DNA of 64,000 bases from Methanolobus tindarius DSM 2278. GTDB taxonomy: Archaea; Halobacteriota; Methanosarcinia; Methanosarcinales; Methanosarcinaceae. Under the pieces are notes generated by a model. That model was not told the origin of the DNA and did no database searches. It worked only from the letters and a program-made list of their open reading frames with translations. Positions within the stretch are counted from its first letter, which is position 1, and each line of letters starts with the position of its first letter. Below are positions 1 through 64,000 of this stretch, piece by piece. A program made the translations under genes and the position numbers. The stretch covers positions 1,028,879-1,092,878 of the forward strand of contig NZ_AZAJ01000001.1 in the NCBI RefSeq assembly GCF_000504205.1. The letters are read 5' to 3'.

Positions 1-26
1 CCCCTGAAATGCGATGGAGGGCAATA

Positions 27-413
27 ATGACAATAACAGAAACATTAGCAAAGAACCGCGGTGATCTTGAGAACAAACTGAGAAACCTGCTGGCAAAACC
101 TGTCTTTATATTAGAGCTGGATGCTTTTGCTCTTCCATGTGGTTGCAAGGGAGCTACAATAAACACAAGAGGGCTTCAAATTGATGACCTTGAAATTTTC
201 GAGGAACACATTAATGAATACCTGAAAAATACTTCAGAGAATCTCGAAGTTGAACCATCATTTCTCTTTGCAAGACTTGTGCCTGGTACGGCAGAAGTAG
301 CATCCCTTAACAGTAGAGTTCTTTGCAACAGATGCTACATGGATTTTGCATGCGGAACCGGCAAACAACCAAGACCAGACATATATATACTTAACTTCTC
401 ACGCAGGGAATAA
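27..413 (+). CDS. small conserved methanogen protein of unknown function
   Basis: A 128-residue soluble protein that I cannot assign a function; it may belong to the methanogen-specific DUF5402 group, but that is recollection, not a search. It has five cysteines, in CGC near residue 38 and in the pairs around residues 98-109 (CNRC, then C six residues on), so metal or cluster binding is possible. The start at 27 is chosen because GGAGG at 16-20 sits six bases before it; an in-frame ATG at 9 overlaps that ribosome binding site. It lies upstream of the mtr operon in the same direction but is separated by 250 bases, a T-rich stretch and its own hairpin, so it is probably a separate transcript. 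Confidence 0.75.
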   Translation: MTITETLAKNRGDLENKLRNLLAKPVFILELDAFALPCGCKGATINTRGLQIDDLEIFEEHINEYLKNTSENLEVEPSFLFARLVPGTAEVASLNSRVLCNRCYMDFACGTGKQPRPDIYILNFSRRE

Positions 414-481
414 AATCCTGCTTTTCAGTATTTTTTGAAATATATATTTCTACCGTTGGTTGCTATCGTTATTTTTTGAGC

Positions 482-511
482 AGCCAAAATAGAAAGACCC
501 GTATTTTGGCT
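482..511. other. perfect 10-bp inverted repeat upstream of the mtr promoter
   Basis: AGCCAAAATA (482-491) and TATTTTGGCT (502-511) are exact reverse complements around a 10-base loop. The element lies about 70 bases after the previous stop codon and 25 bases before the likely mtr TATA box. It may be the end of the upstream transcript or a palindromic operator for the mtr promoter. No T-run follows it directly, which argues against a simple terminator. Confidence 0.5.
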
Positions 512-520
512 TGTTCCATT

Positions 521-549
521 CGAAAGGTTTAAGAAGTATTTAATATAAT
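521..549 (+). promoter_or_regulatory. probable BRE/TATA promoter of the mtr operon
   Basis: A purine-rich BRE-like stretch (CGAAAGG, 521-527) precedes TATTTAATATAAT at 537-549. This would place the transcription start near 570 and give a leader of about 100 bases before mtrE. Inference from motif and spacing only. Confidence 0.45.
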
Positions 550-590
550 GCAAACCACCTGACGTTAGTCTACGCCATATTAGTTATGAT

Positions 591-615
591 AAAATATTCG
601 AAGTTAGAATATTTT
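591..615 (+). promoter_or_regulatory. hairpin in the mtr leader
   Basis: AAAATATTC (591-599) and GAATATTTT (607-615) form a perfect 9-bp stem with a seven-base loop. It falls inside the predicted mtrE leader, about 40 bases before the strong AGGAGG ribosome binding site (656-661). It could affect mRNA stability or translation of the operon, but it is AT-rich and only weakly stable. Confidence 0.4.
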
Positions 616-669
616 TATTTTGGCACGATTTACGCTTAATTTATACAATACAAAAAGGAGGAAATGTGA

Positions 670-1584
670 ATGGAACCGCTCACAGGTATGGGCGTACTGG
701 CACTTATGGGAGCCGCTGCAACTATTGCAGGAGCCTCTGAAGACCTTGAATCAGATGTTGGGTCACAGAGTAACCCAAACTCCCAGGTACAGTTAGCCCC
801 TCAGATGATGTATCCACACAGGATACACAGTAAAGCTGTTTCTGGTGAACCACCATCAAATGCACTTATATGCGCTGTTGGTGGAACAACCGCATCCGTA
901 CTGATCAGCACTGGTGCATCTGCTGCCCTAGCACTTGTTATTGGAGCAATTGTGGCTGCAGCAATACACGGCACTTATTCAACTACTGCTTACATGGGCA
1001 GATCAGCAAGTCAGAAACGTTTCAAACAACCAGTTTATCTTGATGTGATTAGAAGTCACTTGCCAGTTATCATGGGATATGCATTCATCACTACATTCTG
1101 TATATTAGTGGTATCTTATCTTATGGCAACCGTTCTGGCACACCCATTCCCACTGCCACTTCTGGCATTCATTTGGGGAATTACAGTTGGTGCAATTGGA
1201 TCATCAACAGGTGATGTACACTACGGTGCAGAAAGACAATTCCAGAATGTCGAATATGGATCAGGCCTTAACGCTGCAAACTCCGGTAACATCGTGAGAA
1301 AAGCAGAATCCGGTCTTAGAAATGGTATCGACAATTCATGGTTCTGTGCAAAATTCGGTGGACCTGTTACAGGTCTTGCTTTTGGTATGACCGTATTCCT
1401 CAGTGGTTGGGTCACAGCAGTCTTTGATCCAAGCAGAGGAGATGCAATTGGCTGGGTTTCAGTCCTTGCAGGTGTAATTATTGTACTTATTCTTATATTG
1501 TGGAACAGAAACATGGAAGTTGCTGCCCGCGCTGCATATGGAACATACAAAGAAGATGAAGCAGAAGCAGAGGTGGCTGCATGA
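670..1584 (+). CDS. mtrE: tetrahydromethanopterin S-methyltransferase subunit E
   Basis: MtrE is an integral membrane subunit of the Na+-translocating methyl-H4SPT:coenzyme M methyltransferase, the energy-conserving step of methanogenesis; with MtrC and MtrD it forms the membrane part thought to catalyse transfer to CoM and ion movement. The 304-residue protein has about six hydrophobic segments (near residues 75-100, 135-160, 160-180, 230-250 and 255-280) and a charged, acidic C-terminus. It is first in the operon in the canonical order E-D-C-B-A-F-G-H. AGGAGG at 656-661 lies eight bases before the ATG. Its stop overlaps the mtrD start by four bases (ATGA), implying translational coupling. 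Confidence 0.97.
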
Positions 1585-2300
1585 TTGATGTTGCAGGAAT
1601 TTTAATGGCAAACATCACCTACGTAATTTTAATTACATTAGGTGGAGCACTTATTTCATGGAGTGTTCACTTCGTACCAGTAGGTGGTGCTCCAGCAGCT
1701 ATGGCACAGGCAACAGGTATCGGTACAGGTACCGTACAGCTCGCAGCTGGTGCAGGTCTTACAGGTCTTGTTACAGCTGGTGCAATGATGCAAGTATCAA
1801 ACAGCCCGGCACTTGTAATTGCATCCGGTGCAGTCGGTGCAATGATCATGATATCAGCAACAATGATCGTAGGAACATGGGTTTACGTATATGGTGTCGG
1901 ATGTCCTCCAGCATCAGCAAAAGTAAAGTACGACCCAATTACAAAGGACAGGCAGGATCTTTATGTCTCACAGGGAACTGAAGGTCATGGACTTCCAACA
2001 GTATCATTCGTAAGTGGTGTAATCGGTGGTGCCCTTGGTGGTGTCGGTGGTTCAGTTGTATACTACGCACTTATGAGCGTTCAGAACGGACTCCCACTCG
2101 CAGACCTTGTAGGTATGGCCAGTGTTTTCGCAGTAGGTATCTTCTTTGTGAACGCAGTAATTCCATCCTATAACATTGGAGGAACTATCGAAGGTTTCCA
2201 CGACCCTAAGTTCAAGAGATTCCCAAAGGCAGTTCTTGCATCCCTTATAGCAACATTCTTCTGTGCACTTATCAGTGTACTTGCAATAGGAGGTCTGTAA
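1581..2300 (+). CDS. mtrD: tetrahydromethanopterin S-methyltransferase subunit D
   Basis: MtrD is a membrane subunit of the Mtr complex. The 239-residue protein is strongly hydrophobic, with about six membrane segments and glycine/alanine-rich runs around residues 35-80 and 145-165, as is usual for this subunit. The gene overlaps mtrE by four bases and mtrC begins at the base after its stop codon, so the three membrane subunits are translated as a tightly coupled block. Length and position match the family. Confidence 0.97.
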
Positions 2301-3110
2301 ATGTCAGCAGGTGGAAGTGGAGCAGCCGCAGAGGCAATTCCACAGAATAATATTATCGCCTTTGGAGTATTAGGCGGACTTATAGGAATATACGGAGCAT
2401 ACTTCCTTGTAGGTATGGTCGGTCAGTATATGTCATTCATCGGTGCCCTTGGCGCAATATGCGGTATGATATGGGGCGCAGCAGCAGTTAGAAGAGTAGC
2501 AAGTTACGGACTTGGTACTGGTGTACCTTCAATCGGTATGCTGGCTCTTGGTATGGGAGTACTTGCATCAACATTCGGCCTTGCAGTAGGCGGTGTTGCA
2601 GGACCAGCAATCGCATTGGTTGTAGCAGCAATCATCGGCCTTATGATCGGTTTACTCGCAAACAAGGTACTTAGCATGGGAATTCCTATCATGGAAACTT
2701 CTATGACAGAAATTGCAACAGCAGGTACAATCACCATTATCGGACTTGCAATCGCAATGACAGGAACTTTTGATTTCCCTATTGTACTCAGTCAGGTAAT
2801 CAGTACCGGATACATTGCAGTAATATTCATTGCAGGTGGTCTGGCAATTCTTCACCCATTCAACGCATGTCTTGGTCCGGATGAGACACAGGACAGGACA
2901 CTCATTGTAGCATTGGAAAAGGGTGCAATTGCAATGATCGTTGCAGGAATTGTAGCAACAATCAATGAGGGTGCATCAGGTGCACTTACAATTCTTATTG
3001 GACTTGCATTATGGTACATAGGTTTCAGTGGATATTATGACCGTGTAAAGAGAGACGCATACGCTGTTGTCGGAACAGGTCTGTTGCCTTCTAAGGAGGA
3101 ATTGGAATGA
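2301..3110 (+). CDS. mtrC: tetrahydromethanopterin S-methyltransferase subunit C
   Basis: MtrC is the third large membrane subunit of the Mtr complex and with MtrD/MtrE makes the ion-translocating core. The 269-residue product has about eight hydrophobic stretches and a short charged end (residues 245-269). The gene begins immediately after the mtrD stop codon. Its 3' end carries GGAGG just before the start of mtrB, which overlaps it by four bases, so the same sequence serves as the mtrB ribosome binding site. Confidence 0.97.
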
Positions 3111-3421
3111 GTATGGTACACGCAGCCCCTGAGGCACATCTTGTACTGGACCCTCTAACCTCACTTCTTGCAGAAGAAAGAGAAGACATAATCCAGTATT
3201 CAATGGATCCTATAATGGAACAGCTCGACGAACTTGACAAAATAGCAGATGACCTTATCAACTCACTGTCACCAAGCAAACCACTCCTTAACACATTCGA
3301 AGGACGTGAGCACACCTCATACAGTGCTGGTTTCTATGGTAACACATTCTACGGTGTAGTAGTAGGTCTTGCTGTTGCAGGACTTATGCTCCTGGTCATG
3401 AGCGCATTAGGAGTGATGTGA
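3107..3421 (+). CDS. mtrB: tetrahydromethanopterin S-methyltransferase subunit B
   Basis: MtrB is a small subunit of the Mtr complex: a soluble, acidic N-terminal part (residues 1-75) and one C-terminal membrane helix (about 80-103). At 104 residues it has the family length. The start overlaps the end of mtrC by four bases (ATGA) and GGAGG lies within mtrC at suitable spacing. mtrA begins one base after its stop. Confidence 0.96.
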
Positions 3422-3422
3422 A

Positions 3423-4151
3423 ATGGCAGATAAAAGAGAACCAGCAGTCGGATGGCCAATCCTTAAAGGAGAATACGATGTTGGCGATGTCAACAACTGT
3501 GTTGCAGTCGTAACATGTGGTTCACACCTTGCAGCAGGCCCACAACTGGATGCAGGCGCATGTCTGACAGGTCCATGTAAGACCGAAAACCTTGGTCTTG
3601 AAAAAGTGGTTGCTCACGTAATATCAAACCCTAATATCAGATTCCTCCTTGTTACAGGTTCTGAAGTAAAGGGTCACATTACAGGTGAAGCAATTATCAA
3701 AATCCACGAGAATGGTGTCAAAGACAACAGGATCGTTGGTGCAACAGGTGCTATTCCTTATGTAGAAAACCTTTCAGAAGAGGCAATTGCAAGATTCCAG
3801 GAACAGATCGAATGTATCGATTTGATCGGTACAGAAGACATGGGTGCAATTACCGGAAAGATTAAGGAATTGGCAGGAAAGGACCCTGGAGCTTTCGACG
3901 CTGACCCAATGGTACTTGAGGTTGGAGAAGGAGGCGACGGCGATGCTGAGGAAGCTGGCGGACTTAAGCCAATGGCAGCTGAACTTGCAACCGTCAGAAG
4001 CAGGATACTGAGCATCAACAAGGAAATGATGGCAATCGGTAACCTCAACAAATTCCACTCCGGTGTTCACGCAGGAAAGGTAGAAGGTATAATGATCGGT
4101 CTGGCAATCACATTGTCACTTCTGGGAATGCTATTGTTCGGAGGTCAGTAA
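3423..4151 (+). CDS. mtrA: tetrahydromethanopterin S-methyltransferase subunit A (corrinoid protein)
   Basis: MtrA carries the cobamide (factor III) that accepts the methyl group from methyl-H4SPT and hands it to coenzyme M. The 242-residue protein has the conserved corrinoid domain (about 1-170), including the segment [14 protein letters not shown]; its histidine, residue 85, matches the known axial cobalt ligand. A low-complexity acidic Gly/Asp/Glu linker (about 165-180) leads to a single C-terminal membrane helix (about 220-240). This is the full two-part MtrA with an anchor, not the soluble paralogue found in some methanogens. Confidence 0.98.
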
Positions 4152-4152
4152 T

Positions 4153-4380
4153 ATGGCAGAAGAAGAATATGGTAAAGGCGTACCAATGGTGATTACCCCT
4201 CAGATGGGACCCATTGAAGCTGTAGTCGAGGATATCCGTTACAGAGCCCAGCTCATTGCAAGAAACCAGAAACTTGACTCTGGTGTTTCCGCAACAGGCG
4301 TAGCTGGATTCGTTGCAGGATTCATATTTGCAATCGTAATGGTAGTTATCATCCCTATGTTCGCTTGGAAGGTGATGTAA
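4153..4380 (+). CDS. mtrF: tetrahydromethanopterin S-methyltransferase subunit F
   Basis: MtrF is a small subunit resembling the C-terminal region of MtrA: a short soluble N-terminus (residues 1-45) and one membrane helix (about 47-70). It is 75 residues long, usual for the family. It begins one base after the mtrA stop, and mtrG follows with the same spacing, so it is plainly part of the operon. Confidence 0.95.
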
Positions 4381-4381
4381 A

Positions 4382-4618
4382 ATGACCGAAGATAGAAGCG
4401 ATAGGGTACCAAGTGTGGTCACAGACCCGGAAGACTTCCAGGCTGTACTTGATAAACTCAACAAGATTGATGAGAAGGTCGAGTTCGTAAACAGTGAAGT
4501 TGCACAGCGTATTGGAAAGAAAGTTGGAAGAGACATAGGAATACTATACGGAGCTGTTGCTGGAATAATCATGTTCCTGCTTTACGTACTGTTCCTTGCA
4601 CCTATGCTCGGTATTTAA
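4382..4618 (+). CDS. mtrG: tetrahydromethanopterin S-methyltransferase subunit G
   Basis: MtrG is a 78-residue subunit with a charged, helical N-terminal part (residues 1-50, likely coiled coil) and one C-terminal membrane helix (about 52-75). Together with MtrA, B and F it forms the stalk-like set of single-helix subunits. It starts one base after mtrF; the 17-base gap to mtrH contains AGAGGTTATTC, the mtrH ribosome binding site. Confidence 0.95.
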   Translation: MTEDRSDRVPSVVTDPEDFQAVLDKLNKIDEKVEFVNSEVAQRIGKKVGRDIGILYGAVAGIIMFLLYVLFLAPMLGI

Positions 4619-4635
4619 ATAAAGAGGTTATTCAT

Positions 4636-5592
4636 ATGTTCAAATTTGACAAGAAACAAGAGGTATACGATGTCGGCGGCGTCAAGTTTGGTGGCCAGCC
4701 AGGACAGTATCCTACAGTGCTTATTGGAACGATGTTCTACAACAGGCACAAGATCGTGACTGATGAAGACAAGGGTGTCTTCGATGTAGATGCTGCAAAC
4801 AAACTCTGGCAGGGAATGGTTGACATGGGCGAAGTTACAGGTAACCCTATCGTAAACCAGATCGTCGGAGAAACCCCAGAAGCAATCAAGAAGTACATCG
4901 ACTGGTTCGTAGAGGTAGATGACAAGACACCATTCCTTATCGACTCATCAGCTGGTGACGTTCGTGCAGCAGCAGCAGAGTACGTAACAGAGATCGGTGT
5001 AGCTGACAGAGCTATCTACAACTCCATCAACGCCAGTGTTCACGCTGACGAGATCGAGGCAATCAGAGAAAGTGACATCACTGCATCTATCGTCCTTGCA
5101 TTCAACGCAACAGACCCAAGCGTAAAAGGAAAGCTTGAGATTCTTGAGAACGGTGGAACCGGTCAGGAAAAGGGTATGCTCGAGATTGCAAAGGAATGTG
5201 GAATCACAAAGCCACTTATCGATGTAGCAGCAACCCCACTCGGAGCAGGTTCCGGTGCATCCATGAGAGCAGTTATTGCAATCAAGGGACACCTCGGACT
5301 TCCTGTAGGTGGTGGATACCACAACATGGCTTCCGCATGGGACTGGATGAAGGCATACAAAAAGCAGTTCGAAACCAGAGAAGAGAAGCAGGCAATCTAC
5401 ATGCCAGCTGATATCGGAACAAACCTTGTACCACAGATACTTGGTTCAAACTTCCAGCTCTTTGGTCCTATCGAGAACACTGACAAAGTATTCCCTGCAA
5501 CAGCAATGGTTGACATTATGCTTGCAGAGACCGCAAAGGAACTCGGCCTTGAGATCATGGACGAGAACCACCCAATCAACAAGCTGGTATAA
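4636..5592 (+). CDS. mtrH: tetrahydromethanopterin S-methyltransferase subunit H
   Basis: MtrH is the soluble subunit that transfers the methyl group from N5-methyl-tetrahydrosarcinapterin to the cob(I)amide of MtrA. The 318-residue TIM-barrel protein (pterin-binding methyltransferase fold) begins MFKFDKKQEVYDVGGVKFGG and contains the conserved DSSAGDVR and VAATPLGAGSGASMR stretches. It is the last gene of the operon. Its stop codon lies in the loop of a terminator-like hairpin (5581-5600). Confidence 0.97.
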   Translation: MFKFDKKQEVYDVGGVKFGGQPGQYPTVLIGTMFYNRHKIVTDEDKGVFDVDAANKLWQGMVDMGEVTGNPIVNQIVGETPEAIKKYIDWFVEVDDKTPFLIDSSAGDVRAAAAEYVTEIGVADRAIYNSINASVHADEIEAIRESDITASIVLAFNATDPSVKGKLEILENGGTGQEKGMLEIAKECGITKPLIDVAATPLGAGSGASMRAVIAIKGHLGLPVGGGYHNMASAWDWMKAYKKQFETREEKQAIYMPADIGTNLVPQILGSNFQLFGPIENTDKVFPATAMVDIMLAETAKELGLEIMDENHPINKLV

Positions 5593-5618
5593 ACCAGCTT
5601 TCTTCTTTCTTTTTTCAT
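5581..5618 (+). terminator. terminator of the mtr operon, overlapping the mtrH stop codon
   Basis: AAGCTGGT (5581-5588) and ACCAGCTT (5593-5600) form a perfect 8-bp stem with loop ATAA; a pyrimidine run rich in T (5600-5616) follows. The mtrH stop codon TAA is in the loop, so ribosomes terminating on mtrH would cover the hairpin. Confidence 0.75.
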
Positions 5619-5705
5619 CTAAATAACAAAGTAAAGAGCCGTAGGTATAATAGGAACCCACTCCCCAACCTGCATCGGCCATACAACACTCGGAGTTGTG
5701 TATAT

Positions 5706-5755
5706 CAAATATTCACCTGATAACATATAATATTTGTGAGTATTTCTATATACAT
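5706..5755 (+). promoter_or_regulatory. inverted repeat and TATA-like element upstream of the 5821 gene
   Basis: CAAATATT (5706-5713) and AATATTTG (5729-5736) are exact complements; TTCTATATACA follows near 5743-5753 and could act as a TATA box for the gene at 5821, giving a leader of about 45 bases. Motif-based inference. Confidence 0.3.
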
Positions 5756-5820
5756 AGAACATCACTCCACCATACCCCTATAGCAGAAAATAATTAAAGA
5801 AACAAATACTATCAACAAAC

Positions 5821-6387
5821 ATGACCGAGGTAATGCTTGTATGGGACAATCCTTTGTTATTTGAAAAACTATTCACTGAACATGGAATTAAATGCCAGAG
5901 AATTGTATCTGACTCCATTGGTACACCTTTTATTCCCCCGTGCAAATGTGTTGTAATACCCACAGGATTTGCAAATAAAGCATATACCAGCATACTGCCT
6001 GGCATTGAGAGAAATGCCAAAAGTTTTGAGAAATTTGTAAGAGGAGGAGGAAATCTGGTAATATTCAGTCCGGTTGTTCCAGAATATGATTACAAGTGGC
6101 TGCCAATGGAACTTGAATATAAACAGGAATATCAGGTAACTCATATTTGCAAAGAAACAGAACATGAAGCCCAATGCCTTGTTGAAGACACATGCTCTGA
6201 AGTTGAATTTGATGGTTATTTCTCAAAAACAGATGGAGAAGTTATATTCAGAAGCGATGAAGGTAACCCCCTAATGGTGGTAAAGGAACTGGGAGAAGGT
6301 AAAATAATTGCAACTACAATTCATGAATTTCCTTCAGGAAATTTCCTTAAATGGATAAATGAAACTGCAAAAAAGAGCAAATTGTAA
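5821..6387 (+). CDS. glutamine-amidotransferase-like fold protein, function unknown
   Basis: A 188-residue soluble protein. The order of segments (MLVWDNPLL, then CVVIPTGFAN, then FVRGGGNLVIFSP, then GEGKIIATTIHEFPS) resembles class I glutamine amidotransferase-like or ThuA-like domains, in which a flexible region precedes a glycine-rich turn and a late His-containing segment. I see no clear nucleophilic Cys-Gly elbow, so it is probably a non-catalytic relative. It stands alone between the mtr operon and the convergent lysC-purM operon. Confidence 0.7.
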   Translation: MTEVMLVWDNPLLFEKLFTEHGIKCQRIVSDSIGTPFIPPCKCVVIPTGFANKAYTSILPGIERNAKSFEKFVRGGGNLVIFSPVVPEYDYKWLPMELEYKQEYQVTHICKETEHEAQCLVEDTCSEVEFDGYFSKTDGEVIFRSDEGNPLMVVKELGEGKIIATTIHEFPSGNFLKWINETAKKSKL

Positions 6388-6420
6388 AGTGCAAGTTACA
6401 ATTTAAACTACAATAATAAT

Positions 6421-6699
6421 TTAGTTTTTAAAATCTTTTTCTAGTTGCTCTGCAATATCTTTAGCATCAGAAACCCTGAGAACAAAAATACCGAAACATG
6501 GCTTGATGAACTGGAAAAAAACCTCATCCCCCTTTACACCCACCGGGATATTATCACCCATCAGTGCCACACCACGAAGCCTGTAACCACCAGGTACATG
6601 GTAAACCATATCTGACTTTTCCTGAATAAGTTTCTCTGACTGTGCAGGAGTAACTCCTTTCTGTAGAATCTCAAATGGAATATCATTAATACAGGCCAT
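6421..6699 (-). CDS. conserved hypothetical protein downstream of purM
   Basis: A 92-residue protein of unknown function. It has a basic-acidic N-terminal half, a central glycine-rich stretch (HVPGGYRLRGVALMGDN) and a C-terminal hydrophobic FFQFIKPCFGIFVLRV segment that looks like a beta-hairpin rather than a membrane helix. It lies 15 bases after purM on the same strand, with GGTG upstream of its start, so it is the third gene of the lysC-purM operon. I do not recognise the family. Confidence 0.7.
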   Translation of the reverse strand: MACINDIPFEILQKGVTPAQSEKLIQEKSDMVYHVPGGYRLRGVALMGDNIPVGVKGDEVFFQFIKPCFGIFVLRVSDAKDIAEQLEKDFKN

Positions 6700-6714
6700 G
6701 ATAACACCTACCGA

Positions 6715-7719
6715 TTATTCAACCATTACAAGATTGCCAACTTTAATACCTTTTTCCGTGATACGACCAACAATTTTACCACCTGTCATGCTGGCAGCTT
6801 TCTCTGCCTGATCCTGAGGCAAAATTATGACAAAGCCCATTCCCATGTTGAAGGTTTTATACATCTCAAAGTCATCGACATTACCCTCTTTCTGGAGGAA
6901 CTTGAAAATATCATTTGGTTCAATCGGATCGTAGAAATCAAATCCAAGACTTGTAACCCTTTTAAGCTTTAACAAACCACTGCCGGTTATGTGAGCAAGT
7001 CCGTGAACATCACATTCTTTGATAACATCAAGAACTTCCATATAGATCCTTGTAGGAATAAGAAGCTCATCACCAATGGTGGTGGATTCATCATATGGGA
7101 ACTTGTCATGATAAGAGTATGACGACTGTTCCATGATATTTCTCACAAGAGTGTACCCATTACTGTGAACACTGTCTGCAGGAATACCTACAATAGCATC
7201 TCCCATCTGAACTTTTTCTCCTGTAATGATACTTTCTTTTTTGACCATGCCAAGGCAGGTTCCTGCAAGGTCAAAGCCGTTAATAATATCCGGAAGTGTT
7301 GCAGTCTCGCCGCCAACTATAGACATACGAGAAATCTCTGCACCTTTTCTCAGACCCTCACCGATCTGTGCGGCAAAATCCTCATCATGTTTCTCAAGTG
7401 CAAGATAATCCACAAATGAAATTGGCTCTGCACCTATTGCAAGAAGGTCATTTACATTCATTGCAATGCAGTCAATTCCAACTGTATTCCAGCGTTTCAT
7501 CTCATTTGCAATCAGAACCTTTGAACCAACACCATCGGTAGCAAGTGCAAGGGCATATTCTCCAAAGTCGATAAGTCCTGCATAATGACCTATACCGGTC
7601 AAAGGTGCACCCAGACCCTCACGCATATAGTCCATACTCTTTGTGAGTGCCTTTATGGTCACTTCTTCCTTTTCGATGTCTACCCCAGATTCTGCATACG
7701 TAAGGTGTTTATCTTTCAT
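6715..7719 (-). CDS. purM: phosphoribosylformylglycinamidine cyclo-ligase (AIR synthetase)
   Basis: PurM closes the imidazole ring of FGAM with ATP to give 5-aminoimidazole ribonucleotide in purine synthesis. The protein has the N-terminal LTYAESGVDIEKE motif (about residue 5), GVGSKVLIA near 65, GGETATLPD near 133, and HITGSGLLKLKR in the C-terminal half, all typical of AIR synthetases. The start at 7719 gives 334 residues: its ATG overlaps the lysC stop (ATGA), and AGGGGAT lies just upstream inside lysC. A longer in-frame start at 7734 would remove that coupling and is less likely. Confidence 0.93.
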   Translation of the reverse strand: MKDKHLTYAESGVDIEKEEVTIKALTKSMDYMREGLGAPLTGIGHYAGLIDFGEYALALATDGVGSKVLIANEMKRWNTVGIDCIAMNVNDLLAIGAEPISFVDYLALEKHDEDFAAQIGEGLRKGAEISRMSIVGGETATLPDIINGFDLAGTCLGMVKKESIITGEKVQMGDAIVGIPADSVHSNGYTLVRNIMEQSSYSYHDKFPYDESTTIGDELLIPTRIYMEVLDVIKECDVHGLAHITGSGLLKLKRVTSLGFDFYDPIEPNDIFKFLQKEGNVDDFEMYKTFNMGMGFVIILPQDQAEKAASMTGGKIVGRITEKGIKVGNLVMVE

Positions 7720-9128
7720 TGAGATCCCCTGCATTGTTTATCAAGTTCAAATTCGCCGTGTAAGGTCTTAACAGCTTCCAATGCCTGCCCGGAACTTACC
7801 ACAAAAGAAATATTGTGCTGTGATGAACCCTGACTGATCATAATAATATTAATTCCGGCTTTTCCAAGTGAATTGAATACTTTCCCTGCAACTCCCGGAA
7901 TGCCATCCATGCCTGCACCGACAACAGCTACAACACATACTTCGCGGTCATAGGCAACATCACCCACAACATTTGTTGTGAATTCTGATCTGACCGCTCC
8001 AACTGCTGCTTCAAGATGATCTTCGTTGACCACCAGTGACATGTTCGCTTCTGATGAGCCCTGACTGATCATGATAATATTAACTCCGGCATTTGCAAGT
8101 GCAGAAAATACCCTTGCAGCCGTTCCTATGGTGCCAACCATGCCTGCACCACTTATATTGATAAGAGCAACTTTGTTAATGAGTGTAACAGCTTTAACTA
8201 CATCTTCTCTGCACTGCTGTTCGGCAACAATAAGAGTTCCCGGGAAATCCGGCTCAAATGTGTTCTTCACACGTACCGGAATTCTATGCCTGATTGCAGG
8301 CTCAATTGTCCGTGGATGAAGCACTTTTGCTCCGAAATATGAAAGCTCCATTGCTTCAATATAAGAGATCTGTGGAATCGGACTTGCTTCAGCAACGATC
8401 TTTGGATCGGTTGTCAGAATTCCATGAACTTCTTTCCACAGCCATATTTCATCAGCATCAATTGAAGCACCGATTATAGAAGCAGAGAAGTCGGAGCCGC
8501 CCCTTCCAAGTGTTGTGATTATTTCCTGTTTATCCTGAGCTATAAAGCCTGTCACAACAGGTATGTGATCTGTGAGCAATGGACTCAGTCTTTCATTAAC
8601 TCTGGTATAGCTGTCCTCTAGAGGTTTGGCATCACCATAATTGGAATCTGTAATTATACCTGCCTCACCACCTGTGAATGCCTTTGATGGAGTACCGAGT
8701 GAACGAATCGAACCGCTTACAATAGGCACTGCGAGACGCTCACCGTATGAAGAAATATAATCAATGGAACGATTGGTGAGTTCACCAAGATAGCAGATTC
8801 CTATCAAAGCCTTTTCAAGCTCATCGACCCTGCTGTCTATTACCTCAACACATTCTGACCTGATATCCTCATCATCAATTGCAACATTTATAGCATCGTA
8901 ATGTTTTTTGCTGAGATCTGCGATGAATTCCTTTACCTGGCTAACTTTACCATTTTTAGATACATCTTTTGCCGTGTTCAGCAAACCATCTGTAACGCCA
9001 CCAAGCGCAGATGTCACTGCCACAAGTTCATTGCCATCCATGTGAAACTGTCTTAACAGTTCTGCAACATGTCGGATCTTTTCGCCGTTTTCCACGGAAG
9101 TCCCGCCGAACTTCATTACGATTCTCAT
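7716..9128 (-). CDS. lysC: aspartate kinase
   Basis: Aspartokinase phosphorylates aspartate, the first step towards Lys, Thr, Met and homoserine-derived compounds. The 470-residue protein starts with the amino-acid-kinase motif KFGGTSV (residues 6-12), has TTLGRGGSDFSA near 217 and ends in two ACT domains (about 320-385 and 400-465) that share the repeated motif INIIMISQGSS, the usual site for lysine or threonine feedback. It is the first gene of an operon with purM and a small unknown gene. The shared operon of an aspartate-family enzyme and a purine enzyme is unusual but short spacing makes it certain. Confidence 0.92.
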   Translation of the reverse strand: MRIVMKFGGTSVENGEKIRHVAELLRQFHMDGNELVAVTSALGGVTDGLLNTAKDVSKNGKVSQVKEFIADLSKKHYDAINVAIDDEDIRSECVEVIDSRVDELEKALIGICYLGELTNRSIDYISSYGERLAVPIVSGSIRSLGTPSKAFTGGEAGIITDSNYGDAKPLEDSYTRVNERLSPLLTDHIPVVTGFIAQDKQEIITTLGRGGSDFSASIIGASIDADEIWLWKEVHGILTTDPKIVAEASPIPQISYIEAMELSYFGAKVLHPRTIEPAIRHRIPVRVKNTFEPDFPGTLIVAEQQCREDVVKAVTLINKVALINISGAGMVGTIGTAARVFSALANAGVNIIMISQGSSEANMSLVVNEDHLEAAVGAVRSEFTTNVVGDVAYDREVCVVAVVGAGMDGIPGVAGKVFNSLGKAGINIIMISQGSSQHNISFVVSSGQALEAVKTLHGEFELDKQCRGSQ

Positions 9129-9238
9129 TGATACAACCCTTTAGTTTGTCAGCTAATTGCGTCTATAAACAATAAAGAGTAATATAAAGATTATGTGTAA
9201 ACCTATGTTCTAAAAAAAATCAATCGAAGAATATAGGC

Positions 9239-10528
9239 TTACCTGAACTTGTTAAAGAATGTGAAGAATAACAGGAAAACACCTGCTGTCACTATGAGGG
9301 ATACAGCATTTGACACACCGGTAGATGAAGTCCATGATGAAAGAGATGAAACTGAATCCTTTGTGTCTGATGATTCTTCAGTATCTGATGATGAATCCTT
9401 GATAGAATCATCGGATTTAGATATATTGGAAGTTATGTTATAGGTTTTTGAAATTTCAGTTGCTGCCGTATTTGCAAGCTCTACAATAGACTCTGTAATA
9501 TTGTCCTTGATATTTACGGATACAGAGAAATCTTCCGAATAATAAGAAGTATCATCATCCTCATTTATTGCTACAAGAGTTGCTTTGTGAATGCCTGAAT
9601 TCATTTCATCGGTTACGGCCTTGTAGACACCAGGGCTTGCATTGTATCTGGAATCCAGAATTTCACCATCCACCAGAATGCGTACTTCCGAATATGACTC
9701 GTTCAATGAATAGCTGACAATTGCAATTCTTCCGGCTTTGAGTCCTCCATCCACAGGCGAAGATACATCAATATCCAGACCATCAGGAAGTTCATCTGAA
9801 GAGGAGACCTGAATTTGTTTCAATGACACATGATTCAGGAATACTGTGACTTCGTCATCCGTCTCAAAAAAAGCTTTCACGTTGGCAAGGAAGACGGTTT
9901 CCGGATTTCCATCCGAATAAACTGTGTAGTAAAAGTATTCATCATCTTCCACCTCATCCTCTTTGAGCAATTTACCATTAAGTCTTAATTCAAGGGTCAC
10001 TTCGTCATCATCCACATCTGTGGCTTCCAGTGTATAGAGACCTGAGAGTTCCAGCTCAGAATCTGTTTTCAATGAATAACTTTTGTCAAGCAACAGGTAA
10101 TTTTCAACATCTTCAACCAGATCCATATATTGTTCAATATAGAGAGTGGAATACACCACACCATCCTCTTCATCCACATCACCTTCTGTGGTAATTTTCA
10201 GGATAAAGTAATCAATCTCTTCATCTTCGTCATCATCCTCGTCTTCGACTATCGAGCGAATGTATTCTAATGGTTGATCTTCTTTAGCAAAATTGTCATC
10301 CAATTCTACTTCTTCCCCGTTAAGGTAGAGTTCAATCCAGACATCACCGCTTTTGCTATTCATGTCCAGTACTTTGAAGGAGTAACCCTGTTCAAGAAAG
10401 ATCTCATCCTGCACTGCCACCTGAGGTTCAGAGTAATGGATCATTGCCTTTGTTCTCACACCTGATGCGGGAGACACACATAACAAAAGGATACATACAG
10501 AGATAATTACAAAATGTATATATTTCAT
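9239..10528 (-). CDS. acidic exported surface protein with two repeated domains
   Basis: A 429-residue protein with a signal peptide (residues 1-23, ending near PASG), a very acidic ectodomain and a C-terminal membrane anchor (about 405-425) followed by FFNKFR. Two related units can be seen: EQGYSFKVLDMNSKSGDVWI near 46 and KSYSLKTDSELELSGLYTLE near 149, each leading to an LxLNG motif; this matches the duplicated S-layer-related domain family of Methanosarcinales, though it is shorter than the main S-layer protein. The stretch 350-400 is Ser/Asp/Thr rich, probably a wall-spanning glycosylated stalk. GAGGT precedes the ATG. Likely a minor envelope protein. Confidence 0.75.
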   Translation of the reverse strand: MKYIHFVIISVCILLLCVSPASGVRTKAMIHYSEPQVAVQDEIFLEQGYSFKVLDMNSKSGDVWIELYLNGEEVELDDNFAKEDQPLEYIRSIVEDEDDDEDEEIDYFILKITTEGDVDEEDGVVYSTLYIEQYMDLVEDVENYLLLDKSYSLKTDSELELSGLYTLEATDVDDDEVTLELRLNGKLLKEDEVEDDEYFYYTVYSDGNPETVFLANVKAFFETDDEVTVFLNHVSLKQIQVSSSDELPDGLDIDVSSPVDGGLKAGRIAIVSYSLNESYSEVRILVDGEILDSRYNASPGVYKAVTDEMNSGIHKATLVAINEDDDTSYYSEDFSVSVNIKDNITESIVELANTAATEISKTYNITSNISKSDDSIKDSSSDTEESSDTKDSVSSLSSWTSSTGVSNAVSLIVTAGVFLLFFTFFNKFR

Positions 10529-10634
10529 CGAAACCTCACACTTAAAACCAATAAAATGACAGAACTTTTACCATTTTCATGGCATTATTACTGTCTTATG
10601 GTTTTTATTGATTTCTATTAATATAGGTGATAAT

Positions 10635-11840
10635 ATGAAATATGTAGTACTCATCGGAGATGGCATGGCAGATGAGCCTCTTGAGGAACTTGGTGGCATG
10701 ACAGTTCTTCAGAAAGCCAACACATCCAACATGGATTACCTTGCAACTTACGGCAGGGCAGGACTTGCACAGACAGTTCCGGAAGGCATGCATCCGGGAA
10801 GTGATGTGGCCAATATGTCAATTGTAGGGTACGATCCGAAAAAGTACTATACAGGCAGGTCACCCCTTGAAGCCGCGAGCATGGGCGTGGAACTTGAAAA
10901 AGATGATGTGGCCTTCCGCTGCAACCTGATAACCATCAAGGATGATCTGATAGCTGACTACAGTTCCGAACATATTACTAATGAGGAAGCTAAGGAACTG
11001 ATAGAAAGCATTGATGCAGAACTTGGAGATGAAAAGGTCAGGTTTTATCCGGGAATCAGTTACCGTCATCTTATGGTAGGCAAGAAAGGACTTGGTGCAA
11101 ATACCGAATGTGTACCTCCACATGATGTTATTGATGAAAACAGATATGAGCACATGCCAAAAGGTGAAGACAGTGAACTAATCTGTGAACTGACCGAAAA
11201 ATCCATGGATATACTGAAAGACCATCCTGTCAACCTTAAAAGAATTGAACAAGGCAAGAACCCAGGAAATTCCATATGGCTCTGGGGACAGGGATATGCA
11301 CCTGCATTCACACCTTTTGGAGAACTGTACAGTCTCAAAGGAGCTATTATATCAGCAGTTGATCTTGTGAAAGGAATAGGAATCTATGCAGGTCTTGATG
11401 TTATCGAAGTACCTGGTGCAACAGGATATCTTGACACAAATTATCTGGGCAAGGCAGAATACGCAATTGATGCACTCAAAGACCATGATTTTGTATTTGT
11501 ACATGTGGAAGCTCCTGATGAAGCCGGACACATGGGCAATATGAATGCAAAGATTCAGGCCATTGAGGATTTTGATGATAAGGTTGTAGGTACAGTGCTA
11601 AAAGCAGCTAAGGAAATGGATGAAGATGTAACCATAATGGTACTTCCTGACCATCCGACACCTATAGCACTGAGAACCCACACATCCAATCCAATACCTG
11701 TAGCTATTTACTGCACTTCACAAAAAGTATCAGATGATGCCGATGCATTTAACGAGGAAGCTGTAAAGAAAGGAACTCTCGGGACAGTTTACGCAGCGGA
11801 TCTTGTAAGAAAACTTATTGATGGCGAGTGGGCTCAATAA
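10635..11840 (+). CDS. apgM: cofactor-independent phosphoglycerate mutase, archaeal type
   Basis: Interconverts 3- and 2-phosphoglycerate in glycolysis/gluconeogenesis without 2,3-bisphosphoglycerate. The 401-residue alkaline-phosphatase-fold protein has the N-terminal metal site [11 protein letters not shown] (residues 4-14), the serine nucleophile region [11 protein letters not shown] (about 58-68), and the metal-binding [13 protein letters not shown] (about 295-307) and LPDHPTPI near 338. The start is set at the ATG at 10635 because GGTGAT lies just upstream and this is the usual N-terminus; an in-frame upstream ATG at 10608 has no such support. Confidence 0.93.
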
Positions 11841-11850
11841 CCCACCCCAC

Positions 11851-11872
11851 AATGCCTCTTGCATTCTTTTTT
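11851..11872 (+). terminator. probable terminator of apgM
   Basis: AATGC (11851-11855) and GCATT (11861-11865) form a short stem with loop CTCTT, followed by CTTTTTT. A second inverted repeat, GTGGG/CCCAC, overlaps the apgM stop just before it. Confidence 0.5.
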
Positions 11873-11893
11873 AAATTTAAAAAACACTCATTA

Positions 11894-11903
11894 TTTATAT
11901 ATA
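11894..11903 (+). promoter_or_regulatory. TATA box of the hsp20 gene
   Basis: TTTATATATA at 11894-11903 would place transcription start near 11925, giving a leader of about 60 bases with GAGAGTGGT before the ATG. Confidence 0.5.
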
Positions 11904-11983
11904 GAAAAACTTAGATATTATTTATAGTGGGAGTATCTGTTTTTTGGATAGTTCCATCCATATATAAACAAGAGAGTGGTAAA

Positions 11984-12445
11984 ATGAAGTTTGGACTAAC
12001 ACCATGGTCACCATCCACAGCCTCAAGGTGGGACCCGTTTGATGATATGAGGCAGATGCAGGAGCGCCTTAACCGTTTGTTTGGAGATAGCGAACGGAGT
12101 TCGGATATGATGGACATTGATACATTATCCCCTCTGGTTGATATCAAGGAAGAAGATAACAACATCATTGTTACAACAGATCTTCCAGGTGTCAGCAAAG
12201 ATGATGTTGACATTGATATAAGTAACAATAGAGTTTGGATTAAGGCCAACATGCACAAGGAGTCAGAAGATCAAAAAGAAGGCTACCTTATGCGTGAGAG
12301 AACTTACAGCCGGTTTGCAAGAGCATTCAACCTTCCATCCATGGTAAATGAAGATGCTGCATGTGCCAAGCTTGAGAACGGTGTGCTTACTATCACAATG
12401 CCAAAGGCGGAGATAGAAGAAAAGCACAGGATAATGATCGAATAA
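11984..12445 (+). CDS. small heat shock protein Hsp20/alpha-crystallin
   Basis: An ATP-independent chaperone that holds unfolding proteins. The 153-residue protein has a divergent N-terminus with WDPFDDMRQMQERLNRLFG (residues 15-33), an alpha-crystallin domain (about 47-140) with DLPGVSKDDV and the conserved LENGVLTITMPKAE, and a short C-terminal tail. The ATG at 11984 is preceded by GAGAGTGGT; an upstream TTG/GTG-type extension would encode a hydrophobic run not found in the family. Monocistronic with its own promoter and terminator. Confidence 0.93.
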   Translation: MKFGLTPWSPSTASRWDPFDDMRQMQERLNRLFGDSERSSDMMDIDTLSPLVDIKEEDNNIIVTTDLPGVSKDDVDIDISNNRVWIKANMHKESEDQKEGYLMRERTYSRFARAFNLPSMVNEDAACAKLENGVLTITMPKAEIEEKHRIMIE

Positions 12446-12455
12446 AGATTACTTC

Positions 12456-12482
12456 AGGTCCGATTATTCGGACTTCTTTTTT
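12456..12482 (+). terminator. terminator of hsp20
   Basis: AGGTCCGA (12456-12463) pairs with TCGGACTT (12468-12475) with one G-T wobble and loop TTAT, then a CTTTTTTT run. Confidence 0.7.
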
Positions 12483-12863
12483 ATTACCCCTACTAATATT
12501 ATTCGTCATTCGATAATTTTATATTGCGGCATCAGTTAGAAATATCATCATCCTTTGCTCAGTCGGGGTAACTGTCATCATCGCCGCAAAAAAGTACAAC
12601 GCAAATATAGTATATTACTTTTCTCTGAAGAAAAGTGATGATTATGGTGTTTCAAACTTGTAAATGAGCTTACAATATTCAATATATCCAACAATATCAA
12701 TATGCTTAAATAATAACAACCCAGACTCTAAAATTGGTTTTAAAAGTGTGGTTGGTTCATACTAAAATCAAAATGATCTGTGTATAGTTACATCAGTTAA
12801 AAATTACACAGTCTTAATAATTTTAAATAGATGCGGGCCATCCACATGAGAGAATGGTAAATT
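12483..12863. other. 380-base intergenic region with nested inverted repeats
   Basis: No credible coding sequence. GCGGC (12527-12531) pairs with GCCGC (12581-12585), and inside these CAGTT (12534-12538) pairs with AACTG (12569-12573). A separate perfect hairpin follows: ACTTTTCT (12617-12624), loop CTGA, AGAAAAGT (12629-12636). Near the 3' end AATTTTAAATAG (about 12822-12833) is a TATA-like element for the regulator gene at 12864, and TGTGGTTGGTT (12747-12757) recurs after that gene at 13733-13743. Structured RNA, operator region or decayed DNA are all possible. Confidence 0.4.
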
Positions 12864-13658
12864 ATGAGAAGAGCATTAATTGAAACTATTAGCAGATCTG
12901 AAAAAAGAAAGGATGTTTTACTGCTCCTGCAAAACGGACCAGTTAGCATGTCAAATATTTTACAAGCACTTGATGTCAGCAGAAATGCCCTCCTTCCCCA
13001 GATGAAAATATTAGAGGAGGCTCATTTAATTAAAAAAAATGAAAAAGATGACACATATTTTCTTTCTAAATTCGGGGAAATCATAATCAGAGATCTGGAA
13101 CCATTGCTCAGCACTCTTGAGGTGCTTGAAAAACAGATGGACTATCTTTTAAGCCACAATATAGACTTCGTACCAGCTGAACTTTTGTATCGAATTAGAG
13201 AACTAAAAACTTGTAAACTTATAGAACCTGATTTACATGAAGCTCTGGATTTGAGTCAGATTGCAATTGAGAAATGCCTTAAATCTGAAAAGATATTCTG
13301 TGTAACATCTATATACCACTCTGAATATCCACCCCTATTCACCAAATATGCAAAAAATAGGTCAGAGTTCAACTTTGTTATTACAAGAGATGTGCTCGCG
13401 AAGTTTATCAAAGATGACAAACAAAAACTTGAAGAACTCATTCAATATCCAAATATCAATTTTTACATATACCCCTATAAAATGGAACTTTCCGCTTTGC
13501 TGATGGCTACAGATCTTATGTTACTAAGGCTCTTGGCGTTTAATGAGATTTATGACCCACGATATCTCATCTCCAGTGAACAGGAAGCTATTATCTGGGG
13601 AAAGGAACTTTTTGATCACTATTTCAGCAAAGCTGAGCCCCTCTTAAGTGTTGAATAA
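12864..13658 (+). CDS. winged-helix transcriptional regulator with FilR1-type (DUF1724) domain
   Basis: A 264-residue DNA-binding regulator. Residues 10-75 form a winged helix-turn-helix (KRKDVLLLLQNGPVSMSNIL, then SRNALLPQMKILEEAHLIKK); residues about 130-255 match the layout of the archaeal DUF1724/FilR1 middle domain, a family expanded in Methanosarcinales and linked to regulation of filament growth and methanogenesis genes. It stands alone between two intergenic regions rich in inverted repeats and an 11-base repeat, so local or autoregulation is possible. The ligand and targets cannot be told from sequence. Confidence 0.85.
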   Translation: MRRALIETISRSEKRKDVLLLLQNGPVSMSNILQALDVSRNALLPQMKILEEAHLIKKNEKDDTYFLSKFGEIIIRDLEPLLSTLEVLEKQMDYLLSHNIDFVPAELLYRIRELKTCKLIEPDLHEALDLSQIAIEKCLKSEKIFCVTSIYHSEYPPLFTKYAKNRSEFNFVITRDVLAKFIKDDKQKLEELIQYPNINFYIYPYKMELSALLMATDLMLLRLLAFNEIYDPRYLISSEQEAIIWGKELFDHYFSKAEPLLSVE

Positions 13659-13683
13659 ACAGTATTCAAAACAAGTTGGAAGG

Positions 13684-13775
13684 GAAGTAAGTACAATAAT
13701 AGATTTATAGAGTTACGATTTTGCTTCAATTTTGTGGTTGGTTGATAGTTGTAGATTGAAACTTGTACTTACTTC
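13684..13775. repeat. perfect 13-bp inverted repeat spanning 92 bases
   Basis: GAAGTAAGTACAA (13684-13696) and TTGTACTTACTTC (13763-13775) are exact reverse complements. Inside, TTCAAT (13725-13730) pairs with ATTGAA (13755-13760). The element lies between the FilR1-type regulator and cofE and contains the second copy of TGTGGTTGGTT. It may be a structured RNA, a terminator or a miniature mobile element remnant. Confidence 0.5.
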
Positions 13776-13910
13776 AATAATCCACTCCCGACATATATTA
13801 TTGTAAGTTTCAGATATAAACTAACCTTGTATGAATTTAACATAGCATTATTAATTAACATAAGAGCATTATTCACAACAACATAATCATATCTATTGGA
13901 GATTTTTAAA

Positions 13911-14669
13911 TTGAAAATGCAGGCATTTACTGTAGAAAACATCCCTTTGATAAAAGAAGGAGACGATATTGCATCGATTATCTGTGAAAATACTACCATA
14001 GAAGATAATGACATTGTTGTAATAGCTTCTACCATTGTTGCCAAAGCAGAAGGCAGGATGTTCAGACTGGAAGATATAATACCCGGAGAAAGAGCACTGA
14101 CTATTGCATCAAAGCATAATCTTGATGCAAGATTTGTACAGGCAGTACTTGACCGTAGCAAGGAAGTGCTGGTAGATTACCCAATATTTTTGGTTGAAAC
14201 ACATAACGGACATGTCTGCATTAAAGCAGGAATTGACGAATCAAATGTTGATGTAGGCTATCTGGCAGATCTGCCATCTAATCCTGATGAAAGTACATCC
14301 CGGATTGGAGAGGCGATTGAGCAGATTACCGGAAAGAAAATCAGCGTCATACTCACAGATACCAACGGCAGAGCATTTAAAATAGGACAGACTGGAATTG
14401 CCATTGGTGTTTACAGGATACATCCGATAAAGAACTGGAAAGGACAGAAAGACCTGTTTGGAAACACCCTTGAAATTACAGAAGAAGCAATTGCAGATGA
14501 GATTGCAGGAGCTGCAAACCTGCTCATGGGAGAAGGTGACGGCGGATATCCGGTAGTCATTATCAGAGGACTGGAACTTAGATCAGAAGAGTCATCCATT
14601 CAGGAAATATACCGTAGTGACCGGGAAGATATAATTAAAAAGGGACTTCGCTGTTTAAGCAAAGTCTGA
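13911..14669 (+). CDS. cofE: coenzyme F420-0:L-glutamate ligase
   Basis: CofE adds glutamate residues to F420-0 with GTP, finishing the deazaflavin hydride carrier F420 used throughout methanogenesis. The 252-residue protein has the family landmarks [13 protein letters not shown] (near residue 6), [15 protein letters not shown] (about 35-50), [20 protein letters not shown] (about 145-165) and [16 protein letters not shown]. The TTG at 13911 is taken as start because GGAG (13898-13901) lies nine bases before it; the ATG at 13917 is 15 bases away and an alternative. It ends inside the convergent dCMP deaminase gene (15-base overlap). Confidence 0.93.
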
Positions 14670-15116
14670 TACCGGGATGTTAACAACCTCTACACCGGAT
14701 TCCTCAAAGAAAACAAGTGAATCTGCATCCGGGTAAGGCTGGATGTAAACAACTTTTTTGATATTTGAATTGATTATCATTTTTGCGCAGAGTATGCATG
14801 GCTGGTGAGTGCAGTAAAGTGTGGCACCATCTGTGCTGACACCATGCAGGGCAGCCTGGATAATTGCATTCTGTTCAGCATGTACCGCACGGCATTTTTC
14901 ATGACGGGTACCTGAAGCAATATTATTTTGCTGTCTTATACAACCTATATCAAGACAATGTTCCATATTTCTCGGTGCACCATTATAACCTGTGGAAAGT
15001 ATACGTTTATCCCTGGCAATTACGGCTCCAACTCTGTTTCGCAAGCAAGTGGAGCGTTTGGCCACAACCGTAGCTATCTCAAGAAAATACTCATCTATAC
15101 TTGGCCTTTCAGTCAT
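14655..15116 (-). CDS. dCMP deaminase (deoxycytidylate deaminase family)
   Basis: Zinc-dependent deaminase converting dCMP to dUMP for thymidylate synthesis. The 153-residue protein has the catalytic VHAEQNAI motif (His-Ala-Glu near residue 79) and the zinc pair PCILCAKMI near 106. TTATATATA on the minus strand (15140-15148) lies about 26 bases before the ATG, so the mRNA is probably leaderless. The 3' end overlaps cofE by 15 bases in convergent orientation. Confidence 0.92.
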
Positions 15117-15139
15117 CGTTTAAATGAAGCAGTAAGTGG

Positions 15140-15192
15140 TATATATAAGTTGTAGTGTAAGAGGTAATCATCAATTTCAATTGCTTATATAG
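15140..15192. promoter_or_regulatory. divergent promoters for dCMP deaminase and secF
   Basis: TATATATAA (15140-15148) faces the deaminase gene; CTTATATAG (15184-15192) faces secF and would give a leader of about 20 bases. Motif and spacing inference. Confidence 0.45.
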
Positions 15193-15230
15193 ATGAAATT
15201 GAGTAGTTATTATTTCTGGAGCATAGAAAC

Positions 15231-16133
15231 ATGGAAGTCGGTTTGACTGAACGTTTAGATTCTTTTGTTAGAAAACATGACGATCGTCAGCTTGCAGCAT
15301 TACCGCTTATTGTATTTGTTATTTCATTAATTATACTTGCAATTACTTTTGCAAGCAGCGGATCACCTGTAAAGCTTGGAATGGATTTTGAAGGCGGAAC
15401 TATGATCTCAATGGCAAGCCAGGAAAGTGTGGCAGCCATTCAGCAGAAGTATGCAGATTACCCTATCACCGACGTCAGACAGGCCGGATCACGTATAATA
15501 ATGCAGTTTGGGCCAATGAACGATGAACTGCAGCAGGAGCTTACAACTGATGTGATAGAGTCCTACGAGAATGTTGAGATTAATCAGGTAGGACCAGTAT
15601 ACGGTGCAAGCCTGCAGAAACAGGCAGTAAAAGCAGTAATTATATCATTCATAGGAATGGCAATTGTGGTCTTTTTGATATTCAGAACATTCGTACCATC
15701 CGTAGCTGTAGTCATTTCAGCAATATCAGACATAGCAATTGCAGCAGCATTCATGAACATCGTAGGAATTGAACTGTCCCTTGGCACAGTTGCAGCCCTT
15801 TTGATGCTCATCGGTTATTCGGTAGACAGTGATATTTTGCTTACAACAAGAGTTTTGAAACGACGTGGAACCCCACAGGAAAACATCAGCAACGCAATGC
15901 ATACAGGTGTCACAATGACAACAACAACCCTTGCAGCTCTTGTGGCAATGTACTTTGTTTCCACATTCTCCTACGTTCTCAGCCCATCATTTTCACAAAT
16001 TACCCTTCTTTCAAACATATCCATCGTCCTCATTTTCGGACTGGTTGCAGATATGATGAACACCTGGATGCTTAACACATCAATTCTCAGGTGGCATGTC
16101 ACAAGTGTCGGCACAAGGAGGAGAAAAGCATGA
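15231..16133 (+). CDS. secF: protein translocase subunit SecF
   Basis: SecF works with SecD to support protein export through SecYEG. The 300-residue protein has an N-terminal membrane helix (about 20-42), a periplasmic-type domain with GMDFEGGTMISM (near residue 52), and five further helices from about 125, including the SecD/F signature region VDSDILLTTRVLKRRG (about 198-213). In archaea secF precedes secD, as here; the stop overlaps the secD start (ATGA). Confidence 0.95.
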   Translation: MEVGLTERLDSFVRKHDDRQLAALPLIVFVISLIILAITFASSGSPVKLGMDFEGGTMISMASQESVAAIQQKYADYPITDVRQAGSRIIMQFGPMNDELQQELTTDVIESYENVEINQVGPVYGASLQKQAVKAVIISFIGMAIVVFLIFRTFVPSVAVVISAISDIAIAAAFMNIVGIELSLGTVAALLMLIGYSVDSDILLTTRVLKRRGTPQENISNAMHTGVTMTTTTLAALVAMYFVSTFSYVLSPSFSQITLLSNISIVLIFGLVADMMNTWMLNTSILRWHVTSVGTRRRKA

Positions 16134-17824
16134 GGGACGATGAAAATCAGAGCCTGTTCAAAGATATCAGGGTCATTGTATTTATTATTGCAATACTTGG
16201 TTCTATGATATTCATACATCCAGGTTACAGCTCTGACGAAGGTTTCACAACCAACCTCAACTACGGACTTGATCTTGAAGGTGGTTCCTGGCTTCAGCTC
16301 AAACTTCAGGGTGCTGTTGCACAGCTTGACGCAGACGAAGGCCTTCTTGTAAAAGAAATCGTCAATATCAACCTTGTAGAAGACGTTAATATTGCATCCG
16401 TAAATGAAGAGGAAGATGATATAACAGTAACTTTCACATCAGCTTCGATACTTACCAATAATCAGATGGATCAGCTTGGAGTTGGCCAGACAACGATTTC
16501 ACGAAGCAATAACGTTACACAGGTAGTGCTTCACTCAACTAAAGAGACACTCATCAGCACATACCTTGCAGACACGCTGAAAACAGAAGTAATTCCAACA
16601 CTTATTTCTGATGGAGTGGAATATGAAATCAGGACTGCAATTACACAGGAAGAACTTGAAGCCCTGATGGAAAAGGTTGGAGGTTTTATTGTAACTGACA
16701 TCAACGGAGATCCTGTCTACAAGGAAGGAGTTACAACCGAAACCAGAGACCTTACAAAAGAAATCCTCAGTGACAAGCTAAATTCCATCGGACTTAAAGA
16801 CATACCAGTAAAAACAGTCGGTGAAGATTACATTCTTATTGACTTTGCAGGAATTGACCTTGCAACTGCCAAGAACATCGCAGAGAAACCTGGTAAATTT
16901 GAGATAAGAATCGTAACCCAGGGCAATGAATCCAAACACGTGCTTTACGGTGATGAAATAGAATCCGTAAGCATCGTAGGATATCATGAAGACCAGGGAC
17001 AATGGTATGTTCCATTCACCCTGACAGATGCCGGTGCCCAGGCACTTCAGGAAATTGCCATTGAAACCGGTGCAACTCAGGATCCGATGTCACATAACCT
17101 TGTAATGTACCTGGATGAGAACGAGGTTTATAGTGCGCCTCTCAGTTACTCTGCAGCAGACAAGCTGGAACAAGCACCAATATACTCATGGCAGGCTTCA
17201 ACCGGCGCTGACGAAGAAAGTAAGACAAGAGCAGAGGAATTACAGATTCACCTGCGTGCAGGTGCGTTACCTGTGAATGTCGAACTTATGGGATCAGGCC
17301 ATGTGGATGCATCCCTTGGACAGCAATTCAAGACACAGGCTGTTATTGCAGGAATGATTGCACTTCTTGCAGTTGCGTTTGTGATTTTCAGGAAATATAA
17401 CAAACCTGCTATTCTGATACCAATGGTCAGCACTTCAATAAGTGAAGTAATAATGATCCTTGGTTTTGCAGCAGCAATCGGATGGCAACTTGACCTTGCA
17501 AGTATAGCTGGTATCATAGCAGCCATAGGAACAGGTATTGACCACCTTGTTATAATTACTGATGAAGTGCTGTATGAAGGAAAACTCCCGCCAAGAAAAG
17601 TTTATCTTTCAAGGATTACAAAAGCATTCGGGATCATATTTGCAGCATCTGCAACAACCATTATCGCAATGTCACCACTTGTCATAATGGGATTTGGAAG
17701 CCTGAAAGGATTTGCAATCACAACAATCGTTGGTGTCCTTATTGGAATACTGATCGCAAGACCAGTTTATGGTAAGGTCATCCATGAAGTGCTTGCAAAA
17801 GGTGCAGAAGCTGAAGCAGAGTAA
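16130..17824 (+). CDS. secD: protein translocase subunit SecD
   Basis: Partner of SecF in preprotein translocation. The 564-residue protein has a first helix (about 14-30), the conserved LNYGLDLEGGSWLQLKL motif near residue 42, a large external domain, and a C-terminal block of five helices (about 400-555) with TGIDHLVIITDE in the SecD/F family region. The start at 16130 is taken because GGAGGAG lies just upstream and the ATG overlaps the secF stop; a longer in-frame start inside secF has no support. Eleven bases separate it from the clamp-loader gene. Confidence 0.95.
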   Translation: MRDDENQSLFKDIRVIVFIIAILGSMIFIHPGYSSDEGFTTNLNYGLDLEGGSWLQLKLQGAVAQLDADEGLLVKEIVNINLVEDVNIASVNEEEDDITVTFTSASILTNNQMDQLGVGQTTISRSNNVTQVVLHSTKETLISTYLADTLKTEVIPTLISDGVEYEIRTAITQEELEALMEKVGGFIVTDINGDPVYKEGVTTETRDLTKEILSDKLNSIGLKDIPVKTVGEDYILIDFAGIDLATAKNIAEKPGKFEIRIVTQGNESKHVLYGDEIESVSIVGYHEDQGQWYVPFTLTDAGAQALQEIAIETGATQDPMSHNLVMYLDENEVYSAPLSYSAADKLEQAPIYSWQASTGADEESKTRAEELQIHLRAGALPVNVELMGSGHVDASLGQQFKTQAVIAGMIALLAVAFVIFRKYNKPAILIPMVSTSISEVIMILGFAAAIGWQLDLASIAGIIAAIGTGIDHLVIITDEVLYEGKLPPRKVYLSRITKAFGIIFAASATTIIAMSPLVIMGFGSLKGFAITTIVGVLIGILIARPVYGKVIHEVLAKGAEAEAE

Positions 17825-17835
17825 GGAGATATATA

Positions 17836-18879
17836 ATGAAGGACCTGTGGACTGTAAAATACCGGCCAAAGACCTTTGATGAGATTATCGGTAACGAACA
17901 ATCCCTGGACATGATCAGGAAACTGGCCATGTCCAATAACCTTCCTCATCTTGTGTTCCACGGCCCGGAAAACTCAGGCAAGTCAAGTGCAGCCTTTGCA
18001 CTTGCCTTTGAACTGTATGGAGATGATTACGAGCGGAATCTCGCTTACTTCAATGCGTCTGATTTCTTTGAACAGGGTAAAAGCTACCTTGTGCGTGATA
18101 AAAGATTCCTGCGTATCATAGGCACTGATGATCCTAAAAAGATATCAGGCAGTGTAATCCATATTTTCAAAGAAATAATTAATGAATATGCCAGCATGGC
18201 ACCCGTAGATGCAGACTACAAAATCATATTTATTGACAATGCAGAATCACTTAACTCAGATTCACAGCATGCCCTTAGAAGAATTATGGAGAAATACACG
18301 ACAACCTGCCGTTTTATATTCTCTACCACACAGCCTTCTAAACTTATTACTCCTTTAAGATCCAGAGGACTGCAATTATTTTTCACACATGTATCTGATG
18401 ACAAAATGACAAAGTTCATCTCAGAAGTTGCGGAAAATGAAGGACTTAACATAAGTACTGATGGCATTGCAGCACTTGTATATCACGCAAAAGGCAATGT
18501 TGCCAAAGCTTTAAACACTTTACAGGTTGCTTCGATTCAACCTGGAAATGAAAGCATGGATACGCAGCAAATATATGATGCAGCTCTTGGAGAACAATCC
18601 GAAAATATTAACAAGCTCTTTGAGTCCATGGTTGGAAAGAATATTCTTGAAGCCAGAAAGAATATTGATGAACTGATTCTGGGAGAAGGGTTATCAGGAC
18701 AGGAAATTCTCTTGCAGCTACATCAGGCTACTGTAAACTCAAACGAACCTGATGACATTATTGCCAGATGGGTCACAAAGATAGCTGACACTGATATCTA
18801 TCTTACTGAGAGTGCGAACGAGAGAATACAGATAGAAGCCCTTGTTGCAGGGTTTTGTCAGCAGGATGCCAATTTATAA
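17836..18879 (+). CDS. replication factor C small subunit 2 (atypical clamp loader subunit)
   Basis: An AAA+ subunit of the clamp loader that places PCNA on primed DNA. The 347-residue protein has the RFC-box start LWTVKYRPKTFDEIIGNEQ (residues 4-22), but its Walker A is GPENSGKSS (about 44-52) instead of GPPGTGKT, its Walker B ends FIDNAES instead of DEAD, and sensor/arginine-finger LRSRG near 175 replaces SRC. This fits the divergent second small subunit known in Methanosarcinales three-part RFC complexes. It lies 11 bases after secD and 16 before elp3. Reduced ATPase activity is inferred. Confidence 0.85.
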   Translation: MKDLWTVKYRPKTFDEIIGNEQSLDMIRKLAMSNNLPHLVFHGPENSGKSSAAFALAFELYGDDYERNLAYFNASDFFEQGKSYLVRDKRFLRIIGTDDPKKISGSVIHIFKEIINEYASMAPVDADYKIIFIDNAESLNSDSQHALRRIMEKYTTTCRFIFSTTQPSKLITPLRSRGLQLFFTHVSDDKMTKFISEVAENEGLNISTDGIAALVYHAKGNVAKALNTLQVASIQPGNESMDTQQIYDAALGEQSENINKLFESMVGKNILEARKNIDELILGEGLSGQEILLQLHQATVNSNEPDDIIARWVTKIADTDIYLTESANERIQIEALVAGFCQQDANL

Positions 18880-18895
18880 TCAGATTTGATGGCTC

Positions 18896-20545
18896 ATGAC
18901 TGATAACGATAAGACTAATTTTGAAACAGCATGTCGCAAAATACTTGACATGGTGCTGGATGGCACCATTAAAGATGAGAAAGAGCTCAATAATTCCAAG
19001 AAAAAAATAGCAAAGGAGTTTCGCCTTTCCACCCTTCCAAAAAATGCTGACATCATTATATCAGGAAATGATAACGAGCAAGAAATTGTCAGGGCTGTTC
19101 TTCAGCGCAAACCGGTGCGAACAATTTCAGGCGTTGCAGTAATTGCTGCGATGACATCGCCTGCACCATGTCCTCACGGAATATGCGTTCCATGTCCCGG
19201 AGGACCTAATTCTGAATTCCATTCACCACAGAGTTACATGGGAAGGGAACCTTCCACCATGCGAGCCATACAGTTTGAATACGACCCGTATAAAATTGTA
19301 ACAAACAGATTGACCCAGCTAAAACAGATAGGACATGAGGTAAAAAAAGCCGAACTGATAGTCATGGGAGGTACATTTTCCGCAAGGCCAATAGATTATC
19401 AGGAATGGTACGCAAAACGCTGTCTTGAAGCCATGAATGATTTTTATGGAGATTCATGGAGGCAGGAAGCAAATCCAATTGGTAAAACTATTCCATATTA
19501 CACCATAGAGGACGTGCAGAAAGCAAATGAGACTGCAGAGGTGAAGAACACCGGAATTACCTTTGAGACACGTCCGGACTGGGCTAAAACACACCACATA
19601 GACAAGATGCTTGAACTTGGTGCCACCAAAGTAGAGATTGGTGTCCAGAGTACTTATGATTTCATACTTGAGAGAATGAAACGCGGACACACAGTTGCTG
19701 AAAGCATTGAAGCTAACAGGATACTTAGGGACAGCGCACTGAAGGTAGGATTCCACATGATGCCAGGACTTCCTGGAACAGACATAGAAATGGACATCAG
19801 GAATTTCAAACGACTTTTTGATGAGCCGGGATTCAGACCTGATTACCTGAAAATATATCCGACTCTGGTTACTGAAGGTACTGAACTTCACAGAATGTGG
19901 AAAGAAGGAAAATACCAAGCTATTGGAGACGACGAAGCAACACTGATGCTTTCGGAAATTAAATCATTCATCCCTAAATGGGTCAGATTACAACGTATAC
20001 AAAGAGATATTCCATCACCGCAGATACTTGCAGGTGTAAGGAAAAGTAACATACGACAGCTAGCACACGAACATCTGGAAGAGCATGGAGGTAAGTGCCG
20101 CTGTATCAGATGCCGTGAAGTCGGGCATAACATGCTAAAAGGAAATGAACCTGATATTGAGAACATAGAACTAACTGTTGAATCATACGAATGTTGTGGT
20201 GGACAGGAACACTTTATTGCCTTTGAAGACATTGAAAAGGACATCCTTATAGGATTTTTAAGATTAAGATTCCCGGCAAGACCACACCGTGAAGAGCTTT
20301 CCGGTGCAGCACTTGTAAGAGAACTACACATATACGGATCAACCGTAGCTGTGGGTAAAGAAGCCGGCATGAATGACTGGCAACACAGAGGCTATGGCAG
20401 AGAGTTAATTACACATGCAGAAGAGCTTGCAAGAGATGCAGGATACAATAAACTTGCCATAATAAGTGGTATAGGTGTTCGTGGTTACTATAAGAAGGTA
20501 GGCTATGAACTTGAAAAAGCATACATGGTAAAAAGCTTGCTGTGA
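18896..20545 (+). CDS. elp3: Elp3-type tRNA uridine-34 modification enzyme (radical SAM/acetyltransferase)
   Basis: Elp3 uses a radical SAM cluster and acetyl-CoA to make 5-carboxymethyluridine derivatives at tRNA wobble U34. In the 549-residue protein the 4Fe-4S motif CPHGICVPCPGG is near residue 94, the radical SAM barrel fills about 75-380, a cysteine-rich CRCIRCREVGH segment near 400 matches the zinc-binding linker, and the GNAT acetyltransferase domain occupies about 430-549 (NDWQHRGYGRELI). Full length. It ends the secF-secD-rfcS2 cluster with a 16-base spacing and probably shares its transcript. Confidence 0.95.
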   Translation: MTDNDKTNFETACRKILDMVLDGTIKDEKELNNSKKKIAKEFRLSTLPKNADIIISGNDNEQEIVRAVLQRKPVRTISGVAVIAAMTSPAPCPHGICVPCPGGPNSEFHSPQSYMGREPSTMRAIQFEYDPYKIVTNRLTQLKQIGHEVKKAELIVMGGTFSARPIDYQEWYAKRCLEAMNDFYGDSWRQEANPIGKTIPYYTIEDVQKANETAEVKNTGITFETRPDWAKTHHIDKMLELGATKVEIGVQSTYDFILERMKRGHTVAESIEANRILRDSALKVGFHMMPGLPGTDIEMDIRNFKRLFDEPGFRPDYLKIYPTLVTEGTELHRMWKEGKYQAIGDDEATLMLSEIKSFIPKWVRLQRIQRDIPSPQILAGVRKSNIRQLAHEHLEEHGGKCRCIRCREVGHNMLKGNEPDIENIELTVESYECCGGQEHFIAFEDIEKDILIGFLRLRFPARPHREELSGAALVRELHIYGSTVAVGKEAGMNDWQHRGYGRELITHAEELARDAGYNKLAIISGIGVRGYYKKVGYELEKAYMVKSLL

Positions 20546-20586
20546 AACTTGACCAGAAAGTTTTATTAGTGATTATGACGGATAAT

Positions 20587-20596
20587 TGTATATACA
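20587..20596 (+). promoter_or_regulatory. TATA box of the HTH gene at 20650
   Basis: TGTATATACA at 20587-20596 would place transcription start near 20618, about 30 bases before the TTG start with GGAG in the leader. Confidence 0.4.
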
Positions 20597-20649
20597 AACA
20601 AACATAGAATAGTTGAAAATTCCGATGATTAAATGCAGGAGACAAAATA

Positions 20650-21009
20650 TTGGACTCTGAACTCCTTGAACAGATTGTCACCAATTTAAAAGACATTAAT
20701 TCCAAACTTGACAAGCTCATAGTACAGGTTGATAACAGGGACGAACAGATCAGCGAAAAAGAAAGAATCATGGCTGATTCCCTGGACGTTATCACATTGT
20801 TGTCCCTTCCCGACCATCTTAGGACAACTGCCACAACATTATTTGAGATTGGACCTGCAACGGCAGATGAGATCTCAAAAATAACAAATAAAGAAAGAGC
20901 AGTTGAAAGTAACTATCTTAACCAGCTTGTCAGAATGAACCATGTACGGAAATACAGAGAAGGAAGGAAAGTATATTTCCGTATCAACGATAGCTTAAAG
21001 AAAAAATAA
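20650..21009 (+). CDS. winged-helix DNA-binding protein with N-terminal coiled coil
   Basis: A 119-residue putative regulator. Residues 1-40 are heptad-like and charged (likely dimerising coiled coil); residues 48-115 form a winged helix (LPDHLRTTATTLFEIGPATA, then NYLNQLVRMNHVRKYREGRK, wing KVYFRIND). Start is the TTG at 20650, eight bases after GGAG (20638-20641); no ATG gives a complete N-terminus. It precedes the ParA/MinD-like gene in the same direction, 77 bases away. Targets unknown. Confidence 0.8.
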   Translation: MDSELLEQIVTNLKDINSKLDKLIVQVDNRDEQISEKERIMADSLDVITLLSLPDHLRTTATTLFEIGPATADEISKITNKERAVESNYLNQLVRMNHVRKYREGRKVYFRINDSLKKK

Positions 21010-21086
21010 TATATGATGAGATAGATGCTAATTTCTGCATATATGAAATATTGATATACCCTAATTGAACTAATCAATGAATTAAC

Positions 21087-21833
21087 ATGACACTCACATT
21101 AGCAATCCATTCTTCCAAAGGCGGTACAGGGAAAACCAGTATTGCAATGAACCTAGCAGTTGCTTTTGCATCTACCGGGAAAAACACGTGTCTTATAGAT
21201 CTTGATCTTAGAGGACCGTCACTCTGCTCAATGTTTGAGCCTAAAACCCATTTCTGGATTAATGATTTCCTTTCAGGGAAATGCAATATAAATGACACAC
21301 TTACAGATGTCAAAGGCGAAATGGGAACTGAAGCTCATATGTACCTTAGTTTTTCAAACCCGGATATCAGAGAGATAAGAGATCTGGTAAGTAAAGATCG
21401 TGACTGGCAGGCAAGTGCCCTTAAAGCTCTAATGAACGGAAAGAGAGAACTTTCAGAAAAGGATCTTGATGTAATAATATTCGACACCAGTCCGGGAGTG
21501 GAATATGAGTCAATTAATGCAGTGGCAGCATCTGATATGGTAATCATAGTACACAATGATACCAATGCCTGTACCAGCTGTACAGAACAGCTTATAAACG
21601 GAGTTTATTCCCTTCTTGATAAAAAATGTGGCATTATTGACAACATGTCCCATCGTAATATAATCGACATAATCGATACTAAAAGATACGGAGTCCCTGT
21701 TCTTGCAACAATTCCATGTATGTGTGAGATTGCAACCCGAAGCAAGGATGAAATCCTTGTCCATACAGAGCCGGAACATCTGTTCTCAAAGAGCATTTTT
21801 TCTATAAAAGAAAAGATCGAAGCAATGAAGTGA
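21087..21833 (+). CDS. ParA/MinD-family ATPase
   Basis: A P-loop ATPase of the SIMIBI class that moves or places cell components or matures proteins. The 248-residue protein has the deviant Walker A KGGTGKTS (residues 11-18), LIDLDLRGPS near 37 and FDTSPGVE near 133. A CTSCTE motif near residue 158 lies where the MinD-like proteins CooC and related maturation ATPases carry a dimer-interface metal site, so a metal-linked role is possible. No ParB or cell-division partner is adjacent. Function beyond the family is not known. Confidence 0.85.
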   Translation: MTLTLAIHSSKGGTGKTSIAMNLAVAFASTGKNTCLIDLDLRGPSLCSMFEPKTHFWINDFLSGKCNINDTLTDVKGEMGTEAHMYLSFSNPDIREIRDLVSKDRDWQASALKALMNGKRELSEKDLDVIIFDTSPGVEYESINAVAASDMVIIVHNDTNACTSCTEQLINGVYSLLDKKCGIIDNMSHRNIIDIIDTKRYGVPVLATIPCMCEIATRSKDEILVHTEPEHLFSKSIFSIKEKIEAMK

Positions 21834-21852
21834 TTATTACTTCAATACATCT

Positions 21853-22713
21853 CTATTTTTCATCATTTTTCAGTATATCGAGAACATCATTCTTGATATA
21901 TTCATCCAGATCACGGGATTTACGGTCATTTATATCGCTTTCAATATCCCCTGATGAAAGCAGAATATCCTTGAAAACAACTATTAACACATATACAAGA
22001 AATGCCGGGAAGAATGCAAGAATGGTTCTTTCCACAGGATAAACCAATATGACCGATTTATAAGCACTTGCCGGAAGATCATATAATAGATGATACGATA
22101 TGCTGCCTGCCATGTGGTCCGTGAGAACCCCGAGCAATGAGGCAAAAAATAAAGAGACAAAGATAAATAGCCTTGAAGTGATGCTTTTTTTAAGAATTAG
22201 CCTGTCAAAATACACAAATGCTCCAAGTACAAGCAGGTGATACCAGGGATACAAGTATGCAGTCCTGCCTACATCAAATAAGTACCATATACAAATAAGT
22301 CCAAAGAAAATTGCCTTTGCAGCCTTGTGCTCCCTGTTGACAATAAGACCTGAAACTATCGAAGTCATTGCATTAAAGATCAGTGAGAGTAGCGAAAATG
22401 TACTCATTGTAAAAAACGTTCCAGCACTTATTTTGTACAATGAAAATCCAGATAGCGTTATGAGGGCACCCCAGAAAGGTCCGAATAACATACCATTAAG
22501 TGCACTGAAAGAGACAGTGGAACTTATCTGAACATTGTCGATACCAGCTACTTCCATAAAATCAGGCATGTATATGGAAAAATAGGTTAAAACTATGCCA
22601 AATGCAATGTAAACTACTTTTACATCATTTTTTACCCTTAATTTTGGCAACAGTTTAGGATACACGTCTCTTAAAATGGAAGCGTATTTATATAAGCTTT
22701 TACATCCAAACAA
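21853..22713 (-). CDS. multi-spanning membrane protein, possibly ECF S-component-like
   Basis: A 286-residue integral membrane protein with about seven hydrophobic segments and a charged C-terminal tail (from about 250). The stretch FSALNGMLFGPFWGALITLS (about 78-97) resembles the substrate-binding S-component signature of ECF transporters, but the protein is longer than typical S-components and no ECF ATPase or EcfT gene is near. It converges on the ParA/MinD gene. Assigned only as a membrane protein. Confidence 0.7.
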   Translation of the reverse strand: MFGCKSLYKYASILRDVYPKLLPKLRVKNDVKVVYIAFGIVLTYFSIYMPDFMEVAGIDNVQISSTVSFSALNGMLFGPFWGALITLSGFSLYKISAGTFFTMSTFSLLSLIFNAMTSIVSGLIVNREHKAAKAIFFGLICIWYLFDVGRTAYLYPWYHLLVLGAFVYFDRLILKKSITSRLFIFVSLFFASLLGVLTDHMAGSISYHLLYDLPASAYKSVILVYPVERTILAFFPAFLVYVLIVVFKDILLSSGDIESDINDRKSRDLDEYIKNDVLDILKNDEK

Positions 22714-23206
22714 AACTGAGTAACTAAAAATAGGCCGTTACCTATTTCTTTTTGCAATCAGAAAAAATAGTAAAGAATCAGAGTTGTATATACATCGAAA
22801 TCACAAATGAACTGTACACATATAATACAAATACACACAAACTTAGTTGTTCACAGACAACAGTAATTTTTTTATCGGGCAACTTAATATTACCACTATT
22901 CATCACAAAATATAAAAAAACTATTTTTTAGTAAAATATAAAAAAATAGAAAAATACCATTAAAAAAACAAGCACATACAGTACAAATAAAAAAGATAAG
23001 AAGTTATGAGTAACGGTTTTGCACGTAAATCACAGTGTCAAAAAACTAAGTAATTATATTATTAAGCTACTTTATACCATCAATATAACGTTATATCAGC
23101 AACCTTTAAATAAAAGTTTGTATATACACTAATTTTTAGAGAGTAAATTTCTCAACTATAAGCAATAAAAATTGCAAAAAAACGCAAAAAAAAAGGAAGG
23201 TAAAAC
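22714..23206. other. 493-base AT-rich region upstream of the DUF1699-like gene
   Basis: No coding sequence seen. It carries many A-runs and two similar TATA-like elements, TTGTATATACATC (22784-22796) and TTTGTATATACAC (near 23117-23129), 330 bases apart. The second would serve the gene at 23207 with a leader of about 60 bases; the first faces the same way and could start a long leader or a separate small RNA. Confidence 0.4.
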
Positions 23207-23605
23207 ATGAAAATCAGAGTTGTAAGTTCAAAGGAAGAGATCAATTCACTTGGCCCAAACGAAGAGATTATTCACCTCGCATTCAGACCATCAAACACGG
23301 ACATCTTTTCACTTATAATGAAATGTCCAAATGTAAAGGCACTCCACATCCCAAGCTCATATAAGAGAACCATCTCAAACTCCGCAAAAATGTACCTTGA
23401 GATGCAGGGAATTGAGCTCCTTGAAGGAGACGTATGGGGACACAGAAAGGACATCAACGAGTACTCTGAAGTTTCACAGAGTGTGTATGACCGTATTGCA
23501 CAGTACAAGCAGGACGGCCTTTCAGACGAAGACGTAGAAGACAAGATGATCAGGGAAACAAGACTTAGCCCGGATTTTGTCAAGTTCCTCGTAAAACAGG
23601 GATAA
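23207..23605 (+). CDS. DUF1699-family protein
   Basis: A 132-residue soluble protein whose sequence (MKIRVVSSKEEI start, IHLAFRPSNTDIF near 23, CPNVKALHIPSSYKRTISNS near 44, DVWGHRKDINEYSE near 84) matches my memory of the highly conserved Methanosarcina-type DUF1699 family; the function is unknown, although a winged-helix-like C-terminus (LSDEDVEDKMIRETRLSPDF) suggests nucleic-acid binding. GGAAGGT precedes the ATG. The long upstream region, strong ribosome binding site, good codon use and clear terminator suggest high expression. Confidence 0.85.
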   Translation: MKIRVVSSKEEINSLGPNEEIIHLAFRPSNTDIFSLIMKCPNVKALHIPSSYKRTISNSAKMYLEMQGIELLEGDVWGHRKDINEYSEVSQSVYDRIAQYKQDGLSDEDVEDKMIRETRLSPDFVKFLVKQG

Positions 23606-23617
23606 ACACTTACTCAC

Positions 23618-23652
23618 TTCCGGCTAAAGCCGGAAAACTCTTTTCTTTATTA
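23618..23652 (+). terminator. terminator of the DUF1699-like gene
   Basis: TTCCGGC (23618-23624) and GCCGGAA (23629-23635) form a perfect 7-bp stem with loop TAAA, followed by a T-rich run. Confidence 0.75.
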
Positions 23653-23684
23653 CTTTTAATAAACAAACGTACAGCAATTAACTT

Positions 23685-24116
23685 TTAGCTGTAAGAATTC
23701 TCGCCGTAAATCTGGACAAACACTTTTCTGGAACGTGGCCGGTTATCCATATCCACCAGAATAATCTGCTGCCATGTACCAAGAAGCAGCTTACCATCTA
23801 TTAGTGGAAATGACTCACCCTGCCCGATAAAAGAAGCACGTATGTGAGAATGTCCATTTCCATCATGCCATTTCTCATTATGCTGATATACAATTCCTTC
23901 AGGAGCAAGTCTTTCAAGAGCAGCCTTCAGATCATGTACAAGTCCGGGCTCATATTCTATTGTAGTTATAGCAGAAGTCGAGCCAGGAACATAAACAAGA
24001 ACAATACCATCGCTCAGACCTGATGAGTTCACAATGTCTGAAACCTCAGGTGTTATATCAATAATATCTGCATTTCCTTTTGTATCTATAGTAAAGCTTG
24101 CGCTGTAAACTGCCAA
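23685..24116 (-). CDS. YjbQ/UPF0047 family protein
   Basis: A 143-residue protein of the widespread YjbQ family, some members of which have weak thiamine-phosphate synthase activity; the cellular role is unsettled. Family landmarks are GIVLVYVPGSTSAITTIEYE (about 37-56), EKWHDGNGHSHIRASFIG (about 81-98) and LLLGTWQQIILVD (about 110-122). The His-rich loop is the probable metal or ligand site. It follows the small membrane-protein gene at 24127 by ten bases on the same strand. Confidence 0.9.
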   Translation of the reverse strand: MAVYSASFTIDTKGNADIIDITPEVSDIVNSSGLSDGIVLVYVPGSTSAITTIEYEPGLVHDLKAALERLAPEGIVYQHNEKWHDGNGHSHIRASFIGQGESFPLIDGKLLLGTWQQIILVDMDNRPRSRKVFVQIYGENSYS

Positions 24117-24126
24117 TTATCAGGCC

Positions 24127-24312
24127 TCACTGCATTTCATTCAGTTTCAAACCAATGACGGACATAACAAGTATGAACACCACAAGCGACACAATAAATC
24201 CGTATTCCTGAGTGATAGAATCCCTCATCATGTGTGAAAGAGCAAACATTATTATCAATAGTATTACTGAACCTATTGAAGATATGATTTCCAGATTTTT
24301 CTTAGTCATCAT
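24127..24312 (-). CDS. small two-helix membrane protein
   Basis: A 61-residue protein with two hydrophobic segments (about 9-27 and 37-56) and charged ends; no known family. The next in-frame ATG is the second codon, so the start may be 24309. It precedes yjbQ by ten bases, which supports a two-gene operon. Short, so moderate certainty. Confidence 0.5.
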   Translation of the reverse strand: MMTKKNLEIISSIGSVILLIIMFALSHMMRDSITQEYGFIVSLVVFILVMSVIGLKLNEMQ

Positions 24313-24459
24313 TGCTAATTAAGTAAAGATATACATGAATCTATCGAACAACAGGAAAGTTTCAGTTGGTTTAATGAGATGATACGAATACTTTCACCCT
24401 ACAGTGCAATCTTAAATATAACATTAAAAATAATATAATTCAAAAAACGTGATCAACCA

Positions 24460-24957
24460 ATGACAGAATTTGAAAGGGAACTTGTCAAGTCATTTAACGC
24501 ATTCTTCGAAGAAAACAAAATGAAAGGTGTAGCCTACCGCCTGAAACAACACAGGTTCACTTCACAATTTCTGGACGTTCTTGTAGATTCGCTTGACCCT
24601 GACCACTACATGGGAATCGAATGCAAAAGCATATCAGTAGATAAAGGTGCAAAGGCGCTTTATTTCACACAGCATTTCACAACAGATAAGAACGGTGTGC
24701 ACCAGATAGATAGAATATCTGATTTCCTTTTAAAATCCGGAAGGACGGGATTTCTCGCAGTGGAACTTAGAATGGGCGTAGGACGTACACGGGAAGCATA
24801 TATGATCCCATGGACCGAACTGTGCCGCAGATATCACGATGAAGACACTGCAAAAGTTACAGTTGAAGAGATTCAGGCATATCCCCGGATTGAAAGAGAG
24901 AGCAATAAGTACCTGATAGACCCAAAAGGATGGAAGAAACTCAGGTTGGTACAATAA
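24460..24957 (+). CDS. Hjc-like PD-(D/E)XK nuclease
   Basis: A 165-residue protein with the core of the archaeal Holliday junction resolvase/PD-(D/E)XK fold: an N-terminal helix (MTEFERELVKSFNAFFEE), then FLDVLVDS with the catalytic Asp near 39 and MGIECKSIS with the E-x-K pair near 56-58, then a conserved beta strand. It is longer than typical Hjc (about 120-130 residues), so the exact substrate is uncertain. GTGATC lies at good distance before the ATG. It is followed ten bases later by a RecJ-like gene, suggesting a joint role in recombination or repair. Confidence 0.8.
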   Translation: MTEFERELVKSFNAFFEENKMKGVAYRLKQHRFTSQFLDVLVDSLDPDHYMGIECKSISVDKGAKALYFTQHFTTDKNGVHQIDRISDFLLKSGRTGFLAVELRMGVGRTREAYMIPWTELCRRYHDEDTAKVTVEEIQAYPRIERESNKYLIDPKGWKKLRLVQ

Positions 24958-24967
24958 GAGGATAAAA

Positions 24968-26344
24968 ATGTCTGAAACAATGGTAATGATGGCAGATAGA
25001 GCCAGGGAATGTGCTGAAGAGATAAGAAAATACGATGAGGTGCAGCTGTTATCACATATCGATGCAGATGGGATTACTTCAGGAGCCATCATTGCAAAAG
25101 CCCTCGAAAGAGCAGGCATAGGATATGATATGATGTTTGTCAAGCAGCTTGACGAAACAATTGTAAAAGAGATTGCAGATATCAATCCTGAACTTACCAT
25201 TTTCACAGACCTTGGAAGCGGTCAACTGGAACACATTGCAAACTACGGAGTTCACGCAATTGTTTCAGACCACCACAGACCACAGGGAGACACAAAATTC
25301 CACCTCAATCCCCATCTTTTCGGAGCTAACGGCTCTTATGAAATAAGCGGATCAGGCACCACATTCATACTTGCAACCCAGCTTGGGAATAATCGTGACC
25401 TTGCAGACCTTGCCATTGTAGGGTGTGTCGGAGACATGCAATACAGGAAATATGGTAAACTTGTCAGCCTTAACAAAATGATACTGGATGCAAATCCCGA
25501 AGTAATAGCATCTGTTACAGATATTTCACTTTTCGGGAAACAGACAAGACCTGTTTACAAAATGTTACAGTTTTCATCAGACCCTTTCATCCCGAGACTT
25601 ACAGGTAACGAAGATGCATGTATTGATTTTCTGGCAAATGTAGGCCTGCAGTTTGCAAACGATGAAAAGTGGAGAAGATGGATAGATCTTTCCGAGGATG
25701 AAAAGAAAAATGTTACATCATCCCTCCTGCAACATGCAATGCAGAGCGGCATGTCTTCCTACAATATTAGCCGGCTTGTCTCAGAAGGCTACATCCTGCT
25801 TTCAGAACAGGAAGGCACTGAAATGAGAGATGCAAGTGAGTATTCAACACTACTTAACGCGACCGGAAGATACATGCAGGCTGAAGTTGGAATGCAAGTG
25901 TGCATGGGAGACCGGGATGAAGCATATATAGGAGCCCAGGATCTGCTTCATACCCACCGCAAGAATCTTGTTGACGGACTTAATTTTGTAAAGGATAATG
26001 GAATCACAAAGCTTTCCCACATGCAGTATTTTGATGCAGGAAGCACAATTCCGGAAACAATAGTAGGAATTGTGGCAGGGATGAGTCATTCTTCTGCAGG
26101 TAACCGCAAATTACCGATAATAGCCTTTGCAGACAAAGATGACGGCTATAAAGTTTCAGCAAGGGGAACCCAGGAACTCATAAACAGAGGACTTAACCTT
26201 GCAGAAGCATTGAGTATTGTATGCCAGGAACTAGGAGGAGCTGGCGGCGGACATGACATTGCTGCCGGAGCTACAGTACCATTTGGTAAAAAAGAAGAGT
26301 TTATCCAGAAACTTAACGCGGCAATCGCCGCCCAGTTAAGCTGA
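24968..26344 (+). CDS. RecJ-like DHH/DHHA1 phosphoesterase
   Basis: A single-strand-specific nuclease or nuclease-like protein of the archaeal RecJ/GAN/Cdc45 superfamily that joins DNA repair or the replisome. The 458-residue protein has the DHH motifs in order: SHIDADGITSGAI (near 30), FTDLGSG (near 79), SDHHRPQ (near 99) and a GCVGD segment (near 154), and a DHHA1 end with GGAGGGHDIAAGATVP (about 422-437). All catalytic Asp/His positions are present, so it is likely active. Coupled to the Hjc-like gene just upstream. Confidence 0.88.
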   Translation: MSETMVMMADRARECAEEIRKYDEVQLLSHIDADGITSGAIIAKALERAGIGYDMMFVKQLDETIVKEIADINPELTIFTDLGSGQLEHIANYGVHAIVSDHHRPQGDTKFHLNPHLFGANGSYEISGSGTTFILATQLGNNRDLADLAIVGCVGDMQYRKYGKLVSLNKMILDANPEVIASVTDISLFGKQTRPVYKMLQFSSDPFIPRLTGNEDACIDFLANVGLQFANDEKWRRWIDLSEDEKKNVTSSLLQHAMQSGMSSYNISRLVSEGYILLSEQEGTEMRDASEYSTLLNATGRYMQAEVGMQVCMGDRDEAYIGAQDLLHTHRKNLVDGLNFVKDNGITKLSHMQYFDAGSTIPETIVGIVAGMSHSSAGNRKLPIIAFADKDDGYKVSARGTQELINRGLNLAEALSIVCQELGGAGGGHDIAAGATVPFGKKEEFIQKLNAAIAAQLS

Positions 26345-26390
26345 AAGTGCAATTTAAAACTTAAAAGTTAAAAAACTATTTTAAACCACA

Positions 26391-27152
26391 TCAAACAAGA
26401 TCATTGATGTGGGATAACTTATTGATATCAATAAGAGTGGACATTGCATTTGTCCTGATAGGAATTCCGTGTTCCTGAACAATTGCCATCGGGTTGGTAC
26501 CGCCTATTACCACGATTCCGAGATGATCGCGTTCAACCGGAACATCAAGTATTCTGGTATTCGGCTCTCCAACCTCAAGAATTCCGTTTATTCCGGCATC
26601 CACCATATCAGCCAATGTGCTGTCGATTATATCCCTGGCAACCATGGGAGCCTCACGCAGGTTTGCAAGAATCTTCCCGGAACCGGTTTTAAGCATACTC
26701 ATTACGGAAGTCAGCTCCTGTGACATGAGAACCTCAAGAGGATCAATGGTAGTGCTCTGGTATGTCAGCACGTTTGTGAAACGAACAGGTTCACCGTCGC
26801 GAATCTCCACAAGACCTCCAAAACGTGGTTTTACCATGACACCGGCTTTAAGGAGAAGACCATCGATAGTAATGCTGCACACAGTTGCAAAACCAACCTC
26901 ATCTTCACCAATCTTCCTGTCACCTATCGAGTCCCCTTCATGGAGAATCTTAAGCAACGGACTTACAGAAAGCCCGCTATTGATGGCCATACTGAATATC
27001 TTGAGAACATCATCAAAGTCCTGTTTATCAATAAGTGAAAGGTTCACGATAACATCACCTTCCATTGTTTTAGGATTGAAGGTGGTTCTGAACATCAAGT
27101 CTTCTATTTTAGATGATGTGAACTGAATACGCTGGTTCCTCTGCAAAGACAT
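26391..27152 (-). CDS. NrpR-family nitrogen regulator lacking the HTH domain (NrpRII-like)
   Basis: A 253-residue protein formed by one NrpR regulatory domain (DUF128), the 2-oxoglutarate sensor of archaeal nitrogen control: [18 protein letters not shown] (about 120-137), [16 protein letters not shown], and [19 protein letters not shown] (near 215). No winged helix precedes it. In Methanosarcina NrpRI carries the DNA-binding domain and NrpRII is a separate NRD-only partner, which this resembles. The ATG at 27152 directly abuts GAGGT; the TTG at 27146 has better spacing. NrpRI is not in the window. Confidence 0.82.
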
Positions 27153-27241
27153 ACCTCTACCGTTTTGTGACTGTTTTATCTCTAAGACTAGTAACTGCCA
27201 GACATTTATAGTTTCGCATAAGTTTAAAAAAGAGTAGAGAT

Positions 27242-27973
27242 TCAGACAGACGTCATTCTCCCGAATATCTCAGGGTGATCCTGTGGATGCACGAGGAAGT
27301 CAAGCTTTTCAATCTCTTTTACCATTACGTACATGTCAGTTCCGCAGAACAGATTGGCTTCTGGATAATCATGTGGTTTCTCATACCTGATCTCAGGCAC
27401 CGACGGATAATCAGGGTTCTTTATAAAACCATCCTTTAGCAGATAGTAAGCTCCACCTGATAGTTTCTTAATAGGCTCATACAAGGAAGAGAAATCCCTA
27501 CACACCCAGTTAGCCATTTTCAATGTTTCCTGTGAAGCATTGATGGTAATATGCCCGTAATCCGGCGGCACAAGAACAAGATCACCTGCTGTTGCCTCGC
27601 AGACAATCACATCCACAACCTTTCCATTCTCGGCTTTCTGGAGAAGATAAGTTGCCTTGCCTTCAAGAACCTGGTATAGTTCAGCATAAGATATATTGTG
27701 ACCTTCCACAGCCGGATGATAATGACCTGCTGTTTTAACATACTCGTCACCAAGCATTGCAGGTGGAATTATAGTAACATCATAACGAAGGCTGTTTTCA
27801 ACTATCTTTTTGTGATCGTTTTCATCTGCTGAAAGATCACGATACATGTAATAAAGTTCAATATTTTCCTGTGAACGCAGCCACTGCTGATCATGTACTA
27901 CTTCGTCCATGTCATGCAACATCCTGATATCAGGACTATGGCTTTTCCCGTAAAACTCCAGTTCTTTTCCCAT
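27242..27973 (-). CDS. pgi: archaeal cupin-type glucose-6-phosphate isomerase
   Basis: Interconverts glucose 6-phosphate and fructose 6-phosphate; a metal-dependent cupin unrelated to classical PGI. The 243-residue form has the cupin metal motif [18 protein letters not shown] (near residue 85) followed by [13 protein letters not shown], and a second cupin strand [18 protein letters not shown] (near 133). The start at 27973 ([12 protein letters not shown]) agrees with the family N-terminus and has GTGAT upstream; an upstream in-frame start at 28027 adds an 18-residue tail that is not expected. Confidence 0.9.
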
Positions 27974-28066
27974 ATAATCACACTTTATAATTTGCACAAA
28001 ATTCTTAGAATCAATATTGGAGCCCACAGTATTTATTTTTGCCGCAAATAGGTTAATTAGATTTAA

Positions 28067-29863
28067 TTATTTGTTTAGATGCTGCAGTATTTTCCGGGCA
28101 AGGTTTTTGCTTATTCCATCAAGAGATGAAAGCTCCTCAACCGATGACATTCTTATCTTATCGATTGAATCAAAATTCTCAAGCAAGACCTTTTTTCTTG
28201 AAGAACCGACTCCGGGAATAGAATCAAGCTCCGAATGCGTAAGACTTGCAGACCGCCTTCTGCGGTGGGAGCTCACCGCAAACCTGTGAGCTTCATCTCG
28301 AATGTGCATGAGCAGTTTTAGTGCAGGCGAACTATGAGGGAGAATTATAACCTCATCAGGTCCTTTTTTTGTGGTTATTATATGCTCAAATCTTTTAGCC
28401 AGACCTATCATAGGAATATCAAGTCCCAGAGAATCCAGAGAAGATTTTGCAGCACCAACCTGCCCCGGACCTCCGTCTATCAGAATCAAATCGGGCAGTG
28501 GTTCTTTATTCTTCAGTAAACGTGAATACCTTCTGTGAACCACTTCAGCCATCATGGCAAAATCATCAATTCCCTTCACGGTTTTGATATTGTGCTGCCT
28601 GTATTTGCTGCTTGCAGGTCGACCATTTTCAAAATATACCATTGAACCCACAGCATTTGTTCCTGAGATATTGGAGATATCGAAACCTTCAATATGAAGA
28701 GGGAGTGTTTCAAGATGAAGAACATCTTTCAATGCTTCCAGCGCTCCAATGGCAGATTCAGAAGGAGTTGATTTAAGTCCAGCCATTCTCTTTGACATTT
28801 CAGCATTTCTTGCAGCCATTTCCACCAGCTTTTTCTTATCCCCACGCTGGGGAACATGAACACGTACGTCTCTTCCGGAACGTTGACAGAGCCATTTTAC
28901 TATGATTTCACTGTCAGGAAGCTCATACTGCACAAGAATCTCCGGAGGGATTGGCGAATCCTGATAATATTGCTTGACAAACTGGGCCATAGACTCCTCG
29001 ATACTTTCCGAAGTATTGGCACCCAGTAGTGTAAAATCAGCCTTGCCAACCATGCTTCCCTGACGTACATAAAATACCTGAATGTAGACAGCTTTCTCAT
29101 CTGAAACTGCTGCAATAACATCACGATCATCGGTACCTGATGTTGCTATCTGCTGTTCGGATATTGATTTTACAGAATCAATCTGGTCCCTGATAATTGC
29201 AGCGGACTCATAGTCCTGATTCTCTGCAAAGAAACGCATCTTTTTATCCAGATCCTTCAGAAGACCAGATGTTTCTCCTTTAAGGAGCCTGACAGCTTCC
29301 ATTACACGTCTGCGATACTCTTCCTTATCCAGGCCTTCCTTACAGGGAGCCATACAACGTTTGATATGATAATTAAGACATGGTCTTGTTTTTCCGGGCT
29401 CTATTTTCTTCTTACATTGCCTGAGCATGAAAATACGGGAAATTATGTCAAGGGTTGTGCGTATCGCTTTTGCATTTGTGTAAGGGCCAAAATAAATAGC
29501 TCCATCCATAAGCCGCCTTCGTGTCAGGAATATTCGCGGGAATTCTGAATTGATAGTGACCTTGACATAGGGATAGCGTTTGTCATCCTTCAGGCGGACA
29601 TTGTAACGTGGTTTATACTTTTTTATCAGGTTTGCTTCAAGTACGAGGGCATCAACTTCGGAATCAGTAATAATGTACTCAATGTCATCTATGTGTTTTA
29701 CAAGAGTGACAGTTTTAGGAGAAAGATTCCTCTTTGACTGGAAATACTGGCGCACTCTTTTATCCAGGGATTTGGCCTTGCCTACATAGATCACATCCCC
29801 GGAAACATCTTTCATCAGATACACACCGGGAAGTGCAGGAAGTGTTTTCAGGTCGAACTTCAT
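28067..29863 (-). CDS. uvrC: excinuclease ABC subunit C
   Basis: The dual-incision nuclease of nucleotide excision repair, acquired by some archaea from bacteria. The 598-residue protein has the GIY-YIG nuclease at 10-90 (LPGVYLMKD, VIYVGKAKSLDKR), the UVR motif near 200-235, the RNase H-like C-terminal nuclease from about 385 (HIEGFDISNISGTNAVGSMV) and a helix-hairpin-helix at the end (LDSIPGVGSSRKKVLLENF). All catalytic parts are present. uvrA and uvrB are outside the window. It is followed within 20 bases upstream by the DEDD exonuclease-like gene. Confidence 0.95.
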   Translation of the reverse strand: MKFDLKTLPALPGVYLMKDVSGDVIYVGKAKSLDKRVRQYFQSKRNLSPKTVTLVKHIDDIEYIITDSEVDALVLEANLIKKYKPRYNVRLKDDKRYPYVKVTINSEFPRIFLTRRRLMDGAIYFGPYTNAKAIRTTLDIISRIFMLRQCKKKIEPGKTRPCLNYHIKRCMAPCKEGLDKEEYRRRVMEAVRLLKGETSGLLKDLDKKMRFFAENQDYESAAIIRDQIDSVKSISEQQIATSGTDDRDVIAAVSDEKAVYIQVFYVRQGSMVGKADFTLLGANTSESIEESMAQFVKQYYQDSPIPPEILVQYELPDSEIIVKWLCQRSGRDVRVHVPQRGDKKKLVEMAARNAEMSKRMAGLKSTPSESAIGALEALKDVLHLETLPLHIEGFDISNISGTNAVGSMVYFENGRPASSKYRQHNIKTVKGIDDFAMMAEVVHRRYSRLLKNKEPLPDLILIDGGPGQVGAAKSSLDSLGLDIPMIGLAKRFEHIITTKKGPDEVIILPHSSPALKLLMHIRDEAHRFAVSSHRRRRSASLTHSELDSIPGVGSSRKKVLLENFDSIDKIRMSSVEELSSLDGISKNLARKILQHLNK

Positions 29864-29882
29864 GCTGAGCTCATTGAGATAG

Positions 29883-30632
29883 TTATTGAGAGAATTTGTT
29901 TTCGATAAAACGAGGGAGTGTCATGTCAATAATAGTCTTAAGATTGACAATATCCTCACGGTTATACTTCAGTAGTAAATCAAGAGATTCTTCATCACCA
30001 CGTTCATATTGATGCCACAGGCGCACAGCATCAAAACCACTGATACCTACGGTTTCTTCTGCCCTTGAAATACCAAGTTCACATTCTATCGTTTTCAGGC
30101 CGCCTGTAAGCTTTATGCGGCGCAGAGGATACATGAGATCTGCGTGAAGCTGGTTGAATTCTATTTCGGGGAATTCACGCTTTATGAAAGGCAGGTCAAA
30201 CCTTGCTCCGTTAAAGGTAACAAGGAACTCGTATTTCGGAAATATATCCACAATATCATCAAGATCAATTCCTTTTACAAATGTTCTGGCTTCTTTTCCA
30301 TCATATATCCCTACAACTGTGATAGATGAGCTTCCCGGAGAAAGACCTGTGGTCTCTATATCCACATAAGCCACTTTGTCTGAAAACTCCCTGAAAGCCC
30401 TCCAGTGTTCAGAAGTTGGCAGCGATTTTGCAAAAAACTCAAAATTCCTGGCGTCAAGATGATCCCTTGAATCCTGAATCCCTGTCCTTATCATGTCCTT
30501 TTTGGCTGGGGGGATCAGAAGGCAATTATGGTTATCCATGAATTCATCCCATGTTTTGATTCCATTAGTCCATATCTTTTTTTCCACGGTTGCACCAATC
30601 CGCGGCATGTGAATGTAAGTACTTGTAAGCAT
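29883..30632 (-). CDS. YprB-type DEDD 3'-5' exonuclease-like protein
   Basis: A 249-residue protein with the RNase H-like exonuclease fold of the YprB/COG3359 group. Acidic motifs: VDIETTGLS (Exo I, about 91-99), FNGARFDLPFIKREF (Exo II, about 141-155) and LLLKYNREDIVNLK (Exo III, about 220-233), all consistent with an active DEDD nuclease. Residues 1-75 form an extra N-terminal region. It is 19 bases upstream of uvrC on the same strand, so the two likely share an operon and a DNA repair role. Confidence 0.85.
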   Translation of the reverse strand: MLTSTYIHMPRIGATVEKKIWTNGIKTWDEFMDNHNCLLIPPAKKDMIRTGIQDSRDHLDARNFEFFAKSLPTSEHWRAFREFSDKVAYVDIETTGLSPGSSSITVVGIYDGKEARTFVKGIDLDDIVDIFPKYEFLVTFNGARFDLPFIKREFPEIEFNQLHADLMYPLRRIKLTGGLKTIECELGISRAEETVGISGFDAVRLWHQYERGDEESLDLLLKYNREDIVNLKTIIDMTLPRFIENKFSQ

Positions 30633-30743
30633 GATATCCCCTATCCATTATAACAGAGGGTATTGATAACTATATTTCTCTGATGCAAATACTAAATAAA
30701 ATAAAGTCCGTAATTATATATGTAGGTTCAATTTCCAATTTGA

Positions 30744-30759
30744 CGAAATAATTTATACC
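30744..30759 (+). promoter_or_regulatory. probable BRE/TATA promoter of mdh
   Basis: CGAAATAATTTATACC at 30744-30759 combines a BRE-like CGAAA and a TATA-like ATTTATAC; transcription start near 30780 would leave about 40 bases before the ATG at 30823. Confidence 0.4.
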
Positions 30760-30822
30760 ACATATACCACAATCAGACCTTATTTGTACTACAAAGTTAA
30801 TCAAACCCAGAAGGAGATTTAC

Positions 30823-31746
30823 ATGAATAAAGTTGCAGTTATCGGTTCAGGCAATGTAGGTGCCACCACAGTCCAGAGACTTGCAGAACTTAACATCGCA
30901 GATGTCGTCATGGTTGACATCGTTGAAGGACTGCCACAGGGAAAAGCACTAGATATACTTCAGGCGGCTCCACTTATGGGTTACGATGTGGATGTAACAG
31001 GGACAAATGATTATGCAGACATTGCAGGTTCAGATATAGTCGTAGTTACAGCAGGAATTGCACGAAAGCCCGGAATGGACAGGAGTGACCTGCTGGCTAC
31101 TAATATTAAAATCACACAGCAGGTCTGTGAAAATATCCAGAAATATGCACCAGATTCAATTATAATGACTGTGACAAATCCTCTTGATATTATTACCTAC
31201 GCAGCACTTCGCTGCACCCAGTTTGACAGGAACAGGGTTTTTGGAATGAGTGGTCTGCTGGATTCAAGCCGCTTTGCATCCTTCATTGCAAAGGAAATGA
31301 ACTGTTCTGTGAGAGATATTAATGCCATGGTTCTTGGAGGACATGGAGACTCAATGGTTCCTCTCCCTGAGTATTCAACTGTTTCCGGAATTCCACTGAG
31401 TAGGCTCATGGACGGGGAAACTATTAACAGAATAGTTGAAAGAACTGTCAATGCCGGTGCAGAGATTGTGGGGCACCTGAAAAATGGAAGTGCTTTCTAT
31501 GCACCATCTGCCGCCATCACAATTATGGTGGAAGCTATACTCAATGATACGAAGAAAATTGTCCCTGCATCTGCATTCCTTAATGGTGAATATGGGCAGC
31601 ATGATATTTGCCTTGGTGTACCTGTAAAACTTGGAAGAAACGGCGTTGAAGAGATAATTGAGCTGGAACTCACCGATGAGGAAACAAGTGCCCTGCAAAA
31701 GTCAGCAGAAACAGTTAAAGAAGGAATCGCAACTATCAGGATATAA
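30823..31746 (+). CDS. mdh: malate dehydrogenase, LDH-like archaeal type
   Basis: NAD(P)-dependent interconversion of malate and oxaloacetate in the partial TCA pathway. The 307-residue protein has the Rossmann loop VIGSGNVGATT (6-16), substrate loop ARKPGMDRSDL with Arg81 at the position that selects malate over lactate, and the catalytic MVLGGHGDSMVPLP histidine near 174. The ATG at 30823 is six bases after AAGGAGAT; an upstream in-frame start lacks support. Confidence 0.93.
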   Translation: MNKVAVIGSGNVGATTVQRLAELNIADVVMVDIVEGLPQGKALDILQAAPLMGYDVDVTGTNDYADIAGSDIVVVTAGIARKPGMDRSDLLATNIKITQQVCENIQKYAPDSIIMTVTNPLDIITYAALRCTQFDRNRVFGMSGLLDSSRFASFIAKEMNCSVRDINAMVLGGHGDSMVPLPEYSTVSGIPLSRLMDGETINRIVERTVNAGAEIVGHLKNGSAFYAPSAAITIMVEAILNDTKKIVPASAFLNGEYGQHDICLGVPVKLGRNGVEEIIELELTDEETSALQKSAETVKEGIATIRI

Positions 31747-31862
31747 GGCAATTTTAGGAAAATAAAAGGAAAAATGTTCAAGAAACAGGACATAACACAC
31801 GAAATTTCCGACTTACATACAAATATTCATATATAAGTAAAATAAAAGAGGGTAGGGATATC

Positions 31863-32132
31863 ATGCGTGCAGACATAACTTCACTTTTTGGATTGAACAT
31901 TTATACCGAAACAGGTACATATGTAGGTAAAGTCGCTGACCTTGTGTTAGATGTAGACGAGAGATTTGTCAAAGGACTTGCTGTTTCTGACATCAATAGA
32001 GATATTTTCGATGTTACTTCAAGAGGAGTTATTATTCCTTACAGGTGGGTTATCACCGCAGGAGATATTGTTCTTGTGAGAAATGTTGTAAACAAGTTCA
32101 GAAAAGCCAACAAAGTGGTAGAAGAAGACTGA
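31863..32132 (+). CDS. PRC-barrel domain protein
   Basis: An 89-residue single PRC-barrel domain (LFGLNIYTETGTYVGKVADL near residue 8, RGVIIPYRWVITAGDIVLV near 55). Archaeal members are common next to RNA-processing and cell-division genes; some haloarchaeal PRC-barrel proteins bind FtsZ, but no such evidence is available here. GGGAT lies upstream and TTCATATATAAG (31826-31837) is a likely TATA box. It is followed by thg1 one base after its stop. Confidence 0.85.
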   Translation: MRADITSLFGLNIYTETGTYVGKVADLVLDVDERFVKGLAVSDINRDIFDVTSRGVIIPYRWVITAGDIVLVRNVVNKFRKANKVVEED

Positions 32133-32133
32133 T

Positions 32134-32874
32134 ATGAAAAGGCGAGAGATCTATTCAGATCTGCGTTGCATACCGCCTGTGGTCGTGCGCATTGATGGCA
32201 GGAATTTTAAGAATGCGCTGTCACGCATGGGTTTTGAGAAACCTTATGACAAAAGGTTCACATCCGCAATTGTAGAGGCTGTTGAAGCTTTCTTTAAGAA
32301 AAGCGGATTGAGCCCTGTTTTTGCTTATACTTTTTCTGATGAAATAAGTTTGTTTTTCAGGGACAATGCCTTTGATGGCAGAATAGAGAAACTGGACTCG
32401 ATAATTCCATCTTACATCAGCAGTGCTTTTACGATGGCACTTAATCCTGAAGAACCGGTTTCCTTCGATTCAAGGATAATTCCAATGCATGAAGAAGACG
32501 TCCGTGAATATCTCGTCTGGAGACAGGATGAAGCCTGGAGAAACTGCATCAATTCCTACGCTTATTACACCCTTATTTCTGAAGGCATGGAAGAACATGA
32601 AGCTGCAAAGATGCTTAAGAACAAGGGAGCATCTGATATGCATGAGCTGCTTTTTGAAAGAGGGATCAACATCTCCAAAGTTCCTACGTGGCAAAGGCGT
32701 GGAATTCTGATAATGAAAAAGGAGACTGAGATTGAAGGATTCAACCCTCAGCTTAATGTCAAAACTACCAGTACACGGACAAGAGTGTTTACTGAATATG
32801 ACATTCCTTTATTCTCTTCTGAAGAAGGAGATACTTTTCTTGAAAAACTGCTTGCCAGAACGGCAGATGAGTGA
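32134..32874 (+). CDS. thg1: tRNA(His) guanylyltransferase
   Basis: Thg1 adds the G-1 identity base to tRNA(His) by 3'-5' polymerisation. The 246-residue protein has the metal-binding VVRIDGRNFKN (Asp21), YTFSDEISLFF (near 67) and NSYAYYTLISEG (near 139), the family pattern. The homologous gene of Methanosarcina acetivorans has been reported to contain an in-frame amber codon read as pyrrolysine; this gene has none and ends in TGA. It starts one base after the PRC-barrel gene and is cotranscribed with it. Confidence 0.92.
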   Translation: MKRREIYSDLRCIPPVVVRIDGRNFKNALSRMGFEKPYDKRFTSAIVEAVEAFFKKSGLSPVFAYTFSDEISLFFRDNAFDGRIEKLDSIIPSYISSAFTMALNPEEPVSFDSRIIPMHEEDVREYLVWRQDEAWRNCINSYAYYTLISEGMEEHEAAKMLKNKGASDMHELLFERGINISKVPTWQRRGILIMKKETEIEGFNPQLNVKTTSTRTRVFTEYDIPLFSSEEGDTFLEKLLARTADE

Positions 32875-32923
32875 AATAAAGAAAGATAGTACCAATTTAA
32901 CTTGCATGTAAAATTGAAAAGAG

Positions 32924-32932
32924 TTAAATAAG
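32924..32932 (+). promoter_or_regulatory. TATA box of the serpin gene
   Basis: TTAAATAAG at 32924-32932 is centred about 26 bases before the ATG at 32953, which predicts a leaderless mRNA; no ribosome binding site is seen. Confidence 0.45.
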
Positions 32933-32952
32933 TATTACATTTACTATAATAC

Positions 32953-34329
32953 ATGAAAATAAGTAAATTAATTTTAATCTCTTTGCTAAGTTTATTCGTA
33001 TTACTCTGTACCGGGTGTGTGGAAAACACAAATACGAATAATACATCAAACACGAATTTTTCTATGGATTCTAATGTTTCATCTAATTCAACTAATCTGA
33101 CAAATATACATTCTGTAGAAATTAACGAATCAGCAATTGACGAAAATACGATTGATATTAACTCTACAATAAATACCGACTCAGTTGAAAACTATGATAT
33201 TGCAATTGCAAACAATGCTTTTGCTTTTGATATGTATTCAATGGTCATAGTTGAAAATGAGCAAAACGTATTCTTTTCCCCATACAGCATTTTCACCGCA
33301 GTAGCAATGTGCTATGATGGTGCTGAGAACTCTACAAAAGAACAAATAGCAAATGTGTTCTATTTCCCACTTAACAAGACTGTTTTAGGAATGAGCTCAA
33401 AGGACTTAATCAGTGAGATTAATTCGGGAAGCGATGAATATGAACTGGAAACCGCAAATGCATTGTGGGTGCAGAAAGACTTTGATCTAAAGCAACAATA
33501 CATTTCTAATGCTGTAAATTACTATTCTGGAAAAGTAGCAAAAGTCGATTTTGTAAATCAGCCTGAAAATTCGAGGGTTTTGATAAATGATTGGGTTGAA
33601 AGCAAGACAAATGATAAAATAAAAGACTTGATTCCTGATGGTGTAATCAAGCCTAAATACACTCGACTAATCCTCACAAATGCAATTTACTTTAATGGAA
33701 AATGGATGGATGAATTTGACAAAGAAAATACCCAGGATAAGTCTTTTTATCCAGCTCAAGATGAAGAAATAAGTGTAGAAACCATGTATGCAAAAAAGTA
33801 TTTTAGTTATGGTGAAAGCTCAAATGCAAAAATACTAGAATTGCCGTACAAGGGAAACGATCTTTGCATGTACATTGTTCTTCCAAATGAGAATGAAATT
33901 CAAGATTTTGAAACTTCTTTTTCACTAAATGATTATAATACATTAAAGTCAAATATGGATTCTAAGTACGAAGTTAGAACATGGCTTCCAAAATTCAAAT
34001 TTGAAACAAAGACCGAGCTAGCAAATTCCCTCATTAAAATGGGGATGGTAGATGCTTTTGATAGTAGTAATAACTCAACCTTTAGTGGAATCTCTGATGA
34101 AAACTTAACAATATCCAATGTAATTCATCAAGCTTTTGTTGATGTTCAGGAACAAGGAACAGAGGCTGCAGCAGCAACGGCAGTTGTGATGTGCGTTGAT
34201 GAAGCATATGTTGAGCCTGATCCTGTAAGAGATTTCAAAGTAGATCATCCTTTCATGTTTTTCATAGAGGATAAGAGAACTGGATGTATTCTATTTATAG
34301 GTAAAGTGGAAAGTCCTGAGTATGAGTAA
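32953..34329 (+). CDS. secreted serpin lipoprotein (serine protease inhibitor)
   Basis: A 458-residue serpin that traps serine or cysteine proteases by reactive-loop cleavage. It has a lipoprotein-type signal (residues 1-22, LLCTGC with Cys22), a Ser/Asn/Thr-rich linker (23-80) and the serpin fold from about 82: NVFFSPYSIFTAVAMCY, LILTNAIYFNGKWMDEF and VDHPFMFFIEDKRTGCILFI. The reactive loop hinge is EQGTEAAAATAVVM (about 399-412), with all small residues needed for insertion, so it should inhibit. By counting from the hinge, the scissile bond is near Val-Asp-Glu (415-417). Confidence 0.92.
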   Translation: MKISKLILISLLSLFVLLCTGCVENTNTNNTSNTNFSMDSNVSSNSTNLTNIHSVEINESAIDENTIDINSTINTDSVENYDIAIANNAFAFDMYSMVIVENEQNVFFSPYSIFTAVAMCYDGAENSTKEQIANVFYFPLNKTVLGMSSKDLISEINSGSDEYELETANALWVQKDFDLKQQYISNAVNYYSGKVAKVDFVNQPENSRVLINDWVESKTNDKIKDLIPDGVIKPKYTRLILTNAIYFNGKWMDEFDKENTQDKSFYPAQDEEISVETMYAKKYFSYGESSNAKILELPYKGNDLCMYIVLPNENEIQDFETSFSLNDYNTLKSNMDSKYEVRTWLPKFKFETKTELANSLIKMGMVDAFDSSNNSTFSGISDENLTISNVIHQAFVDVQEQGTEAAAATAVVMCVDEAYVEPDPVRDFKVDHPFMFFIEDKRTGCILFIGKVESPEYE

Positions 34330-34358
34330 ATGTCGTTGACATTTACTTTTTCATTTTA
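34325..34358 (+). terminator. terminator of the serpin gene, including its stop codon
   Basis: AGTAAATGTC (34325-34334) and GACATTTACT (34338-34347) form a perfect 10-bp stem with a three-base loop and a T-run after it. The stop codon TAA is inside the left arm. Confidence 0.75.
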
Positions 34359-34497
34359 CAACCTCACTCTACGCTCCAGCATTTCCCAACATTCAAGCTT
34401 GACCTAAAAGTATCTAATTTTCCAGAAAAGCGCGAAATAAGAAAAAGCATTTAAAGACAGATGTGTTTATAGATTCCACGATTTATAAGGTGAACAT

Positions 34498-35448
34498 ATG
34501 GATAAACTTGAGCTTATAAAAAGAAATGTACAGGAAATAGTGACTGAGGACGAACTTAAACAACTTCTTGAAACAAAGGAACATCCTACAGCCTATGTCG
34601 GATATGAGCCAAGCGGTAAGATCCATATGGGACACGTTCTTACTGTGAACAAGCTTCTTGACCTTCAGAAAGCTGGATTTAAGATTACCGTACTTCTTGC
34701 AGATGTGCATGCATACCTCAACAAAAAGGGAACACTTGAAGAGGTGCGTGAGATTGCAGATTACAACAAAAGATGCTTCATTGCACTGGGACTTAACGAA
34801 GAGAACACAAGGTTTGTCTATGGTTCAGACTACCAGCTCGGACAGGAATACATCCTTAACGTTCTGAAACTTACCCGCAGCACAACCCTGAACCGGGCAA
34901 CAAGGAGTATGGATGAAGTCGGAAGGAAAATGGATGACCCGGCAGTATCACAGATGGTCTATCCAATCATGCAGGCAATTGACATCGCAATGCTTGACGT
35001 AGACGTTGCAGTTGGGGGAATTGATCAGAGAAAGATCCACATGCTTGGAAGAGAAGGACTTCCAGGACTTGGATTTAAAGCACCGCTGTGTATCCACACA
35101 CCAATTATTCTGGGACTTGACGGGGAAAAGATGTCCTCATCGAATAACAATTTCATATCCGTAGATGATACTGAAGCTGATTTGAAGAAAAAGCTGAAGA
35201 AAGCATTCTGCCCTGCAGAGCAGGTTGAGGATAATCCTGTAATGGAGCTTTTCAAATACCACATATGCCCAAGATATGAAGAGATCGTTTTTGAAAGACC
35301 TGAGAAGTTTGGCGGTAACCTCGTATGTAAAGGATATGAGGAACTGGAGAAAGTTTTCGCATCCGGTGAGCTTCATCCGATGGATCTCAAAAACGGTGCT
35401 ACAAAGTACATGAATATGATACTTGAAGTGGTGAGAAGCGTAATTTAA
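34498..35448 (+). CDS. tyrS: tyrosyl-tRNA synthetase, archaeal type
   Basis: Charges tRNA(Tyr). The 316-residue class I synthetase has YEPSGKIHMGHVLT (HIGH-type motif, near 36-49), the specificity region YPIMQAIDIAMLDVDVAVGG (near 158-177) and KMSSSNNNF (near 211-219), and lacks the bacterial C-terminal S4 domain, as in archaea. GGTGA lies before the ATG. Single gene with its own promoter region downstream of the serpin terminator. Confidence 0.95.
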   Translation: MDKLELIKRNVQEIVTEDELKQLLETKEHPTAYVGYEPSGKIHMGHVLTVNKLLDLQKAGFKITVLLADVHAYLNKKGTLEEVREIADYNKRCFIALGLNEENTRFVYGSDYQLGQEYILNVLKLTRSTTLNRATRSMDEVGRKMDDPAVSQMVYPIMQAIDIAMLDVDVAVGGIDQRKIHMLGREGLPGLGFKAPLCIHTPIILGLDGEKMSSSNNNFISVDDTEADLKKKLKKAFCPAEQVEDNPVMELFKYHICPRYEEIVFERPEKFGGNLVCKGYEELEKVFASGELHPMDLKNGATKYMNMILEVVRSVI

Positions 35449-35527
35449 AATACGCTTCATCCCCTGAGTGGTAATTTATATATTATGTCTGCAAGAATAT
35501 AAGATTAAAAACAAGACGGGGATTAGG

Positions 35528-36661
35528 ATGAAATATACATTTCAGGACTCTACCGAATTACCTTTACAACGAGATTTTATTCAGGACCTTAACAATTTCA
35601 TAGAAATGGCGAAAAAGGTCCTACCACTTGAAAATTCTGCAATTGAGCTCAGTGAGGAAGAAACTGAAGAGATATCCTCTCTTGAAGCAAGGATCAGAGA
35701 AATAGAGGATTTTAGCAAGGACGTTCAACAATACGTGGATGAGCGTTCAAAGGGTGCAGAGGAAAAAGAAATTCTTGAATGCAGAAACTCAGTTATTGAT
35801 GCATGCGTTGAAACTGCTGACAAAGGACTCAAGGAACTCAACCTAAAACTGGAACAGATTAAAAGGCAGTCCGAAAGTGGTATCTATAAAATAGAAATGG
35901 ACCTGCTGAACAATCTGAATCCTCTTTTTGAGTCCGGCATATACGGGGCGAACAAAGCATACTCAGTATCCTCAAAAGACGGAACTCTGAAAGGAACTCT
36001 GAAAGCATCTTTTTCAGGAATGGAATATTCCTGCGACCTTGTTTATGCTCACGATATTCTTTCCGTCAGGGAAGTCTATGGCGACTTGTCCCTGCCAACC
36101 TGGACCAAAGCAGGTATTTTCTCAAAAGAAAACAAGGTCAAAATGATTGATGTTTCTGATTACACAATTACTTCTATGAACTTTGATGGTGTCGCACACA
36201 TTGATCTGAGTTTTGAGAACAAGAAAGGTGACCAGAAATTCAAGATTGTTTCTGATAGTGATGCATACCAGATATACCAGGGAGAATTCGAAATAACTGG
36301 TGATGAAAAACTGTTACAGTCATTAAACATCGACGACGTTTCAGGCGTTGTAAACGATGTTAAAAAGTACATGGAACTTTTCATCAAACACCAGAAACTT
36401 ACCCAGATACTTCTTGATGGTCAAGATGCAGTGCGCAATAATGAGGTATTTGACTGCCTGAAACTTATTGCTGAGCAGTACGGTGAAATTGTAAGCGAAT
36501 CTCTGGAAAAGGGTTATGTCAAGAATGAGATCACAATCAAGATTGAAGCATCTGATGGAACCAGAACCGAGAAATACATAACTAAGGAAGAGGCATTTGA
36601 CCAGCTCGCAGAACTTGGAAGCGAAGGTCTGGAACTTGCCAGCATCCTTAATGTTGATTAA
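35528..36661 (+). CDS. unknown coiled-coil protein
   Basis: A 377-residue soluble protein that I do not recognise. Residues about 35-125 are rich in Glu/Lys/Leu heptads (for example EETEEISSLEARIREIEDF) and likely form a coiled coil; the middle (about 130-260) is predicted beta-rich, and the C-terminus (from about 270) is helical. No signal peptide or membrane helix. The ATG at 35528 is used because GGGGAT is just upstream; an earlier in-frame start lacks one. It has its own terminator. Possibly a methanogen-specific scaffold or stress protein. Confidence 0.7.
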   Translation: MKYTFQDSTELPLQRDFIQDLNNFIEMAKKVLPLENSAIELSEEETEEISSLEARIREIEDFSKDVQQYVDERSKGAEEKEILECRNSVIDACVETADKGLKELNLKLEQIKRQSESGIYKIEMDLLNNLNPLFESGIYGANKAYSVSSKDGTLKGTLKASFSGMEYSCDLVYAHDILSVREVYGDLSLPTWTKAGIFSKENKVKMIDVSDYTITSMNFDGVAHIDLSFENKKGDQKFKIVSDSDAYQIYQGEFEITGDEKLLQSLNIDDVSGVVNDVKKYMELFIKHQKLTQILLDGQDAVRNNEVFDCLKLIAEQYGEIVSESLEKGYVKNEITIKIEASDGTRTEKYITKEEAFDQLAELGSEGLELASILNVD

Positions 36662-36687
36662 TGCAGCAAATGCTGCAACCTTTTTTT
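36662..36687 (+). terminator. terminator of the coiled-coil gene
   Basis: GCAGC (36663-36667 region) pairs with GCTGC (36672-36676 region) in a compact palindrome directly after the stop codon, followed by seven T residues. Confidence 0.7.
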
Positions 36688-36763
36688 ACTTTTAGCTCTA
36701 TATTTACTTACGCTTGAATTAATATTTAAGCGAATAATGGTAACCAATTTATGAGGGATAGTT

Positions 36764-38050
36764 TTGGGACGTTCAGTAGCTGAAATCAGGGAGAAATTAG
36801 AAAATAAAGAAGCTGTTGTAATGACAGCTCAGGAGATATCCGAACTTGTTGACAAAGGAGAAGACGTTTCCAGCATGGATGTGGACGTTGTTACAACCGC
36901 AACAAGAGCCATTATGAGCGGAACTTATGCTGTTCTGTCCTTCCCTGTAAATTCTCCAGTATGTTTCAAAAGAGCATCAAAAGTGCTTCTCAACGGCGTT
37001 CCTGCCCATGTTGGACCATGCCCGAATGAAAGTCTTGGAATCGTCGATGCAATAGTATTTGGAACTGCACATTCAGTCCTCAAACACAATTATGGTGCCG
37101 GTCATCTTTTCAGGGAACTTGTTGAAGGAAAGGAAGTCAATGTTTCTGTTGTAACAAATGAAGAAGAAACAATCGAAAGCCAGGTTAAACTGGTGGATAT
37201 GCCTTTTGCCAAACTCTATGCCACAAGACATGCATTCAAGAATTATGCAGCTTTTGTAAATGGTTCCGATAAACCTGTGAACACTATTTTCCATGCAACC
37301 CAATTCAGCCCTGACATGCACAGTGCAACGCTTTCCGGTTGTGGAGAGATTAATCCGGTTCAGAATGACCCAAAGATGGAAACAATTGGAATTGGTACAC
37401 GCGTACTCATGAACGGAGCCGAAGGCTTTGTTATCGGCGAAGGAACACGCAGCAGCCCTGCAAAACCAAATCTCACAGGCGTTGCCGATATGCACAAGAT
37501 GGACGCAGCCCTAATGGGAGGATTCAAAACATCCGCCGGACCGGAGTGCATAGCATCATGGGCAATTGCTATACCAGTCACTAGCCAGTCTGTACTTGAT
37601 GCTGCCCTGCAGACAGACAGTGACATTCCAATGGTTGTAAACGATGTCGATAAAAGAGTGATGATTGGTAGCAGTACCTACGCCGATGCATGGAAGAATA
37701 CTGACCGTGCAATAAATTTCAACCCTGACGCATGCCTTGATTGTGAAGTCTGCAAACCTATCAGAGACTGTCCCATGGAAGCAATTCAGCGCAAAGACGA
37801 CAGGATGATGCTGAACAGATACCAGTGCTTCAATTGCGGATTCTGCTCAACTGTCTGCCCGGGAGGAGTTTTCACTGCCGAACTTGGAACCCTGCACTTT
37901 GAACTGGAAGGACAACACAAGGATGTTCCTATTGTTCTGAGACAGTCAGACCGTAAAAGAGCGGAAGAACTGGCAGAAAAATTAAAAGAAAAGATATTGA
38001 GCGGAGAATTCAAGCTCAATGAGATGGTTGAGAGGATATATCCGCAATAA
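36764..38050 (+). CDS. DUF39 (COG1900) sulfur-incorporation protein with C-terminal ferredoxin domain
   Basis: DUF39 proteins insert sulfur into aldehydes: one branch makes homocysteine from aspartate semialdehyde, another has been reported to turn sulfoacetaldehyde into coenzyme M. The 428-residue protein has the DUF39 core (residues 1-330, with PVCFKRASKVLLNGVPAHVG near 65 and TLSGCGEINPVQND near 190) and two 4Fe-4S clusters at the end: CLDCEVCKPIRDCP (about 326-339) and CFNCGFCSTVCPGG (about 353-366). Its position facing the comDE/cysteate synthase operon favours the coenzyme M branch. The TTG at 36764 follows GAGGGA and gives the family N-terminus. Confidence 0.8.
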   Translation: MGRSVAEIREKLENKEAVVMTAQEISELVDKGEDVSSMDVDVVTTATRAIMSGTYAVLSFPVNSPVCFKRASKVLLNGVPAHVGPCPNESLGIVDAIVFGTAHSVLKHNYGAGHLFRELVEGKEVNVSVVTNEEETIESQVKLVDMPFAKLYATRHAFKNYAAFVNGSDKPVNTIFHATQFSPDMHSATLSGCGEINPVQNDPKMETIGIGTRVLMNGAEGFVIGEGTRSSPAKPNLTGVADMHKMDAALMGGFKTSAGPECIASWAIAIPVTSQSVLDAALQTDSDIPMVVNDVDKRVMIGSSTYADAWKNTDRAINFNPDACLDCEVCKPIRDCPMEAIQRKDDRMMLNRYQCFNCGFCSTVCPGGVFTAELGTLHFELEGQHKDVPIVLRQSDRKRAEELAEKLKEKILSGEFKLNEMVERIYPQ

Positions 38051-38059
38051 ACTTGGTAT

Positions 38060-39097
38060 TTAGAACTTTAATTGGATGTCTTCTTTGAAAATAATGAATT
38101 TTCCATCTTCACTTTTTTCAGCATACCCTTCTTTTATAAGTATGGGGCCTACATAAGCGGCAAGTGGTATTCTTCGCACATTGTCTCGTAACCAAGCACC
38201 TAAACTTCCATCGGGAACAAAATCTCTGGAATCAGGGAGTCCAATAGTCACTGTTTTTCCACGGAATTTGCGCAATAAATCATAATATTGCAATGAAGAT
38301 ATTGTTATTTCTTCATTTCCCACTTCTATTTTGGTTCCCTTTTCAATTGAGCCATAACAAGCAAAAGGCAAATGCTCTCCCCATTTTCCAATTTGGTTTT
38401 CTTTAGGTGGAACCGTTCTTAGCTTATTAATATCTTCTTTTTTTTGCTGGTCAATTTCATCTTTGGTATAACATATTGTTTTTATTTTGGCCCTTCCATC
38501 CGCAATTCTATCAATATTTGAATTGATTTTATCCAATGACTTTGCAATTTCATAAATGGGGGATTCGCCTGCTGAGATAAGTCCTTCTAATTCAGAGAAA
38601 TTTATAGAGTATGGTGAAGAATACCTAGTTCCAGAAGCATTGCTATATGTTGCAGTGATTTGTATTTTCGTTTTGAGGGTATCGTTATAATTTTTTTGAT
38701 AAGCACTCGCCATGAAAAACTTTATTTTCTGATTAGGAGCGAAATACTGTAACCCATTTTTAAAAAATCCGATATCTGATAATTTGTGTCCTGCTATTAT
38801 ATCAAAATCAGAAGAAATATCGAATTTGACATCGTAAGCCGGCCCCAATCCTATGTTTTGCACAATCATATCGATAAGACCGAATTTCTCTTCTCTTGGC
38901 TGGATACTTATTGAAATATGTGGTTCAGTCTGCACCTTTCTCATTTTAATTGTTTCAGAAACCAACTTCCAAGTTAAAATTGCATAAACAACAGTTGTTA
39001 GAGCAACCACAGCAGTGAATAAGAGTGTCAATAGGCTATCATGTCCATTTGTCCACAATAACAGTCCTTGAACTGTTGAATTTACTGTTGCTGCCAT
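38060..39097 (-). CDS. membrane-anchored protein of unknown function, probable insertion
   Basis: A 345-residue protein with one membrane helix near residues 22-43 (LLTLLFTAVVALTTVVYAIL) and a large soluble part: a beta-sandwich-like region (55-165) and a C-terminal domain from about 240. It resembles phage/island-encoded membrane-tethered proteins but I recognise no family. It sits in the middle of the coenzyme M locus, is more AT-rich than its neighbours, has weak translation signals and no partner, so it was probably inserted. The ATG at 39097 is preferred over an upstream TTG. Confidence 0.7.
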   Translation of the reverse strand: MAATVNSTVQGLLLWTNGHDSLLTLLFTAVVALTTVVYAILTWKLVSETIKMRKVQTEPHISISIQPREEKFGLIDMIVQNIGLGPAYDVKFDISSDFDIIAGHKLSDIGFFKNGLQYFAPNQKIKFFMASAYQKNYNDTLKTKIQITATYSNASGTRYSSPYSINFSELEGLISAGESPIYEIAKSLDKINSNIDRIADGRAKIKTICYTKDEIDQQKKEDINKLRTVPPKENQIGKWGEHLPFACYGSIEKGTKIEVGNEEITISSLQYYDLLRKFRGKTVTIGLPDSRDFVPDGSLGAWLRDNVRRIPLAAYVGPILIKEGYAEKSEDGKFIIFKEDIQLKF

Positions 39098-39230
39098 ATT
39101 AACAAAGATTATTTGCAAGAAGATATACTTTTTTGGTGGAGATGACTACATATGATGTGACCGTGTCATCAGCAGTGAATAATTCCCAAAGAATTCCTTA
39201 GAATGATTTGAAGTTTATAATGAAATTATA

Positions 39231-39785
39231 TTAGTGACTTGATTTCTCCATAAACCGCTCAATAATTCTTTCAGGTGTCATTTCAATTACCGGTGCATCC
39301 GTATTTCCCGGCTCTGCTTTTGCAACAATGATACCTTTATCTGTGCTTTTCAGCACATTCCTGAGTTCGTCGGGAGTAGAGACTTCAAAAACATCCCTGT
39401 TTCCTGCACCTCTTGCAACTGCTGCAAGATTAGTAACAACTGAAGTAGCAGTGGGCTGGTTTCCTGTTGAACCGTAAGCGCCGTTATCAACTATTACCAG
39501 CAGGTAATTTTCAGGACTCTGTGTAGCTATGGTTGCAAGGGTTCCCATATTCATGAGAATGGAACCATCGCCATCTATTGCAACAACCTTTTTGTCAGGG
39601 CGTGCAAGAGCAAGTCCAAGACCAATTGAAGAAGCAAGTCCCATGGAACCAAGCATGTAGAAATTTGTCGGAACATCACACACATGATGGATCTCTTTAC
39701 ATGGGATTCCGATATTGCCTATGAGCAGAGCACCGCTTTCCTTTACTTTTGCCGCAATCTCATTGATAGTATCTATGCGTTTCAT
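39231..39785 (-). CDS. comE: sulfopyruvate decarboxylase beta subunit
   Basis: ComE with ComD decarboxylates sulfopyruvate to sulfoacetaldehyde in coenzyme M synthesis using thiamine pyrophosphate. The 184-residue subunit carries the TPP/Mg site: IDGDGSILMNMGTLATIATQ (about 72-91) ending in VDNGAYGSTGNQ (near 101). The ATG at 39785 overlaps the comD stop (ATGA); an earlier start inside comD is less likely. In Methanosarcina comD and comE are reported fused; here they are separate overlapping genes. Confidence 0.92.
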   Translation of the reverse strand: MKRIDTINEIAAKVKESGALLIGNIGIPCKEIHHVCDVPTNFYMLGSMGLASSIGLGLALARPDKKVVAIDGDGSILMNMGTLATIATQSPENYLLVIVDNGAYGSTGNQPTATSVVTNLAAVARGAGNRDVFEVSTPDELRNVLKSTDKGIIVAKAEPGNTDAPVIEMTPERIIERFMEKSSH

Positions 39786-40306
39786 GCCTGCTTCCTCCAG
39801 AATGGTATTGGTAAAAGTACCGCAACTGGTGTTTTCTGCTCTGCTGCTGTGTTCCATGCTCTAACAATGAGGTCTGCAGGGTCAACATCCTTCTCCGGCA
39901 TGAAATATGGGATTTCCATTGTATCAAGCAACTTTGAAGTGAGTTCGCCCATTGGAACCTGAGCTACAATAGGTTCACCTTCAACGCCCCTGTGGCTCAT
40001 TATCATCAAAAGCGGGATGTTGTAAAGTTGATTCAGTGAAGCAAGAGCATTGATTGAATTCCCAAGTCCGGAATTCTGCATGAGCATTGCAGTTTTTTTC
40101 CCACCCATATAGGCTCCGGCACAGATTCCCACGCCTTCTTCCTCACGGGTTACCGGAAGATGGAGAATTCCGGGAGATTCATCAACCATTGGAATCAGTT
40201 CCTTGAGATTGGCGCAGGGAACACTAACAATAAAATCAATTCCTGCATCCTTTATGCCTTTGAATACAGATTCAGATGGAGTGAGAACTTCTGGGGAAAC
40301 TGTCAT
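39782..40306 (-). CDS. comD: sulfopyruvate decarboxylase alpha subunit
   Basis: ComD is the partner of ComE. The 174-residue protein is the N-terminal pyrimidine-binding domain of TPP enzymes: GIKDAGIDFIVSVPCANLKE near residue 17, TREEEGVGICAGAYMGGKK (about 53-71, with the Glu that activates TPP) and MQNSGLGNSINALASLNQLY (about 75-94). GGTGATGTC lies before the ATG. It is the fifth gene of the coenzyme M operon, 24 bases after the Fe-S gene. Confidence 0.92.
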   Translation of the reverse strand: MTVSPEVLTPSESVFKGIKDAGIDFIVSVPCANLKELIPMVDESPGILHLPVTREEEGVGICAGAYMGGKKTAMLMQNSGLGNSINALASLNQLYNIPLLMIMSHRGVEGEPIVAQVPMGELTSKLLDTMEIPYFMPEKDVDPADLIVRAWNTAAEQKTPVAVLLPIPFWRKQA

Positions 40307-40330
40307 GACATCACCAAATTATACTATACT

Positions 40331-40972
40331 TTACCATACTTTAAGATCAATAGCTTCAATACGCACGTTCTTTCCTTCAACTCCAACAACCATGCCGGAG
40401 TGAACTTTCTGCATCATGCAGTATTCAGGTACGAAACGTACTGTCTGGCCGACTTTGGGGATATTGCCCTTTGCAACTTTGCCATCAAAGGCAAGTATCA
40501 TACATAGACCAACATCCTTGAACTTGAAATCGTCATTTCCAAGCCTGTGAAGCGGCCCTACCATGTGAACTGTATATATTCCCGGTACTTTGTCAATGAC
40601 TTTTGCAAAGTGAGTCACAGGACATCCCAGTGGCCTGTAACGAAGTATGTCTCCAACTTCTATTTCAATAGAACCGTCAAATGGGTGGATATCTTCCCTG
40701 CATGAACATTCATCCCGCAGAGGTGCAAGTGTGAAATCTGCCTCCAGGCCATCGATAATTCCGACTATCTTTTCGGCCATTGGAATCTCATTTCCAAGGA
40801 GGACGAGGATCTTATCCACATTGTCCCTGAAATTGTCACGGGCTAGAAATGGACATTTATTCAGATCTTCAGCATTTTTGCTCTCAGCTAGTTCTGCTGC
40901 AAAATCCCTGCACTGACGGAAACCACAGCTTCCACAGTTGTAACCGGGAAGCAGTTTTTCAATTTCACTCAA
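40331..40972 (-). CDS. 4Fe-4S protein of the coenzyme M operon
   Basis: A 213-residue protein with an N-terminal FeS-type (pfam04060-like) motif PGYNCGSCGFRQCRDFAAEL (about 9-28; Cys pattern C-x2-C-x4-C, with a fourth Cys near 40) and a beta-rich C-terminal domain with more cysteines (DECSCREDI near 89, LGCPV near 116). Start TTG at 40972, three bases after the GTPase stop, with GGGGGAAT upstream. Its place between the GTPase and comD and the absence of a known function make it a candidate cluster carrier or sulfur/electron donor for coenzyme M synthesis (inference). Confidence 0.8.
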   Translation of the reverse strand: MSEIEKLLPGYNCGSCGFRQCRDFAAELAESKNAEDLNKCPFLARDNFRDNVDKILVLLGNEIPMAEKIVGIIDGLEADFTLAPLRDECSCREDIHPFDGSIEIEVGDILRYRPLGCPVTHFAKVIDKVPGIYTVHMVGPLHRLGNDDFKFKDVGLCMILAFDGKVAKGNIPKVGQTVRFVPEYCMMQKVHSGMVVGVEGKNVRIEAIDLKVW

Positions 40973-40975
40973 GGG

Positions 40976-41674
40976 TTATTCCCCCTTGTATTCCATGAAA
41001 CCATCAAGGTTTCTCAGGACTCCCATGTGATGCTTTCTTGCAACTCTTGTTTCACCGGTACAGAGAGAGCAAATTGCAAGTGGCGGGTTGTAACGCAGGA
41101 GCATATTGTCAACAGCATCGGGTCCAGAGCGGATAAGTTCTGCAAGTTCGAATGCACCTTTGCCGGTCAGTCCGTTTGCTTCAACGATGTTACATCCGGG
41201 ATTAACCTCAAGTACACGTTCCCTGAAAACCTCACGCTCTGCCTGTGAAACAAGGTCGCCTTTTGTCATGACAACTATGTCAGCAGTTGTAAGTAATGGT
41301 CCAACTTTCAGAGGAGTATTAGGACCTGTTGTAACGTCAATTACACATACAGCAAGACATTCATCAGGATATGGAGCACAGCGCAGGCAAAGTCCTGCTG
41401 TTTCACTTAACAGGACATCAGCACCTTCTGCTTCTGCCCACCTGAGCATTTCCTCGGTATTATAAATAGTAAAATGATCAGGACACATGTCCTTGGCGAG
41501 TCCTACATGCACAGGGATGTCAAGCCTCTTGAAACGCTGGTCATCATCAGTCCAGAGACAGTCTACCTTGACAACCGCAGGACGTTTCTCATTCCTCATG
41601 AGAGCTTTGATGGTGTGCAAGAGAACAGAGGTTTTTCCTGAACCAGGTGTGCCTGCAAGTACTACCAGTTTCAT
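40976..41674 (-). CDS. SIMIBI-class GTPase (HypB/UreG-like) of the coenzyme M operon
   Basis: A 232-residue P-loop protein resembling the metallocentre-assembly GTPases HypB/UreG. Motifs: Walker A LAGTPGSGKTSVL (about 6-18), a switch region VKVDCLWTDDD, LLSETAGLCLRCAPYPDE (near 88, with a CxxC and a third Cys) and MTKGDLVSQ (NKxD-like, near 136). A further pair CSLCTGE near 200 could bind metal. It overlaps the ABC-type ATPase gene by four bases (ATGA). Likely a GTP-driven metal or cluster inserter; the target is unknown. Confidence 0.85.
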   Translation of the reverse strand: MKLVVLAGTPGSGKTSVLLHTIKALMRNEKRPAVVKVDCLWTDDDQRFKRLDIPVHVGLAKDMCPDHFTIYNTEEMLRWAEAEGADVLLSETAGLCLRCAPYPDECLAVCVIDVTTGPNTPLKVGPLLTTADIVVMTKGDLVSQAEREVFRERVLEVNPGCNIVEANGLTGKGAFELAELIRSGPDAVDNMLLRYNPPLAICSLCTGETRVARKHHMGVLRNLDGFMEYKGE

Positions 41675-42435
41675 GCAACCTGCTCCACAATATCGCCGCG
41701 CCTGATGGTTTCTCTCAGGGACATGAGCCAGTTATCAACTTCGCTAATCTTGCAGCAGACATCCTGCTCTTCCTGGCTTGTGGTGATAATATCAACCATT
41801 CCGCCGTTCCTTATGACAATTCTGCGTGAGGACATAAGTGCAAGTACAGGATCGTGTGTAACAACAACAACGATCTTACCCTCGCCTGCAAGCAACTGGA
41901 GAGCTTCCTGTTTCTTAATACCTGCATTCTCAACTTCATCAATAAGAACCACAGGTGAATCACTTATTACCGCAATATCTGCTGTCATGAGTGACCTGGA
42001 CTGCCCACCGCTAAGAGCTGTGAGGTGGTGGTGTGGAGCAATTGGCTCACCTGTAAGTGTGTTAGCAAGTTCAATAACCCTTGAGACAAGGCTTTCGTCC
42101 TTACCCCTGCTGCGTGCGTGCATTTGCAGAAATTCTTCAACGGTCATGTCTGCAAGGAAATGCATATTCTGGGAGAGCTGGGCAACAAGTTTCTTGCGTG
42201 GGTCAACACGTATGTTTGCATCAGGTTTTTCACCGTTGACAAGAATTGTCCTGCCTGTTGGGGTGTCACCCTGGGCAAGCTGCTCGATATCATCAATAAG
42301 CGTACTTTTTCCGGAACCTGTCGGACCTACAATTCCCACAATTTCACCGCGGGAAATTTCCACTGATCTTATAGGCTCGTCAGCTCCATCCTTGTTGACA
42401 CCGCCTAAAATGGTAAGGTTGATTATTTCACTCAT
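41671..42435 (-). CDS. ABC-type ATPase of the coenzyme M operon
   Basis: A 254-residue soluble ABC-fold ATPase: Walker A VGPTGSGKSTLIDDI (about 36-50), signature ALSGGQSRSLMTADI (near 138), Walker B PVVLIDEVENAG (near 159) and H-loop VVVTHDP (near 189). There is no permease gene anywhere near, so it is probably not an importer but an ATP-driven assembly or activation factor, as in SufC or AtwA-type proteins (inference). It starts 15 bases after cysteate synthase and overlaps the GTPase gene. The last 40 residues carry a CC pair. Confidence 0.85.
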   Translation of the reverse strand: MSEIINLTILGGVNKDGADEPIRSVEISRGEIVGIVGPTGSGKSTLIDDIEQLAQGDTPTGRTILVNGEKPDANIRVDPRKKLVAQLSQNMHFLADMTVEEFLQMHARSRGKDESLVSRVIELANTLTGEPIAPHHHLTALSGGQSRSLMTADIAVISDSPVVLIDEVENAGIKKQEALQLLAGEGKIVVVVTHDPVLALMSSRRIVIRNGGMVDIITTSQEEQDVCCKISEVDNWLMSLRETIRRGDIVEQVA

Positions 42436-42450
42436 TTTTCACACCAATCA

Positions 42451-43701
42451 TCAAATTCCAAATACTTCTGATACTTTTTTTACTACCTTGTCTTCGGCAT
42501 CTTCATCTTTTGCCGATACCTCGAGTGAAACAGGTAATTGTTTCAATTCATAATCCTGCATCAGGCGTTTTTGACCGCCACCGGTAATGTTCAGGACTAT
42601 CTTCTCATTGGGCTTTACTGCTCCGGATTCAACCGCCTGTACAAGTGTTGCAACTGCAACCGCAGCAGCAGGATTGAGATCAATTCCCTCTGACTTCTCA
42701 AAAAGTTCCTGAGCAGCGGATGCTTCCTCGTTGGTTACAGCGTAAATATCGCCACCGCTTGCTTCAATTACGTCTTTCACACCGCCCTTCAGTGCATAAG
42801 GTGGCTTCCTGTTAAAGAGAACATCATCATACATTCCTTCAGGACATGCAGCGTCTACCGCATCAACACCTTTCCATAGAGAATACAAAGGTGCACATGG
42901 GAGACTCTGACCTAAATGGAGCTTTGGAAGAGTTTCTCCGAACCTGCCGTCATCAAGCAATTTCAGTGAAGCTTCCCATGCGGAGATTCCGCCAGTCCCG
43001 CTTCCAACCGCCTGGAAATAATGGTCAAAGAGTTTGCCGGATGTCAGTACTGCATCAAGCATAACCGTACCCATGCCATCACGTCTGGCTACGTTCTTAG
43101 CACCGCCTTCATTAACAAATCCATCTCTTGCAGCAATCTTGCCTGCAAGGGAAATCGCATCAAAATAATCGCCTTCAACTGTTACAAGGCAGACTGAATG
43201 ATTATCATCGTGTAGTGTCCATAATCTGTGGACACTTTCCTTTGGAACCACAAGAAGAAGTGGCTGTCCCGTTATGCTGCAAACATTGGCAAATGCCCTT
43301 GCAGTGTTTCCTGCGGATGCCACAACCATTATTCTCTTTTCTTCCTGTTCCCTGATTCTCTGCATTGTCGGGAATGATTCAAGATCCTTGAAAGTACATG
43401 TCATTAAATTTGCTTTTTTTTCAGGCCAGTAGCCATTGAAGGCAATCCACAAATCATTAAGCCCCAGTTTGGAAGCTAAAGCCTCACTTTTGTAAGTAAC
43501 AGTCCTGCCGGAGCCTTCCTCAATAATACCGTCAACAGGAAGCCAGTTGTAATATTTCCAGATACCTGGCATGTCAGTTGGAATTAACTGTTTTGCTGTG
43601 TAATATGCACGAAGAAGAGACTGGTCCCCGTTTTTACAATTCAGGGAGTAATGGTCATGAACTTCGCCACACAGCAGGCATTTTACACTATACTTGTCCA
43701 T
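42451..43701 (-). CDS. cysteate synthase
   Basis: PLP enzyme of the threonine synthase family that converts O-phosphoserine and sulfite to L-cysteate, the Methanosarcinales entry to coenzyme M. The 416-residue protein has an N-terminal zinc-like motif (CLLCGEVHDHYSLNC, about 9-23), the PLP lysine region MTCTFKDLESF (near 101), the substrate loop VVASAGNTARAFANV (near 120) and the phosphate-binding AVGSGTGG (near 225). Threonine synthase is the obvious alternative, but operon membership with comDE decides. A TTTAAATAG TATA box lies at about 43765-43780. First gene of a six-gene operon. Confidence 0.88.
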   Translation of the reverse strand: MDKYSVKCLLCGEVHDHYSLNCKNGDQSLLRAYYTAKQLIPTDMPGIWKYYNWLPVDGIIEEGSGRTVTYKSEALASKLGLNDLWIAFNGYWPEKKANLMTCTFKDLESFPTMQRIREQEEKRIMVVASAGNTARAFANVCSITGQPLLLVVPKESVHRLWTLHDDNHSVCLVTVEGDYFDAISLAGKIAARDGFVNEGGAKNVARRDGMGTVMLDAVLTSGKLFDHYFQAVGSGTGGISAWEASLKLLDDGRFGETLPKLHLGQSLPCAPLYSLWKGVDAVDAACPEGMYDDVLFNRKPPYALKGGVKDVIEASGGDIYAVTNEEASAAQELFEKSEGIDLNPAAAVAVATLVQAVESGAVKPNEKIVLNITGGGQKRLMQDYELKQLPVSLEVSAKDEDAEDKVVKKVSEVFGI

Positions 43702-43764
43702 ATAAATAATGAGGAAAAAGCTGTTATAAAAGTTACCCTAAAAAGAGATTTGTTTTCCGGAAAA

Positions 43765-43780
43765 GGATACTATTTAAAAA
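43765..43780 (-). promoter_or_regulatory. probable promoter of the coenzyme M operon
   Basis: On the minus strand TTTTTAAATAGTATCC at 43780-43765 is a TATA-like element placing transcription start near 43747, about 45 bases before the cysteate synthase ATG. Confidence 0.4.
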
Positions 43781-43820
43781 TACATGGCACAAAACGGAAA
43801 CTAATATGTTGATTCCTTGC

Positions 43821-43851
43821 AAAAACTTGAGGAACTTGCCCTCAAGTTTTT
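43821..43851 (-). terminator. terminator of the 238-residue TPR gene
   Basis: AAAAACTTGAG (43821-43831) and CTCAAGTTTTT (43841-43851) form a perfect 11-bp stem with a nine-base loop. On the minus strand the hairpin starts ten bases after the TPR stop codon and its second arm ends in TTTTT. Confidence 0.7.
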
Positions 43852-43861
43852 AATTCATATT

Positions 43862-44578
43862 TTATTTATCCAGCATTTCGTGATAAATCTCTTTACCTGC
43901 AAAATTGCCCATCATATAGAAATTGCTAACTTCCGGACCAAGGCCGTCCATAATGTGAGTTATTGAATCAAAGCTTTTGGACAACTTCTCTGCCTGCCCT
44001 TCTGTAATTGATTTTCCTTTTTCACGGTCAAAATAATCCCGAAGAAGACCATCAATAACACCTTTGAAGTGCCAGTCCTGAGGTGATGAAGGAGTTATGG
44101 AAATCGAGGTTTTATACAATTTCAGCACATCACCATGTCTTCCAAGACCTATAAGAGCTATCAGTTTACCTGAAAGTGATTCAAGTGATTCTGGACTGAT
44201 TTCCAGTAATTCTTCATAAATGGAAAGTGCGTCTTCAAACTTTGAGCTCTTATTCAAAAGCATACCATGATGATTCTTTACCTGTACATCGTCAGGATAT
44301 TTTTCCATGGCTTCACTTAAAACGGCGAGCGCATCATCATTGAAATCAACCATCTCAAAGACCATTGATGTATGAATAAGCCGTTCCTTTTCATCCTCTA
44401 TCTGCATAAGAATTGCTTCTGCAAAGCCAATTCCCCTCTCTGTCATCTCAAGTCCGTGATAGGTGGCAACTATCTGAAGAAGAAACTCCATGCTCGGAGT
44501 CTCAATGAAACTCTCTTTCAGACTTTGCAGATTATCCTGTAATGCAGCTTTCATGTCAGGTTCGCTTTTATTTTCCAT
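43862..44578 (-). CDS. TPR-repeat protein
   Basis: A 238-residue soluble helical protein with several tetratricopeptide units, clearest at YPDDVQVKNHHGMLLNKSSK (near 94) and ISPESLESLSGKLIALIGLG (near 127). Protein-protein adaptor; partner unknown. It is the smallest of three TPR genes in this 8-kb stretch, with its own terminator. Confidence 0.8.
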   Translation of the reverse strand: MENKSEPDMKAALQDNLQSLKESFIETPSMEFLLQIVATYHGLEMTERGIGFAEAILMQIEDEKERLIHTSMVFEMVDFNDDALAVLSEAMEKYPDDVQVKNHHGMLLNKSSKFEDALSIYEELLEISPESLESLSGKLIALIGLGRHGDVLKLYKTSISITPSSPQDWHFKGVIDGLLRDYFDREKGKSITEGQAEKLSKSFDSITHIMDGLGPEVSNFYMMGNFAGKEIYHEMLDK

Positions 44579-44678
44579 ACTGAATAATATAGACTATGGT
44601 ATTTTAAAAACTTACGAACAACTACTAATCTAAGCTTTTCAACAATTCATTAACGTGTAAATGAAAAATAATCTGAAA

Positions 44679-45335
44679 TTATTGGGAATAGTCAGGAAGA
44701 TGGCGATACAGATAATCTGTTAATGATGAATGGTCCTTTAACACAATATCCGCCTGTGAAAGCTTATTCGGAGAAACGTATGTTGGTACGCCCACACAAT
44801 AAAGACCTGCTCTTTTTGCAGATTCCACGCCCATTGGGGCATTTTCAACCACAAGACATTCTTCTTTTTCTATTCCAAGTAGATCAACAGCTTTGAGATA
44901 TGGCTCAGGATATGGTTTTCCATAATGGACATCCTCACCGGAAACTATTACATCAAAAATACCAGGGAAGAACTTATCCATGAAAGACTCAACTGTCACA
45001 CGCTCAGAACCTGTTACAACAGCCAGCTGGAACTTGTTTTTCATCGCCTTCAGACAATCTGCCATTCCATCAAATGGTTTGACATCAGCGATGCTTGTAA
45101 AGATCTCTACTTTCCTCTGTAAAATAGTATCGTACTTAGCCGGATCAATATTTCCACCTGCTTTCTCAAAAAGCCATTGCAAGCCCAGCCTGTGATTGGC
45201 ACCTTCAATTTCGTATATATCTTCAGAAGTTACATTGGCACCCACTTCACGGGATACCTGCATCCATGCCTCGGCATGATAGGGCATAGAATCCACAAGC
45301 ACGCCATCCATATCAAAAATAAGGGAACTGAGCAT
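44679..45335 (-). CDS. HAD-superfamily phosphatase, beta-phosphoglucomutase-like
   Basis: A 218-residue HAD hydrolase with cap domain. Motif I FDMDGVLVDSM (8-18) has both catalytic aspartates, motif II VVTGSER (near 109), motif III GKPYPEPY (Lys near 145) and motif IV VVENAPMGVESAKRAG (near 163). It resembles sugar-phosphate phosphatases or beta-phosphoglucomutases; the natural substrate is not evident. Same strand as the large TPR gene upstream, 44 bases from it. Confidence 0.88.
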   Translation of the reverse strand: MLSSLIFDMDGVLVDSMPYHAEAWMQVSREVGANVTSEDIYEIEGANHRLGLQWLFEKAGGNIDPAKYDTILQRKVEIFTSIADVKPFDGMADCLKAMKNKFQLAVVTGSERVTVESFMDKFFPGIFDVIVSGEDVHYGKPYPEPYLKAVDLLGIEKEECLVVENAPMGVESAKRAGLYCVGVPTYVSPNKLSQADIVLKDHSSLTDYLYRHLPDYSQ

Positions 45336-45379
45336 GGGCTGTAATTGACCTTATCTACAATAAAGCTTATGTGACAAGG

Positions 45380-48300
45380 TCAATCATGCTCATATTCTGT
45401 CAGAACCGGACCATCTCCTGCGGTGCTGTTCTCAGTGGTGTCCATTGTATCAGAATACCATCTGGATGGCAATTCATAATCCAGAGTGTCGCTATATGTG
45501 TCCGGCAGGAAGAACTTTGTACCCCTGTCATCAAGAGCAGCTGCAAACCCAGGATCGATTGAATCGAGTTTTGCCTTTGTCTCATCGGCAGTTACGGATT
45601 TACCAATACGATAGAGAGCAAACTGCTTATTGTAAAGGGCGGATTCTGATTCCGGATCAATTGCCAGTATCTTATCATAACATTCAACTGCATCGGATAC
45701 ATCACCCATTACGTTCAGGATAAAACCTTTGTTATACCATGCAGTAATGCATGTGGGGTCAAGTTCCAGAGCTTTCTCATAGTAATAGATTGAACCCTTG
45801 TAACTGCTTCTCATGTAGGAAATTGTACCCAGGTGATACCATGCTGAAGCACTCGTCGGATCTGCTGCCGCTGCTGCTTCAAAGGAAGTTGTAGCAGCAT
45901 CGAGATCACCCATAAGATAATAAGTGAAACCTTTACTGTTCAGTGCTTTTACATTGGTGGGCTCAAGTTCCAGTATCTTATCATAGGTTGCAATTGCCTC
46001 ATCGTATTCTCCAAGGCTGTCATATATGGATGCCTTTCCAAAAAGTGCAATTGAATCAGATGGAGTTACTTCAAGTATCCTGTCATAATATCCAAGTGCT
46101 GTTTCATCATCACCAAGACCCAATGCGGCATTACTCTGCATCTTAAGAACGGATACGTTAGTAGGATCATACATCAGTACATGGTTGAAAGAGTCGATAG
46201 ATTTCTCATAAAGCCCAAGCTTGTATGCTGCTGAACCTGCCTTATACCAGACATCTGTATTCTGGGCATCATTTTTGAGTATAGCCTCGTAGGATTTGAG
46301 AGATTCAGAATACATATTCAGATTATCATAAGCCATTGCCTCATAATAAAGAGCATCAATATTTCCGGAATCCTGCAGGAGTACTTTTGAAAATGATTCC
46401 ACAGCTAACTGGTTATCACCATTGTTATAGTGAGAGAGACCTTTGCTGTACCATGCATCCTTATCAGATGGATTGAGCAACACTGCCTGCTCATAGCAGG
46501 TAATAGCATTTGAATAATCACCAAGTTTATCATAAGATGATGCCAGGTTTACCCAGGCTTCAGCCGATGATGGATTTAAAAGTAAAGCTGTTGTGTATGA
46601 TTCTACTGCCTGGTCTGTCATGGACATCCTCTCAAGGGTTGAACCCCTGGAGACCCACACATCATCATACGTAACTATATTACCCAAAATCTCAGCATCA
46701 TTTAAACTTGTAAAATAAGAATCTTCGAATGGATTTGATGAATACCAGATAAAGATGTCAGAACTGAAAACATCATCACTCATTACACCAAACAGTGTTG
46801 AAGGAACAGCATAAGAGGAAGAAGTCCTGTTTGCACTTTCAAGAATATCCCTGTTAACATCAAGCTGGAATTTTGCTACGGCGTGAGTTGGATCAATCTG
46901 TAGTATTTGTTCATAACTGGCAATTGCTTCTTCATATTCACCAATCTCATTCAATGCATTGCCTTTCCTGAGCAATGTATCAATGGACGTAGGCTGAAGT
47001 TCAAGAACCTTTGAATATACTTCTACTGATTCATCGTACTTTTCAAGATTATCAAGATCAAGAGCTTTGTTATAATATGCTGCCGTGAAATTGGGTTCCA
47101 GTTGCACTGCCCTGGTGTAAGCCTTTTGTGCAGAGCTGAACTCTCCAAGACGATCGTAATCCAGTGCAAGATCGTAATACATTCTCGGACATGAGTTGTC
47201 CACCTTCACCGCTTTTTCGTATGAATTTGCAGCTTCCTCATACATCCCAAGATTCTCATAAGAAACTGCCATGTAGTACCATAATTGAGGATGATTGGGT
47301 TCTGTTGCAGCTGCATTCTCAAATGCCTCTATTGCACTTTCGTAATTAGCCATTTTATAGAAGGCAAGACCCTTGTTGTACCAGAGAAGAGCCGAATCCG
47401 AATCAAATTCCGGTGTTTCTGAATAGCAGTCGGATACTTCGACAGGCACTCCAAAGAGTCCGGCTCCTGCACCATATGTACCTGATGCTTTGTTATCAGT
47501 TCCCACCAGAAGAGCCTTATCATAGGCCTCTATAGCTTCCTGGTATTTTCCGAGTATGTCAAGAACATCACCTTTTCTGGTCCACACCTCCCCGTTTTCA
47601 GGTTCGTATACAAGCACCTGGTTGTAGGCTTTAAGTGCAGAATCATAGTCTCCAAGTTCTTCATAGGTAGTTCCCATCTTGTACCAGATATCAACTGCAT
47701 ATGGATCCAGTGTCAGATAAGCATTGTATTGCAGTACCGCAAGGTCTGGCTGGCCAAGATTCTCAAGGACAACGGCTTTGTTATAGATTGCATTGATATT
47801 TTCGGAATCATAATAGATTGCTTCATCATAAGCAGAGAGAGCTGCCTGGTAGTCACCCAGTCCATCATAGGCAAGTCCTTTTCCATACCAGTATTTTGAA
47901 TTGTCAGGTTCTATTTCCAGTGCTCTGTTATAATATTCAATTGAATCGTTGTACTTATTCAGTTCATATAAACCGGATGCAGTCATTGAGAATTCTGATG
48001 ACTGGGAATCTGCAATATCAATGACCTGATCATAGTAGTATATAGATTCATTATGTCTTCCAAGGGCTTCAAGAGAAACTGCTTTTTGATACCAGACACT
48101 TGGAAGCCGTGGGTCAAATGAAATTTCAGGAGAAGCAGAAGCATCTGAAATATCAATTAATGAAAAAATACCGACATCAAAAACATTCTCATAATCTGAT
48201 GTACTTTCATTGGCGATAAGTACAAGTGACCTGTCGTAATATTCAATTGCTTCTTGGTTTTGACCCTGACTCGAAAGAACCAGACCTTTTTTGAAAAGGG

Positions 48301-48598
48301 CTGCAGGTGAATTAGGATAAATTGAAAGAATACGGTCAAATACTTTTGATGCAGCGCTGTAATCACCCATCAGGTAAAGGGTGGACCCCTTATTATCAAG
48401 AGCCTGGATGTAACCGGGTTCTGTTTCAAGCGCTTTATCATAATATACGATAGCTTCATTATACGAGCCATTTTCAGTCATCGAAACCGCAATTGAGTTA
48501 AATTCCACAGCTTCCTGACCCAGACTGTCAGCTAAGGGACAAAGAAAAACCAAAGCCAACAGGAGTATTATGCCGAGGACAGAGTTTTTTAAATCCAT
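45380..48598 (-). CDS. large exported TPR-repeat protein
   Basis: A 1072-residue protein with an N-terminal signal or anchor (residues 7-24) and about two dozen TPR units in tandem (recurring LGxYxxAIxxYDKALxLxPxx pattern), interrupted by less regular spacers rich in Ser/Asp/Tyr near 130-165, 380-400 and 605-650. It would form a long superhelical scaffold on the outside of the cell. The first codons follow AGGTAATG. Its paralogue of similar build is not seen in the window, but two further TPR genes flank it. Confidence 0.88.
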   Translation of the reverse strand: MDLKNSVLGIILLLALVFLCPLADSLGQEAVEFNSIAVSMTENGSYNEAIVYYDKALETEPGYIQALDNKGSTLYLMGDYSAASKVFDRILSIYPNSPAALFKKGLVLSSQGQNQEAIEYYDRSLVLIANESTSDYENVFDVGIFSLIDISDASASPEISFDPRLPSVWYQKAVSLEALGRHNESIYYYDQVIDIADSQSSEFSMTASGLYELNKYNDSIEYYNRALEIEPDNSKYWYGKGLAYDGLGDYQAALSAYDEAIYYDSENINAIYNKAVVLENLGQPDLAVLQYNAYLTLDPYAVDIWYKMGTTYEELGDYDSALKAYNQVLVYEPENGEVWTRKGDVLDILGKYQEAIEAYDKALLVGTDNKASGTYGAGAGLFGVPVEVSDCYSETPEFDSDSALLWYNKGLAFYKMANYESAIEAFENAAATEPNHPQLWYYMAVSYENLGMYEEAANSYEKAVKVDNSCPRMYYDLALDYDRLGEFSSAQKAYTRAVQLEPNFTAAYYNKALDLDNLEKYDESVEVYSKVLELQPTSIDTLLRKGNALNEIGEYEEAIASYEQILQIDPTHAVAKFQLDVNRDILESANRTSSSYAVPSTLFGVMSDDVFSSDIFIWYSSNPFEDSYFTSLNDAEILGNIVTYDDVWVSRGSTLERMSMTDQAVESYTTALLLNPSSAEAWVNLASSYDKLGDYSNAITCYEQAVLLNPSDKDAWYSKGLSHYNNGDNQLAVESFSKVLLQDSGNIDALYYEAMAYDNLNMYSESLKSYEAILKNDAQNTDVWYKAGSAAYKLGLYEKSIDSFNHVLMYDPTNVSVLKMQSNAALGLGDDETALGYYDRILEVTPSDSIALFGKASIYDSLGEYDEAIATYDKILELEPTNVKALNSKGFTYYLMGDLDAATTSFEAAAAADPTSASAWYHLGTISYMRSSYKGSIYYYEKALELDPTCITAWYNKGFILNVMGDVSDAVECYDKILAIDPESESALYNKQFALYRIGKSVTADETKAKLDSIDPGFAAALDDRGTKFFLPDTYSDTLDYELPSRWYSDTMDTTENSTAGDGPVLTEYEHD

Positions 48599-48749
48599 AA
48601 CATTACCTGACTAAGAGAAGTTGTACACTAATAGTTATAACCTGATATAGTAATTGAAAGTATTTACATATATCTAATTTAAATTGTTCATGGTGACTGA
48701 CTATTATAGTGCTGAGCATATATTAATGTGATGAAATGGAGACAGAACA

Positions 48750-49346
48750 TTGACAGGTTTTAAAACATTAAAAGAACCCGGACAAGCTCAAAAAGAAGTA
48801 AAGAATTCCATATTCATTGCCTATGCCACTCCGGTGGAGAGTGAGAATGAAGCAAAAATATTTGTTACCGGCATCAAAGAGCGTCATAATGATGCGAACC
48901 ACAATGTTTCAGCTTATCTTATTAACAGGGATAATGTGCTTGCAATAAAGTATGATGATGACGGAGAACCTGCAGGCAGTTCAGGCAAGCCAGTATTCAA
49001 AATACTTGAGATGAAGGAACTGAGTAATGTTGCAGTTGTAGTTACCCGATATTTCGGAGGCATAAAACTGGGATTTGGTGGACTTGCCAGAGCTTACAGG
49101 GAAGCTGCTATTGAAGCTATTGAAAACGCAGGTATCATTGAAGTTACTGACAAAACAGTTGTAAAAATCGAATCCGATTATTCTGACATGGATACTGTAT
49201 CCAGACTTGCCGAGCAGTATGGATCCATAATCAAAACAGATTACACAGAAGTTGTTTCTTTTACAGTAGAAGTGGATTCGGAGACAAAAGAGGATTTTCA
49301 GGAAAAGCTTATTAATGTAACCCGTAACAGGGTTACTATTATATAG
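48750..49346 (+). CDS. YigZ/IMPACT family protein
   Basis: A 198-residue member of the UPF0029/YigZ family (RWD-related IMPACT fold), linked in eukaryotes to translation control through Gcn2 but of unknown role in archaea. Landmarks: NSIFIAYATPVESENEAKIF (near 20), DDDGEPAGSSGKPVF (near 71) and VVVTRYFGGIKLGFGGLARA (near 98). The start is the TTG at 48750 with GGAG (48738-48741) upstream; no earlier ATG fits. GTAACCC/GGGTTAC pairs across its last codons. Confidence 0.9.
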   Translation: MTGFKTLKEPGQAQKEVKNSIFIAYATPVESENEAKIFVTGIKERHNDANHNVSAYLINRDNVLAIKYDDDGEPAGSSGKPVFKILEMKELSNVAVVVTRYFGGIKLGFGGLARAYREAAIEAIENAGIIEVTDKTVVKIESDYSDMDTVSRLAEQYGSIIKTDYTEVVSFTVEVDSETKEDFQEKLINVTRNRVTII

Positions 49347-49461
49347 ATACTTTCACCTAAAAAGCAGGGTCTATTAAATCGTTCCATATTATTTTTCCTT
49401 GAGAAATAAATAGGATTATTCATTACTTTACTTTATCATCACCAAATAAACCGAGAGCAAT

Positions 49462-51909
49462 ATGTCCAAAAGAGCAAGAGATATGGCATACAGGCACTTC
49501 AACAAAGGAGTAAGCCTCATTGAGAAAGGACAGCATGAAAATGCACTGGAGATTTTAAAACAGGCAGCTGAGCAGGCAAAGGAAGCGGATTCACCACAAA
49601 TTGAGGTTGCAGTGTTGCAGACATATGCAGACCTGTTATTTTCACAGGGAAAAAAAGAGGAAGCTCTGGAGAGATATATAAAAGCTGCAGATATTGTTGA
49701 AAATGATCCGGATTTCCTTTTGCCTGAACAGAGAGCAAATATGTTCAGTAATATGGCACTTGCACTTGAAAATACAGGAAGGAGAATTGAAGCAGGTGAC
49801 CGCTATTCCATTGCAGCACAGAACTACCGGGATCTTGTACAGAAAGACCCATCAAATAATTCTCATATTGCCAACATGGTATCTACTTTGAATAATATGG
49901 GTGCCCTTTTTGCTGAAACCGGAAAATATGACAGGGCATTTGATGCTTTTGACGAGGCTCTTAAACTCCAGGAAGGGATGGACAGTGAAACTCAGGATGA
50001 AAACAGTATTTTGCAGAAGAAAAAAACCATTCGTGAAAACTTGCTGAACATTCCTCTGGAAAACGCATCCGAAATGGAGAAGGAAAAATACGAAAAACTC
50101 CTGCAATTGTACATGGAAGAAGCAGAAAATGAAGGAGAAAAATCCCTGAAAGTTGCTGTCATACTGCAAAACAGCGCCCATGTGCTTGAAAATGAAGGGG
50201 AGAAAGATGCCGCATTCTCTAAACTGGAAGAGGCATTGGAAATTGCTTCAAAGTTTATTGATAATGAAGAAAAGGCAGAATCCGGCAGAAAGACTAGTAT
50301 TGGCATCCTGAGGGACATGAACAGGCTCCTGGAATCAGAAGAAGAAAACCAAAAACTGATGGAAAAGTATGGACTTATACTTGAAGAATCAAGAAAGATA
50401 CTTGCCTCTGAACCTGAAAACACTTCATATCAGCTAAATGTGGCTTTCTCACTGGATATCATCGGCAATCTGCTGAAAGAATCCGGCAATATAGCAGATG
50501 CAATTAGAAATATAGAAGAATCAGTAGATATTGTTGTAAATGTCCTTCAAAATGAAATTGATGATGACAGTACAATCCATGCTGCTGTAGCTATTATTGA
50601 AGATATGCTGTCTCTTGCGGAACTTGAAGAAGAGAATGAATCAAAACTTAATCTATACAGACAACTTGGAGATAAAATTGGAAAATCCGGACAGGATAAC
50701 CTTGAGCTTGGACTCATCAGTGCAGACATATGCAGAGAAACAGGACTTATCCTTGCCGAAGAAAAAAAATATCCTGAAGCCCTTGAGAATTTCAAGAAGG
50801 CCTTATCCATATATGAAACCGTAAAGCACGCAACTGGAGATGATTCAAAGATGAATGAGGTTCTGAAAAACACAGCAATGGCACAATTTGATCTTGGGCG
50901 CTATGATGAGGCTTTGATAAGCTATATGCAACTTATAAAAAGTGGAGAGACTGGAAGGGAAATTTCAGATCGTGTTGATATTATCCTTTTAGAGCTTGAA
51001 AAGAAAGCAGACAACATCGGCGATGTTGAATTTATAAGTAAAGAATATGACCGTATTCTTGAAATCAGGACTGAGCTGCTTGGCATTATGCCTGATCTGG
51101 AAGGTAAGAACGCAGGAAGAATTAAAGAGATACAGGGTAAAAAAGCAGATATAATGGTTGCAATGGGACAGTTGATAGAAGCACTTGACCTTTATGAACA
51201 ACTTCAGGAAAATGAGAAATCAGGCAGGTACATTCCAAAAATCATAAAACTGCTTGAGAAGATGGAAATGTCTGCCTCAAATGAACAGATTGATAAAAAA
51301 CTTGAAACCCTGAAATTCTTACTCTCAAAATACAATGTTCTTGTGGAAAAACACCCTGATAACATCCAGATATTATTTAACAAGGCATCGGTAATAGATG
51401 GAATTGCATATACGCTGTCCGAAAAAGGTGAGACCGAAGAATCCGGTTATATGTGTAACTACGCACTTGAAGCATATTCAGAACTTGCTGCTCTTGAACC
51501 GGAAAATATGTATCCTGTTGAAAGGATTGCAGCGCTTAACACAAGACTTGCTGAGCTGGCAGTCGGTGCCGGAATTGCAAATGAGGCTGAGCAGAGATTC
51601 CTCACTTCTCTTGAAACCTACAGGAACCTTATGAATGCTGATCCTTCCAATATTGAATATGAACTTGACCATGCAGGTGTGCTTGATGGAATGGGAGCCT
51701 TTTTCCTGAATGCAGGAATGTATGGTGAAGCGAAAAAGAGCTATGAAAATGCACTTCGTTCATACGCATCAATCATGGATCAGAATCCTGAAAACATGAC
51801 ATATAAATCATATGTGACAATCACCCTTGAGAACCTTGGATATGTGCTTGAGCTCATGGGAAGAAAAGACGACGCAAACTGGATGTATGAAAGCGCAAAA
51901 AGAATATAA
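49462..51909 (+). CDS. large cytoplasmic TPR-repeat protein
   Basis: An 815-residue helical protein with no signal peptide. TPR-like units recur throughout, e.g. YRHFNKGVSLIEKGQHENAL (near 10), SNMALALENTGRRIEAGDRY (near 94) and MVSTLNNMGALFAETGKYDR (near 136), with many spacers of irregular, charged helix (about 200-330). Glu/Lys content is high. Likely a scaffold; partner unknown. It is the third TPR gene in the island and faces away from the other two. A highly structured intergenic region follows. Confidence 0.85.
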   Translation: MSKRARDMAYRHFNKGVSLIEKGQHENALEILKQAAEQAKEADSPQIEVAVLQTYADLLFSQGKKEEALERYIKAADIVENDPDFLLPEQRANMFSNMALALENTGRRIEAGDRYSIAAQNYRDLVQKDPSNNSHIANMVSTLNNMGALFAETGKYDRAFDAFDEALKLQEGMDSETQDENSILQKKKTIRENLLNIPLENASEMEKEKYEKLLQLYMEEAENEGEKSLKVAVILQNSAHVLENEGEKDAAFSKLEEALEIASKFIDNEEKAESGRKTSIGILRDMNRLLESEEENQKLMEKYGLILEESRKILASEPENTSYQLNVAFSLDIIGNLLKESGNIADAIRNIEESVDIVVNVLQNEIDDDSTIHAAVAIIEDMLSLAELEEENESKLNLYRQLGDKIGKSGQDNLELGLISADICRETGLILAEEKKYPEALENFKKALSIYETVKHATGDDSKMNEVLKNTAMAQFDLGRYDEALISYMQLIKSGETGREISDRVDIILLELEKKADNIGDVEFISKEYDRILEIRTELLGIMPDLEGKNAGRIKEIQGKKADIMVAMGQLIEALDLYEQLQENEKSGRYIPKIIKLLEKMEMSASNEQIDKKLETLKFLLSKYNVLVEKHPDNIQILFNKASVIDGIAYTLSEKGETEESGYMCNYALEAYSELAALEPENMYPVERIAALNTRLAELAVGAGIANEAEQRFLTSLETYRNLMNADPSNIEYELDHAGVLDGMGAFFLNAGMYGEAKKSYENALRSYASIMDQNPENMTYKSYVTITLENLGYVLELMGRKDDANWMYESAKRI

Positions 51910-52320
51910 TAGGAAAATTAAGGCACTGAGTAAATGAAATGACAATAACCCCGCATTCTGATGAATGCTGTTTTACTCCCTGCCTTTGCTCATACTCCTG
52001 ATTGACAAATGGAATGTGGGTGCGTGCAACATAGAAGATATTGAGGGGGATATCTTCATCCCACATTCCTGTGCAATCCAATTCGTTTTTTAGCGGGTTT
52101 GATGATGTCCATATCGTACCATTTTGGGACATTTTCCAGTCACTCGCCTGTGTTTTGGCTGTGACTGCATTACCTACAATCACAATATACTATATAAATA
52201 TATCTACACAATTATATCTAATTATAATCATCATTATGAGGTCGTTTTGTTTCTGCATAAGACAAGTGATAACAAAAACTACAGATTAAACTCATATAAG
52301 ATTGAAATCAAGAATAGTAT
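51910..52320. other. 411-base intergenic region with four successive hairpins (possible ncRNA)
   Basis: Hairpins in order: GCATTC/GAATGC (51953-51968, loop TGAT); a nested pair with outer GGAATGTGGG (52011-52020)/CCCACATTCC (52060-52069) and inner GAAGATAT (52034-52041)/ATATCTTC (52050-52057) around loop TGAGGGGG; ATGTCC (52105-52110)/GGACAT (52127-52132); and CAGTCAC (52137-52143)/GTGACTG (52161-52167). A weak minus-strand reading frame (52183-51854) crosses them. The density of structure is not explained by any gene seen. Confidence 0.4.
52190..52204. promoter_or_regulatory. two-way TATA element
   Basis: CTATATAAATATATC at 52190-52204 can be read on both strands. On the minus strand the predicted start falls near 52168, the edge of the last hairpin; on the plus strand near 52225. 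A second element, CATATAAG near 52292-52299, is about 26 bases before the MscS GTG and may be that gene's own promoter. Confidence 0.4.
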
Positions 52321-53262
52321 GTGAGTGGGAGAAACTACATCGGAATTATCGTATTTGCTTTTATCATCCTGGCACTTTCATACATAAATTACTTCACAGC
52401 TATCGCATCTAATTATGGGGACACACTACTGAAACTCATACAGGCATCAGTCATAATAATGCTTGCATACCTGGTGAATTCCCTTATTGAAAATATCATA
52501 GGAAAACAGGTTCATGACACTAAGAACAGGTACACACTCCGTAAGGTCGTATCTGTCATAATCACTCTGCTGGCTGCCGGAGCCATAATGATAGTTTTCC
52601 TGAAAGAGACTACCACATTAATCGTAGCCTACGGAATATTAAGCGCGGGTGTTGTCATTACATTACAGGATGTTTTCCGCAGTTTTGCCGGAGGTATTGT
52701 CATCCTTTTTTCCAGGACATTTCAGGCAGGAGACCGGATACAGGTGGGCGATTGTTATGGAGATGTCCTGGATATAAATTATTTCCATACAACCCTTATG
52801 GAAATCAGAGAATGGGTTGATGGGGATCAATATACAGGCAGGATCCTCACAATGCCTAACAGTTTTGTTCTTGACAGCACTGTGAAGAACTACACACGTG
52901 ATTTTTCCTTTATATGGGACGAGGTCACAATAATATTGAGTCCCGAAAGCGACTGGAAAAAATCAAGAGACATTGCACTGCAAACCACAAACTCACTAAT
53001 CGAGGATTATGTCGAACACTCTAAGAAAGAACTTGCAAGCATGGAACGAAAATACATGTTTACATCATATGATGTTGATACAAAGATATTCCTGTTCGTC
53101 GAGAGTGACAGGATAGAGATGCATCTGAGATATGTCGTGGATACAAAGCAGAGACGATATGTAAATGACCTGCTTACACAAGGTCTGCTTGATGCTTTTG
53201 CCACTGAACCGGACATTATTATAGGTAGTATATCCAGCATTGAGATTACTAAAATGCCATAA
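52321..53262 (+). CDS. MscS-family mechanosensitive ion channel
   Basis: A 313-residue small-conductance mechanosensitive channel that releases solutes on osmotic downshock. Three or four membrane helices (about 7-26, 37-58, 75-95 and 98-112) are followed by the MscS pore-lining and beta domains: SAGVVITLQDVFRSFAGGIV (about 109-128), FQAGDRIQVGDCYGDVLDI near 136 and MPNSFVLDSTVKNYTRDF near 179. The start is the GTG at 52321; an overlapping ATG is out of frame. No ribosome binding site is seen, so translation may be leaderless. Confidence 0.9.
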   Translation: MSGRNYIGIIVFAFIILALSYINYFTAIASNYGDTLLKLIQASVIIMLAYLVNSLIENIIGKQVHDTKNRYTLRKVVSVIITLLAAGAIMIVFLKETTTLIVAYGILSAGVVITLQDVFRSFAGGIVILFSRTFQAGDRIQVGDCYGDVLDINYFHTTLMEIREWVDGDQYTGRILTMPNSFVLDSTVKNYTRDFSFIWDEVTIILSPESDWKKSRDIALQTTNSLIEDYVEHSKKELASMERKYMFTSYDVDTKIFLFVESDRIEMHLRYVVDTKQRRYVNDLLTQGLLDAFATEPDIIIGSISSIEITKMP

Positions 53263-53287
53263 TATAAAAAAATTAGAAATGAAAAAT

Positions 53288-53743
53288 TCATTCCAGACTA
53301 CCAGAATCATGCAGAAACCGCAGCCATCTGCGTGCTTCAGCTACTCTTTCTCTGGAAAAGAGATCATGGAACTCTTTCTCTTTTTCCCTGACCGTTCCAT
53401 CCTCTATTTCCCTGAGATCCATAATAGCTCTTAAAATGCCGCTGGTCTCATTAAAAAGGGCTTTTGCTTCTTTTTTTGTTAGTTTCTCGGTTTTGAGCTT
53501 TGTTTCATCTTCCTGTTCTTTTTCCCTGAGATAGCTAATGTATTTATCAATATGCTTCCGGTCTTCATCGGTAAGAGTTTCCTTGTTTATCAGTTGCCAC
53601 ACAAGTTCATGCAACTTGCATTTATTGCCTTTAATTTCTACAGAATATGGAATTTCTTCACCTACCCAGAAAAGCCTGGCATGTAAGGCTGCAAGAAGCT
53701 GTTTCCTTTCCCATTCTGATAATGTATCATCCTTTACTGACAT
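53288..53743 (-). CDS. DUF5788-like small soluble protein
   Basis: A 151-residue charged, helical protein; the start EWERKQLLAALHARLFWVGEE and PYSVEIKGNKCKLHELVWQL resemble the euryarchaeal DUF5788 family of unknown function (from memory). No metal motif or signal peptide. GGAGATATCAAT before the ATG is a good ribosome binding site. It converges on the MscS gene. Confidence 0.75.
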   Translation of the reverse strand: MSVKDDTLSEWERKQLLAALHARLFWVGEEIPYSVEIKGNKCKLHELVWQLINKETLTDEDRKHIDKYISYLREKEQEDETKLKTEKLTKKEAKALFNETSGILRAIMDLREIEDGTVREKEKEFHDLFSRERVAEARRWLRFLHDSGSLE

Positions 53744-53905
53744 ATTGATATCTCCATAGATCCATACAGATTAACACTGCCGGCTTAGAGTTAGCCGTTA
53801 ACCTGCAACCCACTTGCAGATATACACCAAAGTACCTTTAAATAAAAATAAGCTTTGATATACTATACAATATACTATTGCGGAGAACTAAGGTATCGGG
53901 ATAAA

Positions 53906-54808
53906 ATGGAAAGTACAACCCCTGAAAAACTACCGGATGACACAGTTGCTGAACAGCAATCGTCTTATGAGAATATTGAAAACAAAAGAAAACTTTCATG
54001 GCTTAAAGTTTTCACCGGTGGACTGGTTCTTTATGTGTTCGGTGTTGTTGCACTTGCTGCAACCCGTAATACAAATATATTTCCTACTGTTGTAATGCTT
54101 GGGAATTTCCTTGTGCCGATCACCTATGTTGCTTTCTTCTACCAGAGAAGACACCTGAGCAAACTGGACATGCCAACAACTGCATGGGCATTTTTTTACG
54201 GAGGACTGTTGGGAGTACTGGCAGCAGCAACCCTAGAACCAATATTCCTGTCACAAAAATCTTTATTTTACTCTTTTGAAGTGGGACTTATCGAGGAGTT
54301 TGCCAAAATAATCGGAGTAATAATAATTGCCAGACGCTGTTTCCATGATTCTGAAATGGACGGACTTATACTTGGAGCTGCTTCAGGAATGGGGTTTGCG
54401 GCTCTGGAAAGTACAGGATATGCATTTACTGCATTTCTCAACAGCGGTGGAAGCCTCTCACAAACAGTGCTTATAACACTGATAAGAGGAGTAATCGCAC
54501 CAATAGGGCATGGAACATGGACAGCAATACTGGTGAGCACAATGTTCAGGGAAAGCGGACCCCGAAGATTCCACATTAATCTCAAAGTCATCGGAGCATA
54601 CATTACAGTGGCTGCCCTCCACGGATTATGGAACGGACTACCTGATGTCCTGTCACTGTTCCCTGTTACAGTATTTAATGTGTTTACCGGCCAGGTTTCT
54701 GTGGCAATATTTGGATTTTACCTTTTGTGGAGAAGGTATGAAGAAGCTAAAAGGTTGCAACTCCAGCGGCTCTGGCAGGGAATCAAGCAGCCAGTGTGCT
54801 GGAAATAA
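53906..54808 (+). CDS. PrsW-family intramembrane metalloprotease
   Basis: A polytopic membrane protease related to PrsW (which starts anti-sigma cleavage in Bacillus) and the CPBP/APH-1 group. The 300-residue protein has about seven helices and the motifs GLIEEFAKIIGV (EExxK, about 127-138), GMGFAALESTGYAF (near 162), GVIAPIGHGTWTAI (near 192) and ALHGLWNG (His near 233). The substrate is unknown. The start is placed at the ATG at 53906; an upstream in-frame TTG adds a short Tyr-rich tail that is unlikely. Confidence 0.88.
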   Translation: MESTTPEKLPDDTVAEQQSSYENIENKRKLSWLKVFTGGLVLYVFGVVALAATRNTNIFPTVVMLGNFLVPITYVAFFYQRRHLSKLDMPTTAWAFFYGGLLGVLAAATLEPIFLSQKSLFYSFEVGLIEEFAKIIGVIIIARRCFHDSEMDGLILGAASGMGFAALESTGYAFTAFLNSGGSLSQTVLITLIRGVIAPIGHGTWTAILVSTMFRESGPRRFHINLKVIGAYITVAALHGLWNGLPDVLSLFPVTVFNVFTGQVSVAIFGFYLLWRRYEEAKRLQLQRLWQGIKQPVCWK

Positions 54809-54849
54809 ACCTTATCTTTTTGAAACAAGAATCAAAGGCTGGATGAAAA

Positions 54850-55458
54850 ATGAGTTCCGAGAAAAATATTGAATGGGACATTGATGTTTCAATATTGACT
54901 AATAAGTTCATACTCAACGAATTGCTGAAAGTACTTGGAATTGCCACGCTGATAACAGCGACCATTGTAGCACTGATTATGCTTCCATCGTTTCTGAGCG
55001 GAAGCATGTATTCCACAAGCAGCAATGCCAGGGATGCGAAATATGCACTGATCTTAATTGGGATATTGTTCCTTTTTACAGCACTATTTATTATTGCATA
55101 TTACGGCAACAAATACATGCTTACCTATAACCTTGACAGCAAAGGCATAAGCACCATCACCAGAGAAAACCAGAAAGCTAAGAACAGTAAGATTAACTTC
55201 CTGTTAATATTTGCCGGACTGCTTACAGGAAACCCAGGTGCTGCCGGTACCGGACTGCTGGCAGCTTCACATCAGAACCAGGATATTAAATGGAAAAAGG
55301 TAAAAAAAGCTACATTTTACCCTAAATCTAAAACAATTGCCCTTAAAGCAGGATTTGCAGAAAAGAGTATTGTGTTCTGCACTCCGCAAAATTACGATTC
55401 AGTGGAGCAGTATATCAGAAATATGTGCAGTGAAGATTGTAAAATAAAGGTAAAATGA
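54850..55458 (+). CDS. two-helix membrane protein of unknown function
   Basis: A 202-residue protein with two adjacent helices (about 30-50 and 62-84), then a cytoplasmic PH-like domain (about 95-200) that contains a hydrophobic GLLTGNPGAAGTGLLAA loop. It lies 41 bases after the PrsW gene on the same strand and may share its transcript; possibly its substrate or partner (inference). GGATGA precedes the ATG. Confidence 0.7.
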   Translation: MSSEKNIEWDIDVSILTNKFILNELLKVLGIATLITATIVALIMLPSFLSGSMYSTSSNARDAKYALILIGILFLFTALFIIAYYGNKYMLTYNLDSKGISTITRENQKAKNSKINFLLIFAGLLTGNPGAAGTGLLAASHQNQDIKWKKVKKATFYPKSKTIALKAGFAEKSIVFCTPQNYDSVEQYIRNMCSEDCKIKVK

Positions 55459-55533
55459 AATTAATATTTCCTGAAATTTCATTTTTACAGCTCCATCCGT
55501 TAACTATTAAGTAAAAGGAAACAAAGCAGAGTT

Positions 55534-55920
55534 ATGAATTATTCAATTCTTTTGATCATAATCCTTGTAATACTCCTTGCAGGACTTGTAATGTCGTATT
55601 TTGCTTTCAAGCTCAAGAAGGAAGAATACAAGCGTACAGGGAAATACCCCAAAGGCCACTATATGGGACAGTGGCTTGCTATTGGTATTGCAATAGGTAT
55701 TCCTGTAGCGTTAATTCTGAACAATATATTCCTGGGATATATGATAGGTCTTGTAATTGGAACAATTATGGGAACCCGAAATGAGAAGAAACATGAAGAT
55801 GAGTTAAGACCCCTTACTCCAAAGGAAAGAGAACTCAGAAAAAAAATGGTCCTTTTATTCGGAGCCCTTTTCATATTCGGAATACTTATGTTTGTAGCAA
55901 TGGTGCGCTTTGGCCTCTAA
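55534..55920 (+). CDS. three-helix membrane protein of unknown function
   Basis: A 128-residue protein with three hydrophobic segments (about 4-24, 48-68 and 107-125) and charged linkers (KLKKEEYKRTGKYPKGHYM near 27). No recognised family. It follows the previous membrane gene by 75 bases in the same direction. Confidence 0.65.
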   Translation: MNYSILLIIILVILLAGLVMSYFAFKLKKEEYKRTGKYPKGHYMGQWLAIGIAIGIPVALILNNIFLGYMIGLVIGTIMGTRNEKKHEDELRPLTPKERELRKKMVLLFGALFIFGILMFVAMVRFGL

Positions 55921-55951
55921 AGTGCCATTTGCACATCATTTACGGTTATAT

Positions 55952-56461
55952 TCAATCCATTCCCTTGTATTCTCGCAGCAGTTTGACATAAACGGCTGCA
56001 TTCTCTTTTATTCCCAGAATCTCATCTTCTGAAAGCTGCCTGACAACTTTTGCAGGAACTCCCATAACCATACTTCCGGCAGGAATCTTCTTTCCCGGTG
56101 GCACAAGTGCGTTTGCTCCTATGATGCAGTTCCCTCCAATCTCCGCACCGTCCAACACTGTTGAGTTCATTCCTATGAGTACGTTATTGCCAATTTTACA
56201 TCCGTGAACCACAGCACAATGACCAATTGTCACATCATCTGCAATCTCAACACCATACTTTTCTGATGTGTGAATGACAACATTGTCCTGAACATTGGAT
56301 CTTTTTCCAACGCGAATAGAGCTGATATCTCCACGAATTACCGCACTGAACCATACACTGGATTCTTCTTCCAGAACAACATCCCCAATTACAGTTGCAT
56401 TTTCAGCCACAAAAGCAGAATCGGAAATATCAGGACTTAAAGATTTGAATTTAAGGATCAT
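55952..56461 (-). CDS. gamma-class carbonic anhydrase-like hexapeptide protein
   Basis: A left-handed beta-helix protein of the gamma-carbonic anhydrase/YrdA group. The 169-residue protein has hexapeptide repeats from about 25 to 130; its three zinc-binding histidines are visible in NVVIHTSEKYG, TIGHCAVVHGCKIG. It lacks the acidic loop residues and signal peptide of Cam, so it is nearer the CamH/YrdA type, for which CO2 hydration is not always present. The ATG at 56461 is taken as start because GTGAT precedes it; a GTG at 56470 is the alternative. Confidence 0.88.
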   Translation of the reverse strand: MILKFKSLSPDISDSAFVAENATVIGDVVLEEESSVWFSAVIRGDISSIRVGKRSNVQDNVVIHTSEKYGVEIADDVTIGHCAVVHGCKIGNNVLIGMNSTVLDGAEIGGNCIIGANALVPPGKKIPAGSMVMGVPAKVVRQLSEDEILGIKENAAVYVKLLREYKGMD

Positions 56462-56505
56462 TTGAATCACGTTTTACAAAAGAGCTTCAAAAAATGGTTT
56501 TGCAA

Positions 56506-56637
56506 TCATTTTTGCGTATCGGAGTTTTGAGAATCATCCTCTTTCTTACTCTTTTCCTCTTCCCTTTCTCCAAAATCAATTACCAGATGATTACATCTGC
56601 CACTTTTTGCTCCACATATCTTACAATATCTTGGCAT
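56506..56637 (-). CDS. 43-residue zinc-ribbon-like protein
   Basis: A short gene encoding MPRYCKICGAKSGRCNHLVI and an acidic/basic tail ending in SDTQK. The C-x2-C then C-x-H arrangement would bind one zinc ion. An excellent ribosome binding site, AGGAGGAGA, lies five bases before the ATG on the minus strand, which is the main support that it is real. It lies 45 bases upstream of the gamma-CA gene on the same strand and may share its mRNA. Function unknown. Confidence 0.6.
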   Translation of the reverse strand: MPRYCKICGAKSGRCNHLVIDFGEREEEKSKKEDDSQNSDTQK

Positions 56638-56706
56638 GGAATTCTCCTCCTATGGTAATTAGGTTATATAACTAAAATAAACCTGTGGGTGTATTTCAAA
56701 ACCAAC

Positions 56707-56889
56707 TCAGTAAATATCAGTTCTTAAATCCTGCAAGATTGAACCCTTTTGTTTGATCTCTTTTGTTTTATCGAGATCAATTCTCCCGACAAAAATACTC
56801 TCCTCTTTTCCGGATTCCTCAAGAATCCGACCCCAGCCACCTGTAATTAAAGAACCACCCGGATAAACTGTACGCTTTCCTTTTCCAAC
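56707..56889 (-). pseudogene. C-terminal remnant of a carbon-nitrogen hydrolase (nitrilase family)
   Basis: Reading the minus strand, 60 codons after a TAA encode YPGGSLITGGWGRILEESG and EESIFVGRIDLDKTKEIKQK, ending ILQDLRTDIY and a stop. That is the usual C-terminal end of nitrilase-superfamily amidases (product-side strand, then the RxDLY tail). The catalytic Glu-Lys-Cys part and any start codon are absent, so this is a decayed or truncated gene. What removed the rest is not visible. Confidence 0.65.
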
Positions 56890-56977
56890 TTAAAAAGCTC
56901 ACTCATATTCAGGACATAAACCTTCTATACTCATCGAAAAATATTTTAATTTTAAGGAATATCAAAGTGTTACAAAA

Positions 56978-57388
56978 ATGATCATAAGAAAAGCAAGTTT
57001 ATCAGATGAAAGTCAAATTACAAATCTTATAAAGGGAATTCCTGGAGTCTGGCAAGAGCTATGGAGAGATAATGTAGTTGAGATAGTTTTGTGTAGCAAT
57101 GAAGGTAATGTGCTGGTTGCAGAAGAAAACGACACAATTATAGGATTTGCTTCTTTTCATGACTGCGGTTTCAGAGCATATTTAAGTGAACTGGTTGTTG
57201 CAGAGTCTGAACAAAATAAAGGAATTGGCAGGGAGTTATTAAAGGAGGGAGAAAGACTTCTCTCTTCACAAGGTTGTCATCTGGTTATTGGAGATATTTT
57301 CCCACCTGCAATCGGGTTTTATGAAAAGAATGGATGGAAATGTCCTTTATCCGCACTTCGATCTAAGTTATTAAATAACATAGACTAA
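56978..57388 (+). CDS. GNAT-family N-acetyltransferase
   Basis: A 136-residue acetyltransferase: acetyl-CoA site VVAESEQNKGIGRELLKEGE (about 73-92) and the C-terminal IGFYEKNGWKCP segment (about 115-126). The acceptor substrate is unknown. It is monocistronic, between the nitrilase remnant and the rimK trio. No clear ribosome binding site is seen. Confidence 0.85.
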   Translation: MIIRKASLSDESQITNLIKGIPGVWQELWRDNVVEIVLCSNEGNVLVAEENDTIIGFASFHDCGFRAYLSELVVAESEQNKGIGRELLKEGERLLSSQGCHLVIGDIFPPAIGFYEKNGWKCPLSALRSKLLNNID

Positions 57389-57558
57389 AAAAGTTACACA
57401 TTGAAAAATATAACAATTAACATTGAATTTGCATCTATCTACTAGTTGTTTTGACATCCCCAAACAGTACGAACGGGATTTCTCTATAAATACATTCAAA
57501 ACCTATAAGGCTAACAAAAATAGATTTTCAAATAATTAAAGTCTGTGGGAATATCTTT

Positions 57559-58026
57559 ATGGATGAAAATGAACAGCTTATCACGCTTGGATGGAGGGAA
57601 TGGGTTAGTTTACCAGAGCTTGGGATTCCTGCCATAAAAGCTAAAGTTGACACAGGTGCAAGAACATCGGCATTACATGCTTTTGAAATTGAGCAATACA
57701 CAGAGAATGGTATTGGCATGGTCCGTTTTCTGGTACATCCGGTACAGAAAAATCAGGATTTTATTATTGAATGTACTGCTCCTCTAAAAGATAAGCGTCA
57801 GGTGACCGATTCAGGGGGGCATAAAGAGATGCGTTTTGTCATCGAAACACTTATTGAAATTGACACATATTCCTACACCATTGAACTAACACTTACTGAC
57901 CGTGATACCATGCGTTTTAAAATGCTACTGGGGAGAACCGCACTGGAAAACCGGGCAGTTGTGAATGCCGCTGCATCTTATAAATGTGGAAAAAAAGATG
58001 CAAAGCTTGTTTACGGACTAAAATAG
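57559..58026 (+). CDS. retropepsin-like protease of the RimB/COG4067 family
   Basis: A 155-residue member of the family often annotated as ATP-dependent zinc protease, fused to or placed beside RimK in bacteria. The aspartic-protease-like motif KAKVDTGARTSALHAF (about 29-44, Asp-Thr-Gly) is intact and LLGRTALENRAVVN near 128 closes the fold. In Pseudomonas a RimB protein trims glutamates added by RimK to ribosomal protein S6. Followed by rimK ten bases later, then a desuccinylase gene, the same trio found in many proteobacteria. Confidence 0.88.
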   Translation: MDENEQLITLGWREWVSLPELGIPAIKAKVDTGARTSALHAFEIEQYTENGIGMVRFLVHPVQKNQDFIIECTAPLKDKRQVTDSGGHKEMRFVIETLIEIDTYSYTIELTLTDRDTMRFKMLLGRTALENRAVVNAAASYKCGKKDAKLVYGLK

Positions 58027-58035
58027 AGGCTAATG

Positions 58036-58941
58036 ATGAAAATTGCTTTACTTTCAAGAAACAGTAAACTTTACTCAACAAGAAGATTAATTGAAGCAGC
58101 CGAAGAGAGAGGACATGAAGTTCATGTAATAGATGTACTAAGAGCTTACATGAACGTCACCTCACACAATCCTTCCATTCATTACAAAGGAGAAGAACTC
58201 AAAGACTTCGATGCTGTAATTCCCCGTATAGGAGCATCAGTTACATCCTATGGTGCAGCTGTGCTGCGACAATTTGAAATGATGGGTGTTTTCCCCCTAA
58301 ATGAATCGGTAGCAATTACGCGTTCAAGAGATAAACTACGCTCTTTGCAATTGTTGTCCAGAAAAGGCATAGGCTTGCCGATAACCGTATACGCAAGCAA
58401 ACCAGGTGATGTGAAAGACATGATTAACATGGTCGGTGGAGCTCCACTGGTAATCAAACTCCTTGAAGGTACACAGGGCATAGGAGTAGTACTTGCAGAA
58501 AGCCAGAAAGCTGCTGAGAGTATCATTGAAGGTTTCATGGGAGTTAAAGCGAATATCCTGGTGCAGGAATATATAAAAGAATCAAATGGAGCAGATATTC
58601 GCTGTTTTGTAATTGGTGGAAAAGTTGTGGCTTCCATGAAAAGACAGGGACCGGAAGGTGAATTCAGGTCAAATATGCACAGGGGGGGAACTGCAACAAC
58701 TATCAGAATTACACCGGAGGAACGTTCAACAGCAGTGAGGGCTGCAAAAATAATGGGACTTAATGTTGCCGGTGTTGACCTTTTGCGTTCAAACCACGGA
58801 CCGGTGGTAATGGAGGTTAATTCCAGCCCAGGCCTGGAAGGTATCGAAAACACTACAGGAAAAGATATTGCATCCATGATTATCGAATACATCGAGAAAA
58901 ACAGTAAATTTGGTAAAACCGCAACCAAAGGCCAGGGTTGA
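58036..58941 (+). CDS. rimK: RimK-family ATP-grasp glutamate ligase
   Basis: RimK adds glutamate residues to the C-terminus of S6 in bacteria; archaeal homologues (MptN, CofF) add glutamate to H4MPT or F420. The 301-residue protein has the ATP-grasp parts: [20 protein letters not shown] (near 95), [16 protein letters not shown] (about 137-152) and [16 protein letters not shown] (near 256). The operon context favours the bacterial RimK type, and transfer from bacteria is likely, but a coenzyme-modifying role cannot be excluded. ATG at 58036 has better spacing from GAGG than the ATG at 58033. Confidence 0.88.
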
Positions 58942-58943
58942 TA

Positions 58944-59960
58944 ATGCAGCCACCCATCACCATAGCAGGCACGACAATACAACCGGGAACAAGGAAGTCC
59001 ATAGAATTACCTATTCCCAGTTTTTATACTCACACAGCTTCCTCCATGCCTGTTCACGTCATACACGGACGTAATCCCGGACCATGCCTGCTGGTCTGCG
59101 CTGCAATACATGGTGATGAGATTAACGGTGTGGAAATAATTCGCCGTTTATTGAAACATAAAACAATCAACAACATCAAAGGCACTCTTATTGCCATTCC
59201 GGTTGTAAATATTTTTGGTTTTGTGTCCCAGTCCCGCTATTTGCCTGACAGAAGAGACCTGAACAGATCATTTCCCGGATCAAAAAAAGGTTCAATGGCA
59301 GCCCGCCTTGCAAATATCCTGATTGAGGAAATTGTGGATAAATGCAGCCACGTAATAGACCTGCACACCGGAGCAACAGGTAAAGACAACCTGCCTCAGA
59401 TACGTGCATTCCTTGAAGAAGATGAAGAAATCGAAAAGTTAGCCCGTGCATTTGGAGTACCGGTTATTATCCACACAGACCTTCGTGACGGTTCGTTACG
59501 TGAAGCTGCAAAGAAAAGAAACATACCTGTTTTACTATACGAAGCAGGAGAAGCTCTCCGTTTTGATGAAGTCGCCATCAGGGCAGGTGTAAGGGGTGTA
59601 CTCGGAGTGATGTCATGCCTGGAAATGAGGAAGCAAAAGACCAGGAAGAAAAATTACAATGCTGTGATATCAAGGGAAACGAGCTGGATACGTGCACATG
59701 ACAGTGGAATTTTTCGTTCGATTGTTCCCCTTGGAGCTTCAGTTGAGAAAGGAGATCTTCTGGGCTATATAAATGACCCTCTCGGTGAAATCGAAACAAA
59801 AGTTACAAGCTCGGTTTTTGGAATAGTAATTGGAAAAACAAATATGCCACTCGTCCATGAAGGAGACGCTACGTTCCACATAGCCAGATACCAGGAAGCG
59901 GAAGAAATCTCAGGCTACATTGAAACATACAATGAAGAACTGGGTTCTTTAAATGGGTGA
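58944..59960 (+). CDS. succinylglutamate desuccinylase/aspartoacylase-family zinc hydrolase
   Basis: A 338-residue M14-like metallohydrolase with the zinc site AAIHGDEINGVEIIRRL (His-x2-Glu, near 53), DRRDLNRSFPGSK near 105, HVIDLHTGATGKD (His near 136) and LYEAGEALRFDEV (catalytic Glu near 195), and a C-terminal beta domain (from about 245). The natural substrate is an N-acyl amino acid or glutamyl peptide; with RimK and the RimB-like protease it may remove or trim glutamate tails (inference). The ATG at 58944 overlaps the end of rimK closely; a TTG at 58938 is possible. Confidence 0.88.
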   Translation: MQPPITIAGTTIQPGTRKSIELPIPSFYTHTASSMPVHVIHGRNPGPCLLVCAAIHGDEINGVEIIRRLLKHKTINNIKGTLIAIPVVNIFGFVSQSRYLPDRRDLNRSFPGSKKGSMAARLANILIEEIVDKCSHVIDLHTGATGKDNLPQIRAFLEEDEEIEKLARAFGVPVIIHTDLRDGSLREAAKKRNIPVLLYEAGEALRFDEVAIRAGVRGVLGVMSCLEMRKQKTRKKNYNAVISRETSWIRAHDSGIFRSIVPLGASVEKGDLLGYINDPLGEIETKVTSSVFGIVIGKTNMPLVHEGDATFHIARYQEAEEISGYIETYNEELGSLNG

Positions 59961-60004
59961 GCATTCACATATTTGTTTTATTTTTACATAAAGGCACTTT
60001 CATA

Positions 60005-60658
60005 TTACTTTGAACTGAGGCAAGAGGCAATTTTCTTACCTAACTCCTTTGCACCATCCATAGGAGCTTGCTGGTCCTCAAAACTATTGATACCAACAGA
60101 ATCCACAGTTGCATCGGGCCCGTAGATCATCTTGATGCCGCTGAGTTCACAATCATCGCCATAGCCACAACTGACACATGGGACATTACCCAGTATCTTA
60201 ACATCACCTACAACTTCCATGCCTTCTTCCTGCATGTAAGCTGCAACAGAACCCACGGCAGTTTCTGCAACCGGTGGAGCTTCGGGAATACATGGAATAG
60301 CCGAAGTAATGATAATTCCACCGGGCTTCCCTCTCATGTAGCCGTCCTTGTGACGCAGGCAATAAAGACGCTCAAGCATTGATTTGGTATTTGAATCTAT
60401 TGAAGAGTAAGGAGTATAACCCGCAACAATGAGGGCATCAGCATTTTTAATCTTCTCTGCAATCTCGTTTCCATCATCACCTATGACACATACATTGTTA
60501 TCAACACATTTCAGACATGCCAGACATGGTTTGATCGTATGATTACTAAGCTTAATAAATTCGGTTTCCATGCCAGTTGCTTCCAGAGCAGCTTTAAGCG
60601 TCCTGTCCGTATTGCTGTCAGGGATCGGTGACCCGGATATTCCTATTACCTTCGTTAT
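60005..60658 (-). CDS. flavodoxin-like iron-sulfur flavoprotein, apparent AUA start
   Basis: An NADPH-dependent FMN reductase/iron-sulfur flavoprotein-like protein of about 217 residues. The frame extends upstream of the first ATG (60571) through KVIGISGSPIPDSNTDRTLK, the conserved FMN phosphate loop, to an ATA at 60658-60656 preceded by AAGGAAG; no ATG, GTG or TTG lies in frame there. Four cysteines in CLACLKCVDNNVC (near 45) fit a 4Fe-4S site, and CVSCGYGDDC (near 165) is a second cluster. If translation begins at 60571, the flavin loop is lost. A 7-bp hairpin (60673-60694) lies just before the ribosome binding site. Confidence 0.7.
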   Translation of the reverse strand: MTKVIGISGSPIPDSNTDRTLKAALEATGMETEFIKLSNHTIKPCLACLKCVDNNVCVIGDDGNEIAEKIKNADALIVAGYTPYSSIDSNTKSMLERLYCLRHKDGYMRGKPGGIIITSAIPCIPEAPPVAETAVGSVAAYMQEEGMEVVGDVKILGNVPCVSCGYGDDCELSGIKMIYGPDATVDSVGINSFEDQQAPMDGAKELGKKIASCLSSK

Positions 60659-60672
60659 GACACTTCCTTTTT

Positions 60673-60694
60673 CCGTCTTCTTCCGGAAAGACGG
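60673..60694 (-). promoter_or_regulatory. hairpin in the flavoprotein leader
   Basis: CCGTCTT and AAGACGG (60673-60679 and 60688-60694) form a perfect 7-bp stem with an eight-base loop, just upstream of the AAGGAAG site on the minus strand; it could control access to the ribosome binding site. Confidence 0.4.
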
Positions 60695-60942
60695 TTGATT
60701 ATCTGAAATAAAGTTGGAATTAAGAAGAGATATACCTAATCGGCACTGCGCTGTACAAGTATGTGGGTTGGTATAGTAGAATAACCATCTGAAAAATAAA
60801 CATCAGTAATGGAGATTTGTGAACATATAATTTCAAACAGATAGCTAAATTTGCTCATATTTTTACCGAATCAATGAGTATTATAAGTCTTATAAAAATA
60901 TTAAGTAGTATTGCAAACTTTACTAACCGAAGGAAGAAGAGC

Positions 60943-61653
60943 ATGAAAAAACACGAAGTACTCATCGATAACATCCCGGCTGTCCTGTGGGGAGAGAACA
61001 ACAGAAAACTGTTTGTGGCTGTTCATGGAAACATGTCCCATAAAAACGATATTCCCATTTCCATTCTTGCTGAAGAGACGGTTCCTTTAGGTTATCAGGT
61101 ACTTAGCTTTGACCTGCCACAGCACGGGGACCGAATAAATGAGACGGCACCTTGCAAAGTTCAGAACTGTATCAGCGACCTTTGTAAGATAATAGAATAT
61201 GCACAAACAAAAGCCAATGATATCAGCTTATTTGCCTGTAGCATGGGAGCATATTTCAGCCTGCTTGCTTTTAAAGAACTTCCCTTACAGCAATGTTTGT
61301 TCCTTTCTCCTGTTGTCAACATGGAACGTATCATTGACAACATGATGAAATGGCTCAACATAAGCGAAGAACAATTGAAGAAGGAACGGGAAATTGACAC
61401 GCCAATAGGACAAACATTGTACTGGGATTACTATTGCTATGTTAAAGAAAATCCAATTGTTCGATGGGATAATCCCACTGCAATCCTTTATGGAGAAGAG
61501 GATAACATTTGCGAATATGATATTGTGAATTCCTTTTCAAGGAAATTCAATTGTCACCTGGAAGTAATGAAAAACGGCGAACATTACTTTCATACACCAG
61601 ACCAGCTCAGCTATTACAGAAAATGGTTAGCAGATCATCTTTGCAAATTGTGA
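60943..61653 (+). CDS. alpha/beta-hydrolase fold protein
   Basis: A 236-residue hydrolase: oxyanion segment KLFVAVHGNMSHKND (near 20), nucleophile elbow FACSMGAYFSL (Ser near 95), Asp in ILYGEEDNICEYD near 190 and catalytic His in KNGEHYFHTPD near 214. Substrate unknown. Start at ATG 60943 with AAGGAAG upstream; an in-frame upstream ATG at 60874 adds a 23-residue hydrophobic tail and is less likely. Diverges from the flavoprotein gene. Confidence 0.82.
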   Translation: MKKHEVLIDNIPAVLWGENNRKLFVAVHGNMSHKNDIPISILAEETVPLGYQVLSFDLPQHGDRINETAPCKVQNCISDLCKIIEYAQTKANDISLFACSMGAYFSLLAFKELPLQQCLFLSPVVNMERIIDNMMKWLNISEEQLKKEREIDTPIGQTLYWDYYCYVKENPIVRWDNPTAILYGEEDNICEYDIVNSFSRKFNCHLEVMKNGEHYFHTPDQLSYYRKWLADHLCKL

Positions 61654-61707
61654 AAAATCATCTGCAATCCAGAAGTAAAAAATAAAAAATGAATGAAGAA
61701 CATAAAC

Positions 61708-62916
61708 TCAAATGCCACTCTTCACAACACTTGCAATTGCATCTTCCAGTATCTGCAAGCCTTTCTCAAGTTCATTCTCAGTTATATTCAAAGCCGGGAA
61801 TATTCTTATGCCAATGCCCTGAGTCTGGGTTACGAGCAAACCTTTTGCCTGGCATTCATCCTTAATTTTTGAGCAGATGTCCTGATCCTTGAAATCGATC
61901 ATAATTAGAAGACCTTTTCCCCTTAGACCGACAACAGCATCACTATATTCATTCTGCCATTGTTTCATGCGATTTAAGGCCAGTTGACCCATTTTTATCA
62001 CATTTTCAGAGATATTGTTGTCCAGAAGATACTTAATCACTGCATAGGAAACAGCACATCCAAGAGGATTGCCACAGTAAGTGCCACCATGGTCACCAAT
62101 CTCTATTTTTTCTGCTACTTTTTCCGACATAGCAAAAGCACCGAAGGGGAAACCGCCGGCAATTCCTTTGGCCATGGTCAGGAAATCGACTTCCACACCA
62201 CATTCACCTGTAACAAAGGCAGGTCCAGTCCTGAAAAAACCGGTCTGTATCTCATCCACAATGAGCAGACTGCCATTATTCTTACACAGATTACTAACCT
62301 CTTTCAGGTAATCCTGTGAAGGTATGCGGATTCCACCCTCTCCCTGTACGGGTTCCAGTATTACTGCTGCAACACTCTTATCAAGAGCATCTTTCATTGC
62401 TTCCAGATCATTGTATGGAACAAAACGATAATTGGGCATTAAAGGATTATACCTGTCCCTGCTTTTGGCCTGACCTGTGGCTGAAGCCGTACTGATTGTA
62501 CGCCCGTGGAAACTCTGGAAAGTTGAAATTATTTCAGGCCTGCCTGTCACCTTCTGGGCAAGTTTTATGGCAGCATCGTTTGTCTCAGCCCCGCTGTTTG
62601 TAAAGAAAATCCTGCTAAGATTTGATGGGAGAATCTCCTGCATCAGGGAAAGTAGGCGTGCACGTGACGGTGAATATGTAAGTCCTGAATTGGGGTTCTG
62701 GATTATTTTCTTCCCCTGCTCGAACAGGGCATCAGTAATAACCGGATTTGCATGACCTATACATGTCACACCCCAACCGGCTGTGAAGTCAAGGTATCTT
62801 CTTCCTTCTTCGTCCCATACATAAACTCCCTCTCCTTTTTCAATGGAGATTTGCTGTTTCACGAAGAATGGTGCAAAATACTTGTCTTCTGTTTCAATTG
62901 TGTCCTTGCTAGACAT
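61708..62916 (-). CDS. class III (acetylornithine/4-aminobutyrate-type) aminotransferase
   Basis: A PLP-dependent aminotransferase of 402 residues. Landmarks: FFTNSGAETNDAAIKLAQKV (about 104-123), FQSFHGRTISTASATGQ (near 135), ILEPVQGEGGI (near 191), LIVDEIQTGFFRTG (near 218) and the PLP lysine in LTMAKGIAGGFPFGAF (near 252). It resembles ArgD, but TNDAA in place of the usual EANEAA and the accessory context leave its substrate open. It follows the TetR gene on the same strand by 67 bases. GTGATGAAC lies before the ATG. Confidence 0.88.
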   Translation of the reverse strand: MSSKDTIETEDKYFAPFFVKQQISIEKGEGVYVWDEEGRRYLDFTAGWGVTCIGHANPVITDALFEQGKKIIQNPNSGLTYSPSRARLLSLMQEILPSNLSRIFFTNSGAETNDAAIKLAQKVTGRPEIISTFQSFHGRTISTASATGQAKSRDRYNPLMPNYRFVPYNDLEAMKDALDKSVAAVILEPVQGEGGIRIPSQDYLKEVSNLCKNNGSLLIVDEIQTGFFRTGPAFVTGECGVEVDFLTMAKGIAGGFPFGAFAMSEKVAEKIEIGDHGGTYCGNPLGCAVSYAVIKYLLDNNISENVIKMGQLALNRMKQWQNEYSDAVVGLRGKGLLIMIDFKDQDICSKIKDECQAKGLLVTQTQGIGIRIFPALNITENELEKGLQILEDAIASVVKSGI

Positions 62917-62983
62917 TGTTCATCACTTTCTGCCTGTTCATGTAATTAATCTGTTAATTTCAAACATTATGATTATCGGTTTT

Positions 62984-63664
62984 TCACTGGGAAGTATGGA
63001 TTTGACTTCCAAGCTGTTTCCTGATACCTTCCACGTAAGCCAGGATCGGAGCCTTTATGCAAATCTCATTGTTCTTTAATCCCAGCGTATCGTTGAAAAG
63101 CTTTTCACTGAAATCCAGGAGTTCTCCATATTCCCATGGAATTGCATTGTCTTCTGAAAAAATAGCTTCTCGGGACCTGTCAAGAACTCTCATCAACTCT
63201 CTTGTCCAAAGTCCTGCCAGAATATTCGGATACTGAACATCGAAAATTCCTTCCTTATTTCCTCTCTGTATCAACTGCGCATAGAGTTCGGTTGTGACTT
63301 TTTCAAAGTCATCTGCTATCTTTTTGATAATGATATGGTTGCCACTGAATGAATAAATGCGACTCAGTTTCGGCCAGTCTTTGACCTGATTAAGCTTATA
63401 CCGGGTAATTTTAATCAGGACTTCGTTTATTGAATCTATGACCGGAGAATCACTTTCAAGTACCTCATCGTAGTAAAGCAGGAATTCGTGCATGTAATTC
63501 CGGGTAATTGCTTCAATGACTTCTTCCTTTGATTTGAAGTGATGATAAAAGCCACCTTTGGAACTGCCTGCCTTCTGGATTATATCCGCAACTGTGGTTT
63601 TATCGTATCCCTTTTCGGAAAATAGTTCATGAGCTGAGTTGATGATCCTGTCTTTCAATTCCAT
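62984..63664 (-). CDS. TetR/AcrR-family transcriptional regulator
   Basis: A 226-residue repressor: N-terminal TetR helix-turn-helix (residues 1-48; KDRIINSAHELFSEKGYDKT and TVADIIQKAGSSKGGFYHHF) and a helical ligand-binding domain. It lies between a membrane protein and an aminotransferase on the same strand, so these may be its targets. Uncommon in methanogens at large and probably acquired from bacteria. AAAGGAAAG precedes the ATG. Confidence 0.9.
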   Translation of the reverse strand: MELKDRIINSAHELFSEKGYDKTTVADIIQKAGSSKGGFYHHFKSKEEVIEAITRNYMHEFLLYYDEVLESDSPVIDSINEVLIKITRYKLNQVKDWPKLSRIYSFSGNHIIIKKIADDFEKVTTELYAQLIQRGNKEGIFDVQYPNILAGLWTRELMRVLDRSREAIFSEDNAIPWEYGELLDFSEKLFNDTLGLKNNEICIKAPILAYVEGIRKQLGSQIHTSQ

Positions 63665-63710
63665 ATTCTTTCCTTTACAAGCGATGAAGAGATAATAGAG
63701 AGTTATTAAT

Positions 63711-64000
63711 CTAGCGATAGGCCGTCTTATTGAACCGCTTTATCAACACTATGACCAGAACAAGCTGCAGAATGATGCCTATTATCAATACTACCCACCA
63801 CAGACTTTCACCTGCATACGCCATCCAGTAAGCTTTGCTGATCCAGTAAGGAGGAAACAGACCCATAAGCCAGACCCATGGCTCGGGCAAGAACCAGCCC
63901 AGCAGAATAGACCACCCGGCTATTCCACCAACTTTCGATAAAGCAAAACCTTCAACCTTGTTCCCGGCAAATGTTGCGAAGAACAGTGCCACAATTGATG
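63711..64000 (-). CDS. C-terminal part of a membrane protein, probably ABC-2-type permease
   Basis: The gene is cut by the right edge of the window; its start lies beyond 64000. The visible 96 or so residues contain four hydrophobic segments with the aromatic stretch LFPPYWISKAYWMAYAGES, as seen in the last helices of ABC-2 exporter permeases. The frame runs to the window end without a stop. Immediately upstream of the TetR gene on the same strand, so the regulator may control this exporter. Confidence 0.6.
   Translation of the reverse strand, partial: SIVALFFATFAGNKVEGFALSKVGGIAGWSILLGWFLPEPWVWLMGLFPPYWISKAYWMAYAGESLWWVVLIIGIILQLVLVIVLIKRFNKTAYR

Follow-up and report, generated by a model that had tools for sequence, protein, structure and literature searches.

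A predicted structured small RNA beside an MscS-type channel gene of Methanolobus tindarius, its multi-copy family, and a probable connection with the cold box sRNAs of Methanolobus psychrophilus

What is encoded in the 411-bp intergenic gap between a TPR-protein gene (49462-51909, plus strand) and an MscS-type channel gene (52321-53262, plus strand) of Methanolobus tindarius? Both gene names were read off the translations, and all positions refer to the window, the stretch of 64,000 nucleotides that was analysed. A first-pass annotation had noticed four consecutive perfect stems in the gap (6, 10 with an inner 8, 6 and 7 bp) and had proposed a small RNA of about 200 bases, more likely transcribed leftward; all four stems were recovered at the positions given there. 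Taken as one joint reading, we consider it likely that the interval specifies a structured non-coding sRNA that belongs to a multi-copy Methanolobus family, is induced in the cold and controls the initiation of translation. The features involved are, in the order of leftward transcription:

52216..52240, minus strand: upstream palindromic box CTCATAATGATGATTATAATTAGAT (consensus TCATNATNATNAT...ATTATATAT), the probable 'cold box', near-invariant and at fixed spacing
52192..52202, minus strand: TATA box TATATTTATAT, within the match of promoter model R1
51935..52175, minus strand: predicted small RNA with approximate ends, based on the orthologue alignment A2, the place beside the MscS gene and the lack of a conserved frame
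52137-52143/52161-52167, minus strand: hairpin H1, 7 bp (CAGTCAC/GTGACTG plus GCC/GGC)
52105-52110/52127-52132, minus strand: hairpin H2, 6 bp (ATGTCC/GGACAT), around the GGTACGATAT part of the following motif
52109..52120, minus strand: motif GGTACGATATGG, resembling a ribosome-binding site plus ATG
52072..52092, minus strand: linker AAAAAACG-AATTGGATTGCA, near-invariant in subtypes A and B (alignments A2 and A4)
52011-52020/52060-52069 (outer, 10 bp) and 52034-52041/52050-52057 (inner, 8 bp), minus strand: hairpin H3
52042..52049, minus strand: apical loop of H3, CCCCCTCA (consensus YCCCCUCA), anti-Shine-Dalgarno-like and near-invariant in type A
51988..51998, minus strand: motif GGAGTATGAGC
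51953-51958/51963-51968, minus strand: hairpin H4, 6 bp (GCATTC/GAATGC)
51941..51952, minus strand: 3' motif GGGGTTATTGTC, followed by a T-rich stretch

Known RNA families gave no explanation of these features: Rfam 15 yielded no match at the gathering score in the window, and relaxed thresholds returned for the interval only C/D-box noise far below threshold. The predicted fold of the minus strand was only mildly better than that of shuffled sequences (z = -2.20, with 4 of 200 shuffles as good; z = -1.98 for the plus strand), and therefore the single sequence gave no certainty. The initial argument that such stems are unlikely to arise by chance is thus weak when made from one sequence and becomes strong only when homologues are compared.

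The promoter was analysed by an ungapped alignment of 54 family promoters, which displays TCATNATNATNAT...ATTATATAT followed by TAGATATATTTATATAGT, and by a sequence model of the promoter unit (R1); the 54 promoters were chosen by a loose version of the box, so that the box is partly selected for, whereas the surrounding columns are not. The model replaced a strict hand-made promoter pattern, which had recovered one site only in M. psychrophilus R15. At the locus, R1 matches a 54-bp unit on the minus strand (52189-52242, E = 2.6e-13; the E-values of R1, and those of the covariance model R2 of the subtype A/B core, are rough). Across the 186 genomes of the order, the unit was found at E <= 1e-4 in 27/27 Methanolobus genomes (3-11 copies each) and in 19 genomes outside the genus, and it also precedes protein genes, which encode coiled-coil, conserved MKTERKI, small zinc-ribbon and secreted proteins. 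The TATA element had been described as two-way: its minus-strand version lies within the R1 unit, and for rightward transcription at the locus no matching promoter evidence was found. Transcription would start about 20 nt 3' of the TATA box, near 52170-52178; the TATA-to-start spacing given for M. psychrophilus in the main text of PMC5378194 is 19-22 nt. The proposed leftward RNA is supported at a length of ~200-240 nt by its orthologous promoter, its motifs, the compensatory changes in its main stem and the lack of a conserved frame, and the interval is best read as an independent intergenic RNA predicted to run for ~240 nt from ~52175 to ~51935.

The interval starts right after the stop codon of the convergent TPR gene and holds an imperfect 15-nt inverted repeat (51920-51934/51972-51986), as would be expected of a mere terminator or 3' element of that gene which gives rise to no RNA of its own. 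We regard such an origin as very improbable, since the RNA has its own promoter with a conserved box, since the conserved motifs reach some 200-330 nt past the TPR stop codon and since the paralogues adjoin other genes. The same inverted repeat encloses H4 and the 3' motif; it may pair as a fifth helix, or serve both the RNA and the TPR gene as a bidirectional terminator.

The minus strand might instead carry a small protein gene, as a frame of 109 codons (51854-52183) is open there in the window. Among the subtype A orthologues, however, 12/13 carry indels not divisible by three with respect to the window sequence, while the nucleotide motifs and stems persist, and no frame is open and aligned throughout. 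The homologues thus do not conserve the amino acids of this frame, which the first-pass annotation had named as the observation that would speak against an RNA; a conserved minus-strand protein is ruled out by the frame-shifts, and we attach a very slight probability to a protein gene of any kind in this frame. A very short peptide made from a GGUGG..AUG start may be compatible with the data.

The structure was evaluated on an alignment of 27 homologues of subtypes A and B (A4), on which only the outer stem of H3 was counted formally. A covariance analysis had been suggested at the outset as a check of the RNA, and it revealed compensatory changes at 5/10 pairs of this stem. The stem is paired in 98.1% of the cells versus 88.6% in shuffles, the doubly changed cells number 34 versus 11.4 in shuffles, and the covariation score (0.413, 0.204 when shuffled) was reached by 0/500 shuffles; the signal was lost upon shifting one arm by 1-3 columns. 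Inspection by eye indicated consistent changes in the inner H3 stem, H1, H2 and H4. In the paralogues the H1 stem is kept with its strands swapped (GUCACA..UGUGAC in type A, UGUGGCA..UGUCACA in type B); H2 is present in nearly all type A orthologues and its position is taken in other types by CCAUAU/AUAUGG around GGUGGUACG; and at the position of H4 the paralogues have a terminal hairpin of different sequence (all by eye). The C-rich apical loop is present in all types despite their differing stems.

A DNA search of the own 3.15-Mb genome recovered related non-coding stretches at four other places, in addition to promoter-only matches, so that the genome of M. tindarius holds at least five such RNAs, which have in common the promoter, the modules GGUGGUACGAUAUG, GGAGUAUGAGC and GGGGUUAUUGUC and the C-rich apical loop. 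In the leftward orientation the copies share the upstream palindromic box and a TATA element at a fixed distance from it. Most of them then contain GGTACGATATGG, AAAAACG..GGATTGCA (subtypes A and B), a long variable hairpin, GGAGTATGAGC and GGGGTTATTGTC; the copy in L011 is without the latter two. Within the 112 genomes of the taxonomic family, the signal of the RNA family was found in 27/27 Methanolobus genomes and thins rapidly beyond. The A/B core (R2) occurs in 1-4 copies in 24/27 Methanolobus genomes, and the 186 genomes of the order provided a single strong match outside the genus (G002). The RNA also precedes the MscS gene, in divergent orientation, in M. vulcani PL 12/M, M. bombayensis and one Methanolobus MAG.

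Several related copies per genome would also be expected of a MITE-like mobile miniature element that has spread through the genome. That origin was rejected and appears highly unlikely to us: the copies have diverged (their matching parts are about 70-80% identical), they start at the promoter and have no recognisable terminal repeats, and the genomic place of this copy is kept across species.

The family very probably includes the nine 'cold box' sRNAs of M. psychrophilus R15. The main text of a dRNA-seq study of that strain (PMC5378194, the only paper on cold box sRNAs that our literature search found) reports nine sRNAs that are induced in the cold, are highly conserved and have a motif located upstream of the promoter. 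Genome G044 is very probably that of R15, because its position 26,651 lies inside a PAS/HisKA/REC gene, matching the description of Mpsy_0031, and because its standalone TRAM genes are exactly four, at positions that fit the locus-tag numbers (PMC5572242). In it, R1 gives nine matches at E <= 1e-4. At least five R1 matches in this genome lead to sRNAs of this family, with transcription predicted to start about 15-25 nt downstream of positions 594,342 (+), 212,730 (-), 2,065,421 (+), 2,696,053 (+) and 446,109 (+), and others lead to protein genes; the equality of number with the nine reported sRNAs is suggestive, although some matches lead to protein genes. The published sRNAs and the present ones are alike in genus, intergenic position, conservation and the motif upstream of the promoter, and at least five family RNAs of R15 stand behind an R1 unit. 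The main text of PMC5378194 differs from the present description in that structure, modules and distribution are not part of it. Because genus, position and conservation agree, the palindromic box is the probable counterpart of the published 'cold box'. The box was also compared with the 'UP motif' described for TRAM genes of R15, three of which are cold-induced (PMC5572242); these genes lack the box (best R1 match around them E = 0.35), and an identity of the two was rejected.

The subtype of the window RNA (A) has no strong R2 match in R15 (best E = 1.3e-5), and the window RNA is therefore probably not itself among the nine but a new member of the family rather than a re-description. Its cold induction is inferred by analogy with the R15 literature.

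Three sequence motifs of the RNA are enriched genome-wide. In the 27 genomes, GGTGGTACGAT has 122 matches versus 16 for the reversed control, and it stands directly 5' of the ATG of genes for secreted proteins of 167, 218 and 500 residues and for a zinc-ribbon protein. For GTGGAGTATGAGC there are 88 matches versus 0 for the reversed control, with tandem occurrence in the sRNAs L045, L049 and L052, and for GGGTTATTGTC 195 versus 41, with four tandem copies in L052. The three motifs occur also in further small RNA-like elements besides the cold box sRNAs. Because they are found in tandem in sRNAs and are common to other RNAs and to mRNA starts, a common recogniser is suggested.

We propose that the RNA would be transcribed leftward from its own archaeal promoter, with a factor presumably binding the upstream palindromic box and low temperature probably switching the RNA on. 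It would act in trans and fold into H1-H4, with the YCCCCUCA loop exposed at the end of the long H3 stem; its single-stranded or loop motifs GGUGGUACGAUAUG, GGAGUAUG and GGGGUUAUUG may mimic ribosome-binding sites with a start codon. The motifs would then compete for the recogniser of the same mRNA sequences, be it the ribosome or a protein that binds RNA; in addition or instead, the C-rich loop could pair with Shine-Dalgarno sequences. Both modes have the control of translation initiation in common, to which we give about an even chance.

The first mode would be antisense action, in which the C-rich loop of H3 masks Shine-Dalgarno sequences, with the remaining motifs serving only for chaperone binding or RNA stability. 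Every subtype retains the loop although the stems differ, and the genus Methanosarcina offers a precedent, as masking of ribosome-binding sites has been proposed for sRNA41 and sRNA154 of M. mazei (PMC5867862). By description, these are likewise archaeal intergenic sRNAs of a related genus, but they respond to nitrogen; homology to them and to sRNA162 was assessed through the R2 model search, in which G002 alone outside Methanolobus holds a strong relative of the A/B core, and the largest genomes of the family, among the 186 genomes of the order searched, gave one weak match (G078, E = 0.009). Antisense action leaves GGUGGUACGAUAUG, GGAGUAUGAGC and GGGGUUAUUGUC unexplained, which are conserved above the stems, occur in tandem and recur in other RNAs and in mRNA leaders, and we consider this mode possible but short of probable.

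The second mode would be that of a decoy, whose repeated motifs resembling ribosome-binding sites titrate away a regulator of translation or 30S subunits that are idle. A comparable logic operates in CsrB/RsmZ of bacteria, multi-hairpin sponge RNAs with repeated motifs that resemble ribosome-binding regions; the likeness is one of working logic only (multiple hairpins, repeated motifs), as no sequence is shared and no CsrA-like partner is known for the archaeal RNA. The tandem motifs of L045, L049 and L052, the presence of the motifs in at least two further RNA classes and their position at translation starts of protein genes, some of them behind the same promoter, agree with a decoy. Against it, no binding protein is known, two motifs have an odd spacing for a ribosome-binding site (GGAG-U-AUG and GGGG-UUA-UUG are unusually short) and the sharing with mRNA starts could reflect just a strong ribosome-binding site; this mode, too, we hold only tentatively, somewhat below even chance. 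An archaeal sponge system in the wider sense, with several cold-induced RNAs per cell and mRNAs sharing one regulator (a protein or a ribosome state), seems rather unlikely to us; in it, the sRNAs would repeat the start motifs of cold box genes and of secreted-protein genes. We know of no such shared sponge logic in Archaea.

The adjustment of translation to cold in archaea without bacterial-type cold-shock proteins is poorly understood. For the cold box sRNAs, the main text of PMC5378194 gives no structure, targets or mechanism; here, the cold-induced sRNAs of that study are linked, very probably, to a family that spans the genus and has a covarying structure, a promoter unit that can be defined, and sequence modules common to sRNAs and translation starts of protein genes. 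The R15 cold box sRNAs were already known, and the subtype A member and the structure of the family are new. Structure, promoter unit and modules can each be mutated and tested in cultured Methanolobus.

Several further elements were noticed. A second, conserved small RNA-like element consists of a stem GAGCAAGGTC...GACCTTGCTC that encloses GACCAATTGAATCATAT-..GGTGGTACG-ATATGATT (L285, L296, L298 and L300, also L210, L216, L222-L224 and L235); a cold box was looked for upstream of it and none was found. A third element has repeated GGTTGGTTGG followed by GGTGGTACGATATGAACCCGGCC (L297 at G044:C1:887930, L214, L220, L227 and L237), and no cold box was found for it. A minimal element, GTGGAGTATGAGCGGGTTGGGGAGTGGGGGTTATTGTCAAAAAG..AACCCGCTCA, unites two of the sRNA motifs within one perfect hairpin (L286, L303, L181-L183, L185, L193, L199, L200, L202 and L204); L286 and L303 have a cold-box-like palindrome directly downstream of it. 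L157 and L160 are homologous cold box genes for secreted proteins and have a GGAGTATGAGC motif close to their start; the coding frame runs on from the ATG of this motif in L160 but not in L157. In another genus, four copies of GGTGGYRCGRTATGAAWGCTGC stand in tandem behind a cold-box-like promoter (L059, G033:C3:431253); after three of the copies a stop follows within a few codons, and the last copy opens a protein gene.
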